A stretch of DNA of 50,253 nt, from positions 1-50,253 of the forward strand of contig JABDFL010000005.1 of assembly GCA_013286575.1 (NCBI GenBank), in the 5' to 3' direction. A model generated the notes under the pieces. It was not told the DNA's origin. It did not search any database and worked only from the letters and a program-made list of their open reading frames with translations. Below, piece by piece: positions 1 through 50,253 of this stretch (position 1 is the first letter of the stretch; each line of letters begins with the position of its first letter). The position numbers were made by a program, and so were the translations under genes. The DNA is from Candidatus Omnitrophota bacterium (GTDB lineage: Bacteria > Omnitrophota > Gorgyraeia > Zapsychrales > Fredricksoniimonadaceae).

Positions 1-2547
1 ATGACGGCCCCGGTATTTGATGTTTTTAATCCCATTGGTCATGTGGAATATTGGCTGCAGCAGCCGGTCGGTGATAATGAGCTTGTTGAAGATATGTTCC
101 GTGATTATGATTTTCGTTACGAGAAAAAAGGTCAGGAATTGAATCCGGCTATTGTTTTCCGGTTGGGATTGGTTTGGGCAAAAATGGCTTTGGAAAAAGC
201 AAGGCTTGCTGGTATCAAGAACAGGACAGTGCTTATTACACGTGATGCCCGGAAAGCCAACCCGGAAATTATGGATGCATTGGTGGCAGCCATGCGCTAC
301 AGCGGATTGGATGTTGTTTATACAGCGGTAGACACCAGTAATGCAGTCACATCCTATTCCTGGGCTGTTCAGCAGTTTAAGCCGCTAATGAGTATTTTTC
401 ATACAGCCAGTCATGTGTCCAGGGCCAGTGATGTTTTTGTCCGTGGGTTTAAGGTCGCTATCATGAATGAAATGGGGGAGGGTGTAAAAAGTCTGACCAG
501 AAAAGAAATCAAACAATATGCCCTTGGGGAAGTTAAAAAGTTATTGAAAAATCCGGAGGCAATGACCTTGCTCCGTGGTCAGAAATTAGGTAATTATGAA
601 GCTGAGGATGTTAAGGAGAATGTTATTCGTTTTAATACCTTGGTGGGAGTCGTAGCAGCTCAAAATGGTTCTTTGTATACATTAGGGGAAGCTTTAAAGA
701 AATCAAATAAACCATTGGCTGTTTTGTCCGAGCTCGAGCAAAGGTATGTTAATACTCTGCCCTTGCAAGGGATAAAGGTTGTTGTTGACGGGTCCCATAC
801 AGAGAGCGGAATACTGGCTGTGGAAACCTTTAAAAGATTAGGGGCGCAAGTAATAGAAATCAATACAGATATTCAAGATATTTGGGGTGAGCATAATGCC
901 GATCCATCTGTCAGAAAGAACCTGGCCGGATTAGAGGCCAAGATGAGAGAAACAGGGGCGCATTTTGGCCTTGCTTTTGATTTGGATGGAGATCGGGGGG
1001 CTATTCTTGTCCGGGATGCAATCACGAAAGACCCTGAGAAAGAATTTCTCAGTCTGGCCCCTGATAATCTTTTAGGAGTGTTATTGCCGTCTTTGATAAG
1101 CCAATGGGGGTATGGTCAGAGCGGAAAAAAAATCGCTATTATTAGGGATGTTCTAGGGACCCATGCCGTCAATGACCGGGGAAAAGAACTGGGTGTCGAA
1201 GTTTTCCAGACTGATGCAGGCTATCCATTTTTAAAGGCCAAGAAACAAGTTTTGGAAAAAGAGGGATTTGTTGTTCCCATGTATGGGGAGCGTTCAGGGC
1301 ATACGTGGCTTAATGTGTCAGGAGAAGTCGAAAATCCTTTGGCGGTGGCTGTTTTATTCGCCGTTTTGGCAAAACAAAAAATGGACCCAAACGCTGCAAA
1401 TCCTGTATTGGATGTTTATCAGAGCTTAACCATACCCTATTCTCAATCTCCTCGATTTCAGCCCTTGTTTCACCCGGATTTTCTCATTGAATTAGGCAAA
1501 AGCAATAATAATCCAACATCCTGGCGGTATGACCCCAATAACCCAACCAATCCTCCTCAGGTGGTCATTGAACTTGGGAAAGATTGGGGTATTAGATTGC
1601 TGCAGGATGAGTTTGTGGCCGGCAGGAGTTACAGTACATCCGTCGGACAATTAACAGTAAAAGAATTTAATTCGTATGCTGATCCTAAAGATGAGGGCGG
1701 ATTATATCGGTATGCGGACATTGTCTTTGAGCAAGACGGTAAATTTGCCGGACGTTTTGTTTTTCGTGCTTCTTCCAATGACCCTACCTTTGTAAACTCT
1801 TATGAGGCCCCTCAGTGGAAGGGTGAAGATATCCAAACAACTGGCAAAAGAAAAGCTGCTATAGCCAAGCTTGTTTTGGGCTTTTTGATGGACAGAAAGA
1901 TTGCACTTGTTACCAAAGAAGAGATAGCAAGTGCGTTGCCCCATTTATCAGCGGCGCAGGTTGATATTGCTTATGGTAAATCCAATCTTGGGCCGGTAGA
2001 AGCAGATTTAAATGATAAGGCTATGACTATGAAGTCCGATGCCCTTCTTCCTCAAGAGGATGATGATGTATCGCCACTTGACGCAGCGATGAATACGGGA
2101 GAGGATTTGGATATGATGCGATTGATTGGTGCTATTAATGCACTGATACAATCGGGGCCATTGCATTCAGTAAGTATACTGTATGATGGTGAAGCTCTTC
2201 CGTCATTGAGCTGGATTTCTGTCTTACATGAAAAATCCAGTGAAAAGCCTGGTCAACATCTGTTTAGATATAGTTATTACAGCTTTGCAGACAATCTCGT
2301 TATTAATATCAGTGACGCAGTGAGGGTCGGTTCTCGAGAGGAAACGGTAGATCAGGCGGCTCTGGCTAATCCCGGCGGTATCGACCTTAATTCCAGGAAT
2401 CTGAAGATGGAAAGTTCGGGAGAGAAGGTGAATATCACTTTTGACCCGGCAATGATTGCACAATTCAAGCGCGGGGACTTTTCCGGTGTCAGGATCAAAA
2501 TCCTCGACGTTGTTCCGATCAATCTGATGCCGTTGTTGGGATTATAA
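1..2547 (+). CDS. alpha-D-phosphohexomutase family protein (phosphomannomutase/phosphoglucomutase-like); 5' end may extend beyond the window
   Basis: 848-aa ORF; metal loop DLDGDR, sugar-binding GERSGH, phosphoserine-loop-like TASHVSR. Confidence 0.8.
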   Translation: MTAPVFDVFNPIGHVEYWLQQPVGDNELVEDMFRDYDFRYEKKGQELNPAIVFRLGLVWAKMALEKARLAGIKNRTVLITRDARKANPEIMDALVAAMRYSGLDVVYTAVDTSNAVTSYSWAVQQFKPLMSIFHTASHVSRASDVFVRGFKVAIMNEMGEGVKSLTRKEIKQYALGEVKKLLKNPEAMTLLRGQKLGNYEAEDVKENVIRFNTLVGVVAAQNGSLYTLGEALKKSNKPLAVLSELEQRYVNTLPLQGIKVVVDGSHTESGILAVETFKRLGAQVIEINTDIQDIWGEHNADPSVRKNLAGLEAKMRETGAHFGLAFDLDGDRGAILVRDAITKDPEKEFLSLAPDNLLGVLLPSLISQWGYGQSGKKIAIIRDVLGTHAVNDRGKELGVEVFQTDAGYPFLKAKKQVLEKEGFVVPMYGERSGHTWLNVSGEVENPLAVAVLFAVLAKQKMDPNAANPVLDVYQSLTIPYSQSPRFQPLFHPDFLIELGKSNNNPTSWRYDPNNPTNPPQVVIELGKDWGIRLLQDEFVAGRSYSTSVGQLTVKEFNSYADPKDEGGLYRYADIVFEQDGKFAGRFVFRASSNDPTFVNSYEAPQWKGEDIQTTGKRKAAIAKLVLGFLMDRKIALVTKEEIASALPHLSAAQVDIAYGKSNLGPVEADLNDKAMTMKSDALLPQEDDDVSPLDAAMNTGEDLDMMRLIGAINALIQSGPLHSVSILYDGEALPSLSWISVLHEKSSEKPGQHLFRYSYYSFADNLVINISDAVRVGSREETVDQAALANPGGIDLNSRNLKMESSGEKVNITFDPAMIAQFKRGDFSGVRIKILDVVPINLMPLLGL

Positions 2548-2559
2548 GGAGGAGTAAGA

Positions 2560-2661
2560 TTAATGCTTGGTTGATTTTGAGTGGTCGTCCCTAAAAGCGA
2601 TCCAAGCAACGACTCCGCAAAAGACTATCAAGAAAATTTCATAATAAACGCCGCCATTCAT
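2560..2661 (-). CDS. 33-aa small membrane protein (MNGGVYYEIFLIVFCGVVAWIAFRDDHSKSTKH)
   Basis: Short ORF below the track cutoff; hydrophobic helix plus charged tail; ATGA overlap with the stop of the upstream 71-aa ORF. Confidence 0.5.
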   Translation of the reverse strand: MNGGVYYEIFLIVFCGVVAWIAFRDDHSKSTKH

Positions 2662-2873
2662 AGAGATATCCTTTCTTCTTTTAGTAATATTGTAGCAAGG
2701 CTATATAATATTACAAAGGAAATCGCCCCAAATAGAAAAAGAGGTATGTCCAGATTGTGAAGTACGACTTGGCCTAATAGTATAGTTGAGAAGAAAAAAT
2801 TTCCAAGATTGAAAAATGATTTGCTGAGTTCTTTGCGTTGGGTTGGATTCAATTTGAAATGACTAAACAGCAT
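2658..2873 (-). CDS. 71-aa small membrane protein with two predicted hydrophobic segments
   Basis: ORF with GGAG-like SD upstream; hydrophobic segments FSTILLGQVVL and LFLFGAISFVILYSLATIL. Confidence 0.55.
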   Translation of the reverse strand: MLFSHFKLNPTQRKELSKSFFNLGNFFFSTILLGQVVLHNLDIPLFLFGAISFVILYSLATILLKEERISL

Positions 2874-2995
2874 GGCAAACTCCGGCAGTTATAAAGGGGG
2901 AAGTTGATGGGTGATTTTTTAAAAGAAGCATGGGGGATGCCTCAACAAGCAAAAATATAATACAATCCGCTGTGGGCGTTGTCAATTGATCTGTT

Positions 2996-3022
2996 TTAGC
3001 ACTCCGTTAAATGTACTGCTAG
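2996..3022 (+). promoter_or_regulatory. CIRCE-like HrcA operator 1 (TTAGCACTC-N9-TACTGCTAG)
   Basis: Left half is the exact CIRCE half-site; right half matches 6/9; lies just upstream of the -35 box of groES. Confidence 0.6.
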
Positions 3023-3029
3023 AAAATTC

Positions 3030-3058
3030 TTGACAAAATTTCCATCTCCCGCTATGAT
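3030..3058 (+). promoter_or_regulatory. sigma70-type promoter for groESL (TTGACA-17-TATGAT)
   Basis: Consensus -35 at 3030-3035, -10 at 3053-3058, 17-bp spacer. Confidence 0.75.
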
Positions 3059-3084
3059 TGGCACTCTGAATCTGGAAGTGCCAA
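3058..3084 (+). promoter_or_regulatory. CIRCE-like HrcA operator 2 (TTGGCACTC-N9-AAGTGCCAA)
   Basis: Near-perfect inverted repeat with N9 spacer at the expected groESL start site. Confidence 0.75.
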
Positions 3085-3161
3085 AGATTGTCACGCCCAA
3101 ACAGGCTTGCAATTACACAAAAAATATTAATCATTAACACTTTTAACAAGGAGGAGAAGTT

Positions 3162-3452
3162 ATGGCTATTCAACCGTTAGCTGACCGCATTGTGGTCAAG
3201 GTGCTGGAAGCTAAAGAAGTCACCAAGGGCGGCATTTTGCTTCCGGAAACCGCCAAAGAAAAACCCCAGGAAGGCAAAGTCATTGCCGTAGGTAAGGGCA
3301 AAGCGTCTGATACCGGTCATATTGTGCCTTTGGAAGTCAAGGTCGGGGACCGTATTTTGTACACCAAATACGGCGGTACGGAAATCACCACGACAGATGG
3401 TGAAGAGCTTTTGATCATGAAGGAAGAAGACGTTTTAGCTATTGTTAAGTAA
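3162..3452 (+). CDS. groES: co-chaperonin GroES
   Basis: 96 aa; IQPLADRIVVKVLEAKEVTKGGILLPETAKEKPQEGKVIAVG. Confidence 0.98.
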   Translation: MAIQPLADRIVVKVLEAKEVTKGGILLPETAKEKPQEGKVIAVGKGKASDTGHIVPLEVKVGDRILYTKYGGTEITTTDGEELLIMKEEDVLAIVK

Positions 3453-3501
3453 AAATGGCCCCGCCATGGCGGGGGACAGAGACTAATAAGGAGAAAGTAA
3501 A

Positions 3502-5145
3502 ATGGGAGCAAAACAATTATTATTTGAAGATGAAGGACGCCGCAAGATTTTGCGTGGGGTGGAGCAGTTATCACGCGCGGTAAAGGTCACCTTGGGCCCT
3601 AAAGGCCGTAATGTGGTTTTAGACAAGAAATTCGGCAGCCCGACTGTCACCAAGGACGGTGTGTCGGTAGCCAAAGAAATTGAATTGGAAGACCCGTTTG
3701 AAAATATGGGTGCCCAGATGGTCAAGGAAGTCGCTGAAAAGACCTCTGACATCGCCGGTGACGGTACAACCACCGCGACTGTTTTGGCTGAATCCATTTA
3801 CCGCGAAGGTTTAAAGAACGTCACTGCCGGTGCCAATCCCATGGCTTTAAAGCGCGGGATTGATTTGGCGGTGGTCCGCATCGTGGCCAAGATCGAAAAG
3901 CTTGCCAAGAAGGTTGATCTTAAGAATTCCAAAGAAGTCGAGCAGGTTGCGACTGTCGCGGCCAACAATGATAATGTCATTGGTAAGAAGATCGCCGAGG
4001 CTTTTGAAGCTGTCGGCAAAGACGGCGTCATCACCGTCGAAGAAAGCAAGACCATCTTTACGGAATTGAAGATCGTGGAAGGCATGCAATTTGATCAGGG
4101 ATATCTTTCCCCGTATTTTTCAACAGATATGGAAAAGATGATCTGCGAGCTTGAAGAACCATATATCCTTCTTTATGAAAAGAAGATCTCCAGCATCAAG
4201 GATATCTTGCCTGTCTTGGAAAAAGTGGCTAAAAGCGGGCGTCCTTTATTGATCCTTTGCGAAGAGGTCGAAGGCGAAGCCTTAGCAACTCTCGTCGTCA
4301 ACAAGATGCGCGGCACCTTGCATTGCGCTGCGGTCAAGGCCCCGGGTTATGGTGATCGCCGCAAAGAAATGCTCAAAGACATCGCTGTTTTGACCGGCGG
4401 CAAGGCTATTACCGAGGATTTAGGGCTTAAGCTCGAGAATATCGAGGTTGCTGATTTAGGCCGTGCCAAGAAGGTCAAGATCGACAAGGATAATACAACG
4501 ATCGTTCAGGGTGCCGGTAAACCGGCGGATATCAAAAGCCGTTTGGCCCAGATCAAGAATCAAATTGATTCTACTGATTCCTCTTACGATAAAGAAAAAT
4601 TACAGGAACGTTTGGCCAAGATTGCCGGTGGTGTCGCCATTATCAATGTGGGTGCCGCGACCGAATCTGAAATGAAAGAAAAGAAGGCCCGCGTTGAAGA
4701 TGCCTTGCATGCGACCCGCGCGGCCGTGGAAGAAGGTATAGTTCCGGGCGGCGGTGTGGCGCTTTTACGCTGCATTAAGGATTTGGAAGGCATTGACCTT
4801 CAGGGTGATGAGAAGACCGGCGCTGAGATCGTACGCCGTTCTTTGGAATCTCCCATACGTCAATTGGCTTTCAATTCCGGGTTAGAAGGTTCTGTCATCC
4901 TTGAGCACTTGAAGAATGAAAAAGACGCTGCTTTTGGTTATGATTTTAACTCTGACCAATATGTGGACATGATCAAAGCAGGTATCATTGATCCGGCCAA
5001 GGTGACCCGCACGGCATTGCAAAATGCGGCATCTATTGCAGGATTGCTTTTAACCACAGAATGTTTGATCACTGACGTCCCTGAAAAGGAAAAACCTGTC
5101 ATGCCTCCGATGCCTGGTGGCGGTGGTATGGGTGGGATGTATTAA
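3502..5145 (+). CDS. groEL: chaperonin GroEL
   Basis: 547 aa; canonical GroEL with GGM-rich C-terminus ([11 protein letters not shown]). Confidence 0.99.
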
Positions 5146-5158
5146 AAAAGAGTTGGGT

Positions 5159-5191
5159 GAAAAAGGGGACACTTTAAAGTGTCCCCTTTTT
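5159..5191 (+). terminator. intrinsic terminator after groEL; self-complementary GGGGACACTTTAAAGTGTCCCC core
   Basis: Perfect palindrome flanked by A-tract and T-tract. Confidence 0.8.
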
Positions 5192-5202
5192 CGTTTTATC
5201 TA

Positions 5203-5231
5203 TTGACACTTTGCCTTTATTAGGGTATAAT
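5203..5231 (+). promoter_or_regulatory. perfect consensus sigma70 promoter (TTGACA-17-TATAAT) for guaB3
   Basis: -35 at 5203-5208, -10 at 5226-5231, 17-bp spacer. Confidence 0.8.
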
Positions 5232-5300
5232 CCCGCTTCAAATTCATTTTTTTAAGCTTTTTTTCAGCTCGTATCTCATTGAAAATAGGGGGGTTAGGTA

Positions 5301-6470
5301 ATGGCTGATTGGATTGGCATCGGGCGGCGCGCACGCAGATGTTACGGTTTTGACGAAGTGGCCTTAGTTCCAGGTAGTGTGACGGTCAACCCTGCTGAAG
5401 TAGATACCACGTTTATTTTAGGTAAACATAGATTTCCTGTGCCTATCATGGCTGCGTCCATGGATGGCGTGGTTGATGTTAAATTTGCCATTGCCATGGG
5501 CAAGCTTGGCGGCATCGCGGTCTTAAACCTTGACGGCATCCAGACCCGTTATGACCATCCGGAAGAGATTTTAAAGCAAATAGCGTCAGCCACTCCTGAG
5601 GAAGCGACCAAACTGGTCCAAAGCCTCTATGAGAACACTAAATTTCCTGTTAAAGAAAAATTGATCGCCAAACGCATCGAGGAAATTAAAAAGGCCAAGG
5701 TGCCGGCGATTGTAAGCTGTATCCCTCAAAACGCGGCTGCTTTTTCTAAAATTGCCGCTGAAGCGGGAGTGGATGCGTTTATCGTGCAGTCGACCGTTGC
5801 GACGGTGCGTCATATTTCTACGGAATATAAAATATTGGATATAGAAAAATTTTGTAAAAATACCAAGGTCCCGGTCATTATCGGTAATGTGGTCACCTAT
5901 GAAATGGCGTTAGAGATTTTAGAAGCCGGCGCATCAGGTGTTTTGGTCGGCATTGGCCCGGGTGCTGCCTGCACTTCCCGCGGCGTTTTAGGCATCGGTG
6001 TCCCTCAAATCACCGCGACGGTTGATTGCTGCGCTGCGCGTGATTATTATTTTAAGCGTAAGGGCAAATATGTCCCCATGATCACCGACGGCGGCATGCG
6101 TATCGGCGGGGAGATTTGCAAGGCTTTTGCGGCCGGGTCGGACGCGGTGATGGTGGGCTCTGCTTTTGCCAAAGCTGAAGAAGCTCCGGGGCGCGGTTAT
6201 CATTGGGGGATGGCCACCTCGCACGCTAATCTGCCGCGCGGGACACGTATCCGCGTCGGTACCAGCGGCACCTTGAAAGAGATCCTCATGGGCCCGGCCC
6301 GTGTTGATGACGGTTCACAGAATTTGGTCGGTGCTTTAAAGACCTCCATGGGTTCCTTGGGGGCCCGTAATATTAAAGAAATGCATGATGTTGAAATCAT
6401 CCTGGCACCATCGATCCAGACGGAAGGCAAGGTCTTCCAGATCGGGCAACGTGTAGGGATGGGCAAGTAA
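5301..6470 (+). CDS. GuaB3 family IMP dehydrogenase-like / GMP reductase-like protein, no CBS domains
   Basis: 389 aa; GIGPGAACTSRGVLGIGVPQ catalytic loop; GuaB3-like RARRCYGFDEVALVPG start and GTSGTLKEILMGPARVDDGSQNLVGALKTSMGSLGA tail. Confidence 0.85.
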   Translation: MADWIGIGRRARRCYGFDEVALVPGSVTVNPAEVDTTFILGKHRFPVPIMAASMDGVVDVKFAIAMGKLGGIAVLNLDGIQTRYDHPEEILKQIASATPEEATKLVQSLYENTKFPVKEKLIAKRIEEIKKAKVPAIVSCIPQNAAAFSKIAAEAGVDAFIVQSTVATVRHISTEYKILDIEKFCKNTKVPVIIGNVVTYEMALEILEAGASGVLVGIGPGAACTSRGVLGIGVPQITATVDCCAARDYYFKRKGKYVPMITDGGMRIGGEICKAFAAGSDAVMVGSAFAKAEEAPGRGYHWGMATSHANLPRGTRIRVGTSGTLKEILMGPARVDDGSQNLVGALKTSMGSLGARNIKEMHDVEIILAPSIQTEGKVFQIGQRVGMGK

Positions 6471-6491
6471 AGCCGCTAAAAGCGGCTTTAC
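6467..6491 (+). terminator. hairpin AAAGCCGCT-AAA-AGCGGCTTT at the end of guaB3 (possible terminator)
   Basis: Inverted repeat directly at the stop codon; only a short T-run. Confidence 0.45.
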
Positions 6492-6502
6492 TCCCGAAAA
6501 AT

Positions 6503-6518
6503 TTCACATTTATGTGAA
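6503..6518 (+). promoter_or_regulatory. palindrome TTCACAT-TT-ATGTGAA upstream of guaA
   Basis: 7-bp perfect inverted repeat in the guaB3-guaA intergenic region. Confidence 0.3.
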
Positions 6519-6567
6519 GTTTTGCAGGGGGGTTCCATAGTGTGTTTTTAAAAAGGAGTAATACCTC

Positions 6568-8325
6568 ATGGCTCAGAAAAAAGCCGTTAAGAAGGCTGTA
6601 AAAAAGGCAACTAAAAAGGTAACCAAAAAGGCCGCTAAAAAAGTTGTCCCCAAGCCTGTTCAAAGAAAACATGTCAGCCGTTTTGCCAGAAAGCCGGGCA
6701 AACGCAAACCCGTACATGGTTTGATGAAGCCTATTAAATTAAGGTCTTCTTCGCGGATCGTCCCGATGGAGATCAAGAAGCAAAGGGCCCGCGATATCAT
6801 CCTGATTTTGGACATGGGTTCCCAATACACCCAGCTCATCGCCCGCCGTGTGCGCGAAAGCAAGGTTTTCAGCCAGATCGTTCCCTATAATATTTCCGTT
6901 GAAAAGATCAAAGAAATTTATCCTAAAGGTATCATTCTTTCCGGCGGCCCGCAAAGCGTCACCGATAAAGGTGCTCCTTTACCCAACCCTGATATTTTTA
7001 AATTAAATATCCCCATTTTAGGGGTTTGTTACGGCATGCAGGCCATCACCCATATGTTGGGCGGCAAGGTGTCCAAAGCCAAGGACCGTGAATACGGCAA
7101 GGCTGAGCTTTTCATCGACAATAATAAAGATTTGTTTACCAATCTCTCCACGAATTTGACCTGCTGGATGAGCCACGGTGATGAGATCGTTTCGCCACCG
7201 CCGGGATTTGTCCGCATTGCCCATACATTAAACGCGGCCAACGCGGCCATTGCCAACCGTACCCGCAGGATTTACGGGGTGCAATTCCATCCGGAAGTCG
7301 TGCACACCCAGCGCGGTTTGCAGATGATACAGAATTTTGCGTACACCATTTGCGGATGTTTGCCGCGCTGGACCATGGACCGTTTTGCCACGGCTGCCAT
7401 CAAGCAGATCCAGGAAACCGTCGGCGGCAAGAAAGTTGTTTTGGGCCTAAGCGGCGGGGTGGATTCTGCAGTGGTTGCGGTATTGTTACAAAAGGCCATC
7501 GGCAGCCGTTTGTATTGCATTTTTGTGGACAATGGCCTGCTGCGCAAGAATGAATCTTCTTCCGTGGTGCGTACGTTCAAGGGGCATTTTAAAATGAATT
7601 TGACCGTCATTGAAGCTGAAAAACGTTTTATTGAACGGCTCAAAGGCATTGAAGACCCCGAGCAAAAAAGAAAGATCATCGGCGATGAATTTATCCGCGT
7701 TTTTCAGGACGCTTCCAAGAAGATCAAAGGCGCTGAATTCCTGGCCCAGGGAACATTGTATCCTGACGTCATTGAGTCCCTTCCCGCGCACGGCGGACCG
7801 ACGGCAGTCATCAAAAGCCATCATAACGTCGGCGGCCTGCCTAAGGACATGAAATTTAAATTGGTCGAGCCTCTGCGTGAATTATTCAAGGATGAGGTGC
7901 GTTTGATCGGCAAGAATTTGCAGATGCCTGAATCCATCCTCAAGCGCCAGCCTTTTCCGGGCCCGGGTTTGGCTATCCGTATTCTTGGCGAAGTCACCAC
8001 TGAGCGCCTGGAATTGCTGCGTGAAGCAGATGACCGTGTCATGGATGAAATTAAGAAGGCCGGGCTTTATCAGGACCTGTGGCAATCATTTGCGGTGTTG
8101 CTTCCCATCAAGACTGTCGGCGTCATGGGTGATCAGCGTACCTATGAAAACGTCATTGCCTTGCGCTGTGTTACCAGTGCCGACGGGATGACCGCTGACT
8201 GGGCCCAATTGCCTTATGATCTTCTGGGACGCATTTCCAATCGTATCATTAATGAGGTCAAGGGCATTAACCGTGTCGTTTACGACATCAGCTCGAAACC
8301 TCCTGCTACGATTGAGTGGGAATAA
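6568..8325 (+). CDS. guaA: GMP synthetase (glutamine-hydrolysing) with ~65-aa Lys/Ala-rich N-terminal extension
   Basis: 585 aa; GATase (GVCYGMQ), ATP-PPase SGGVDS, C-term PATIEWE; strong SD AAAAAGGAG before 6568. Confidence 0.95.
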
Positions 8326-8352
8326 TCCGTATAATTTTATATTGATTCCTCT

Positions 8353-8406
8353 CGGCCTTAAGTGTTAAAGTAATATTCAATTTAACACTTAAGGCCGTTG
8401 TTTTTT
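8353..8406 (+). terminator. 17-bp perfect stem hairpin with U-tract (guaA terminator abutting dnaE start)
   Basis: CGGCCTTAAGTGTTAAA / TTTAACACTTAAGGCCG, 11-nt loop, then TTGTTTTTT. Confidence 0.8.
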
Positions 8407-11400
8407 ATGAGCACTTCCGAATTTGTTCATCTTCATGTCCATACCCAATATTCTCTTTTAGACGGCGCCTGCCGGGTGGATGAGCTGGTTAAAAAGGCCG
8501 CAGGCCTCGGCATGCCGGCCTTAGGGATGACTGACCATGGCAATATGTTCGGCGCCATCCATTTTTACAAGGCCTGCCAAAAATCCAAGATCAAGCCCAT
8601 CATCGGTTGCGAAGCTTATATCACCCCTGCCAGCCGCTTTGAAAAAGACCCTGATCAAAAAAGCATTTGCCATTTGACCCTTTTGGCGGCGAGCAATGAG
8701 GGCTATGCCAATCTGATGAAATTGGTTTCCGCCTCTTATCTGGAAGGCTTTTATTATAAGCCCCGGATCGATAAAGAAATATTAGCCAGGCATGCCAAAG
8801 GCCTTATCGGCACATCGGGATGCCTTAAAGGTGAAGTGGCGGGGCATTTGCTGCGCGGCCATTTTGAAGCGGCATTGAAAGCGGCTGATGAGTACCGCCA
8901 TATTTTCGCCCAAGGGCATTATTATATCGAGCTCATGGACCATGGCATTATGGAGCAAAAAAAGGTCAATGAAGATCTCATCAAAATTGCCAAACAATTG
9001 AATTTGCCTCTGGTGGCCAGCAATGATGTGCATTATATCGAGCAGGGACAGTCCATGGCGCATGAGACCCTGCTTTGCATCCAAACGCAGACGACCTTGG
9101 GAGATCCTAACCGCATGCGTTTTGCCACTGACCAGTTTTATTTTAAAGAGCCCGAGGCCATGAAAACAATTTTTGACGGGGTTCCTGATGCTGTCAGCAA
9201 TACTTTGTTAATAGCAGAGCAATGCAATCTGAAGCTGGATTTCGACCAGTATCATCTGCCGCGGTATGAAGTGCCTCAGGGCGCTGATGCTAAATCTTAT
9301 TTAACGGCACTTTGTGAAAAAGGTTTTTTGCACCGCTATCCTGCGGGTGTGGATAATGCCCTGCGCCAACGCCTGGAGCATGAGATCAAGACCATCAGTG
9401 ACATGGGCTTTGTCAGTTATTTTTTAATCGTCTGGGATTTTATCAACTATGCCAAGTCCATTGGCGTTCCCGTTGGCCCCGGCCGCGGTTCTGCCGCCGG
9501 CAGCCTGGTTTCTTATTTACTGGGGATCACGGACCTTGATCCAATTAAATACGGCCTCTTGTTTGAACGTTTCATGAATCCCGGGCGCAAAAGCATGCCG
9601 GACATTGATATTGATTTTTGTTATGAACGGCGGGGCGAGATCATTGATTATGTCACGAAAAAATACGGTTCCTCTAATGTGGCCCAGATCATCACCTTTG
9701 GTTCCATGCAGGCCAAGGCGGCCGTGCGTGATGTGGGCCGGGCCATGGGCATGCCGTATCCGGACGTTGACCGCATTGCTAAACTTATCCCCAATGAGAT
9801 CGGCATTACCCTTGAACAGGCATTAAACGTGGAGCCGCAATTACGGGAGGCTGTTGAATTTGATAAAATAGCCAAGCAATTGCTGACCACGGCCCAGGTT
9901 TTGGAGGGCTTGAACCGTCACGCGTCCATCCATGCGGCAGGGGTGGTGATTTCAGATAAGCCCCTGACAGAGTATGTTCCTTTATTTAAAAGCTCTGACG
10001 GGCAGGTCACCACCGCCTATGATATGGATGGGATCTCCCAAATAGGCCTTTTGAAAATGGATTTTTTGGGCTTAAGGACGCTGACCGTCATCACCGAATC
10101 ACTCAAGCTCATCAAACAGCATCGAGGCATAGACATTGACATTGATGCGCTTTCGCTCGACGACAAAAAAGCCTATGAGATGTTGGCGCGGGGCAATGCC
10201 ATGGGTGTCTTCCAACTGGAAAGTGGGGGCATGCGGGACCTTTTAAAGAAAATGAAGGCCTCGGAGTTTGAAGACCTGATATCCATCAATGCCTTGTACC
10301 GTCCCGGCCCCATGGGTTCGGGCATGCTGGATGATTTTATCAAACGCAAGCGGGGAGAGCAGAAGATTTCCTATCCGCATCCCAAACTGGAAGCGGTGCT
10401 TAAACCAACTTACGGCATCATTCTTTATCAGGAACAGGTCATGCAGATCGCCTCTGTCATCGCGGGTTTCAGCATGGCCCAGGCCGATGATTTGCGCAAG
10501 GCCATGGGCAAGAAAATACCGGCGGAAATGCAAAAAATGCGCTCCTTTTTTATAGAAGGCTGTGCCAAGACCAGTCTTATGACAGAAGCTCAGGCCAATC
10601 AGTTATTTGATCTGATCGACTTTTTCGCCGGGTATGGTTTTAACCGCAGCCATTCCGCGGCCTATTCGCTTATCAGCTACCGTACGGCGTATTTAAAGGC
10701 CAATTATCCGGTTGAGTTTATGGCAGCGCTTTTGACATCTGAAAAAGACAACACCGATAAGGTGGTTGAATACGTTAAAGAGTCCGGGGCCATGGGGATC
10801 AGTATTTTGCCTCCGGATGTTAATCATAGTTTGGCCCAATTTACCGTTGAGAAAAAAAATGCCATCCGTTACGGTTTGCTGGCAGTCAAGAATATCGGCG
10901 CCGGGGCCATTGAGTCCATGGTCCGTGCCAGGGCTGAAGGAGGGCCTTTTACTTCCATTTTTGATTTTTGCCGCCGCATTGACCTGCGTTTGAATAACCG
11001 TAAAGTCCTGGAAAGCCTGATCAAGTCCGGGGCTTTTGATGCTTTTCATTGCCGGCGCTCCCAGATGATGGCGGTCCTGGAAAGGGCCCTGGAAGCCGGC
11101 ACCCGCGGGCAAAAAGAAAAAGAGATCGGCCAGTTTTCCTTTTTTAGCATGGGGCAGGAAGAAAGCGGTTTTGGCCCCAATGACGAAACCTTCCCTGATA
11201 TTCCGGAATGGCCGCAGGCCCAGATACTGGGTTATGAAAAATCTTTGTTGGGGTTTTATTTAAGCGGGCATCCTTTGGACCGCTACAAAACTGAAATTGA
11301 GAAATTTGCGGATTTTACAACGAGCAATATCAAAGGTGCGCGTGACGGGCAGGAAGCGCGGATGATCGGGCTGATCACATCCGTCAAATTGACCAGCACC

Positions 11401-11844
11401 AAAAAGACCAATGAGCGCATGGCCATTGTGGGGCTGGAGGACATCGACGGGGAAATGGAGCTGGTGATCTTCCCTTCCAGTTATACGCAAACAGCTTCTT
11501 ACCTGAAAGAAAATACAGTGGTGGTGGTCAAAGGCAAGGTGAGTTTCCGCGATGGTTTTCCCAAGATGATAGCCAGTGAAATGGCGGGTATTGATGAGGT
11601 TTATGACCTGATCAAATCCGTGCAGGTGGATTTGTCGCAAACAGGCCAGTCCGGTTTTGAAAAACTGAAAGAAAAGCTGGCGCGTTTCCCGGGCAAAATC
11701 CCGGTTTATGTGCAGGTGGACACGAATAATTACAAACGGGTGCAAATTTTAGTGGGCGAAGATTTGTTTGTCACTCCCAGTGAAATTTTGATGGAAGAAA
11801 TCAAGGTTTTAGTCGGAGAAAACAATTTTTCGTTGACACTGTAA
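8407..11844 (+). CDS. dnaE: DNA polymerase III subunit alpha
   Basis: PHP domain FVHLHVHTQYSLLDGA, PDIDIDF active site, OB domain. ATG at 8407 preferred over TTG at 8398. Confidence 0.96.
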   Translation: MSTSEFVHLHVHTQYSLLDGACRVDELVKKAAGLGMPALGMTDHGNMFGAIHFYKACQKSKIKPIIGCEAYITPASRFEKDPDQKSICHLTLLAASNEGYANLMKLVSASYLEGFYYKPRIDKEILARHAKGLIGTSGCLKGEVAGHLLRGHFEAALKAADEYRHIFAQGHYYIELMDHGIMEQKKVNEDLIKIAKQLNLPLVASNDVHYIEQGQSMAHETLLCIQTQTTLGDPNRMRFATDQFYFKEPEAMKTIFDGVPDAVSNTLLIAEQCNLKLDFDQYHLPRYEVPQGADAKSYLTALCEKGFLHRYPAGVDNALRQRLEHEIKTISDMGFVSYFLIVWDFINYAKSIGVPVGPGRGSAAGSLVSYLLGITDLDPIKYGLLFERFMNPGRKSMPDIDIDFCYERRGEIIDYVTKKYGSSNVAQIITFGSMQAKAAVRDVGRAMGMPYPDVDRIAKLIPNEIGITLEQALNVEPQLREAVEFDKIAKQLLTTAQVLEGLNRHASIHAAGVVISDKPLTEYVPLFKSSDGQVTTAYDMDGISQIGLLKMDFLGLRTLTVITESLKLIKQHRGIDIDIDALSLDDKKAYEMLARGNAMGVFQLESGGMRDLLKKMKASEFEDLISINALYRPGPMGSGMLDDFIKRKRGEQKISYPHPKLEAVLKPTYGIILYQEQVMQIASVIAGFSMAQADDLRKAMGKKIPAEMQKMRSFFIEGCAKTSLMTEAQANQLFDLIDFFAGYGFNRSHSAAYSLISYRTAYLKANYPVEFMAALLTSEKDNTDKVVEYVKESGAMGISILPPDVNHSLAQFTVEKKNAIRYGLLAVKNIGAGAIESMVRARAEGGPFTSIFDFCRRIDLRLNNRKVLESLIKSGAFDAFHCRRSQMMAVLERALEAGTRGQKEKEIGQFSFFSMGQEESGFGPNDETFPDIPEWPQAQILGYEKSLLGFYLSGHPLDRYKTEIEKFADFTTSNIKGARDGQEARMIGLITSVKLTSTKKTNERMAIVGLEDIDGEMELVIFPSSYTQTASYLKENTVVVVKGKVSFRDGFPKMIASEMAGIDEVYDLIKSVQVDLSQTGQSGFEKLKEKLARFPGKIPVYVQVDTNNYKRVQILVGEDLFVTPSEILMEEIKVLVGENNFSLTL

Positions 11845-11861
11845 GTCCTTGTTGGTACTAT
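11833..11861 (+). promoter_or_regulatory. promoter TTGACA-17-TACTAT for HU gene, -35 embedded in the last dnaE codons
   Basis: TTGACA at 11833-11838, TACTAT at 11856-11861. Confidence 0.6.
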
Positions 11862-11916
11862 AGTTGCAATTAAATTTGAACCATATGCATTTGTCATCGC
11901 CGAAGGAGAGTTTTTA

Positions 11917-12189
11917 ATGACGAAAAAAGATATTGTGTTAAAAATAACTGACGCAACCGGTATCAAACAGGTGGATGTTAAAAAGATCGTGCAGAAGACT
12001 TTTGATGTGATCGTCGATTCCTTGATGCAGGGTGACAAGGTGGAGTTGCGCAATTTTGGGGTTTTTAAGATCAAAGAGCGTCGCGCCCGTTTCGGTCGCA
12101 ATCCCCGCACGGGACAAAGCGTTCCCGTCCCTCCCCGGAAAGTAGTGGTCTTTAAGTCCGGTTTAGAAATGAAGCAGAAAGTCAAATAA
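11917..12189 (+). CDS. HU/IHF family DNA-binding protein
   Basis: 90 aa; NFGVFKIKERRARFGRNPRTGQSVPVPPRKVVVFKSG. Confidence 0.95.
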   Translation: MTKKDIVLKITDATGIKQVDVKKIVQKTFDVIVDSLMQGDKVELRNFGVFKIKERRARFGRNPRTGQSVPVPPRKVVVFKSGLEMKQKVK

Positions 12190-12204
12190 GGCCGGGAAAT
12201 CTAC

Positions 12205-13479
12205 GTGAATAATACCTTCAATGTCCCCCGCGGGACATCCGATATATTACCCGACGCTGTTCCTCTCTGGGAAGCCTTAGAATTCCTGGCCCGCAAAATC
12301 TGCAAGTCATACGGCTACAGAGAAATCCGTACGCCTGTTTATGAGGATGTTAACCTTTTTAAAAGGTCCTTAGGGGCAACCACTGATGTGGTCAATAAAC
12401 AGCTTCTGGAATTGGCTTCTGCTAAAGAAGACGAAGGATATGCTTTGCGGCCGGAGGGTACTGCTTCGGTGATGCGTTCTTATATTGAGAATAGTTTTGA
12501 CAAAAAAGAACGGTTGTCCAAATTTTTTTATATCGGCCCCATGTTTCGCGGGGAGCGTCCACAGAAAGGCAGGCTGCGTCAGTTTCACCAGATCGGAGTC
12601 GAGGCTATCAGTGTTGACGAAGCTTCCCCGTTCCTTGATGCTGAGACCATCGCTTTAGCGATGCATTTGTTAAGGGAATTCGGGGTCAAAGACCCGCAAT
12701 TAAAGATCAACAGTTTGGGTTCTAAGGAGGATAAAGCGCGCATTTCGGACTGGCTGCGGGGTGAATTTGCTAAACATAAAGATAAATTATGCGTCGATTG
12801 CCGCGAGCGTTTTGAACGCAATGTGTTTCGCGTGCTGGATTGTAAAAATGAATCCTGCCGTAAAGTGGTGGCCTCTGTTGTCAAGGACCTGCCGCTGTCG
12901 GTCCCGTCCCAAGAATATTTTAGCAAGGTACAGGCGGCACTCACCAGCATTAAAATCCCTTTTGAAGTCTCGCCGCATTTGGTGCGCGGCTTGGATTATT
13001 ATACGCATACGGTGTTTGAAATCACGGCAGCAGGCCGGTTGGGCAGCCAGGATGCTGTTGGTGCCGGCGGGCGCTATAGCACATTAGCGTTTGAATTAGG
13101 CGGTGCGGAGAACATCAGAGGGATCGGCTTTGCGTTGGGCATAGAACGTATTTTATTGGCCCTGGGTGAAGCGCCCATTGAACTGGCCCGTGTGGATGTC
13201 TTTATCATGGCCATGAAGGAAGAATACCAGCCATTGATTTTTTTAGTGTTGCAGTTGCTTAGAAAAGCAGGCATCAGCGCAGATATGGGTTTTGTGTGCG
13301 GGTCCATGAAGTCTCAAATGGGCCGTGCGGATAAAGCAGGGGCGCGTTTTGCGTTGATCGTCGGAGAAGATGAAGTCAAAAATAATTCCATTGCCGTCAA
13401 AGACATGCAAAACTCAACCCAGGAAACAGTGGCGTTGGCCGATATTGTAGAACATTTAGGAAAGGTTTTGTCATCATGA
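12205..13479 (+). CDS. hisS: histidyl-tRNA synthetase
   Basis: 424 aa class II aaRS; VPRGTSDILP start, LVRGLDYYTHTVFE motif. Confidence 0.96.
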   Translation: MNNTFNVPRGTSDILPDAVPLWEALEFLARKICKSYGYREIRTPVYEDVNLFKRSLGATTDVVNKQLLELASAKEDEGYALRPEGTASVMRSYIENSFDKKERLSKFFYIGPMFRGERPQKGRLRQFHQIGVEAISVDEASPFLDAETIALAMHLLREFGVKDPQLKINSLGSKEDKARISDWLRGEFAKHKDKLCVDCRERFERNVFRVLDCKNESCRKVVASVVKDLPLSVPSQEYFSKVQAALTSIKIPFEVSPHLVRGLDYYTHTVFEITAAGRLGSQDAVGAGGRYSTLAFELGGAENIRGIGFALGIERILLALGEAPIELARVDVFIMAMKEEYQPLIFLVLQLLRKAGISADMGFVCGSMKSQMGRADKAGARFALIVGEDEVKNNSIAVKDMQNSTQETVALADIVEHLGKVLSS

Positions 13480-14873
13480 GAACGCATACGTGTGGGGAAT
13501 TGAACAAGAATTTTAAAGACCAGGAAGTGACCCTTTGCGGCTGGGTGCATCGCCGCCGGGACCACGGCAAGCTTATTTTTATTGATATCCGCGACCGTTA
13601 TGGCATTACCCAGGTTGTCTTTGTCCCTTCGGTCAGTCCCGAAGCGCATACTGAAGCGCAAAAATTAGGGCCTGAATTCGTCGTCAAGATAACCGGCACG
13701 GTCAATGTCCGTCCGCCCAAGAATGTTAATCCGGATGCCCTGACAGGGGACATTGAGTTGCTCGCTAAAAAATTAGAGATCCTGAATACCGCCAAGGTAC
13801 CGGTGTTTGAAATCGATGATAATATCGAGGCGGCAGAGGATTTACGCCTGACCTACCGTTACCTGGACATCCGCCGTAAAAAGGTGCGTGATTCCCTGGT
13901 TTTGCGCCATCATATATGCAGTTCCATGCGTAATTTCTTGAATGGTGAAAAGTTTACTGAGATTGAAACGCCTGTACTGACCAAATCAACGCCTGAGGGG
14001 GCGCGTGACTTTTTGGTGCCTTCACGCCTGACGCCGGGAAGTTTTTACGCCCTGCCGCAGTCCCCGCAACTGTTCAAGCAGATCCTCATGGTCTCGGGCA
14101 TGGACCGTTATTATCAGATCGTCAAATGTTTCCGTGATGAAGACCTGCGCGCCGACCGCCAGCCGGAATTCACCCAGCTTGATATGGAGATGTCCTTTGT
14201 GGACCAGGAGTTTATTTTTGATTTGACCGAACGGATGTATAAACAAATATTTAAAGAAGTCCTGAATATTGATTTACCCATACCGTTTGCGCGCATGACC
14301 CACGCCGAGGCGCAGGCCCGGCATAATTCTGATAAGCCGGACATTCGCCAGGATAAAAGCAACCCTCGCGAGTTTGCATTTTTGTGGGTTGTGGATTTTC
14401 CTTTGTTCAAGTATAATACCGAAGAAAAAAGATGGGACAGTGAACATCACCCTTTCACAGGCCTTAATCCCGAAGATGTCCATTTATTGGAGAGCGGGGA
14501 ATATGCCAGGATCCGCGGCCGTTGTTATGACCTGGTGCTCAACGGTAATGAGATCGGCAGCGGCTCGGTGCGTATTCACCGCCGGGAATTGCAGCAGAAG
14601 ATTTTTGACATCATTGGTATAGCCCCGGAAGAGGCCCAGAAGCGCTTTGGTTTTTTACTCAGGGCCTTTGAATACGGCGCGCCGCCGCACGCAGGGGTGG
14701 CCTATGGCATTGACCGTGTCGTGACGATCATCACCGGCAATGAATCCATCCGCGACTGCATCGCTTTCCCCAAGACCCAAAAAGGGACATGCCTGATGAC
14801 AGACGCGCCGTCCGATGTGGATGCCAAGCAGTTAAAAGATTTAGGTTTAGTCGCTTTAAAGAAAAATAATTGA
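13476..14873 (+). CDS. aspS: aspartyl-tRNA synthetase, bacterial type, GAD insertion domain apparently absent
   Basis: 465 aa; TCGELN...CGWVHRRRDHG, FTQLDMEMSF, HHPFTG, GIDRVV motifs; HAEAQARHNSDKPDIR joined nearly directly to FAFLWVVDFPLF. Confidence 0.93.
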   Translation: MRTHTCGELNKNFKDQEVTLCGWVHRRRDHGKLIFIDIRDRYGITQVVFVPSVSPEAHTEAQKLGPEFVVKITGTVNVRPPKNVNPDALTGDIELLAKKLEILNTAKVPVFEIDDNIEAAEDLRLTYRYLDIRRKKVRDSLVLRHHICSSMRNFLNGEKFTEIETPVLTKSTPEGARDFLVPSRLTPGSFYALPQSPQLFKQILMVSGMDRYYQIVKCFRDEDLRADRQPEFTQLDMEMSFVDQEFIFDLTERMYKQIFKEVLNIDLPIPFARMTHAEAQARHNSDKPDIRQDKSNPREFAFLWVVDFPLFKYNTEEKRWDSEHHPFTGLNPEDVHLLESGEYARIRGRCYDLVLNGNEIGSGSVRIHRRELQQKIFDIIGIAPEEAQKRFGFLLRAFEYGAPPHAGVAYGIDRVVTIITGNESIRDCIAFPKTQKGTCLMTDAPSDVDAKQLKDLGLVALKKNN

Positions 14874-14928
14874 CCCGTAGGGTCATCCTCGAATGTTTTA
14901 ATCGGGGATCTAATCCAGGAGATGAGTC

Positions 14929-15543
14929 ATGTTAAAGAAAAATTTAGCCCTTATTACTTTAGTGATTTTTGCCGCAGGTTGCGGTTTGGAGGCAAAGACG
15001 TATGTGATCACTAAGGACCGTGTTGGATTAGGCCAAAGCACCGGTAACGGCGGCTGTATAGTGGGAACATGCCCTCCGCCGCCGGCCCCGAAAGAAACGA
15101 CCCGTAAGGTTTATGTGCTGGAGATAACCAAGCCTGTCCCGGAATCCGAGGTGCAAAAAATAGAGGAAACCGCGGTCAACGCGATCGCGGATTCCCAAAC
15201 GCCTCCGGCTGCTGATACAACACCTGCCCCGGCGGCACCCGCAGCAACGGACAATGCCCAGCCGGCTGTGGCGCCTCAACCGGTTGTTCCTGTTGTCGGG
15301 GAATTGCCCGGCACTGTACCGGCAGAAGCATCCGCGCCATCTGAGCCTGTCGAGCAAAACGGCGGAAACATGCAAGCGCAGACCTACACGGTGCAAAAAG
15401 ATGATACCTTGCAGAAAATCTCGAAGAAGCTTTTCGGTACCTATGCCAAATGGTATAAAATTTACAAGGCCAATAAAGATAAAATTGAAAATCCGAATAT
15501 TCTCAAACCCGGCACAGTGCTGACTATTCCGGCCGCTAAATAA
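14929..15543 (+). CDS. LysM domain lipoprotein with Pro/Ala-rich linker
   Basis: Lipobox FAAGC; C-terminal TYTVQKDDTLQKISKKLFGTYAKWYKIYKANKDKIENPNILKPGTVLTIP. Confidence 0.85.
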   Translation: MLKKNLALITLVIFAAGCGLEAKTYVITKDRVGLGQSTGNGGCIVGTCPPPPAPKETTRKVYVLEITKPVPESEVQKIEETAVNAIADSQTPPAADTTPAPAAPAATDNAQPAVAPQPVVPVVGELPGTVPAEASAPSEPVEQNGGNMQAQTYTVQKDDTLQKISKKLFGTYAKWYKIYKANKDKIENPNILKPGTVLTIPAAK

Positions 15544-15556
15544 AGAAAGGGCATTA

Positions 15557-16528
15557 ATGGATTTTCGTCTGGTCTTTGATAATAACCGCGATTTACAGCT
15601 GCTCTTTGGACGTTATGATCAAAATTTAAAGATTATCGAGAAGGAATTGGGGGTCCGTATTGTCCGCTCCGAGGACGGCATTAAGATCATCGGCTCTGAT
15701 CCCCAGGTCCAGATCGCCCGTGAACTTTTCCATTACTTGATGACCTTTGTCGAGAAGGGCAAGGATGTCAAGAAGGCGGACATTGTTTATGCCCTGCGCC
15801 TGGTGGATAAAGAAAAAGAAATTGATTTTAAGCGCTTGGCCAAGGAAAAGATCGAAGTTTCGGTGCAAGGCGGTTTGATCACCCCCAAGACCAAGGGGCA
15901 GATCGAATACATTGAAGCCATTAAGAATAATGATCTGGTTTTTTGTATCGGTCCCGCCGGTACCGGAAAAACCTATTTAGCCATTGCCATGGCGGTCAAT
16001 GCCCTTAAAAAAGGGCTGGTGCGCCGCATTATCCTGACCCGTCCGGCCGTGGAAGCCGGGGAGAACCTGGGTTTTTTGCCCGGGGACATGGTGGAAAAAG
16101 TATTGCCGTACCTGCGCCCGTTATACGATGCTCTTTATGACATGATGGAGCCTGAAAAAGTTGAGCATTACAGCGAGCAGGGTATTATTGAAGTGGCCCC
16201 TTTGGCCTTTATGCGCGGGCGTACGCTCAACGAAGCTTTTGTCATTTTGGATGAAGCCCAAAATGCCAGGCCTGACCAGATGAAAATGTTTTTGACACGC
16301 ATGGGTTTTGATTCCAAGGTCGTGGTGATAGGGGACGTGACCCAAAGTGATTTACCGGCACCGGAAAATAATGGTTTGGCTGAGGCCAACCGGGTTTTGG
16401 GCAATGTGCCTGAGATCAAATTTATCCATTTGACCAGCGAAGACACTGTCCGCCATGAATTGGTGCAGAAGATCATCGAAGCCTACGCGCAAACCAACGG
16501 CAACCACAAGCAGACGTCACATCAATGA
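15557..16528 (+). CDS. phoH: PhoH family ATPase
   Basis: GPAGTGKTYLA Walker A, VILDEAQN Walker B, LTRMGF. Confidence 0.93.
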   Translation: MDFRLVFDNNRDLQLLFGRYDQNLKIIEKELGVRIVRSEDGIKIIGSDPQVQIARELFHYLMTFVEKGKDVKKADIVYALRLVDKEKEIDFKRLAKEKIEVSVQGGLITPKTKGQIEYIEAIKNNDLVFCIGPAGTGKTYLAIAMAVNALKKGLVRRIILTRPAVEAGENLGFLPGDMVEKVLPYLRPLYDALYDMMEPEKVEHYSEQGIIEVAPLAFMRGRTLNEAFVILDEAQNARPDQMKMFLTRMGFDSKVVVIGDVTQSDLPAPENNGLAEANRVLGNVPEIKFIHLTSEDTVRHELVQKIIEAYAQTNGNHKQTSHQ

Positions 16529-17904
16529 GTTCTTTAAAAAATAATTCCATCTCCCGTGATCAAATCATCATGGTGGCCATTACCTTCCTGGCCCTGGTGA
16601 TTTTATGCTACTTCACTGGGTTTTCTTTGCTCATTCCTTTATTGGTGTTTTTTTTTGGCCTTCATTTATTTTATTTTAAGAAGGTCAAGCCCCGGCTCTT
16701 TCTGCATTTGGTCCTGCTGCTGGCGCTGATTGTCTTTTTGGCCCAGGCCCTTAAATCCTATACTCATCTGACCCATTTCTATTTGCCCATCGCCTCTATC
16801 GCAATGCTGGCGATGCTCTTGTTTAACGACGTGCAGATCAGTTTTATGATGGCCTTTATGAGCGCTGCCTTGGCCGGCATTGTTTTGGGGTTCGGCCTTA
16901 ATGAGACGCTGATTTTCTTTTTAGGCGGCCTGGCAGGGGCTTACAAGGTGCGTGATGCGCGCACCCGCGGGGTGCTCATTGAAGCCGGGATTTACGTTTC
17001 TATCATCCAGGTTGTATCTGCTTTATTGATCAATCCGGCGATCAATAGAGATATTTTGATGTACATTCTTAAGCCCCTGGCCATCAACGGCTTGATATGC
17101 GCTTTTGTGGTGATCGCCAGTGCCAAGATTTTTGAGACCTTGTTCGGCGAGATCACCAATTTTACGCTCCTGGAGCTTTCAGACTCTTCACATCCTTTAA
17201 TGAAGCGCATGGTGGTGGAAGCGCCGGGCTCTTATCACCACAGTTTGATCGTCAGCAATCTGGCGGAAGCAGCGGCGGATGCCATTGATGCTCATTCTCT
17301 GTTGGTCAGGGTGGGGGCGTATTATCACGATATCGGCAAAATGGCCAACCCCAAGTATTTTACGGAGAACCAGATGGTCACCGGCAATAAGCATGATGAA
17401 TTAGAACCGTCCATGAGCCGTTTGGTCATCTTCAATCATGTTAAGGAAGGCATTGATCTGGCGCACAAGTACCATTTAAACCACCGCATCATTGATTTTA
17501 TCCCTGAGCATCACGGCACAAGCCTCATGCATTATTTTTATCAAAAAGCCTTGTCCGAAGGGCACCCTGACGGCCTGGAAGAAAAAGATTACCGTTACCC
17601 GGGGCCGAAGCCGCAGAGCAAGGAAACAGCCATTGTCCTTTTGGCAGACTCTGTCGAGGGTGCTACCCGTGCCATGGATGAGCATACCCCTCAGCGCATC
17701 GAAGATGTGGTGCGTAAGGTGATCAATAATAAATTCATTGATGGCCAGCTGGATGAATGCAATTTGACATTAAGAGAAATCGATACGATCGCATCCGTCT
17801 TCGTGCGTGTTCTCAGTGCCATGTACCATGGCCGCGTCAAATATCCCGAAAAATCCAATGGAAATAACCCTGCAAAATCTTCAAAAGAAGATACTGATTC
17901 CTAA
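16525..17904 (+). CDS. membrane HD-domain phosphohydrolase (7TM-HD / PgpH-like, short N-terminus)
   Basis: Hydrophobic N-half, then EAPGSYHHSLIVSNLAEAAADAI, YYHDIGK, FIPEHHGT, DSVEGATRAM. Confidence 0.88.
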   Translation: MSSLKNNSISRDQIIMVAITFLALVILCYFTGFSLLIPLLVFFFGLHLFYFKKVKPRLFLHLVLLLALIVFLAQALKSYTHLTHFYLPIASIAMLAMLLFNDVQISFMMAFMSAALAGIVLGFGLNETLIFFLGGLAGAYKVRDARTRGVLIEAGIYVSIIQVVSALLINPAINRDILMYILKPLAINGLICAFVVIASAKIFETLFGEITNFTLLELSDSSHPLMKRMVVEAPGSYHHSLIVSNLAEAAADAIDAHSLLVRVGAYYHDIGKMANPKYFTENQMVTGNKHDELEPSMSRLVIFNHVKEGIDLAHKYHLNHRIIDFIPEHHGTSLMHYFYQKALSEGHPDGLEEKDYRYPGPKPQSKETAIVLLADSVEGATRAMDEHTPQRIEDVVRKVINNKFIDGQLDECNLTLREIDTIASVFVRVLSAMYHGRVKYPEKSNGNNPAKSSKEDTDS

Positions 17905-18292
17905 GGCCAAGGTCCTCAAGGCGGTTAAGCAAGCGTACCGTAAACTTGAAAAAAAAGGGCACTTTAAACTAAAGGGACACGTTGAGTGTCCCTTTTTGCC
18001 TTTTGCTCTTTCAATTGCCTTTGTCGGGACCAGGCGCATGCGCGCGGTCAATAAGAAATATTTAGGCCATGATTATGTGACCGATGTCCTGACTTTTGAT
18101 CTGGGGGAGGATGCAGGCGAAATAATCATCTGCCCGCAGGTCGCTTCCGCCAACGCCAGGGCGCATCAAACATCGACGGAAAATGAAATCATTCTATACG
18201 TGGTCCACGGCATCCTGCATCTGGCGGGTTACGATGATCACAAGCCGCATGACATCCTCCAAATGCGCAGGATGGAAAAAGAATTATTATGA
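17858..18292 (+). CDS. ybeY: endoribonuclease YbeY with unusual ~16-aa insertion
   Basis: DVLTFD, VVHGILHLAGYDD motif; overlaps upstream gene; start ATG 17858. Confidence 0.88.
   Translation: MEITLQNLQKKILIPKAKVLKAVKQAYRKLEKKGHFKLKGHVECPFLPFALSIAFVGTRRMRAVNKKYLGHDYVTDVLTFDLGEDAGEIIICPQVASANARAHQTSTENEIILYVVHGILHLAGYDDHKPHDILQMRRMEKELL
17951..17997 (+). repeat. REP-like palindrome inside ybeY (AAAGGGACAC-GTTGA-GTGTCCCTTT)
   Basis: 10-bp perfect stem at 17971-17980/17986-17995; flanking AAAAAAGGGCACTTTAAACT resembles the post-groEL palindrome. Confidence 0.5.
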
Positions 18293-18780
18293 AACGCGTC
18301 GCAGTCATAGCTGTGGTGTCTTACCTGGCCTTCGCCCTGGAGTTCCTTTTGTATAATTTTTGGGGGGAGTGGGGCAAGCCGGAGCTTTTGATTTTGGTGG
18401 TGATATTCTTTAATTTGTATCTGGGGATACGCTTTAGCATTATCGCGGCTGTTTTTTGCGGGATATTCAAAGATGCTTCAGGAGTAGCACCCTTTGGGAC
18501 CTATATTTTGGTGTACATTGCCGCTGCTTATTTCACAACACTCGTGCGCCGTTATTTGTATCAGCCGGGTTCAAGGTTTTCCAGGATCGTGGTCGTTTTT
18601 TTGGTTGTGGTCGGATGTTTTATCGTACAGGCCATTTTGACGAATATGAACCATGAACTCCGCTTAGGCGGCCAGTGGGTCTATCTTTTGGCCCCTCAGC
18701 TGCTGACAACAATGATAGCGGCCACCTATGTTTTTAGTCAGTTAAAAAATCTCAGCAATCTTTTTTCATTGAAGAACTAA
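18289..18780 (+). CDS. mreD: rod shape-determining protein MreD-like membrane protein
   Basis: 163 aa, multi-TM, position directly before mrdA. Confidence 0.7.
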   Translation: MKRVAVIAVVSYLAFALEFLLYNFWGEWGKPELLILVVIFFNLYLGIRFSIIAAVFCGIFKDASGVAPFGTYILVYIAAAYFTTLVRRYLYQPGSRFSRIVVVFLVVVGCFIVQAILTNMNHELRLGGQWVYLLAPQLLTTMIAATYVFSQLKNLSNLFSLKN

Positions 18781-18829
18781 GTTTTCTCTTTCGCCAACAA
18801 GTGTGGCGGTCGCCTAACAGAGAGTTAAT

Positions 18830-20542
18830 ATGCGCCTTAATTTTCTTCAATCGATCATTTTTTTCTCCCTGGGGCTGATCATCTGCGGTTTGTTTTATAT
18901 GCAGATCATCCGCGGCGATTACTATCACCTTCAAAGCATGAACAACCGTATCCGTGTCGTCCCTAGCGACGGGCCAAGGGGAAAGATTTTTGACCGCAAC
19001 GGCATACTTTTAGCGGGCAACCGCATTGTCTACCATGTGGGGGTCGTCCCCCAGGACGTGGAAGACAGGACGGCATTGTTTGTTTATTTGGGGCAGGTGC
19101 TTGATAGGAGCCCGGATTTTCTTGAGAGGCAATTCCAGCGCAAAGAAGTCGCCCCTTTTGCCCCTGTCATATTGGCGCAGGGCATTTCCCGTGAGATGGC
19201 GGTCAAGATCGAAGAGGAGAAATTTGTTTATCCGGGCCTTATTGTCCAGCAGGGCTATGAGCGTTATTATCCTCTTTCAGAGGCCGGGGCGCATGTGTTG
19301 GGGTATGTGGGAAAAATTGATGAAGATGAAATCGAGGACAATCAGCAATACGGCTATACGCCTTTGAGTTTCGTCGGAAAAACCGGTGTTGAAAAAAGGT
19401 ATGACGATGTTTTGCGGGGAGAGCCCGGAGGCCGCCAGATTGAAGTCGATAGCCGCGGCACACAGGTCCGTTTGCTTGGGCTAAAAGATCCCGTCCCGGG
19501 CAATGATGTGGTCCTGACCATTGACCAGCGCGTGCAAAATGCCGCGCAGGAATTATTGCAAGGCTATAGGGGGAGTATTGTGGTGATGGATTTGACTAAC
19601 GGGGATTTGATGTCGCTTGTCAGCTCTCCTTCGTATGACCCCAATGCTTTTTCAGATAAGAGCAAAAATCAAAATATAACCTCATACTTTAATGACCCTT
19701 CCACGCCTTTGATTAACCGCGCTGTTTCCGGCCAGTATCCGCCGGGTTCGGTATTTAAAATTCCGGTGGCCCTGGCGGCGATCCAACTTCACAAGATCAC
19801 GCCGTATACCACTTATGATTGTCCGGGGTATATGATGGTGGGTAAAAGGAGATTCGGCTGTTCACATGTGCATGGCGTGCAGGATTTAAGGGCTGCCCTG
19901 GCGCATTCCTGCAATGTTTTTTTCTTTCATGTCGGCCAGCTGGTGACCCCGCCCATCATCGGCGCCTTTGCCAGGGCCTTTGGATTAAATCGCCGGACAG
20001 GTGTTGACCTGCCTTTTGAGGCCAAAGGCAATATAGAGACAAAAGCCCCGGCGGGTGAATCATGGTACACGGGGGATGTTTTAAATTTGTCCATCGGCCA
20101 GGGGTACACATTGACCACCCCTTTGCAATTGACGGTGATGATGGGTGCGGTCGCCAATGACGGGGTCATTTTGCGTCCCCGTGTCGTAAAGCAAGTGGGA
20201 GGGATGGATGTCCCTGTCATGGATTTTTCTAAAAGGCCCCGGGTCAGGTTGCGTGATCAAACCTGGACAGTAGTACAGCAGGGATTAAAAGCAGTGGTGG
20301 ATGACCCGGAAGGTACGGGCCATGATTTAAAAGATGTTCCAGGGTTGGATATCTACGGCAAAACAGGGACTGCCCAAAGCGTCCGCGATAAACCCAATCA
20401 CGCATGGTTTGTCGGCTACACCAGGTCGCCTAAGGCGAGTATCGCTTTTTGTGTGTTTTTGGAGTATGGCGGGTCATCTGAAAATTCAGTCAGGATTGCC
20501 CGCGATTTGCTTTTAAAGCTCCAATCGTTACAAATTTTATAA
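18830..20542 (+). CDS. mrdA: penicillin-binding protein 2
   Basis: 570 aa; SGQYPPGSVFKI (SxxK), SCN, KTGTAQS motifs. Confidence 0.95.
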   Translation: MRLNFLQSIIFFSLGLIICGLFYMQIIRGDYYHLQSMNNRIRVVPSDGPRGKIFDRNGILLAGNRIVYHVGVVPQDVEDRTALFVYLGQVLDRSPDFLERQFQRKEVAPFAPVILAQGISREMAVKIEEEKFVYPGLIVQQGYERYYPLSEAGAHVLGYVGKIDEDEIEDNQQYGYTPLSFVGKTGVEKRYDDVLRGEPGGRQIEVDSRGTQVRLLGLKDPVPGNDVVLTIDQRVQNAAQELLQGYRGSIVVMDLTNGDLMSLVSSPSYDPNAFSDKSKNQNITSYFNDPSTPLINRAVSGQYPPGSVFKIPVALAAIQLHKITPYTTYDCPGYMMVGKRRFGCSHVHGVQDLRAALAHSCNVFFFHVGQLVTPPIIGAFARAFGLNRRTGVDLPFEAKGNIETKAPAGESWYTGDVLNLSIGQGYTLTTPLQLTVMMGAVANDGVILRPRVVKQVGGMDVPVMDFSKRPRVRLRDQTWTVVQQGLKAVVDDPEGTGHDLKDVPGLDIYGKTGTAQSVRDKPNHAWFVGYTRSPKASIAFCVFLEYGGSSENSVRIARDLLLKLQSLQIL

Positions 20543-20562
20543 TTAAAATATGGGAGAAAATA

Positions 20563-20622
20563 GTGGAAGATGTCATTAACGATGTTAAAATAATTCTTAA
20601 ATCAAGAAAATATGACGAATAA
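20563..20622 (+). CDS. possible 19-aa leader peptide ([19 protein letters not shown]), GTG start
   Basis: GGGAG SD 7 nt upstream; stop overlaps the start region of the next ORF, which lacks its own SD. Confidence 0.3.
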   Translation: MEDVINDVKIILKSRKYDE

Positions 20623-23506
20623 ATTATTCCCCCTATATCTAGCCATTGCATTGTCTTTTGCGCCTGGTATTGCTGCTTTTGCCGGTACATCTCCGGTGTC
20701 AGAGGCCCAAGTGTCTCCTATCGTATTTGCTGCGGGCACCAGCAAAGAGGACGTTGATAAACAGGTAAAAGAGATCTACGACGAGGCAGTCAAGTTATAT
20801 AAAAGTAAGGATTTTGCCGAAGCCCAGAAGAAGTTTGAAGAAATTAACCTGGTCATTCCTGATTATAAAGCCACGGTCAAATATTTGGACCGTATTGATA
20901 AGCAACGTCAGGCCCAACTCAAAAGGCAGGACCTCCAGCGGCAGCAGGAATTAGAATTAAAAGAACGCCGGCACGCAGAAGATATTGAACGTCAGGAGGC
21001 GCAAGAGCTTAAAGATAAGAATGACCGGGCCCAAAAGATCTACGACCAGGCCTTGAATTTATACCGTGACCGCCAATGGGAAGCGTCCCGCTCCCAATTT
21101 GAATCTCTTGAAAAGGCCTTCCCTGGTTTTAAACACACCCATCGATATCTGCAGAAGCTGGAAATTCTTATTGCAAAGAACCCCGGGCCCAAGCCAGCGG
21201 CTGTTATCGCAGTGGTACCGGCGCCTGTCGTCAAAATACCCGCGGCGCCGGCAGCCCCAGCGGGCAGTAATGACACCATTGAGGCCCAGCAAAAACAAGC
21301 GCAAGATATTGCGGCATTAGCCGCAAAATCAGCACAACTTTATCGCCAGATCTCCGGCATTGCCGATGACAGGCCGACCACGCTGACAAAGGAAAAAATG
21401 GCCAAGGTCGATGAGATATTAAATACGTTGAAGGAAAACAAGGAACGCCTTGTCAGTCAAATGCGTGAGGCAGAATTGAAACGCCAGCAAGAGGAGTTGA
21501 AAGTCCGCCAGGCGCAGGAACAGGCCAGGCAGGACGAGATCAGGGCTGAACAGGAAAAACTGAAGGACGCGTCTGAAAGAAAGTACCAGGAAGCGCAGAA
21601 ATATTTTGGTTTGCATGAGTATGAAAAAGCTAAAATTAAATTTTTGGAATTGGAAAATATTAACCCTAATTATAAAGACACGCGTTCTTGTTTGAGTTTC
21701 ATTGAAGAATATCAAAAGCAGGAAAGTGTTAAGGAAGCAACAGCCCGTGAACAAAAAGAGGCGGAGCTTTTAAAGCAGTTACAGGACAAAGAAAAAGCCG
21801 ATAAACTGCTTCGTATCCAGCAGGAGCAACAGGAACAACGCGATAGGGAAATACAGGAACATAATAGAGAACTGCAGGAGCAGCAGGAAGAGCATGATAG
21901 GGCCGTCAAAGAAGAGCGCGATAGGGAAGCGCAAGAACAGGTGGATTTGCAGAACCTGGCCCAAAAGGCCTCTGATATCAACGATGATATCATCCGCCTC
22001 TCCCACCAGCAGGATTACGAAGCCATGACAGGGAAGTTTACGGAATTGGAAAATACAGTCACCGCTTTGTCGACGCTTAAAGACAAAATAGCAAGAGAGA
22101 AACAACAGAGGGCCCAGGAACAGAGGGCCGCGCAAATTTCTGCGCAGGAGAGGCGAAATAGGATCATAGAATACCATTTGGTAAAAGGGTCTACCGATGT
22201 AGAACATTTCAAGCGCATTGAAGTTATGCAGGAACAGAATGTGTTATATGATGAAGCCGTTGACCGTTATGAGCATAGGAAGTATACCCAGGCCAAGCTT
22301 TTGTTTGATGAGTTGGCTGAGCAGAATGATCACCGGGCTGAATTTTGGCTTGCAAGGGTGGACCGTGCCATTACCCATGAGCTTTTAAGAAGCAAGGAAG
22401 GCGAAGAGAGGGAACGTACGGCATTTTTAGCTGATCAAATACAAGCCCAGCGTGAATTGATCACTATTCAGCAACGCGAACGTCAGCGCCAAAAGCAATT
22501 GACTGAAGAATTCGAACGCCAGAAACGCTTTTATGAGGATGATCATTTGTTGGAGTTGCGTAAAGAAGAAATGTTGAAGGCCCAGGTGCGTGAACGCCAG
22601 TCCCAGGAAGCTAAACGTTTGAAGCTGGAAAAAGAAAATGAAAAGCAGCAGGAGGCCCTTCGTTTTCATAAAATCATTCTTAAACCTAAACCTAAACCAG
22701 AAGTTAAACCTCCGGCGCCGGTTGTCCCTAAGCCTCAGCCCGTTGTTGTACCTGTTGTTCATGCGCCTGTAGCGGCCGTTCCCAAAATTGTTGTTTTGTC
22801 GCCTGCGGCCATGGCTGATGCCCGTCGGGCAAAGATAAAAGCCCTGGCTGATGCCCATCAACAACGCATCGAAGAAAGGCAAAGGGAAATAGAGCGTCGG
22901 AAGGAATTAAGGGCCCAGCGCCAGGCAGAGCGTCAGGCAAGGATAAGAGCACAAGTGGAGGCCAGGGAAAAGATTAAAGAAGAAAGGCGCAAAGAAATAG
23001 AACATCAGAGGGCATTAAAGCTCGAGCTTGCGCAAGCCCAGGCCGAAAAATCAGCGCAGGAGAAAAAACATAGGGAAGAAATTTTGTCTCAGGAGGCCCA
23101 GGAACGCGAAGAAAGGGCCAAGCAGGATGAGATCCTGCGTGAGGAGGCCCAACGCCGTCAGGAGCTGGAGGCCCAAGAGCGTCAGCGTCAGGCCCAACTG
23201 GAAGCCCAGCGTGAAGCTGTCCGTAAAGAACTGGAAGATGGTGTCGAGGGGATGTACCAGGAAGCTTTGAGTTTATATAAACAGGGGGACTATGCGGCAG
23301 CTGCGGATAAATTTAAAGATGTTCAGGACATTTTTCCCGGATATAAAAACTCAGCACAATATATGGACGAGGCCCGCCGAAAATCTTTAACTGTAAATTC
23401 CCGGCCTGTCAGTATCCCTGTTGCGTCCAATCCCCCTTCAACACCTGTATCCCATGATGATAGTGTTTCCAAAGCATTAGATTTATTCGATCCTAATGCC
23501 AAATAA
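20612..23506 (+). CDS. secreted/periplasmic coiled-coil protein with about five divergent TPR-like repeats
   Basis: 964 aa; N-terminal signal-like hydrophobic segment; very Gln/Glu/Arg-rich; repeats such as [23 protein letters not shown] and [23 protein letters not shown]. Confidence 0.8.
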
Positions 23507-25553
23507 TCCGCAATTTACAAACCATCTTATTAACGAAAAAAGTCCTTACCTGCTGCAACATGCCCATAATCCGGTTGATTGGCATCCTTGGGGTAAGGCT
23601 GCTTTTGATAAAGCTAAACTTGAGGACAAGCCGGTTTTATTGTCGATCGGTTATTCCACCTGCCACTGGTGCCACGTGATGGCCCATGAAAGCTTTGAAG
23701 ATGAGGGCATCTCAAAAATTATTAATGAACATTTTATTGCCATTAAGGTTGACCGTGAAGAGCGGCCTGACATCGACCATATTTATATGACAGCCGTGAC
23801 CGCCATGAGGGCCCAAGGCGGATGGCCATTGACTGTTTTTTTAACGCCGCAGGGAGATCCCTTTTACGGGGGGACGTATTTCCCGCCTTATGCCAAATGG
23901 GGGAGTCCTGGTTTTATAGATTTGCTTAATTCAATAGCGGCAGGGTGGGCATCAGACCGTGACAATATTTTATCTTCCGGCCTCTCTATTACAGAAGGCC
24001 TGCGTCAGCACGCGCAAAGTACATCGCCTTCCGGGGCCATGGATGAAACGCTTCCCGACAAAGCGTTCCGGCAAATGAGAGGGCAGTTTGATTCCGCCAA
24101 CGGGGGTTTCGGATCTGCCCCTAAATTTCCGATGGGGCATAACTTGTCATTTTTATTGCGTTATGACAAGCGCTGTTCGTCGCCGGAAGCTTTGGGCATG
24201 GTTGAGAAAACTTTGACGGCGATGGCCCGCGGTGGCATATGGGACCATTTAGGCGGAGGTTTTCACCGGTATTCAACAGACCAGAATTGGCATGTGCCGC
24301 ATTTTGAAAAAATGCTTTATGACCAGGCCCTATTGTCCAGGGCCTACCTGGAAGGCTATCAGGTCACCGGATCCGGGGAATATTCTAAAGTCGCGCGCGA
24401 AATTCTCGATTATGTGTTAAGCCGCATGACAGACAAGGCAGGCGGTTTTTATTCTGCCGAAGATGCAGACAGCTTTGATGCCGTCGGCGGACATTTAAAA
24501 GAAGGGGCTTATTATGTTTTTTCGAAACCTGAAATCGAAGAAGCATTGGGCAAGGAGGCGGCCGCGGTTTTTAATTATTGTTATGGCGTCTTGCCGCAAG
24601 GCAATGCGGCTTTTGATCCCCACGGGGAATTCAGCGGGAAAAACATATTATATCGGGCCCATGGTTTAGAAGATGCCGCCCAAGAGTTTAAAAAGCAGGC
24701 CATCGAAATTCAGGATATACTTAAAGAAAGCAGCTTTAAGTTATTGGCATTACGCGCTTCGAGGCCGCGCCCGCACCTGGATGACAAAGTTTTGTGCGAT
24801 TGGAACGGTTTGATGATTGCAAGTTTCGCTTTTGCCAGCCGTGTTTTGGGAGAACCAAAATATGCCGGGGCCGCTCTTAAGGCCGCTGATTTTATTTTGG
24901 GGCAGATGATGCCGGACGGCCGCCTTTTGCACCGTTGGCGGGAAGGTGCTGCAGGAATCCAGGCAACTCTTGAGGATTACGCTTTTTTCATTTATGGCCT
25001 TGTGGAGCTGTATGAAGCCACCTTTCAAGTGAGGTATCTTGAAGCGGCCCGAGTTTTGGCGGATAAGATGATTGAATTTTTTGCCGATCAGGCGGGGGGT
25101 TTTTATATGACGGCCGCAGATGCCGAGCGTTTAATTATACGGCCCAAGGATATTTATGACGGGGCTTTGCCTTCCGGAAATTCAGTCGCTGCCTTAAGTT
25201 TACTGAAGCTGTATGCTTTTACTAAAAAAGACGCTTACCAGTCCCAGGTTGAAGCTTTGTTTGGCTGTTTCGCTTCCTCTTTGGCCCAAGCCCCTTACGC
25301 GCATAGTTTTTTATTGTCCGCTTTTGACTGGCATTTACAGGGTCCTTTGGAAATTGCCCTTCAGGGGCCGGAGGGTGATGCGGCGGTTGCTAAAATGCTG
25401 AAAGTATTGTATAAACATTTTATACCCAATAAAGCCCTTAAATTTATGCCGGCTTTGAAGGGGGCAGAAGCACAAATTTGTTATCGCGGCACTTGCCGTG
25501 CGCCTATCGGAAACGTGAGTGTTTTGGAACAGGAACTTTTAACGGGGTATTGA
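23496..25553 (+). CDS. YyaL-like protein (DUF255 thioredoxin-like N-domain plus six-hairpin glycosidase-like C-domain)
   Basis: [64 protein letters not shown]. Confidence 0.93.
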
Positions 25554-26215
25554 TGATGAAGGGACAAGCTGCTTTATTTATCTTATTTATCCTTACGCTG
25601 ATAGCAGGGCTTTTTGCTTATTTTATCCCGAGACAGCCCCCCATGAACCCTTTGAAATACGCGATGGATTTCAGTGGTTTTAACGGCACCGAGCAATCTA
25701 ACATTAAAAAATCCCAGCAGTTGAATATAACGACGGACAAGGGGATCCTTAAAGTCCGTCAAGAAATTGATGATATTATCCAAGAGCAAAAGAAAATTGA
25801 AGACATGATCAAGGATGAGCAACAAGGCTTGCAAGACACCGACAAACAGGTCTCTGACCTGATGAGGCAGGAGGGCGCAAACAGCGGTCAAGATGCGTTA
25901 AGACTTAAAGCTTTGGGGATGGAAATACAGGATGACCAGCGCCTTTTAGTGGTCCGTGGACAGGCATTGATTAATTTAAACAATCAATTGACCCAAACCA
26001 GGCAATTGCTTTCACAGCAGAGGGACGTGGTCAATATTAATACAGAATCTTCTTTTCAGTCGTTGCATGACCATAATGTATCACTTAATGACCAGTCCTC
26101 CTTTTCATTTGATAAGGTGAAACAGCAAAATGACGATGCCCTGCAACGCTCCCGGGACTCGATAGATCAAGAACGCCAAAAGGCCCAAGACCAGCAAGAC
26201 CAGCGAAACCAGTAA
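25553..26215 (+). CDS. membrane-anchored coiled-coil protein, hypothetical
   Basis: TGATG overlap with previous gene; N-terminal TM (AALFILFILTLIAGLFAYFI), heptad-rich remainder. Confidence 0.7.
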   Translation: MMKGQAALFILFILTLIAGLFAYFIPRQPPMNPLKYAMDFSGFNGTEQSNIKKSQQLNITTDKGILKVRQEIDDIIQEQKKIEDMIKDEQQGLQDTDKQVSDLMRQEGANSGQDALRLKALGMEIQDDQRLLVVRGQALINLNNQLTQTRQLLSQQRDVVNINTESSFQSLHDHNVSLNDQSSFSFDKVKQQNDDALQRSRDSIDQERQKAQDQQDQRNQ

Positions 26216-26219
26216 ATCT

Positions 26220-27641
26220 ATGAGAATTATCAAGGTCATTTTCTTAAGTTTGTTAGCTTTAGTTTTGGTCCTTGGGACCGGTGTTTTCATTTTTTTTCAG
26301 ACTTTTGACACAGACCAATACCTTCCTCAAATCACCCGGAAGGCCGCCCTTGCTTTAGGGCGGCCGGTTTCCATAGGGCATCTGTGGCTTGGTCTTTCTT
26401 CACGGGGAATCACCCTGGATGCAGGGCCTTTGATCATCGCGGATGATCAGGACTTTACTACACAACCATTTGTTAAAGTTGACATGGTCCGTATCAGTTT
26501 TGATTTAAAGTCTTTAATTTTTCAGCGGCAAATCCATATAACAGGCATTCTTCTTCAGTCACCTCAAATTCATTTTATACGTTCCCAGGAAGGGAATATC
26601 AATGCCCGGACCATCGGTCAGGCGGGCCAGCAACCTGCCCTGCCAACGGCGGGATATGCCGGTGATAATACCGTCCTTGGCAATAGCGGCGTTTCTGTAT
26701 CTTCCGGCACCGGCAGTCCCAATGTTGCATTGAAGCAACGCGCCGTATTTCCGGCTGTAAACATCAAGTCTTTAAAAATACGGGATGCTTCCATTTCATT
26801 TATTGATCAAAGCCAGGGCATGCCTTTGGATATTTGGCTGTCGGATATCAATGCAAGCCTGGAGGGTTCTTCACTCTTAAAGCCTTTGAGATTATCATTT
26901 GATGCTTCTTTGTACAGCAATGCCCCCAATGTGCAGGGCAGCGCTCTTCTGTCATTGGATTTATCAAAACGGTCTGTTCAGATAAGTGACCTAAGCCTGC
27001 ATATGGATTTGTCCCATTTGGACCGTGACCAGCTTAAAGGCATTTCCCCCGAGATACCGCAGGACAGTCCTGTTTTTAAGAACATCTCAGGGGTTGTGCA
27101 ATTAAATTTGGCCCATTTAGGGACTGGATCTTCCGGAGATTTTGAGACCAATGGGGACATCGCTATCACAGGCGTAGTTATTAAGGACTTTAACATCATT
27201 AATGAGGTTTTGTCCCATACGCTCGGGGTTTTCGGTAATGTGGAAAGCGTTATCGACAATCTTTTGAACGGCCGGTTAAAAGACGCCTTAGGGGCAAAGG
27301 ACACCGTTATAGAAAAGGCAGGGGCCCAATTTTCTTATCATGACAAAACTGTTTTTATCGACAATGCTCTGGTTAAAACCAATATTTTTGAATTTACGGC
27401 CCAAGGTTCGGTGGGCCGGGGATTTAATATGGATATGCAAACCGTGCTTCATCTCAACAGTGATGTTTCCGCTGCTTTAGCCAATGGGCTTGATGGATTA
27501 AAGTTTTTGTGCGATGATGATAAGCGTATTACCATAGATGCAAGCCTCAAAGGTGCTTATCCTCATTTGAAGTATAAACCGAATAAAGATTTTAGAAAGA
27601 AGATCAAGAGAGCATTTATTTATAACATCCCTTTCTTATGA
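26220..27641 (+). CDS. AsmA-like family protein
   Basis: 473 aa; N-terminal TM, FDTDQYLPQITRKAALALGRPVSIG, ITGILLQSPQIHF. Confidence 0.8.
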   Translation: MRIIKVIFLSLLALVLVLGTGVFIFFQTFDTDQYLPQITRKAALALGRPVSIGHLWLGLSSRGITLDAGPLIIADDQDFTTQPFVKVDMVRISFDLKSLIFQRQIHITGILLQSPQIHFIRSQEGNINARTIGQAGQQPALPTAGYAGDNTVLGNSGVSVSSGTGSPNVALKQRAVFPAVNIKSLKIRDASISFIDQSQGMPLDIWLSDINASLEGSSLLKPLRLSFDASLYSNAPNVQGSALLSLDLSKRSVQISDLSLHMDLSHLDRDQLKGISPEIPQDSPVFKNISGVVQLNLAHLGTGSSGDFETNGDIAITGVVIKDFNIINEVLSHTLGVFGNVESVIDNLLNGRLKDALGAKDTVIEKAGAQFSYHDKTVFIDNALVKTNIFEFTAQGSVGRGFNMDMQTVLHLNSDVSAALANGLDGLKFLCDDDKRITIDASLKGAYPHLKYKPNKDFRKKIKRAFIYNIPFL

Positions 27642-27666
27642 GGGAAACCGGGTAGAGGGTGACATA

Positions 27667-28092
27667 TTGCCATGTTCCGACAGCTCTTCGGGGCTTAATA
27701 TACGCTTAGATTTAAACGAGCGGCTGGTCAAATTCGATTTCGCCAAAATCACCTGTTCCAGTGAAATCGGGGGCGGTAAAAATTTGTCCCAATTTTGTGC
27801 CGGGAAAACGTTAGAAGAAGTGCTTGGGCTCGACTTTCGAATGTTAGTTACCGCCTTAAACCTTTTTGCCGATGAGGAAGCCCAGTTTATTTTGTATATG
27901 GAATTAGACGCCCTAAAAGCAGCTGTCGCGCAGTACTTGGGAGTTGAACGTGAGGGTGTTGATATCGAACGCTGCAAAATATCTTCCGTCGAACAAGGCG
28001 ATGAATTCATCGACATCGCGCTGGTGATCCTGCCCCCCAAAGAACTCCCCAAAATCCTACCCTGCAGTCTCAGTGACCGTAAAGATAATTGA
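27667..28092 (+). CDS. NifU/IscU-like iron-sulfur scaffold domain protein, start codon uncertain
   Basis: LPCSDSS...FDFAKITCSSEIGGGKNLSQFCAGKTLEEVLGLD resembles the IscU CGD...GCGSAIASS...GKTL core; no ATG in frame, TTG used. Confidence 0.5.
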   Translation: MPCSDSSSGLNIRLDLNERLVKFDFAKITCSSEIGGGKNLSQFCAGKTLEEVLGLDFRMLVTALNLFADEEAQFILYMELDALKAAVAQYLGVEREGVDIERCKISSVEQGDEFIDIALVILPPKELPKILPCSLSDRKDN

Positions 28093-28110
28093 TCCCGTAG
28101 GTGTGTCGTG

Positions 28111-28605
28111 TTAAGTCTTTTCTTGCCCGCGGGTGATGAGGATTTTTCCGGTGCGGATCATTTCTAAGACGCCGTATTTCTTGATGAGGGCCTCGAACTC
28201 ATCGAGCTCAAGGGTGGTCCCTGTCTGTTCGATGATGTAACAGCCTTCTGAGGCATCGTCGATGCGGACGTGGAACTTACGGGCGTTTTTAGCCACAAAC
28301 GCTTTGACGGCAGGGGAAGCCTTGGTTTTAAGCAGGGCCAGCTCTTTTTCCACGGTGTTGGCCGGATGCTCTTCGCAATGGATGACGTCAATGAGCTTAT
28401 TGACGTTTTTGATGATTTGTTCCAGGGTTTCCAGGTCGCCTTTGGCAGTGATGGTCATGCGTGAAAATTTAGGGTTGATCGTGGGCGAGACCACCAGGGA
28501 ATTGATATTATAACCGCGCCGGGCAAACACCAGCGCAATCCGGACAAGCACGCCCGGCTTATTGGCCACTAAGACGCTGATTGTATGTAAGGGAAGTGTA
28601 TCCAT
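28111..28605 (-). CDS. ilvN: acetolactate synthase small subunit
   Basis: ACT domain HTISVLVANKPGVLVRIALVFARRGYNINSLVV. Confidence 0.95.
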   Translation of the reverse strand: MDTLPLHTISVLVANKPGVLVRIALVFARRGYNINSLVVSPTINPKFSRMTITAKGDLETLEQIIKNVNKLIDVIHCEEHPANTVEKELALLKTKASPAVKAFVAKNARKFHVRIDDASEGCYIIEQTGTTLELDEFEALIKKYGVLEMIRTGKILITRGQEKT

Positions 28606-28610
28606 ATTTT

Positions 28611-30353
28611 TTATGTAGACCCTGATGGTTTTTCCATTTTGGTTGTGGGTTTTTCCACAATCATGTGAAACGCTGATTTACCGGCGGGTATCATGGGAAA
28701 CACATTGTCTTCCTTGATGACTTCCGCGTGGATAACGCAGGGGCCTTTGTAATTCATGGCGTCCCGCATCACGGATTCGCAATTTTCAGGCTTGTCCATA
28801 TGAAAACCTTTGACCCCGTAGGCCTCGGCTAATTTCACGAAATCAGGATTGCCTTCCAAATCAACGCCCGAGAGACGATTGTCAAAAAATAATTCCTGCC
28901 ATTGGCGCACCATGCCTAAATATTTATTATCAATGATGAGCACCTTCACGGGTAGTTTGTGTATAAATACCGTCGAGAGTTCATATAATGTCATCTGGAA
29001 CCCGCCGTCGCCCACAATCGCCACGACCAGGTCCTTGGGGGCGGCAAATTGAGCGCCAACCGCCGCAGGAAAACCATAACCCATGGTACCGGCGCCGCCT
29101 GAAGACAGCCAGTAGTTGCCTTTGTCAGAAAGGTAGAACTGTGCGGCCCACATTTGATGTTGGCCCACGTCTGTCGAGACAATGGCGCGGCCTTGGGTCA
29201 CTTTATAGCAGGTATCAATGACCTGCTGGGCGGTCAGGCCGTTGGTTTTGCTGTATTTGAGCGGGAATTCTTTTTTATAATATTCCAGTTCTTTAAGCCA
29301 GTCAGCGGTGTCTAAAGGATCAACCAGTTTGACTAATTCTTCCACCACTTCACGGGCTTGGCCCACGACCCAGGCATCAGGCTTGACAATTTTATTGATC
29401 TCAGAAAAATCCACGTCGATATGCAGTTTCTTGGCGTTCACGCAAAATTCATTGTTGTTGCCGTTAATACGGTCGTCCCAGCGCGAGCCGATGGACAGGA
29501 TCAGGTCACAGTTGATCAGGGCCTTATTGGCATAAGCGGTCCCGTGCATGCCCAGCATCCCTAAAGACAGGGGATGTGTTTCAGGAAACTCGCCTTTGCC
29601 CAGGAGTGTATTGGTCACAGGGGCGCCTAATTTTTCCGCTAATTTTTTAATGGCAGCGCCGGCGTTGGAAAGCACTGCTCCATGGCCCACCAATAGTAAT
29701 GGTTTCTTTTTACCTTTGAAAAATTTGGCCATTTTGACGATGTCAGCTTTATGAGGCGAGGGAGTGTCTTTTTTATATCCGGGAATGTCCATTTCCGGAT
29801 CAAGGCTGTCCCCGCTAAAGGGTGCCGAGGTAATGTCTTTGGGCAAATCAATCAAGACCGGGCCGGGCCTGCCGGTCTGGCAAATATGCCAGGCTTCTTT
29901 CACGATACGGGGGATATCATTGGTATTTTTGACCAAATAGCTGTGCTTGACCACAGGCATGGTGATGCCGGAAATATCAGCTTCCTGAAAGGCATCTTTG
30001 CCTAACATGGAGGTAATGGTTTGTCCGGTAAGCACAATCATGGGCACAGAATCCATCATGGCGGTCAAGATGCCGGTGACGGTGTTTGTAGCACCGGGGC
30101 CTGAGGTCACCAGCACCACACCTGGTTTGCCTGTAACGCGGGCATAGCCGTCAGCCATGTGGGTGGCGCCTTGTTCGTGGCGGGTCAAAATTAATTTAAT
30201 TTTAGAGCCGACTAAGGCATCGAATATGGGGATGGCCGCGCCTCCGGATAAACCCCAGATATATTCGACCCCAAAACCCTCCAGGCATTTGATCAGGGCT
30301 TCGGCGCCATTAATGGCTTTTTTAGATGGTGTTTTTGCAGCTTCTTTATTCAT
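28611..30353 (-). CDS. ilvB: acetolactate synthase large subunit
   Basis: ThDP enzyme; ALIKCLEGFGVEYIWGLSGGAAIPIFDAL, GDGGFQMTLYEL; ATG at 30353 preferred. Confidence 0.95.
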   Translation of the reverse strand: MNKEAAKTPSKKAINGAEALIKCLEGFGVEYIWGLSGGAAIPIFDALVGSKIKLILTRHEQGATHMADGYARVTGKPGVVLVTSGPGATNTVTGILTAMMDSVPMIVLTGQTITSMLGKDAFQEADISGITMPVVKHSYLVKNTNDIPRIVKEAWHICQTGRPGPVLIDLPKDITSAPFSGDSLDPEMDIPGYKKDTPSPHKADIVKMAKFFKGKKKPLLLVGHGAVLSNAGAAIKKLAEKLGAPVTNTLLGKGEFPETHPLSLGMLGMHGTAYANKALINCDLILSIGSRWDDRINGNNNEFCVNAKKLHIDVDFSEINKIVKPDAWVVGQAREVVEELVKLVDPLDTADWLKELEYYKKEFPLKYSKTNGLTAQQVIDTCYKVTQGRAIVSTDVGQHQMWAAQFYLSDKGNYWLSSGGAGTMGYGFPAAVGAQFAAPKDLVVAIVGDGGFQMTLYELSTVFIHKLPVKVLIIDNKYLGMVRQWQELFFDNRLSGVDLEGNPDFVKLAEAYGVKGFHMDKPENCESVMRDAMNYKGPCVIHAEVIKEDNVFPMIPAGKSAFHMIVEKPTTKMEKPSGST

Positions 30354-30378
30354 AGTTTGCCTTCTTGGTAAAGCGGAT

Positions 30379-30407
30379 ATAATAGCATAAACACGACGGT
30401 ATGCCAA
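30379..30407 (-). promoter_or_regulatory. promoter TTGGCA-17-TATTAT for ilvBN
   Basis: Reverse-strand boxes at 30402-30407 and 30379-30384. Confidence 0.55.
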
Positions 30408-30438
30408 AGGAAAAGTACAGGGCTTTACTTTGTTTCGA

Positions 30439-30750
30439 TTATTTAAGTAATTGCGCTAATTCGCCGTTTTCATGCATTTCCGCGACGATATCAGCACCGC
30501 CGACGAATTCCCCGTTGATAAAGATTTGGGGGATGGTCGGCCATTGGGTGAATTCCTTGATGCCCTGGCGCAGCTCTTCTGAGGCCAGGACATTGTGGCC
30601 TTTGACAGGAGCGCCGTAAGACTGCAGGATTTGCACGGCCCGTCCGGAAAATCCGCACATGGGCTGCTCAACCGTGCCCTTCATAAAGATCACGACCTTG
30701 TTATTCTTGATATCTTTTTCAATTTCCTGGCGTAATTGATCAGTTAACAT
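30439..30750 (-). CDS. grxD: monothiol glutaredoxin, Grx4/GrxD type (CGFS)
   Basis: VVIFMKGTVEQPMCGFSGRAVQIL, WPTIPQIFINGEFVGGADI. Confidence 0.95.
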   Translation of the reverse strand: MLTDQLRQEIEKDIKNNKVVIFMKGTVEQPMCGFSGRAVQILQSYGAPVKGHNVLASEELRQGIKEFTQWPTIPQIFINGEFVGGADIVAEMHENGELAQLLK

Positions 30751-30774
30751 GATTTCTCTCCTAGACTGATTGTC

Positions 30775-30794
30775 ATTCCCGCGAAAGCGGGAAT
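30775..30794. repeat. dRS3-like inverted repeat ATTCCC-N8-GGGAAT (GTCATTCCCGCGAAAGCGGGAATC)
   Basis: 8-bp stem with GAAA loop between bolA and grxD. Confidence 0.7.
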
Positions 30795-30804
30795 CTGTTT
30801 TTTG

Positions 30805-31062
30805 TTAAAATCCATACTGAGTTTTTACTTCACTCCATTTAGCCGGAGTAAAAGTCTTTAAGCCTAAGGCATGGACTATTTCAAAAATATCTTTGATGGA
30901 GGCCATGACCATTTGCTGCTGTTTAAATACCGGCATTCCTTCAAAAGCAGGGGAGATGACAAAGGCCTGCAAATGCGCACCGTCATTCATGGGATCAAGC
31001 ACATAGGCGCGGGCATCCGGTATCGCTGTTTCAATGCGTTGTTTGATTGCTTCAGTGGTCAT
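30805..31062 (-). CDS. BolA family protein
   Basis: 85 aa; IKQRIETAIPDARAYVLDPMNDGAHLQAFVISPAFEGMPVFKQQQMVMASI. Confidence 0.88.
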   Translation of the reverse strand: MTTEAIKQRIETAIPDARAYVLDPMNDGAHLQAFVISPAFEGMPVFKQQQMVMASIKDIFEIVHALGLKTFTPAKWSEVKTQYGF

Positions 31063-31307
31063 TTTTTATAATTCTTCTTAAACCATTCGATAATGTCTAA
31101 CGATTCATAAAGCGCTTTGCCGTCGATGACAAGACAGGGCACCTGTGGTTTGCCGCCGATTTTAATCAGCTCATCACGAAATGCAGGGTTTTCATGGGTG
31201 TCCTTCATGGGTACCTTGATCCCCTCTTTGCTCAAGAATTCCCGCACCCGTTGGCAATAGGGACAGGCCATAAAGTGATATAAAGTAAGCGTAGGCACGG
31301 GAATCAT
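31059..31307 (-). CDS. glutaredoxin / GST N-domain-like protein (CPYC)
   Basis: LTLYHFMACPYCQRVREFL, KPQVPCLVIDGKALYESLDII. Confidence 0.9.
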   Translation of the reverse strand: MIPVPTLTLYHFMACPYCQRVREFLSKEGIKVPMKDTHENPAFRDELIKIGGKPQVPCLVIDGKALYESLDIIEWFKKNYKK

Positions 31308-32239
31308 TTTATCAATTTTTCCACAAAATCAATGACTTTTTCTTCCAGCTTCAGGTTATATAAGCGGTTCATTTCCTGCAGGCAGGTGGGGGAGGTGACA
31401 TTGACTTCGATCAAATAATCTCCCAGGATATCGATCCCCACAAAATAAAGGCCGAGTTTCTGTAAATGGGGCCTGAGAATACCCACGATTTTTCTATCGT
31501 TCGCGTTGACCGTGGCAGGCATGGCTTTGCCCCCGGCAAAGAAATTATTGCGATGCTCGCCCTCTTCATGCAGGCGCAGCACAGCACCCAGGATTTTTCC
31601 ATCCAATAGCAGGATGCGCTTGTCGCCTTTTTTGGATTCAGGGATATATTTTTGGACGATGATGGCTTTGTTGTAACGGTCAGACAGGGTTTCCAGGATA
31701 ACGTTGGTATTGGTGCTTCCCTTTTCAATATGGAAAACATTTTGTCCGCCGAAGCCGTCAGTGGGCTTGGCAATGACGTTTTTATGTTTGGCGATAAAAT
31801 CCGTCAAATCTTCCTTATTGGCGGAGATGATGGTGGGAGGCGTGATTTTTTTAAATTGGCTGGCCCACACTTTTTCATTAACGGTGCGTATCCCCGAGGG
31901 GCTATTAATAACGGCGATACGCCCGGGCAAATGGTCAAGGAGCCAGGTGTTCATCAAATATTGCTCATCAAACGGAGGGTCAGGCCGTACAAAGACGGCA
32001 TGGATATCGTCCTGGCTTAAATGCGCGGTATGCTCTTCTTTAAAGGGCATATGGGCAACTGCCTGAGGGATGACCTTGATGGCATGAAAACAGACCTTTC
32101 CTTCAATGAGGCTGATGCCGTCCTTGGGCAGATAATAGACTTCATGGCCGCGGGCATGGGCACCTAACATCATCATCAACGTGGTGTCTTTTTCAAATAT
32201 GACGGTTTCCAGAGGGTCCATTAAAAAGACGAACTTCAT
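31304..32239 (-). CDS. gshB: glutathione synthetase
   Basis: 311 aa ATP-grasp; FLMDPLETVIFEKDTTLMMM, KPTDGFGGQNVF, IEVNVTSPTCLQEMNRL. Confidence 0.95.
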   Translation of the reverse strand: MKFVFLMDPLETVIFEKDTTLMMMLGAHARGHEVYYLPKDGISLIEGKVCFHAIKVIPQAVAHMPFKEEHTAHLSQDDIHAVFVRPDPPFDEQYLMNTWLLDHLPGRIAVINSPSGIRTVNEKVWASQFKKITPPTIISANKEDLTDFIAKHKNVIAKPTDGFGGQNVFHIEKGSTNTNVILETLSDRYNKAIIVQKYIPESKKGDKRILLLDGKILGAVLRLHEEGEHRNNFFAGGKAMPATVNANDRKIVGILRPHLQKLGLYFVGIDILGDYLIEVNVTSPTCLQEMNRLYNLKLEEKVIDFVEKLIK

Positions 32240-33525
32240 GGCAGTTTACTCTCCAATTCTTTGATTTCACGGCCTGCGGCAACACCGGCGATGCGCCCCA
32301 GGATCCGGTAAATATCAAAAATATTCAAATTATGTTCAATGCCGCAGTCTTTGCCGTATTTATCCAAATGCGGGCACATTTTTTGAAAAGCCATGCCGCC
32401 GGGAGAATTCAGGTTTTCCCGTGAGCCCTTGGTTTCATGGTAGCGGTAAAAGCCGCCGACGAAATTATTATCAATTTGATAGACGCAGACCTCGCAAGGG
32501 TGTCCCTCGATGCGGTGGATGGTAGGCACGCCTTCCTGCAGGAGAAAATGCGTGATGTTCTGCGCATCCTTGCCATGCACCAGGTCATTGCGTTTTTTGC
32601 GGTTTAATTCCAGGATTTGCCGGGGGTCTTCGATAGGCACGACCCCAAGGCCATAGGTGCCGGAATCAGATTTAATAAATATAAACGGCTTGCTGTCAAC
32701 ATTGTGTTCGTTGTATTTGTTCTGGATTTCTTCAAAGAGTTTGACGCCTGCTGTATAGAGGCGTTGCTGGTCAGCTTCGTTATTGACATCCACATGGTTT
32801 ACAACCTCATAAAGGCAGGAAAATTGCCAGGGGTCAATGCCGACAATCTGGGCAAATTCTTTGACCAGGGCATTGGCCTGGCGAAAATGTTCAGACTTAA
32901 GACGCGCATGCCAGCCTGCATGGATTGAAGGGACGATCGGGATTTTAATGTCTTTCAGCACTTCCGGAATCCCGGCGGAGAGATCATTATTCATGATGAT
33001 CAGATCAAAGTCTGCCTGGCCCTGTTTGATTTTTTCCAAAACACGTTTGACGCAATAGACTTTAACGATCTGGCCCGTGGCGGTTTCCAGTTCCACGGCG
33101 CTGGCAGCCTGGGCGCAGAAAGAAGGTTCATTAATAAAGAAGGTGGCGATTTTGGCGGAAAAGCCTGCCTTGGTGATGATCTCCTGCAGGATACGGACAT
33201 TCTCCAAATACCAGGTATTACGCGTATGCTCTTCGGCGACAATTAAAATATTGGTGGCCTTAGGCACGCGCGTAAGGATGGCTTTTTTAATGAGGGATTC
33301 AGCATCTGCCAAACCATGCTCGCAGAGATTATTAAAGCCTGCAGGGAAAAGATTGGTGTCAACCACCGCGATCTTAAAGCCCGCATCACGGATATCTACC
33401 GATGTGTAAAAGGGGGTATAGGTCTTTTCATAGGACAAGAGCCATTGATGGATCTGTCCCTGCCGGCGATGGATGCAGGGCACGCAGATGGCCTGCGAGA
33501 AATTTTGATTTACCGTTAATTTCAT
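32236..33525 (-). CDS. gshA: glutamate-cysteine ligase, Acidithiobacillus-type GshA family
   Basis: 429 aa; FIFIKSDSGTYGLGVVPIEDP, HRIEGHPCEVCVYQID; adjacent to gshB with overlapping ends. Confidence 0.85.
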   Translation of the reverse strand: MKLTVNQNFSQAICVPCIHRRQGQIHQWLLSYEKTYTPFYTSVDIRDAGFKIAVVDTNLFPAGFNNLCEHGLADAESLIKKAILTRVPKATNILIVAEEHTRNTWYLENVRILQEIITKAGFSAKIATFFINEPSFCAQAASAVELETATGQIVKVYCVKRVLEKIKQGQADFDLIIMNNDLSAGIPEVLKDIKIPIVPSIHAGWHARLKSEHFRQANALVKEFAQIVGIDPWQFSCLYEVVNHVDVNNEADQQRLYTAGVKLFEEIQNKYNEHNVDSKPFIFIKSDSGTYGLGVVPIEDPRQILELNRKKRNDLVHGKDAQNITHFLLQEGVPTIHRIEGHPCEVCVYQIDNNFVGGFYRYHETKGSRENLNSPGGMAFQKMCPHLDKYGKDCGIEHNLNIFDIYRILGRIAGVAAGREIKELESKLP

Positions 33526-33548
33526 GTTTCATAGTATAATACTAAATC
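33526..33548. promoter_or_regulatory. 23-bp divergent spacer with symmetric TAGTAT-A-ATACTA core (gshA / bolA)
   Basis: TATAAT on + (33535-33540) and TATACT on - (33538-33533). Confidence 0.5.
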
Positions 33549-33797
33549 ATGATTAAAGCAAAGATTGAACAGTTGCTCACGGGAGCTTTTAAGCCTGTGT
33601 TTTTGCAGGTCGTGGATGAGAGCCATAAACATGCCGGGCACGCAGGGGCCTCCCAAGGCGGCCATTATCAAGTCACCATCGTGTCCAAGTCTTTTGAAGG
33701 CAAAAAGCCTTTGGAAAGCCACCGCATGGTATATCAGGCCCTTGAGCCCGTCAAATCATCCATCCATGCGCTGGCTATAAAAGTCAGGGCTGTCTAA
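33549..33797 (+). CDS. second BolA family protein
   Basis: 82 aa; FKPVFLQVVDESHKHAGH...HYQVTIVSKSFEGKKPLESHRMVYQAL. Confidence 0.92.
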   Translation: MIKAKIEQLLTGAFKPVFLQVVDESHKHAGHAGASQGGHYQVTIVSKSFEGKKPLESHRMVYQALEPVKSSIHALAIKVRAV

Positions 33798-35181
33798 TTT
33801 GATCATTTTTCTCTAAAGCGGTTTTTGCTTTTCTGGCGGCGTTGCGGACGATTTCCGGTAATGCCGGGTGAATATAAATGGTGCGCAGCATATCATCAAG
33901 GGTGGCGTTCATATTCATGTAAGCGATGATCATGTGGACCATGTCGGAGGCTTCAGGCCCTATGATATGCCCGCCTAGTATTTTGCGGCTTTTTCGGTCA
34001 ACCAGGATTTTACAAAAACCATGGTCAGAGAGCAGGGCCATGCCCATGGCTGAGCTTTTGTAGGGATTTAGCCCGACGGCATAATCAATGCCTTTGGTTT
34101 TTAACTCTTCTTCGGTCGCTCCGACACCAGCCACTTGCGGATGGGTGAAAACCGCATGGGGCATAGGGGGATAATGGATGGGGCTTCGGGTCTTGCCGCC
34201 AAACACATAATCAAAAAGATATTCGCCTTCAAAATTAACGCTGTGACGGAAAAAATATTTGCCGATGCAGTCGCCTAAGGCAAAGACGCCCCCGACGCTT
34301 GTTTCCAGGTATTCATTGACCTTGATGAAATTGCCGGGCTGCAATTCAATGTCCGTGTTTATTAAATCCAGTGTATCCGCGTTGGACGTAATACCTGTGG
34401 CGATTAACAAGGTTTCTGCGCTGACAGAAAGATTTTTTCCGTCCTGAGTATAATGTACGGTAAAGGTGTTATGGCTGTATTCGACCTTTGTCGGGATGGC
34501 CCCCAGACGAAGATCATGGTAGCGGCTGAAGACTTTTTGAAATTCTGCGGCTATCTCGGCGTCCTGGGCGCGTAAAAGTTTTGAGCGCACTAAAAAAGTG
34601 GTCTTGGTCCCTAAAGCCCCGTACGCATGGCCCAGCTCACAGCCAATGTAACCGCCGCCGATGATTATCATTGACGGGGGAAGGGTGGTATTGCGCAGGG
34701 CTTCGGTGGATGTCATATAGGGCGTGCCGGCCAGTCCCGGAATATCAGGAATGGTGGGGCGCGTGCCTACGGCGATAAATATTTTATCCGCAGTGATCTG
34801 TTCATTATTGATTTCAATAATATTATTATCGACAAATTTAGCGCAGCCCTGATAAAGGCTGATATTAGGGTGTTTTTTGTAGCTTGATTGGATTTTGTCA
34901 GAATCCGAATCTACTGTTTGAGAGATGCGGTTAACGAGCTTGGCAAAATCAACGCTGAATTGCGGATTGTTATGGATGTCAAAGCGGTGGGCTTCCTTGA
35001 TTTCAACGGCCACATCCGCCGGGTGAATAAGCATTTTGGAGGGGATGCAGCCGCGGTTTAGGCAGGTACCGCCCAAGCGGTCTTTTTCAATGACCGCGAC
35101 TTTAAGCCCCATGGAAGCCGCCGGAGAAGAAATTTTGGCCCCGCCGCCGGAGCCGATGGTGATGATATCAAATTTTTTCAT
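33784..35181 (-). CDS. FAD-dependent pyridine nucleotide-disulfide oxidoreductase (dihydrolipoyl dehydrogenase / glutathione- or mycothione-reductase-like)
   Basis: GSGGGAKISSPAASMG, GGTCLNRGCIPSK redox Cys pair, C-terminal dimerisation domain with IHPALPEI. Confidence 0.92.
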   Translation of the reverse strand: MKKFDIITIGSGGGAKISSPAASMGLKVAVIEKDRLGGTCLNRGCIPSKMLIHPADVAVEIKEAHRFDIHNNPQFSVDFAKLVNRISQTVDSDSDKIQSSYKKHPNISLYQGCAKFVDNNIIEINNEQITADKIFIAVGTRPTIPDIPGLAGTPYMTSTEALRNTTLPPSMIIIGGGYIGCELGHAYGALGTKTTFLVRSKLLRAQDAEIAAEFQKVFSRYHDLRLGAIPTKVEYSHNTFTVHYTQDGKNLSVSAETLLIATGITSNADTLDLINTDIELQPGNFIKVNEYLETSVGGVFALGDCIGKYFFRHSVNFEGEYLFDYVFGGKTRSPIHYPPMPHAVFTHPQVAGVGATEEELKTKGIDYAVGLNPYKSSAMGMALLSDHGFCKILVDRKSRKILGGHIIGPEASDMVHMIIAYMNMNATLDDMLRTIYIHPALPEIVRNAARKAKTALEKNDQIRQP

Positions 35182-36145
35182 GGACCGATGATTCCTCTAA
35201 ATATTTCTGCAGTCGCCCAATCACTTGCTCCATCATCATATATTGCATCAATTCGCTCCTGACCGGCGCGATATTGGGTAATCCTTTAAGGTAGCCCACA
35301 TAATGTTTGCGGAAGGTCACAACGCCGTATTTTTCACCTTTGTACTGCACGTTTAATTTCAAATGTTCGATGCAGGTCTGGATTTTTTCTTCAATGCTTG
35401 GCTCCGGCATGTGTTCGCCGGTTTTGAGGAAATATTTGGTTTGCTTAAATATCCAGGGATTGGCAATGGCGCCCCGGCCGATCATGACACCGTCGCAGCC
35501 GGTCTCCAGCATGGCCTGGGCATCTTCGGGGCAGGTGATGTCTCCGTTTCCGATGACAGGGATGCTGATGGTTTTTTTAATTTTTTCGAGCCAGGACCAG
35601 TCCGCAAATCCGCTGTGCGCCTGCGAACGCGTGCGGCAATGCAGGGTCAGGGCCTTGGCGCCGGCCGCTTCCACCATTTTAGCAACGTCCAATATAACAA
35701 TGCTTTGATCGTCCCAGCCCAGGCGGGTCTTGACTGTTACAGGCAATTTTGTGCCTTTGACCGTGGCCTTGACGATTTGCTCAAAAAGGGGAAGGTCCCT
35801 CAAAAGCCCGGCGCCTTCATTACGGGCCACATGGTTTTTGACCCAACAGCCGCAATTAACATCAATAAAGTCAGGCTTTAATTTTTCAATAACTTCAGCC
35901 GCACCTGCCATGGCCTCAGGCCGCCCGCCAAAAATTTGAATGGATACCGGACGCTCTTCTTCGGCGATCTGGATTTTTTCCATGATGCGCGGGATGTCGC
36001 GGATAATGCCCTCGGAAGAAGTGAATTCCGTGTACACGATGTCCGCCCCCAAACGCTTGCAAATCAAACGAAAAGGCAGTTCGGTGACATCTTCCATGGG
36101 GGCCAGACAAAGCGGTTTATCAATATCAATGGGTCCGATACGCAT
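35168..36145 (-). CDS. dusB: tRNA-dihydrouridine synthase
   Basis: APMEDVTELPFR, VNCGCWVKNHVARNEGAGLL, HCRTRSQAHSG, GNGDI. Confidence 0.93.
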   Translation of the reverse strand: MRIGPIDIDKPLCLAPMEDVTELPFRLICKRLGADIVYTEFTSSEGIIRDIPRIMEKIQIAEEERPVSIQIFGGRPEAMAGAAEVIEKLKPDFIDVNCGCWVKNHVARNEGAGLLRDLPLFEQIVKATVKGTKLPVTVKTRLGWDDQSIVILDVAKMVEAAGAKALTLHCRTRSQAHSGFADWSWLEKIKKTISIPVIGNGDITCPEDAQAMLETGCDGVMIGRGAIANPWIFKQTKYFLKTGEHMPEPSIEEKIQTCIEHLKLNVQYKGEKYGVVTFRKHYVGYLKGLPNIAPVRSELMQYMMMEQVIGRLQKYLEESSVHEKI

Positions 36146-36230
36146 AAGCGCCCATTATAGCTGAATAATTTTTAGATGCAACCTTGCCTTTTTATTGCCT
36201 TTTGAGAGCTTTAGTTTATAATCAAAACTT

Positions 36231-37463
36231 ATGGCCATTGTTTTAGACCCTAACGAACCTGCGATTAACCGCGGCATCAAGACTGTTGGCATCGGGAAAA
36301 AAGGAAGTAAAGCGCTGTCGCCTGAATTGGCTTTGGAAATAGTCGACGATTTAAAATCAGGCAAGGTAAGTGACGCTGCCAGGGGCGCTTTTTTTGCCGG
36401 TTTATGCGCCAAAGGCATAGAACCCCAGGAAAAAATTTTGGAACAGGTTTTTTCTGCGGATACCATTGCCTCTGATGCTTCGCCATTCGTCCAGTGGATA
36501 TGTGCCCAATTGCTTTGCGGGCATACTTTGGACAAACATACGGCTTATGATTTAGGAAAATTCCTGTTTTCCGGTGAACCGGGTGATGCGGCCCGGGGCT
36601 GGGTGGCGAGTTTCTTACGGGTACGCTATGAAACCGACGATGAATATGAAGGCCTTTTGCAGGCGATGGATGAAACCCTTGAACCTGCTTTTAAAATCCC
36701 AACACCCAAAGGTGAGCCCATTATCCAGATCGCCGAGCCATTTGACGGTGTGGACCATTCGTATATGATAACACCCTTGGTCGGGCGCAGTTTGCAGGCG
36801 CAGGGCTATCGCGTGGTGCATCAGGTGGGCCGCAACAGCGGGCCTAAATCAGAGATGAATTTGTGGGACATTGTCCAAGCTCTGGGGCTGAAAGCTGCCT
36901 TAAGTAATTCTGATGTGGGCTTGGATAAACCGGCCTTTGGCTGGTTTTTTCATCAGTCCATGATGTCCAGGGCTTTGGACCGTTGGGTGGATTTGCGCCA
37001 TCAAATCATCAAACGCCCGTTTTTAGCAACACTTGAAAGATTTATCAATCCCTTAAAAGCAGACATTTTGGTTGCTTCAGCTTTTCATCCGCCCTATGGT
37101 GAAAAAATGATGACAGTGGCTGAGCGCGCCGGGTTTAAGGGTATCATTATCGTGCGCAATGGCATTGAGGGGACGATCGCTTTCCCATTGTTGCGGGGTG
37201 TTAAAATTTTAATGTCCGCTAAACAGCAAGACGGAAGTTTCCGGCGCCATGAATTGATCATTGAAAACGCTCCTGTTGTTGATACGGAAGAAATGATTGA
37301 AAAGCCCAAGGCCATCGATAACGCCAGGCTTATTGAGAATTTTGTTAAAGAAGGTGCGTCGGCCGGCCAAGGAACAGGGAATATAAAACACTTTGATTTG
37401 CGTGTTAAAATGACTTGTGAAGGATTAAATCAGGCCTTGGCGTGGTTGAAAGAAAATACATGA
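36231..37463 (+). CDS. anthranilate phosphoribosyltransferase-like (TrpD2/YbiB-like) glycosyltransferase family 3 protein
   Basis: DDLKSGKVSDAARGAFFAGLCAKGI, MITPLVGRSLQAQGYRVVHQ, VRNGIEGTIAFPL. Confidence 0.75.
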   Translation: MAIVLDPNEPAINRGIKTVGIGKKGSKALSPELALEIVDDLKSGKVSDAARGAFFAGLCAKGIEPQEKILEQVFSADTIASDASPFVQWICAQLLCGHTLDKHTAYDLGKFLFSGEPGDAARGWVASFLRVRYETDDEYEGLLQAMDETLEPAFKIPTPKGEPIIQIAEPFDGVDHSYMITPLVGRSLQAQGYRVVHQVGRNSGPKSEMNLWDIVQALGLKAALSNSDVGLDKPAFGWFFHQSMMSRALDRWVDLRHQIIKRPFLATLERFINPLKADILVASAFHPPYGEKMMTVAERAGFKGIIIVRNGIEGTIAFPLLRGVKILMSAKQQDGSFRRHELIIENAPVVDTEEMIEKPKAIDNARLIENFVKEGASAGQGTGNIKHFDLRVKMTCEGLNQALAWLKENT

Positions 37464-38758
37464 AGAGAATATCTTTTTATACATTCGGCTGCCGTTTAAA
37501 CCAATCAGAAACAGCTTCTATCCAGAATTCTTTCCGGCAGGGTGGTTATCAGGTTGTGGGTTTTGATGAGCCCTCTGATATTGTGGTCATCAATACCTGT
37601 ACCGTGACCGAAGGGGGAGATGCTGACACGCGCCATTTGGTGCATAAGGTCAACCGGCAAAATCCCGCTGCCCGCATTGCCTTGGTCGGTTGCCAGGCGC
37701 AGGTACAAAAAGAGCAATTGGCTGATTTGCCGAATGTGCGTTGGATCGTTGGCAATGGCCGTAAAATGGATTTGGTGTCGGTATTTAATGAATATCCCAA
37801 GCCTGCGGTTGCGCAGCTCGTCACGCCCACCATCGAACGGGAGCCTTTTACGTCACCCATGGCTTCCATTGATCATGACCATACGCGGGCCAACATAAAA
37901 ATCCAGGACGGCTGCGATTTTTTCTGTTCATTTTGCGAAATCCCTTATGCCCGCGGCCGGGCCCGCAGCCGGGTGTTTGAAGATATTTTTACAGAAGCCA
38001 ATGCCCTTGTTGCTGCCGGCCATAAAGAATTGATTTTAACCGGTATTAATATCGGCACCTATTCTTATCAGGATAAAACGCTCATGGATGTCATCAAAGC
38101 CATGAATGCTCTTGAAGGCCTGGAGCGCTTGCGCATTTCATCGATTGAGCCGACAACCATTTCAACGGATATATTTAATTATATGAGCGCAGGCAATAAG
38201 CTTTGCCGTTATCTGCATATCCCTTTGCAAAGCGGGGATGATGAGATTTTGCAGGGGATGAAACGTAAATACACCCTCGATGAATTCAGCGATTTTGTCC
38301 GTCAGGCCCATTCCCAAGTGCCGCATATATGTATCGGTACGGATGTGATCGTGGGCTTTCCCGGTGAGACGGACGCGCATTTTGGGCGGACAGTCGATAT
38401 TTTAAGAGAATTACCCATCCATTATTTCCACGTTTTTAGTTATTCGCCCCGGCATGTGGCCAAAAGCCGTTTGATGGAAACCTTGCCTGCAGAAGTGATT
38501 TCAGAGCGCAGCCAAATCTTGCGTGACTTAAGTCAGCGTAAGCGCCGTATATTCCAGGAATCATTATTGGGAAGCGTGCAAACGGTTTTATTTGAAAATC
38601 CTAAAGGTGACGGATGGCAAAACGGCCTGACCGATAATTATGTGCGCGTCAAAGTTAAAGGATCACGTAATTTATTCAATCAAATTCTGCCTGTCCGTCT
38701 GGAACATATCGATGGCCAGCTTGTAGTGGGAAAGATAGCGGATTTAGGGAATGATTAA
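37460..38758 (+). CDS. mtaB: tRNA t6A37 methylthiotransferase MtaB
   Basis: Radical SAM CDFFCSFCEIPYARGRARSR; FYTFGCRLNQSET; ATGA overlap with previous gene. Confidence 0.93.
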   Translation: MKRISFYTFGCRLNQSETASIQNSFRQGGYQVVGFDEPSDIVVINTCTVTEGGDADTRHLVHKVNRQNPAARIALVGCQAQVQKEQLADLPNVRWIVGNGRKMDLVSVFNEYPKPAVAQLVTPTIEREPFTSPMASIDHDHTRANIKIQDGCDFFCSFCEIPYARGRARSRVFEDIFTEANALVAAGHKELILTGINIGTYSYQDKTLMDVIKAMNALEGLERLRISSIEPTTISTDIFNYMSAGNKLCRYLHIPLQSGDDEILQGMKRKYTLDEFSDFVRQAHSQVPHICIGTDVIVGFPGETDAHFGRTVDILRELPIHYFHVFSYSPRHVAKSRLMETLPAEVISERSQILRDLSQRKRRIFQESLLGSVQTVLFENPKGDGWQNGLTDNYVRVKVKGSRNLFNQILPVRLEHIDGQLVVGKIADLGND

Positions 38759-39014
38759 AAAAGCGCCTCGCGGTCCATATTGGGCATACATGGTGCAATG
38801 TCAATACGGCACCTATTATGCCGGCTGGACTAATGATTTAAAAAAGAGGATTGCGGCACACAACGAGGGGACAGGCGCTAAATACCTGCGAGGCAAGGGG
38901 CCGGTTAAACTGGTCTATAAAAGAAAATTCAACACCCTCAAAAAAGCACAGGCCCAAGAGAGATTGATCAAAAGCCTTACAAGGAAAAAGAAAGAAGCAT
39001 TGCTATATGAATAA
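38751..39014 (+). CDS. GIY-YIG nuclease family protein
   Basis: YWAYMVQCQYGTYYAGWTNDLKKRIAAHNEGTGAKYLRGKGPVKLVY. Confidence 0.93.
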   Translation: MIKKAPRGPYWAYMVQCQYGTYYAGWTNDLKKRIAAHNEGTGAKYLRGKGPVKLVYKRKFNTLKKAQAQERLIKSLTRKKKEALLYE

Positions 39015-40821
39015 ACGTCTGGAATGGCTTTTACTGCTTGCCCTGGCCGCAGGCGGTATTTTTTTATGGTACCGGCTTGCCTTGCCGCGTTATCAATCCA
39101 TTGACCTGTCCATCAGCCAGTCAAAAGCTGTTGATATTGCAAAAACATTTTTGAAGGCCCGGCGCGGGGTTGATATCCATCGGTATAGAATGGCGGTGTC
39201 CTTTGATGTGGATGAAAGCACCGACCGGTATTTGCAAAAAACCCTGGGTATTGCAGCTTCCCAGCAATTGGTCCGCCGCCTGCATTATGATTTGTTCTGT
39301 TGGGTGGTCCGTTTCTTTAAAGAAAAACAAAAGGAAGAGTTCAAGGTCGCTGTCAGCTCTGCCACGGGCGAGGTGGTTGGCTTTAGCCATCTCATTGAGG
39401 ATACGGCATTCCGGCCTTTGGTCGATAAAGAAAAAGCCCGCGCATTTGCTTTTAACTTTTTGAAAACCACCTTTGCCTTTGATCCCGCCCGATTTATTAT
39501 TCACGGTGAGGATGTCAAAAAATATGATAATCGCCTGGAATATGTTTTTAGCTGGCAGGACAAGGATGTCGATATTCCCTGGAATAAAAGTAAAGAAAAA
39601 GGCCGCGCCAAGCTCCTGACGGATGTTACCGTGTCCGGCAATGAGGTCCTTGCTTTTGATAAATCTCAATTTGAAATCCCCGACGGTTTTAACCGCTATG
39701 TGGACAACCTTAAACAGACCGGCCAAAACCTGACCCTGATATTCCGCATTCTTTATTTAGCGCTTTTGACCATAGCCATCGTGGTCGTTGTCAACCGCAA
39801 ACACCAGGTGGTGGCCCGCAGCGTAAAACCGTTTTATGTCGCCATTGGGACGGGTATTTTTGTTTTGATGGCGCTGGATGTGTTAAACAGTTATCAGAAC
39901 CTCTTGTTTGACTATCAAACCACCCAGTCGCTGGGGGATTATATGGTCAGGCAATTTATTGAGAATATCATCGGGCCGTTTTTCATCGCGGTTGCTTTTG
40001 CCTTGCCGGCCCTGGCAGGGGAGTCGTTGCGTTTTGAAGCCGCTCCCCAGAAAAAAGACAGGGCTTTTTTAAGTACGCTTTTATCTTCTTTTTGCTCTAT
40101 CAGCATAGCCCGCCAGATTTTTGTCGGATATATGGCGGCGGCAGTGATTTTAGGGGCACAGGCATTTATCTATGATCTGGGTTTTAAATACTGCGGGGTT
40201 TGGGATGAATTGTCATGGCTGACACAGGCCTCCACAAGCCTGTTCCCCGCATTTACAGCCCTGGCCATCGGCTTTCAGGCTTCTTTTTCAGAAGAAGCGA
40301 TGTTCCGTTTATTCGCCATTAATTTGTTTAAGAAATACGGCGTTCCAACCATTATCGCCGTATTTTTGAGTGCCGCGATGTGGGGCTTTGGCCATACAGG
40401 CTATGAGATTTTCCCTATGTGGTTTAGGGGTGTGGAAGTCACCAGTATCGGGATTGTCATGGGGATCTTTTATTTACGTTTTGGTTTTATGTGCGTGATT
40501 GCCGCCCATTTTTTGATCGATTCATTTTTGTCCGGCCTGCCGTATCTATTAAATCCGCGCGCCTCTTTTGATTTTTATTCCTCGTTGGCCGTGATCACCT
40601 TGCCCCTATTATTGGCCTTGATCGCTTTAATTTTTAATAGAAATACCCCGGAGAAACCTTTAAGCATACGCTTTAATCCCCAACAGCAGTTTAATTATAA
40701 ATTACTGCAGGAATTGTGTGCTTCTAAAACTTCCGGGGAATTGATTGCTTTGAAAAAAGACCTCCAGCGCCACGGTTGGGACGCGGCCATCATTGAACGT
40801 GTTTTTGAAAATAAGAATTAG
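39007..40821 (+). CDS. CPBP-family intramembrane metalloprotease with N-terminal PepSY-like repeats
   Basis: EEAMFR motif, HTGYE, AAHFLIDSFL; N-terminal PepSY-like segments (SKAVDIAKTFLKARRG, KEKARAFAFNFLKTTF). Confidence 0.82.
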   Translation: MNKRLEWLLLLALAAGGIFLWYRLALPRYQSIDLSISQSKAVDIAKTFLKARRGVDIHRYRMAVSFDVDESTDRYLQKTLGIAASQQLVRRLHYDLFCWVVRFFKEKQKEEFKVAVSSATGEVVGFSHLIEDTAFRPLVDKEKARAFAFNFLKTTFAFDPARFIIHGEDVKKYDNRLEYVFSWQDKDVDIPWNKSKEKGRAKLLTDVTVSGNEVLAFDKSQFEIPDGFNRYVDNLKQTGQNLTLIFRILYLALLTIAIVVVVNRKHQVVARSVKPFYVAIGTGIFVLMALDVLNSYQNLLFDYQTTQSLGDYMVRQFIENIIGPFFIAVAFALPALAGESLRFEAAPQKKDRAFLSTLLSSFCSISIARQIFVGYMAAAVILGAQAFIYDLGFKYCGVWDELSWLTQASTSLFPAFTALAIGFQASFSEEAMFRLFAINLFKKYGVPTIIAVFLSAAMWGFGHTGYEIFPMWFRGVEVTSIGIVMGIFYLRFGFMCVIAAHFLIDSFLSGLPYLLNPRASFDFYSSLAVITLPLLLALIALIFNRNTPEKPLSIRFNPQQQFNYKLLQELCASKTSGELIALKKDLQRHGWDAAIIERVFENKN

Positions 40822-40938
40822 GCTTGCCGCTTGAGGGGTGAGGGGTATAATTACCGGATGTCCTGATATATCTAAAAGAGTTTCTTTACAGACCTTGGGT
40901 TATCTGGTATAAAAGATTCCACTTTTGGATTTATCAAA

Positions 40939-41014
40939 GGGCCTTTAGCTCATCCGGTAGAGCATCTGACTCTTAATCAGAGGGTGGCTGGTTCGAGTCC
41001 AGCAAGGCCCACCA
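40939..41014 (+). tRNA. tRNA-Lys(CTT), CCA encoded
   Basis: GGGCCTT/AAGGCCC acceptor, TCTGA-CTCTTAA-TCAGA anticodon arm, GGTTCGAGTCC T-arm, ACCA end. Confidence 0.97.
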
Positions 41015-41038
41015 TTTTTAAAGTAATTTTTAAATTTC

Positions 41039-41860
41039 ATGCCCTCTAAAACCATAGATATCGAGTCTCTCAAAAAGAAAGCCGTGATTTTCCGTCGGGA
41101 TATTTTAGAGACCCTGGAAGCTTCCGGTTCCGGCCATCCGGGTGGTTCCCTTTCCGCCGTTGAAATCTTCCTCACACTGTACGGTTATCAAATCAATCAT
41201 AAGCCGGATGATCCGCGTTGGGAAGGCCGTGACCGCGTGATTGTTTCCAAGGGGCACGTTTCTCCGGTGGTTTATGTGACGCTGGCGAATTTTGGCTATT
41301 TCCCCAAGGAAGAATTAAAAACATTCCGTAAGTTTGGCGCAAGGCTGCAGGGCCATGTGCACACCAAGGTCCCGGGAGTGGAATTTAGCACGGGGTCACT
41401 CGGCCATGGCTTGTCTTTTGCTAATGGCATTGCCTTGGGTGCCCGGATGGCGGCCAAGGATTTTAAAGTTTATTGTGTGATGGGGGACGGAGAGATCCAG
41501 GAAGGCTCGGTCTGGGAAGCGGCCATGACTGCAGCCCATCATAAACTGGACCATGTCTGTGCCATCATCGACTGTAATAAGGTGCAGGAAAACGGGACTA
41601 CCAATGAAATCAAGAGTTTGGAGCCGTTACGGGACAAGTGGGCTGCTTTTGGCTGGCATGTTCTTGAAATTGACGGAAATAGCATTGAAGCTTTGAAGGT
41701 GGCGTTTGATGAATTTAATAGCATTAAGGGCAAGCCCACGGTGATCATTGCCAATACCATTAAAGGCAAAGGTGTTTCTTTTATGGAAGGTAAAAGCGCC
41801 TGGCATGGCAAGGCGCCGAATAAAGAGCAATTGGTCCAGGCCTTGGCGGAATTAAAATAA
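41039..41860 (+). CDS. transketolase N-terminal subunit
   Basis: GHPGGSLSAVEI, GDGEIQEGSVWEAAMTAAHHKLDHVCAIID. Confidence 0.95.
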   Translation: MPSKTIDIESLKKKAVIFRRDILETLEASGSGHPGGSLSAVEIFLTLYGYQINHKPDDPRWEGRDRVIVSKGHVSPVVYVTLANFGYFPKEELKTFRKFGARLQGHVHTKVPGVEFSTGSLGHGLSFANGIALGARMAAKDFKVYCVMGDGEIQEGSVWEAAMTAAHHKLDHVCAIIDCNKVQENGTTNEIKSLEPLRDKWAAFGWHVLEIDGNSIEALKVAFDEFNSIKGKPTVIIANTIKGKGVSFMEGKSAWHGKAPNKEQLVQALAELK

Positions 41861-42808
41861 ATGGAAATTAAACCTACCCCCACAAGAGACGGATTCGGCG
41901 AAGAGTTGGCGGCTTTAGGAAAAACCAATCCTAATATCGTAGTGACTTCCGGGGACCTGGAAGATGCTACCCGTGCGGAATATTTTAAAAAAGAATTTCC
42001 TGAGCGGTTTTTTAATTTAGGCATCACGGAGCAGGATGTGGTGGGTACAGCCGCAGGCTTGAGCACCATGGGCTATGTGGCTTTTGCCACTTCATTTGCG
42101 GTATTCCTGACCAACCGTGCTTATGACATGATCCGCATGGATGTCTGTTACAATAATTTGAATGTGAAGGTCGTTTGTTCCCATGGCGGGGTCACTGTCG
42201 GTGAAGACGGGGCCAGTGCCCAATGTTTGGAAGATTTTGCCATCATGCGCGTGCTTCCTAATATGAGGGTCATCTGTCCTTGTGATTATATTGAAGCTAA
42301 AAAAGCCACGCGTGCCATTACTAAGACCTTTGGCCCTTTTTATATGCGCACTTCCAGAGCGCCGCTTCCCATTTTGACTAAGGAAGCTGATCATTTTGTG
42401 ATCGGCCGTGCCAATGTCATGCGTAACGGTAAAGATGCTACGGTCATTGCCTGCGGCGTCATGGTCTCTGAGGCTTTGTCAGCAGCTGAAAAGTTAAAGC
42501 ATGAGGGCATTGACTTAAAGGTCGTGAATATGCACACCATCAAGCCTATTGATGTCCCAATGATCGTCAGCTCTGCCAAGGAAACCGGTGCTGTTGTTAC
42601 GGCGGAAGAGCATCAGACGGCGGGAGGCTTGGGTTCTGCGGTGGCTGAAGTATTGGGGCAGCATTTTCCATGTCCCATGGAAATGGTAGGGGTCAAAGAT
42701 TCTTTTGGAGAAAGCGGCAGCCCTGCCCAGTTATTGGCGCATTACGGGCTTAAAGATATCAATATTGCCGATGCTGTCAGAAAAGTGATCACTCGAAAAA
42801 AGGGATAA
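41861..42808 (+). CDS. transketolase C-terminal subunit
   Basis: TSGDLEDATRAEYFKKEFPERFFNLGITEQDVVGTAAGLS; directly follows N-subunit. Confidence 0.95.
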   Translation: MEIKPTPTRDGFGEELAALGKTNPNIVVTSGDLEDATRAEYFKKEFPERFFNLGITEQDVVGTAAGLSTMGYVAFATSFAVFLTNRAYDMIRMDVCYNNLNVKVVCSHGGVTVGEDGASAQCLEDFAIMRVLPNMRVICPCDYIEAKKATRAITKTFGPFYMRTSRAPLPILTKEADHFVIGRANVMRNGKDATVIACGVMVSEALSAAEKLKHEGIDLKVVNMHTIKPIDVPMIVSSAKETGAVVTAEEHQTAGGLGSAVAEVLGQHFPCPMEMVGVKDSFGESGSPAQLLAHYGLKDINIADAVRKVITRKKG

Positions 42809-42809
42809 T

Positions 42810-43898
42810 ATGACAAAATTACACGACATAGCTAAGCTTGGCCAGAGTTTATGGATTGATAATATCAGCCGTTCAATGATCACCGGTGGTAAGCTTAAAT
42901 CATTGATCGATCAGGGTTTGCGCGGGCAAACATCCAACCCCACCATTTTTAAACAGGCCATCAGCACAAGCACAGATTACGATGCCAGGATCCAGCAATT
43001 GGCAGAAAGCGGAAAATCCACTTTTGAAATTTACGATGAATTGACCATCAAGGATGTCCAGGACGCGGCAGATCTTTTCCGGGGCGTTTATGACAGTACC
43101 AAAGGCCTAGATGGTTATGTCAGCCTGGAAATCAATCCCAAATTAGGCAATGAACTTGATGCGCAGCTCAAAGAAGGCATGCGTTTATGGCAAAAGCTTA
43201 ACCGTCCTAATGTGATGATTAAGGTGCCGGCCACCAAAAATGGCCTGGGTGTGGTGGAAGCCCTGATTTCCCAAGGCATCAATGTCAATGTTACCCTGAT
43301 TTTTTCTGCGGAGCAGTATCAACAGGTGGTTTGGTCGTATCTTAAGGGTTTGAGCCATCTGGCCCAGGGCGGTGGAGATATTAAAAAGGTCCATTCAGTG
43401 GCCTCCATTTTTGTCAGCCGTATTGATACCAGCATTGACAAAAAACTTGAAGAGAAGTCGGTTTTAAGGGGGAAAGCAGCTGTGGCTAACTGTGAAATCG
43501 TTTACCACAAATTCCAGAATAGTTTTAGCGGCGGTGAATTCAAGGCGTTAAAGCTTAAAGGGGCCAATGTGCAGCGTGTTTTATGGGCCTCCACCGGGAC
43601 CAAGGACCCTCAATATAGCGATATTAAATATATTACGGAATTAATAGCGGCAGACACAGTCAATACCGTGCCTGATAAAACGCTGGAAGCGGTGTTAGAC
43701 CATGGTGTTGCAAAGACCGCCATGCCGGGCAGCGTGGCAGAAGCCCAGAAGACGATCGAGCAGCTGCGCCTCCTGGGTATTGATGTCGGGATGGTATGTA
43801 ATCAGTTATTGGAAGAGGGTTTGGCGTCATTTGAGAAATCTTTTGAAGAATTGACGACGAGTATTGAAGAGAAAACCAGGCGATTATGCGCCAAATGA
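42810..43898 (+). CDS. tal: transaldolase
   Basis: LGQSLWIDNISRSMI, GQTSNPTIFKQAI, NRPNVMIKVPATKNGL, NVNVTLIFS. Confidence 0.95.
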   Translation: MTKLHDIAKLGQSLWIDNISRSMITGGKLKSLIDQGLRGQTSNPTIFKQAISTSTDYDARIQQLAESGKSTFEIYDELTIKDVQDAADLFRGVYDSTKGLDGYVSLEINPKLGNELDAQLKEGMRLWQKLNRPNVMIKVPATKNGLGVVEALISQGINVNVTLIFSAEQYQQVVWSYLKGLSHLAQGGGDIKKVHSVASIFVSRIDTSIDKKLEEKSVLRGKAAVANCEIVYHKFQNSFSGGEFKALKLKGANVQRVLWASTGTKDPQYSDIKYITELIAADTVNTVPDKTLEAVLDHGVAKTAMPGSVAEAQKTIEQLRLLGIDVGMVCNQLLEEGLASFEKSFEELTTSIEEKTRRLCAK

Positions 43899-43950
43899 AA
43901 AATTAGAAGATTTTAATTGGAATATTTTAATAATCTGCTACAGTATATGC

Positions 43951-43972
43951 AGGATTAGAAGAAACTAATCTT
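43951..43972 (+). promoter_or_regulatory. 5' UTR hairpin GGATTAG-AAGAAA-CTAATCT upstream of the 54-aa ORF
   Basis: About 7-8 bp stem, 6-nt loop. Confidence 0.35.
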
Positions 43973-44034
43973 AAGATTTAAGAACTATTAACAACGGTAA
44001 GAGTCATTCTTATCACAATCAAGGAGGAGAAGTC

Positions 44035-44199
44035 ATGAACAAGAAATTAGTATTAGTTGCCGCTCTGGTTTTTGGTGTTGCAGGTTTGATGTTAGCTAAC
44101 ACAGTGAAAGCTCAAGATGCGACCAACACAGACAACAGCGATAATTCAGCGATGAATGCCGATAATTCTGCAGCTCCTGCAGCTCCAGCGGCTCAATAA
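44035..44199 (+). CDS. 54-aa secreted/periplasmic peptide (MNKKLVLVAALVFGVAGLMLANTVKAQDATNTDNSDNSAMNADNSAAPAAPAAQ)
   Basis: AAGGAGGA SD, signal-peptide-like N-terminus, own terminator; below ORF-track cutoff. Confidence 0.75.
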   Translation: MNKKLVLVAALVFGVAGLMLANTVKAQDATNTDNSDNSAMNADNSAAPAAPAAQ

Positions 44200-44227
44200 T
44201 TCTCGCTAAGAGAATATTGAACATCAC

Positions 44228-44266
44228 AATAACCCCGTATTCTAAAAAATACGGGGTTATTTTTTG
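44228..44266 (+). terminator. intrinsic terminator AATAACCCCGTATT-CTAAAA-AATACGGGGTTATTTTTT
   Basis: 14-bp perfect stem plus T-tract. Confidence 0.92.
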
Positions 44267-44311
44267 CGATTTCGCTGGCGGCTTGGCTTTCTATATATTA
44301 CACTATGGATA

Positions 44312-45790
44312 ATGGATTCTTGGAGAGGGATAACATCTTTAACTTATAGTCAGATCAAGGATTTACAGAACCAACGGCTGCATTCTTTTATCAATACCCA
44401 CGTCTATCCTTTTAGCCCCTATTACACCAAGCTTTTTGATGAGAAGAAAATTAATCCCCGGCATATCCGTACCAGGGAAGATTTAAAACGCATTCCTTAT
44501 ATTTCCAAATCCGATTTGATAGGCAAGGACAATCCGCAAAAATTCAAGGATTTCATCCTGCAGCCTGATAAAGAAAAGATCAGCCGGTATTGGCCCAAAT
44601 CACGTATTTTGGCGCGAGCGCTAAAATCCATGCTCTTAGGCCATCACCTGCAGGAGGATCTAGCCAAAGAGTTCCGTCCGGTGTTTATGACCTTTACCAC
44701 GGGAACGACCAATGCACCGGTGCCTTTTATGTATAGCCGTTATGATTTGGATAATTTGAATGTTTCGGGGGCCCGCATGGTCGGGCTTTTTGACATTAAG
44801 GGGGATGAGAGGATCATGAACCTTTTTCCCTTTGCCCCGCACCTGGCTTTTTGGCAGGTTTTTTTTGGCGCTATCGAGGCGGACCTTTTTGCGCTTTCCA
44901 CCGGCGGCGGCAAGGTCATGGGCACCGAAGGTAATTTAACGGCTTTGTTGAGGATCAAGCCTTCAGCCATTCTGGGTGTGCCAAGCTATATTTATCATCT
45001 GGTCCGTTACGCCCAGGAAAAAGGGCATGACCTTTCTTTTTTAAAGAAAATCGTCCTGGGGGCGGCCAAGGTCACCAGTGCCTATAAACAAAAATTATCA
45101 GAGATGTTGAGCGCCCAGGGGGCCAAAAATGTTTATATTTTCGGCACCTATGGATTTACCGAGGCGCGCACTGCCTGGGCCGAGTGTCCGGCGGAAAATC
45201 ATTTATCCAGCGGCTACCATCTTTATCCGGACAAGGAGATCTTTGAGATCATTGACCCTGAGACCGGCGAAGTCAAAGATGACGGCGCGGACGGTGAGTT
45301 GGTTTATACGAGCCTGGATTCACGGACAAGTGTGATGCTGCGTTACCGGACAGGTGACTTTGTTAAAGGCGGCATTACCCACGGGCCCTGCCCTTATTGC
45401 GGGCGCCAGACCCTGCGTTTGTCCTCAAACATTACGCGTTTGTCTGATAATAAAGATATACAGCTTTCCAAGGTCAAAGGGACCCTGGTCAATTTAAGCC
45501 ATTTTGCCGAGGTGCTCAGCGGCATCCCTCAAATCAATGAGTGGCAGTTGGAAATCCGCAAACATAAAAATGACCCTTATGAAGTTGATGAGATGGTGGT
45601 CTATGTCACGCCTCAGCCGGAAGTTAACCAAAGCGCCCTTTCTCAATTGATCAAGGATAAATTGACCGGCGCCACGGAAGTTTCACCCAATGAGATCAAG
45701 TTCATCCCCCTGGATGAAATGGTCAAGCGCCTTGAATTGGAAACAGCGAATAAGGAAAAGCGGATATTAGACAGCAGGCCAAAGGCTTAA
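44312..45790 (+). CDS. phenylacetate-CoA ligase-like AMP-forming acyl-CoA ligase
   Basis: TFTTGTTNAPVPFMYS, GTYGFTEARTAWAECP, RYRTGDFV; ATG 44312 preferred over TTG 44264 inside the terminator. Confidence 0.82.
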   Translation: MDSWRGITSLTYSQIKDLQNQRLHSFINTHVYPFSPYYTKLFDEKKINPRHIRTREDLKRIPYISKSDLIGKDNPQKFKDFILQPDKEKISRYWPKSRILARALKSMLLGHHLQEDLAKEFRPVFMTFTTGTTNAPVPFMYSRYDLDNLNVSGARMVGLFDIKGDERIMNLFPFAPHLAFWQVFFGAIEADLFALSTGGGKVMGTEGNLTALLRIKPSAILGVPSYIYHLVRYAQEKGHDLSFLKKIVLGAAKVTSAYKQKLSEMLSAQGAKNVYIFGTYGFTEARTAWAECPAENHLSSGYHLYPDKEIFEIIDPETGEVKDDGADGELVYTSLDSRTSVMLRYRTGDFVKGGITHGPCPYCGRQTLRLSSNITRLSDNKDIQLSKVKGTLVNLSHFAEVLSGIPQINEWQLEIRKHKNDPYEVDEMVVYVTPQPEVNQSALSQLIKDKLTGATEVSPNEIKFIPLDEMVKRLELETANKEKRILDSRPKA

Positions 45791-45806
45791 CAAAGGAAGG
45801 AAGAAT

Positions 45807-47084
45807 ATGGAAAGAATAGCGATAGTCGACGGTATACGCACCCCGTTTTCAAAAATGGGGGCGAATTTCAATTATTTGAGCGCCCAGGAATTAGGGCGTA
45901 TTGCCGCGCGTGAATTGATTGAGCGCATGAGCTTGGATGTTAAGCTCATTGATGAGGTGATTTTCGGGTGCGTTGGCCAACCAGCGGACGCGGCCAATAT
46001 TGCCCGCGTCATTGCTCTTCTTGCCGGTGTTCCTAAAACCACACCTGCTTTTACCGTGCATCGCAATTGCGCTTCGGGCATTGAAGCAGTGGCCCAGGCC
46101 GCCATCAAGATCAGGGCAGGGGAAGGTGTCTGCTATTTGACCGGCGGTACTGAATCTATGAGCAATATCCCGTTTTTTCTTTCCAAAGAGTATCAGGAGA
46201 TCCTCACTGAAATTTCGCGCGCGAAGACCCTGCCGGCCAAATTGCAGGGCTTTGCCAAAATACGGCCGCATCATTTTTTGATGCCGAAGATCGGGTTGCA
46301 GTTGGGCTTGACCGACCCTGTCTGCGGCCTGAACATGGGGCAGACAGCTGAAGTATTGGTCAAGGAATTTGGTATCACCCGCCGTGAACAGGATGAATTT
46401 TCTTTAGCCAGCCATCAGAAAGCCATTGCCGCGCGGGCGATTCTTCGAGAGGAAATCGTTCCTGTAATTCCGGGCCCAAAATATAAAGAAGCGGTGTTGG
46501 ATGATAACGGCCCGCGCGAAGGCCAGACGATCGAAGCCTTGGCCAAATTAAAACCTTTTTTTGAAAAAGGCACGGGGACTGTGACTGCGGGAAATTCCAG
46601 CCAGATCACAGACGGTGCTTGTGCGATTTTAGTGATGGGCGAATCACGCGCCAAGGAATTAGGCTTGAAACCTTTGGGGTACCTGCGTAGTTTTGCCTTT
46701 GTGGGAGTTGAACCTAACCGCATGGGCATCGGCCCGGCGCATGCCATACCCCTGGCGTTAAAGAAGGCAGGCATGAAATTCTCCGATATGCAGGCTTTTG
46801 AGATCAACGAAGCTTTTGCCGCACAGGCTTTGGCTTGCGTGCGCGCCTTAGCATCAGATAAATTCACCAAAGACTTCGGTTACGAAGGTTATACCGGTGC
46901 CATTGATCCGGCGAAGTTAAATGTCCATGGCGGGGCCATTGCCCTGGGCCATCCGGTTGGTGTTACAGGAGCAAGGATCATATTAACCATGCTCAAACAT
47001 TTAAACCGCGCCAATCTCAATGTCGGCATCGTGTCTTTATGTATCGGCGGCGGCCAGGGGGCTGCAGTAGTTTTAGAGAGATAG
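45807..47084 (+). CDS. acetyl-CoA acyltransferase (thiolase)
   Basis: NCASGIEAVAQA, GGTESMSNIP, NVHGGAIALGHPVGVTGARI, CIGGGQGAA. Confidence 0.95.
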   Translation: MERIAIVDGIRTPFSKMGANFNYLSAQELGRIAARELIERMSLDVKLIDEVIFGCVGQPADAANIARVIALLAGVPKTTPAFTVHRNCASGIEAVAQAAIKIRAGEGVCYLTGGTESMSNIPFFLSKEYQEILTEISRAKTLPAKLQGFAKIRPHHFLMPKIGLQLGLTDPVCGLNMGQTAEVLVKEFGITRREQDEFSLASHQKAIAARAILREEIVPVIPGPKYKEAVLDDNGPREGQTIEALAKLKPFFEKGTGTVTAGNSSQITDGACAILVMGESRAKELGLKPLGYLRSFAFVGVEPNRMGIGPAHAIPLALKKAGMKFSDMQAFEINEAFAAQALACVRALASDKFTKDFGYEGYTGAIDPAKLNVHGGAIALGHPVGVTGARIILTMLKHLNRANLNVGIVSLCIGGGQGAAVVLER

Positions 47085-47087
47085 CGT

Positions 47088-47175
47088 ATCATCGGGTGAC
47101 CGAGGGAGGGGCATCCCTAGCGAGCGCAGGCTTTTGCGAGCACGCTGGGGAAACCCGAGGGCAGGACCCGATGAT
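47088..47175. repeat. 88-nt structured palindromic element between thiolase and fadJ
   Basis: Outer 10-bp perfect stem ATCATCGGGT/ACCCGATGAT, GGG/CCC, inner 8-bp stem CCCTAGCG/CGCTGGGG, apical CGCA/TGCG. Confidence 0.6.
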
Positions 47176-47192
47176 CAGCATAAGGAGAGAAT

Positions 47193-49307
47193 ATGTCTGT
47201 TTTCTATAAAGAAGAAAATAATGTCGGCACCATCACCTTTGACCAGCCGGATTCCAAAGTCAATGTTTTAAATTCCGCGACCCTGTTGACGCTGGATAAA
47301 ATGCTCGACGGGCTTAAAGCAAAAAACCTCAAAGCCCTGGTCATCCAAAGCGCCAAGAAAGATATTTTTATCGCCGGTGCCGATATCAAGGAAATTGAAA
47401 ATATTGTTGAGCTGCAGGACGGCAAATCCAAGGCCCAGGCCGGCCAGCGGGTCATGGATAAGATCGAAGACCTGCCATTCCCGACCGTGGCTGTGATTGA
47501 TGGGGTGGCTCTCGGCGGCGGGTGTGAATTGGCCCTGGCTTGCCGTTATAGGGTCATGACCTTTAACACCAAGATCCGTATCGGCCTTCCGGAAGTCAAT
47601 CTGGGTTTTGTTCCGGGCTTTGGCGGCACCTATCGCCTGCCGCGCCTGCTTGGCCTTCAGCAGGGATTAAAAATGATCGTTTCGGCCAGTCCCATCAATT
47701 CTTCAGCAGCCTTCAAGTGCGGTTTGGCTGACAGGCTTTATCCGTCGGTGGGTTTGCCTGATCGCGTTAAGGAATTCATCGAGGAGATTGCCGCTGAGCC
47801 CAACAAGCGCATCTTCAAGCCATATACGCCCAAAGGAGTCCAGGCCTTCCTGGAAAAAAATCCTTTAGGCCAGGGGGTTGTATATAAGGAAACGATCAAA
47901 TCTATCCAAAAGGCAACCAAAGGTTTTTATCCGTCTCCCTTAAAAGCAGTGGAAGTGATACGCAAGACCCTGTATTTGCCCCGGGAGCATGCTTTGGACA
48001 TAGAGTCCAGTGCTTTTGCCGAGCTTGCCATTACACCTATATCAAAAAATCTGGTGAAGGTTTTTTACATGTCGGAGAAATATAAGAAATTAACAGTCCC
48101 AGGTGCTGAAAATATCAAACCCATGCCCATTACCAAGGGCGCTGTGATCGGTGCCGGCATCATGGGGGGCGGAATTGCCCAGTTATTCAGCGATCGCGGC
48201 GTTTGGGCGCGGCTTAAAGATATTAATCAGGATGCGATTGCCAAGGGGCTGAAAGCCGCTTATGACGTCTACGCCCAGGCCATGAAAAGAAAGAAGGCAC
48301 GGCCCTATGAGGTGGCAGCGAAAATGGCGATGATCTCAGGGACAGTTGATTACAGCGGTTTTGCTGACGCGGACATTGCCATTGAGGCGGTGGTTGAGAA
48401 TATGGATGTTAAGAAAAAAGTTTTTGCTGAGGTGAGCCAAGCGCTGTCTTCAAAAGCTATTTTAGCCTCGAACACCTCGTCTTTGTCAGTGACGGAAATG
48501 GCCCGCGCTTCCAAGGACCCCTCAAGGGTGATCGGTTTTCATTTTTTTAATCCGGTGCATCGCATGCCCTTGATTGAGATCATCACCACTGAATTTACCT
48601 CTCAGCAGACCTTGGTTACAACGCTGGAATTTGCCAAGAAATTAGGCAAGACACCGGTCATTGTTAAAGATGCCCCAGGCTTTTTAGTCAACCGTATCCT
48701 TTTAGGGTATATCAATGAAGCCGGACGCCTTTTAGGTGAGGGTGGTTCTATCACCGCCATTGACCGCTTTGCCACCAATTTCGGAATGCCTATGGGGCCT
48801 TTTACTTTATCCGACGAGGTTGGCCTGGATGTGGGGGTGAAGGTCTTACATATTTTGGAGGCTGGTTTGGGCCCGCGTTTTAAGCCTTCAAAGATATTCG
48901 ATGACGTTTTGCCTTTAAAGCTCCTGGGTAAAAAATCAGGCAAAGGTTTTTATATTCATGGCAAGGAACGGGTGGTCAATCCCCAGGTGCAGGCCCTGGT
49001 CCAATCCGGCGGCAGCATTAAAGAAGAGGAAGCTGTGCAGCGGATGATGTATATTATGATCAATGAAGCCGCGATGATTTTGCAGGAGAAGGTGGTGGAT
49101 GGCGCGGATGCCGTTGATATCGGCATGATTTTTGGGACAGGCTTTCCGCCTTTTAGGGGCGGCCTTTTACGCTATGCAGATTCACTGGGAATTGATAAAC
49201 TAGTGGACGGCATGGAAAAGCTGGAAGCCCGTTTCAAAGATGGCCGCTTTAAGCCATGCACGTATATTTTGGATTTGAAATCAAATGGCAAAAAATTCTT
49301 CATTTGA
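47193..49307 (+). CDS. fadJ: multifunctional enoyl-CoA hydratase / 3-hydroxyacyl-CoA dehydrogenase (FadJ/FadB-like)
   Basis: 704 aa; GGGCELALACRYRVM hydratase core, VIGAGIMGGGIAQLFS Rossmann, GFHFFNPVHRMPLIEII. Confidence 0.93.
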   Translation: MSVFYKEENNVGTITFDQPDSKVNVLNSATLLTLDKMLDGLKAKNLKALVIQSAKKDIFIAGADIKEIENIVELQDGKSKAQAGQRVMDKIEDLPFPTVAVIDGVALGGGCELALACRYRVMTFNTKIRIGLPEVNLGFVPGFGGTYRLPRLLGLQQGLKMIVSASPINSSAAFKCGLADRLYPSVGLPDRVKEFIEEIAAEPNKRIFKPYTPKGVQAFLEKNPLGQGVVYKETIKSIQKATKGFYPSPLKAVEVIRKTLYLPREHALDIESSAFAELAITPISKNLVKVFYMSEKYKKLTVPGAENIKPMPITKGAVIGAGIMGGGIAQLFSDRGVWARLKDINQDAIAKGLKAAYDVYAQAMKRKKARPYEVAAKMAMISGTVDYSGFADADIAIEAVVENMDVKKKVFAEVSQALSSKAILASNTSSLSVTEMARASKDPSRVIGFHFFNPVHRMPLIEIITTEFTSQQTLVTTLEFAKKLGKTPVIVKDAPGFLVNRILLGYINEAGRLLGEGGSITAIDRFATNFGMPMGPFTLSDEVGLDVGVKVLHILEAGLGPRFKPSKIFDDVLPLKLLGKKSGKGFYIHGKERVVNPQVQALVQSGGSIKEEEAVQRMMYIMINEAAMILQEKVVDGADAVDIGMIFGTGFPPFRGGLLRYADSLGIDKLVDGMEKLEARFKDGRFKPCTYILDLKSNGKKFFI

Positions 49308-49902
49308 TCCAGCCGCTATTTTAGGGCTAAAACAAAAACCTGCCAAGAAGCCTTTCCCCAAAAAGGCTGTTCTCATTGTGATAGCCTCACTTGCCGGATC
49401 ACTTTTATTGGCTGCGTCAGTTTGGCTTTTGTATTTTGAAGCGCAGTTTAGCGTATATCAGGACAGCCAATATAAATTTTCCATCAAATATCCTAAGACA
49501 TGGAGGGTGGTCATTCATCCGCAGGTGAATGTGGCAGTGGTGTTCCTGCGCCCCAAAGACACCGCCCTGGATACGCTGCAAGAAAATTTTAACGTTACCA
49601 TCCAAGCCATGCCGGAAGATATTTATACCCTGGAGGCATTCAGCGCCAGGGTCAAAACGCAGATCATGGCGGTGTTGGGAAAGAATACGGGCATCGTCGA
49701 GGATAAATCGATCCACTGGAGTTGGCGTGAGGGCCATGAGATAGTCTTGGCGGCGCCTAAGCCCGACCATTTAAAAATGGTCAATGCATGGGTCCTGGCC
49801 CATGATCAAGCCTACATCCTGACCTTCCTGGGGGACATGCGTAAATACGCGAAGGACAGTCCCGTAGTAGATAGAATGATCCACTCGCTTCAAATTCAAT
49901 AA
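49285..49902 (+). CDS. single-TM protein with PsbP-like extracytoplasmic domain
   Basis: TM LIVIASLAGSLLLAASVWLLYF; FSVYQDSQYKFSIKYPKTWRVV. Confidence 0.6.
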   Translation: MAKNSSFDPAAILGLKQKPAKKPFPKKAVLIVIASLAGSLLLAASVWLLYFEAQFSVYQDSQYKFSIKYPKTWRVVIHPQVNVAVVFLRPKDTALDTLQENFNVTIQAMPEDIYTLEAFSARVKTQIMAVLGKNTGIVEDKSIHWSWREGHEIVLAAPKPDHLKMVNAWVLAHDQAYILTFLGDMRKYAKDSPVVDRMIHSLQIQ

Positions 49903-50253
49903 ATGATAATAATTTTGATGGCCCTATTATTTTTCAATTTACCTTCCGTTTATGCAGAGGTACAGACGGCAGAGGAATATTTGAGTAACGGGAACGACGC
50001 ATTCAATGGGGGCAATTTGGATCTGGCCATTGTTGATTATACCAAGGCCATCAGCATCAACCCCAATCTTGGCAAGGCCTATAATAACCGGGGAGTTGCT
50101 TATGCCAAGGAAGGCAGTTTGCAGCGGGCCATTGATGATTTTACCCTGGCCATCGCCAATAATCTTAAAGATGCGGATGCTTATAACAACCGTGGCCATG
50201 CTTATGCCGAGCAGGGCAATTTTACGCAGGCGATCTTTGATTATACCAAGGCC
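49903..50253 (+). CDS. TPR-repeat protein with signal peptide, truncated at window end
   Basis: Open frame to last base; AIVDYTKAISINPNLGKAYNNRGVAYAKEGSLQRAIDDFTLAI repeats. Confidence 0.85.
   Translation, partial: MIIILMALLFFNLPSVYAEVQTAEEYLSNGNDAFNGGNLDLAIVDYTKAISINPNLGKAYNNRGVAYAKEGSLQRAIDDFTLAIANNLKDADAYNNRGHAYAEQGNFTQAIFDYTKA

What the first reader, a model, noticed from the sequence alone, without database searches (positions are those of the whole stretch)
47088..47175. 88-nt multi-helix palindromic element between thiolase and fadJ
The 108-nt gap between two beta-oxidation genes is nearly filled by a nested structure. It has an outer 10-bp perfect stem (47088-47097 with 47166-47175), a GGG/CCC helix (47109-47111 with 47154-47156) with a symmetric CAT/AAA internal loop, an 8-bp stem (47115-47122 with 47143-47150) and an apical CGCA/TGCG helix. 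CCGAGGG occurs on both sides. It could be a structured non-coding RNA or cis-regulator, or a REP/MITE-like repeat.
Basis: partly seen in the sequence, partly recalled or inferred. Interest (0 to 1): 0.7.

Follow-up and report, generated by a model that had tools for sequence, protein, structure and literature searches.

The report
Dispersed palindromic mobile element between genes
The hairpin between the two fat-burning genes is one copy of a small hairpin-forming DNA element that has scattered itself through many genomes of this bacterial phylum, squeezing between neighbouring genes and sometimes landing in frame inside them, and is not a switch dedicated to fadJ.

Summary
It is one copy of a mobile palindromic repeat family absent from Rfam. 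A covariance model finds it in 68 of 386 sampled genomes of the phylum, up to 27 copies each, beside unrelated genes. Four helices, one with a tandem G.A mismatch, are supported by compensatory changes; G.U pairs outnumber A.C pairs 84 to 20, so one strand is the folded one. A congener (G004) has the same thiolase-fadJ junction without the element; five more loci have empty sites in relatives. Most copies sit in short gaps between co-directional genes; a few lie in frame inside genes (MutL, class II aldolase), including a second, shortened copy in this genome. Bases just outside the core are complementary within each copy but differ between copies; the empty sites lack that palindrome, so the arms form during or after insertion. 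No clear target duplication and no mobilising enzyme was found; Y1/REP transposases do not track it. It resembles ERIC and Rickettsia palindromic elements but was not shown to belong to any named family.

The parts
47093..47170 (+). conserved 78-nt core of the element (CGGGTGAC...GCAGGACCCG)
   Evidence: model R1 90.3 bits, E 4e-18 (this copy is also in the model's training set); homologues in 68 of 386 genomes of the phylum
47088..47092 (+). left copy-specific arm (ATCAT), pairs with 47171-47175
   Evidence: arm absent from the empty relative G004
47171..47175 (+). right copy-specific arm (ATGAT)
47093..47097 (+). helix P1, 5' side, pairs with 47166-47170
   Evidence: 98% of cells paired in A3
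47100..47106 (+). helix P2, 5' side (CCGAGGG) with tandem G.A, pairs with 47154-47160 (CCCGAGG)
   Evidence: 5 to 6 of 7 pairs with two-sided changes
47114..47122 (+). helix P3, 5' side, pairs with 47143-47151
   Evidence: all 9 pairs with two-sided changes, 97% paired
47124..47129 (+). apical helix P4, 5' side (conserved CGCAG motif), pairs with 47137-47141 (CGAG motif)
   Evidence: closing pair G-C/C-G/U-A covaries
45807..47084 (+). thiolase gene upstream (host gene, not part of the element)
   Evidence: Thiolase_N and Thiolase_C
47193..49307 (+). fadJ-like gene downstream (host gene, not part of the element)
   Evidence: ECH_1, 3HCDH_N and 3HCDH

Best explanation
The element is one insertion of a small, non-autonomous, hairpin-forming mobile repeat family. 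Shown: it is dispersed, multi-copy within genomes, present or absent at orthologous sites, conserved in fold on one strand, and settled mainly in tolerant places (short gaps between genes of an operon, a few in-frame sites inside genes). Inferred: the folded single strand, with its conserved mismatches (tandem G.A, CGCAG/CGAG apex, GR/RCAGG internal loop), is the recognition substrate of a trans-acting mobilising enzyme not yet identified. Inferred: the copy-specific outer arms are made when the element inserts, or afterwards, by fold-back template switching that copies the left flank into the right flank. Once in an operon it would be transcribed as a stable hairpin between cistrons and may modulate processing or stability of the mRNA, as ERIC does; that effect is untested here and would be incidental.
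For: Dispersed copies beside unrelated genes. Empty sites: window vs G004; hisB-hisH in G026/G011/G028, the locus before a pabA/trpG-type gene in G020/G011, the locus before purD in G026, lysC-cimA in G000/G005, ispG locus in G003. Structure: 25 pairs, 92% of cells paired, 19 pairs with two-sided changes, covariation 0.438 vs 0.129 shuffled, 0/500; strand asymmetry G.U 84 vs A.C 20. Copies within a genome resemble one another more than copies elsewhere. In-frame intragenic copies with Pfam domains on both sides, and a second copy in this genome inside an ORF of at least 866 aa. Copy-specific arms: mean arm 2.47 nt vs 0.63 when right flanks are swapped, never above 0.83 in 1000 shuffles; pairing at flank positions 1-4 is 0.89/0.61/0.65/0.49 vs 0.43/0.27/0.26/0.26 swapped.
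Against: No mobilising enzyme found; no clear target-site duplication (direct-repeat signal 5.08 vs 4.80 nt). Empty-site comparisons are between species about 75-80% identical in DNA, so loss in the relative is not strictly excluded for a single locus. Several genomes (G042, G250, G237, G011) show conserved longer flanks, so the unit boundaries differ by lineage. The G.U/A.C count comes from an alignment fitted on this strand.
Confidence: 0.85

Rival explanations
1. A cis-regulatory RNA (riboswitch or leader) that controls the downstream gene, with several regulon members per genome.
For: Covarying fold with conserved loop nucleotides and a P1-like outer stem of free sequence; in many copies the core ends 3-25 nt before a start codon in sense orientation; sense bias 62 to 30 between co-directional genes, P about 0.001.
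Against: Downstream genes are unrelated (fadJ, patatin-like, peptidase, cimA, pyrD, pheT, hisH, sucD and others); 30 copies between co-directional genes are antisense, others are between convergent genes or inside genes in frame; the same-genus fadJ lacks it; copies cluster by genome and not by gene.
Confidence: 0.07
2. A REP/REPIN-type repeat mobilised by a Y1 (RAYT/TnpA_REP) transposase.
For: Strand-specific hairpin with conserved mismatches, as required by TnpA_REP (PMC8266576); close inverted doublets about 20 nt apart in G039, as in REPINs; Y1_Tnp genes are common in these genomes.
Against: About 78 nt, not 20-40; no constant GTAG or CGTC tag; Y1_Tnp not found in G006 and G008 (both 94% complete, 4-8 copies); none of 20 sampled Y1_Tnp loci has a copy beside it.
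Confidence: 0.15
3. About the arms only: they are pre-existing palindromic targets into whose centre the element inserts.
For: Perfect palindromes around many copies, up to 17 bp in G225.
Against: Empty relatives lack the palindrome, e.g. hisB end GATTAG-AAAG without CTCAATC; the window site in G004 has four other bases.
Confidence: 0.12
4. A catalytic or protein-binding RNA element that spreads as RNA (retro-mobile).
For: Conserved non-canonical loop motifs on one strand.
Against: No Rfam match even at E 10; no signs of reverse transcription such as tails or target duplications.
Confidence: 0.05

Closest known systems
Rickettsia palindromic elements (RPE)
   Same: About 100-150 nt palindromic repeat, multi-copy, intergenic and in-frame inside protein genes (PMC2229807, PMC10969869)
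   Different: Sequence relation not tested; shorter core; copy-specific arms and a single-strand covarying core with tandem G.A are not described for RPE in the passages read
ERIC/IRU (enterobacterial repetitive intergenic consensus)
   Same: Transcribed palindromic repeat in intergenic regions, forms a long stem-loop, can lie inside genes (PMC2229807)
   Different: ERIC is 127 bp with TA at its termini and target duplication; no clear target duplication seen here
REP/REPIN with RAYT (GTAG- and CGTC-tagged repeats)
   Same: Hairpin with conserved mismatches recognised on one strand, inverted doublets, intergenic with some intragenic copies (PMC3733652, PMC8266576)
   Different: Longer core, no tag, no RAYT association, few copies (1-27 per genome found)
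DUF3800-V RNA (Rfam RF02964)
   Same: Compact multi-helix element; one copy lies about 1.3 kb from a copy of this element in G039
   Different: Different sequence and structure; DUF3800 genes do not track this element

Membership tests
Bacterial MITE-like palindromic repeat (ERIC/RPE kind) | Small multi-copy repeat whose ends pair into a long stem-loop | tested here: met
Bacterial MITE-like palindromic repeat (ERIC/RPE kind) | Presence/absence at orthologous sites (insertion) | tested here: met
Bacterial MITE-like palindromic repeat (ERIC/RPE kind) | Target-site duplication | tested here: inconclusive
   only a slight excess of direct repeats, 5.08 vs 4.80 nt
Bacterial MITE-like palindromic repeat (ERIC/RPE kind) | Terminal repeats shared with an autonomous insertion sequence | tested here: inconclusive
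   none noticed around the sampled copies; in G042 the core is cargo of a different MITE with 19-bp inverted repeats
Rickettsia palindromic element | In-frame insertion inside protein genes | tested here: met
   MutL, class II aldolase-SCP2, PurQ-PurM fused frame, SDR, own genome
Rickettsia palindromic element | Sequence homology to RPE families | not tested
   no RPE sequences were fetched
REP/REPIN (GTAG or CGTC superfamily) | 20-40 nt hairpin with an unpaired GTAG or CGTC tag | tested here: not met
   core 63-120 nt, mostly 73-85; no constant tag in the flanks
REP/REPIN (GTAG or CGTC superfamily) | Associated RAYT (Y1) gene flanked by the repeats | tested here: not met
   (20 Y1 loci sampled)
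Riboswitch / cis-regulatory leader | Conserved upstream of one gene family or pathway | tested here: not met
Any Rfam 15 family | Match to a covariance model | tested here: not met
   (only another element matched)
Integron attC site | GTTRRRY/RYYYAAC core sites and cassette arrays | tested here: not met
   core ends are CGGGT/ACCCG; copies dispersed, not in arrays

The most novel reading that the evidence does not exclude
A phylum-wide family of hairpin elements that mobilise as a folded single strand through an unknown enzyme and, on insertion, write an inverted copy of the left flank to the right, so that every new copy is boxed in a palindrome of its own with no target duplication: an insertion signature different from known transposons and REPs.
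Probability: 0.3. Interest if true: 0.75.

Novelty: new variant of a known kind. Interest (0 to 1): 0.5.

Why it matters
It explains a class of structured intercistronic hairpins in this phylum that could otherwise be annotated as riboswitch candidates, and gives a countable system (empty sites, in-frame copies, copy-specific arms) for asking how very small palindromic elements spread without a known transposase. The arms make a testable prediction about the insertion step.

Tried and rejected
Rfam at gathering and relaxed thresholds: no match. DUF3800 association, suggested by a nearby DUF3800-V RNA: gene distribution does not track the element. Y1/RAYT partner: not found in two copy-rich genomes and not adjacent elsewhere. 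G042/G033 identical copies looked like an autonomous transposon but are cargo in a separate short MITE. Phage or plasmid carriage: no significant blastn hit, and five IMG/VR pattern matches look like chance matches in GC-rich coding DNA. The named-genome scan (genome contigs) gave no answer and then was capped, so organisms cannot be named.

Full report
What is there. The gap between the thiolase gene (ends 47084) and the fadJ-like gene (starts 47193) is filled by a hairpin. As RNA it folds at -49 kcal/mol against a shuffled mean of -33.2 (sd 3.4); none of 200 shuffles does as well. No Rfam family matches it.

It is a repeat family. BLAST of the element in 56 related genomes found clear relatives, several per genome in some. 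An alignment of 24 copies and a hand-drawn 25-pair structure gave 14 pairs with changes on both sides and a covariation score of 0.329 against 0.136 in shuffles, 0 of 500. A covariance model built on it finds the element in 23 of 83 genomes of the order and 68 of 386 sampled genomes of the phylum, with up to 27 copies in one genome. Copy numbers are lower bounds because only some candidates were scored. On 76 distinct copies 92.3% of cells are paired, 19 of 25 pairs have two-sided changes, and the covariation score is 0.438 against 0.129. Sliding the partners by one column drops pairing to under 50%. Both counts are on alignments fitted to or derived with this structure, so they lean towards it.

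Anatomy. P1 is CGGGT/ACCCG. P2 is CYGARGG/CCYGARG with a tandem G.A in most copies, replaced by Watson-Crick pairs in G011 (CTTCGGT/ACCGAAG) and shifted in G034 (CGCGAGA/TCGAGCG). P3 is an 8 to 9-bp helix that covaries at nearly every pair. The apex carries a constant NCGCAG...CGAGN' motif with N/N' covarying. Between P1 and P2 a GR/RCAGG internal loop is nearly invariant. G.U pairs (84) outnumber A.C pairs (20) on the modelled strand, which points to that strand as the folded one, RNA or single-stranded DNA; the alignment was fitted on that strand, so part of this may be bias.

It inserts. The congener G004 has the same thiolase-fadJ junction, 79-81% identical on both sides, with no element: GATA-AAAC-AGGAG in place of GATAG-[about 100 nt]-AGGAG. 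Empty orthologous sites were also found for two G006 copies (lysC-cimA, ispG-peptidase) and three G008 copies (hisB-hisH, before purD, before a pabA/trpG-type gene). G413 keeps what looks like a decayed remnant at a site where G303 has a copy.

Where it sits. Of 145 located copies (138 distinct cores), crude ORF calling puts 92 between co-directional genes (62 sense, 30 antisense, P about 0.001 for the bias), 8 between divergent and 7 between convergent genes; about 9 are called internal. Many gaps are only a few nucleotides on each side. Neighbouring genes have no evident common function. Intragenic copies in frame were checked: MutL in G006 (between Pfam domains), a class II aldolase-SCP2 protein at the same place in G006 and G026 but in opposite orientations, a PurQ-PurM fused frame in G055, an SDR in G055. 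The window's own genome has a second, shortened copy (39 nt) in frame inside an ORF of at least 866 aa.

The arms. Bases just outside the core pair with each other in the same copy, while the sequence differs between copies with near-identical cores: mean perfect arm 2.47 nt against 0.63 when right flanks are swapped between copies (1000 shuffles, maximum 0.83). In the empty sites inspected the palindrome is not present; for hisB-hisH the left arm largely matches the pre-existing end of hisB while the right arm is new. So the right arm looks like an inverted copy of the left flank, which is what fold-back template switching produces (a known mutation class at quasi-palindromes, e.g. PMC7202029). 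Whether it happens at insertion or later is not decided. In G011, G042, G237 and G250 longer flanks are shared between copies, so there the unit is longer.

What moves it. Unknown. Y1 transposases do not track it and are not beside it in the loci sampled; there is no constant GTAG/CGTC tag, which REPs of the two large superfamilies have (PMC3733652). TnpA_REP recognises one folded strand through conserved mismatches (PMC8266576); by analogy the conserved mismatches here may be read by an enzyme, but this is inference. Close inverted doublets in G039 recall REPINs. ERIC and RPE are the closest in behaviour (PMC2229807, PMC10969869).

Limits. Gene calls are by longest ORF. Downstream gene names in the text rest on reading the translations except where Pfam is cited.

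Noticed in passing
L040:5457-5556 (G039:C106), minus strand: DUF3800-V RNA (RF02964, 72.5 bits) beside a DUF3800 gene at G039:C106:6251-6820, and an inverted doublet of the present element about 640 bp from that gene.
   Followed up: partly
L106, L107, L108, L113, L123, L124, L125 (G042 and G033): Near-identical short MITE with inverted repeats TAGAACTTATCCCAAAATT / AATTTTGGGACAAGTTCTA carries the element as cargo and occurs in genomes of two different families.
   Followed up: partly
L311:530-640 (G002:C26, lysC-cimA gap): At the site where G006 carries this element, G002 has a different hairpin built on GGTCTTGGACCGTTTC repeats, so the same intercistronic gap was filled by another palindromic element.
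   Followed up: no
G006 L036 and G026 L050: The same linker of a class II aldolase-SCP2 protein carries this element in opposite orientations in two genera: parallel insertion or inversion.
   Followed up: partly
window 5159-5192 and 17971-17995: Perfect 34-nt palindrome GAAAAAGGGGACACTTT/AAAGTGTCCCCTTTTTC, with a related AAAGGGACAC/GTGTCCCTTT hairpin at 17971-17995; possibly another dispersed repeat.
   Followed up: no
G250 (L165-L170): Copies share a longer unit with outer CCCCC/GGGGG arms and sit next to other repeated DNA; the first look counted about 1600 candidates in this genome, so related repeats may be abundant there.
   Followed up: no
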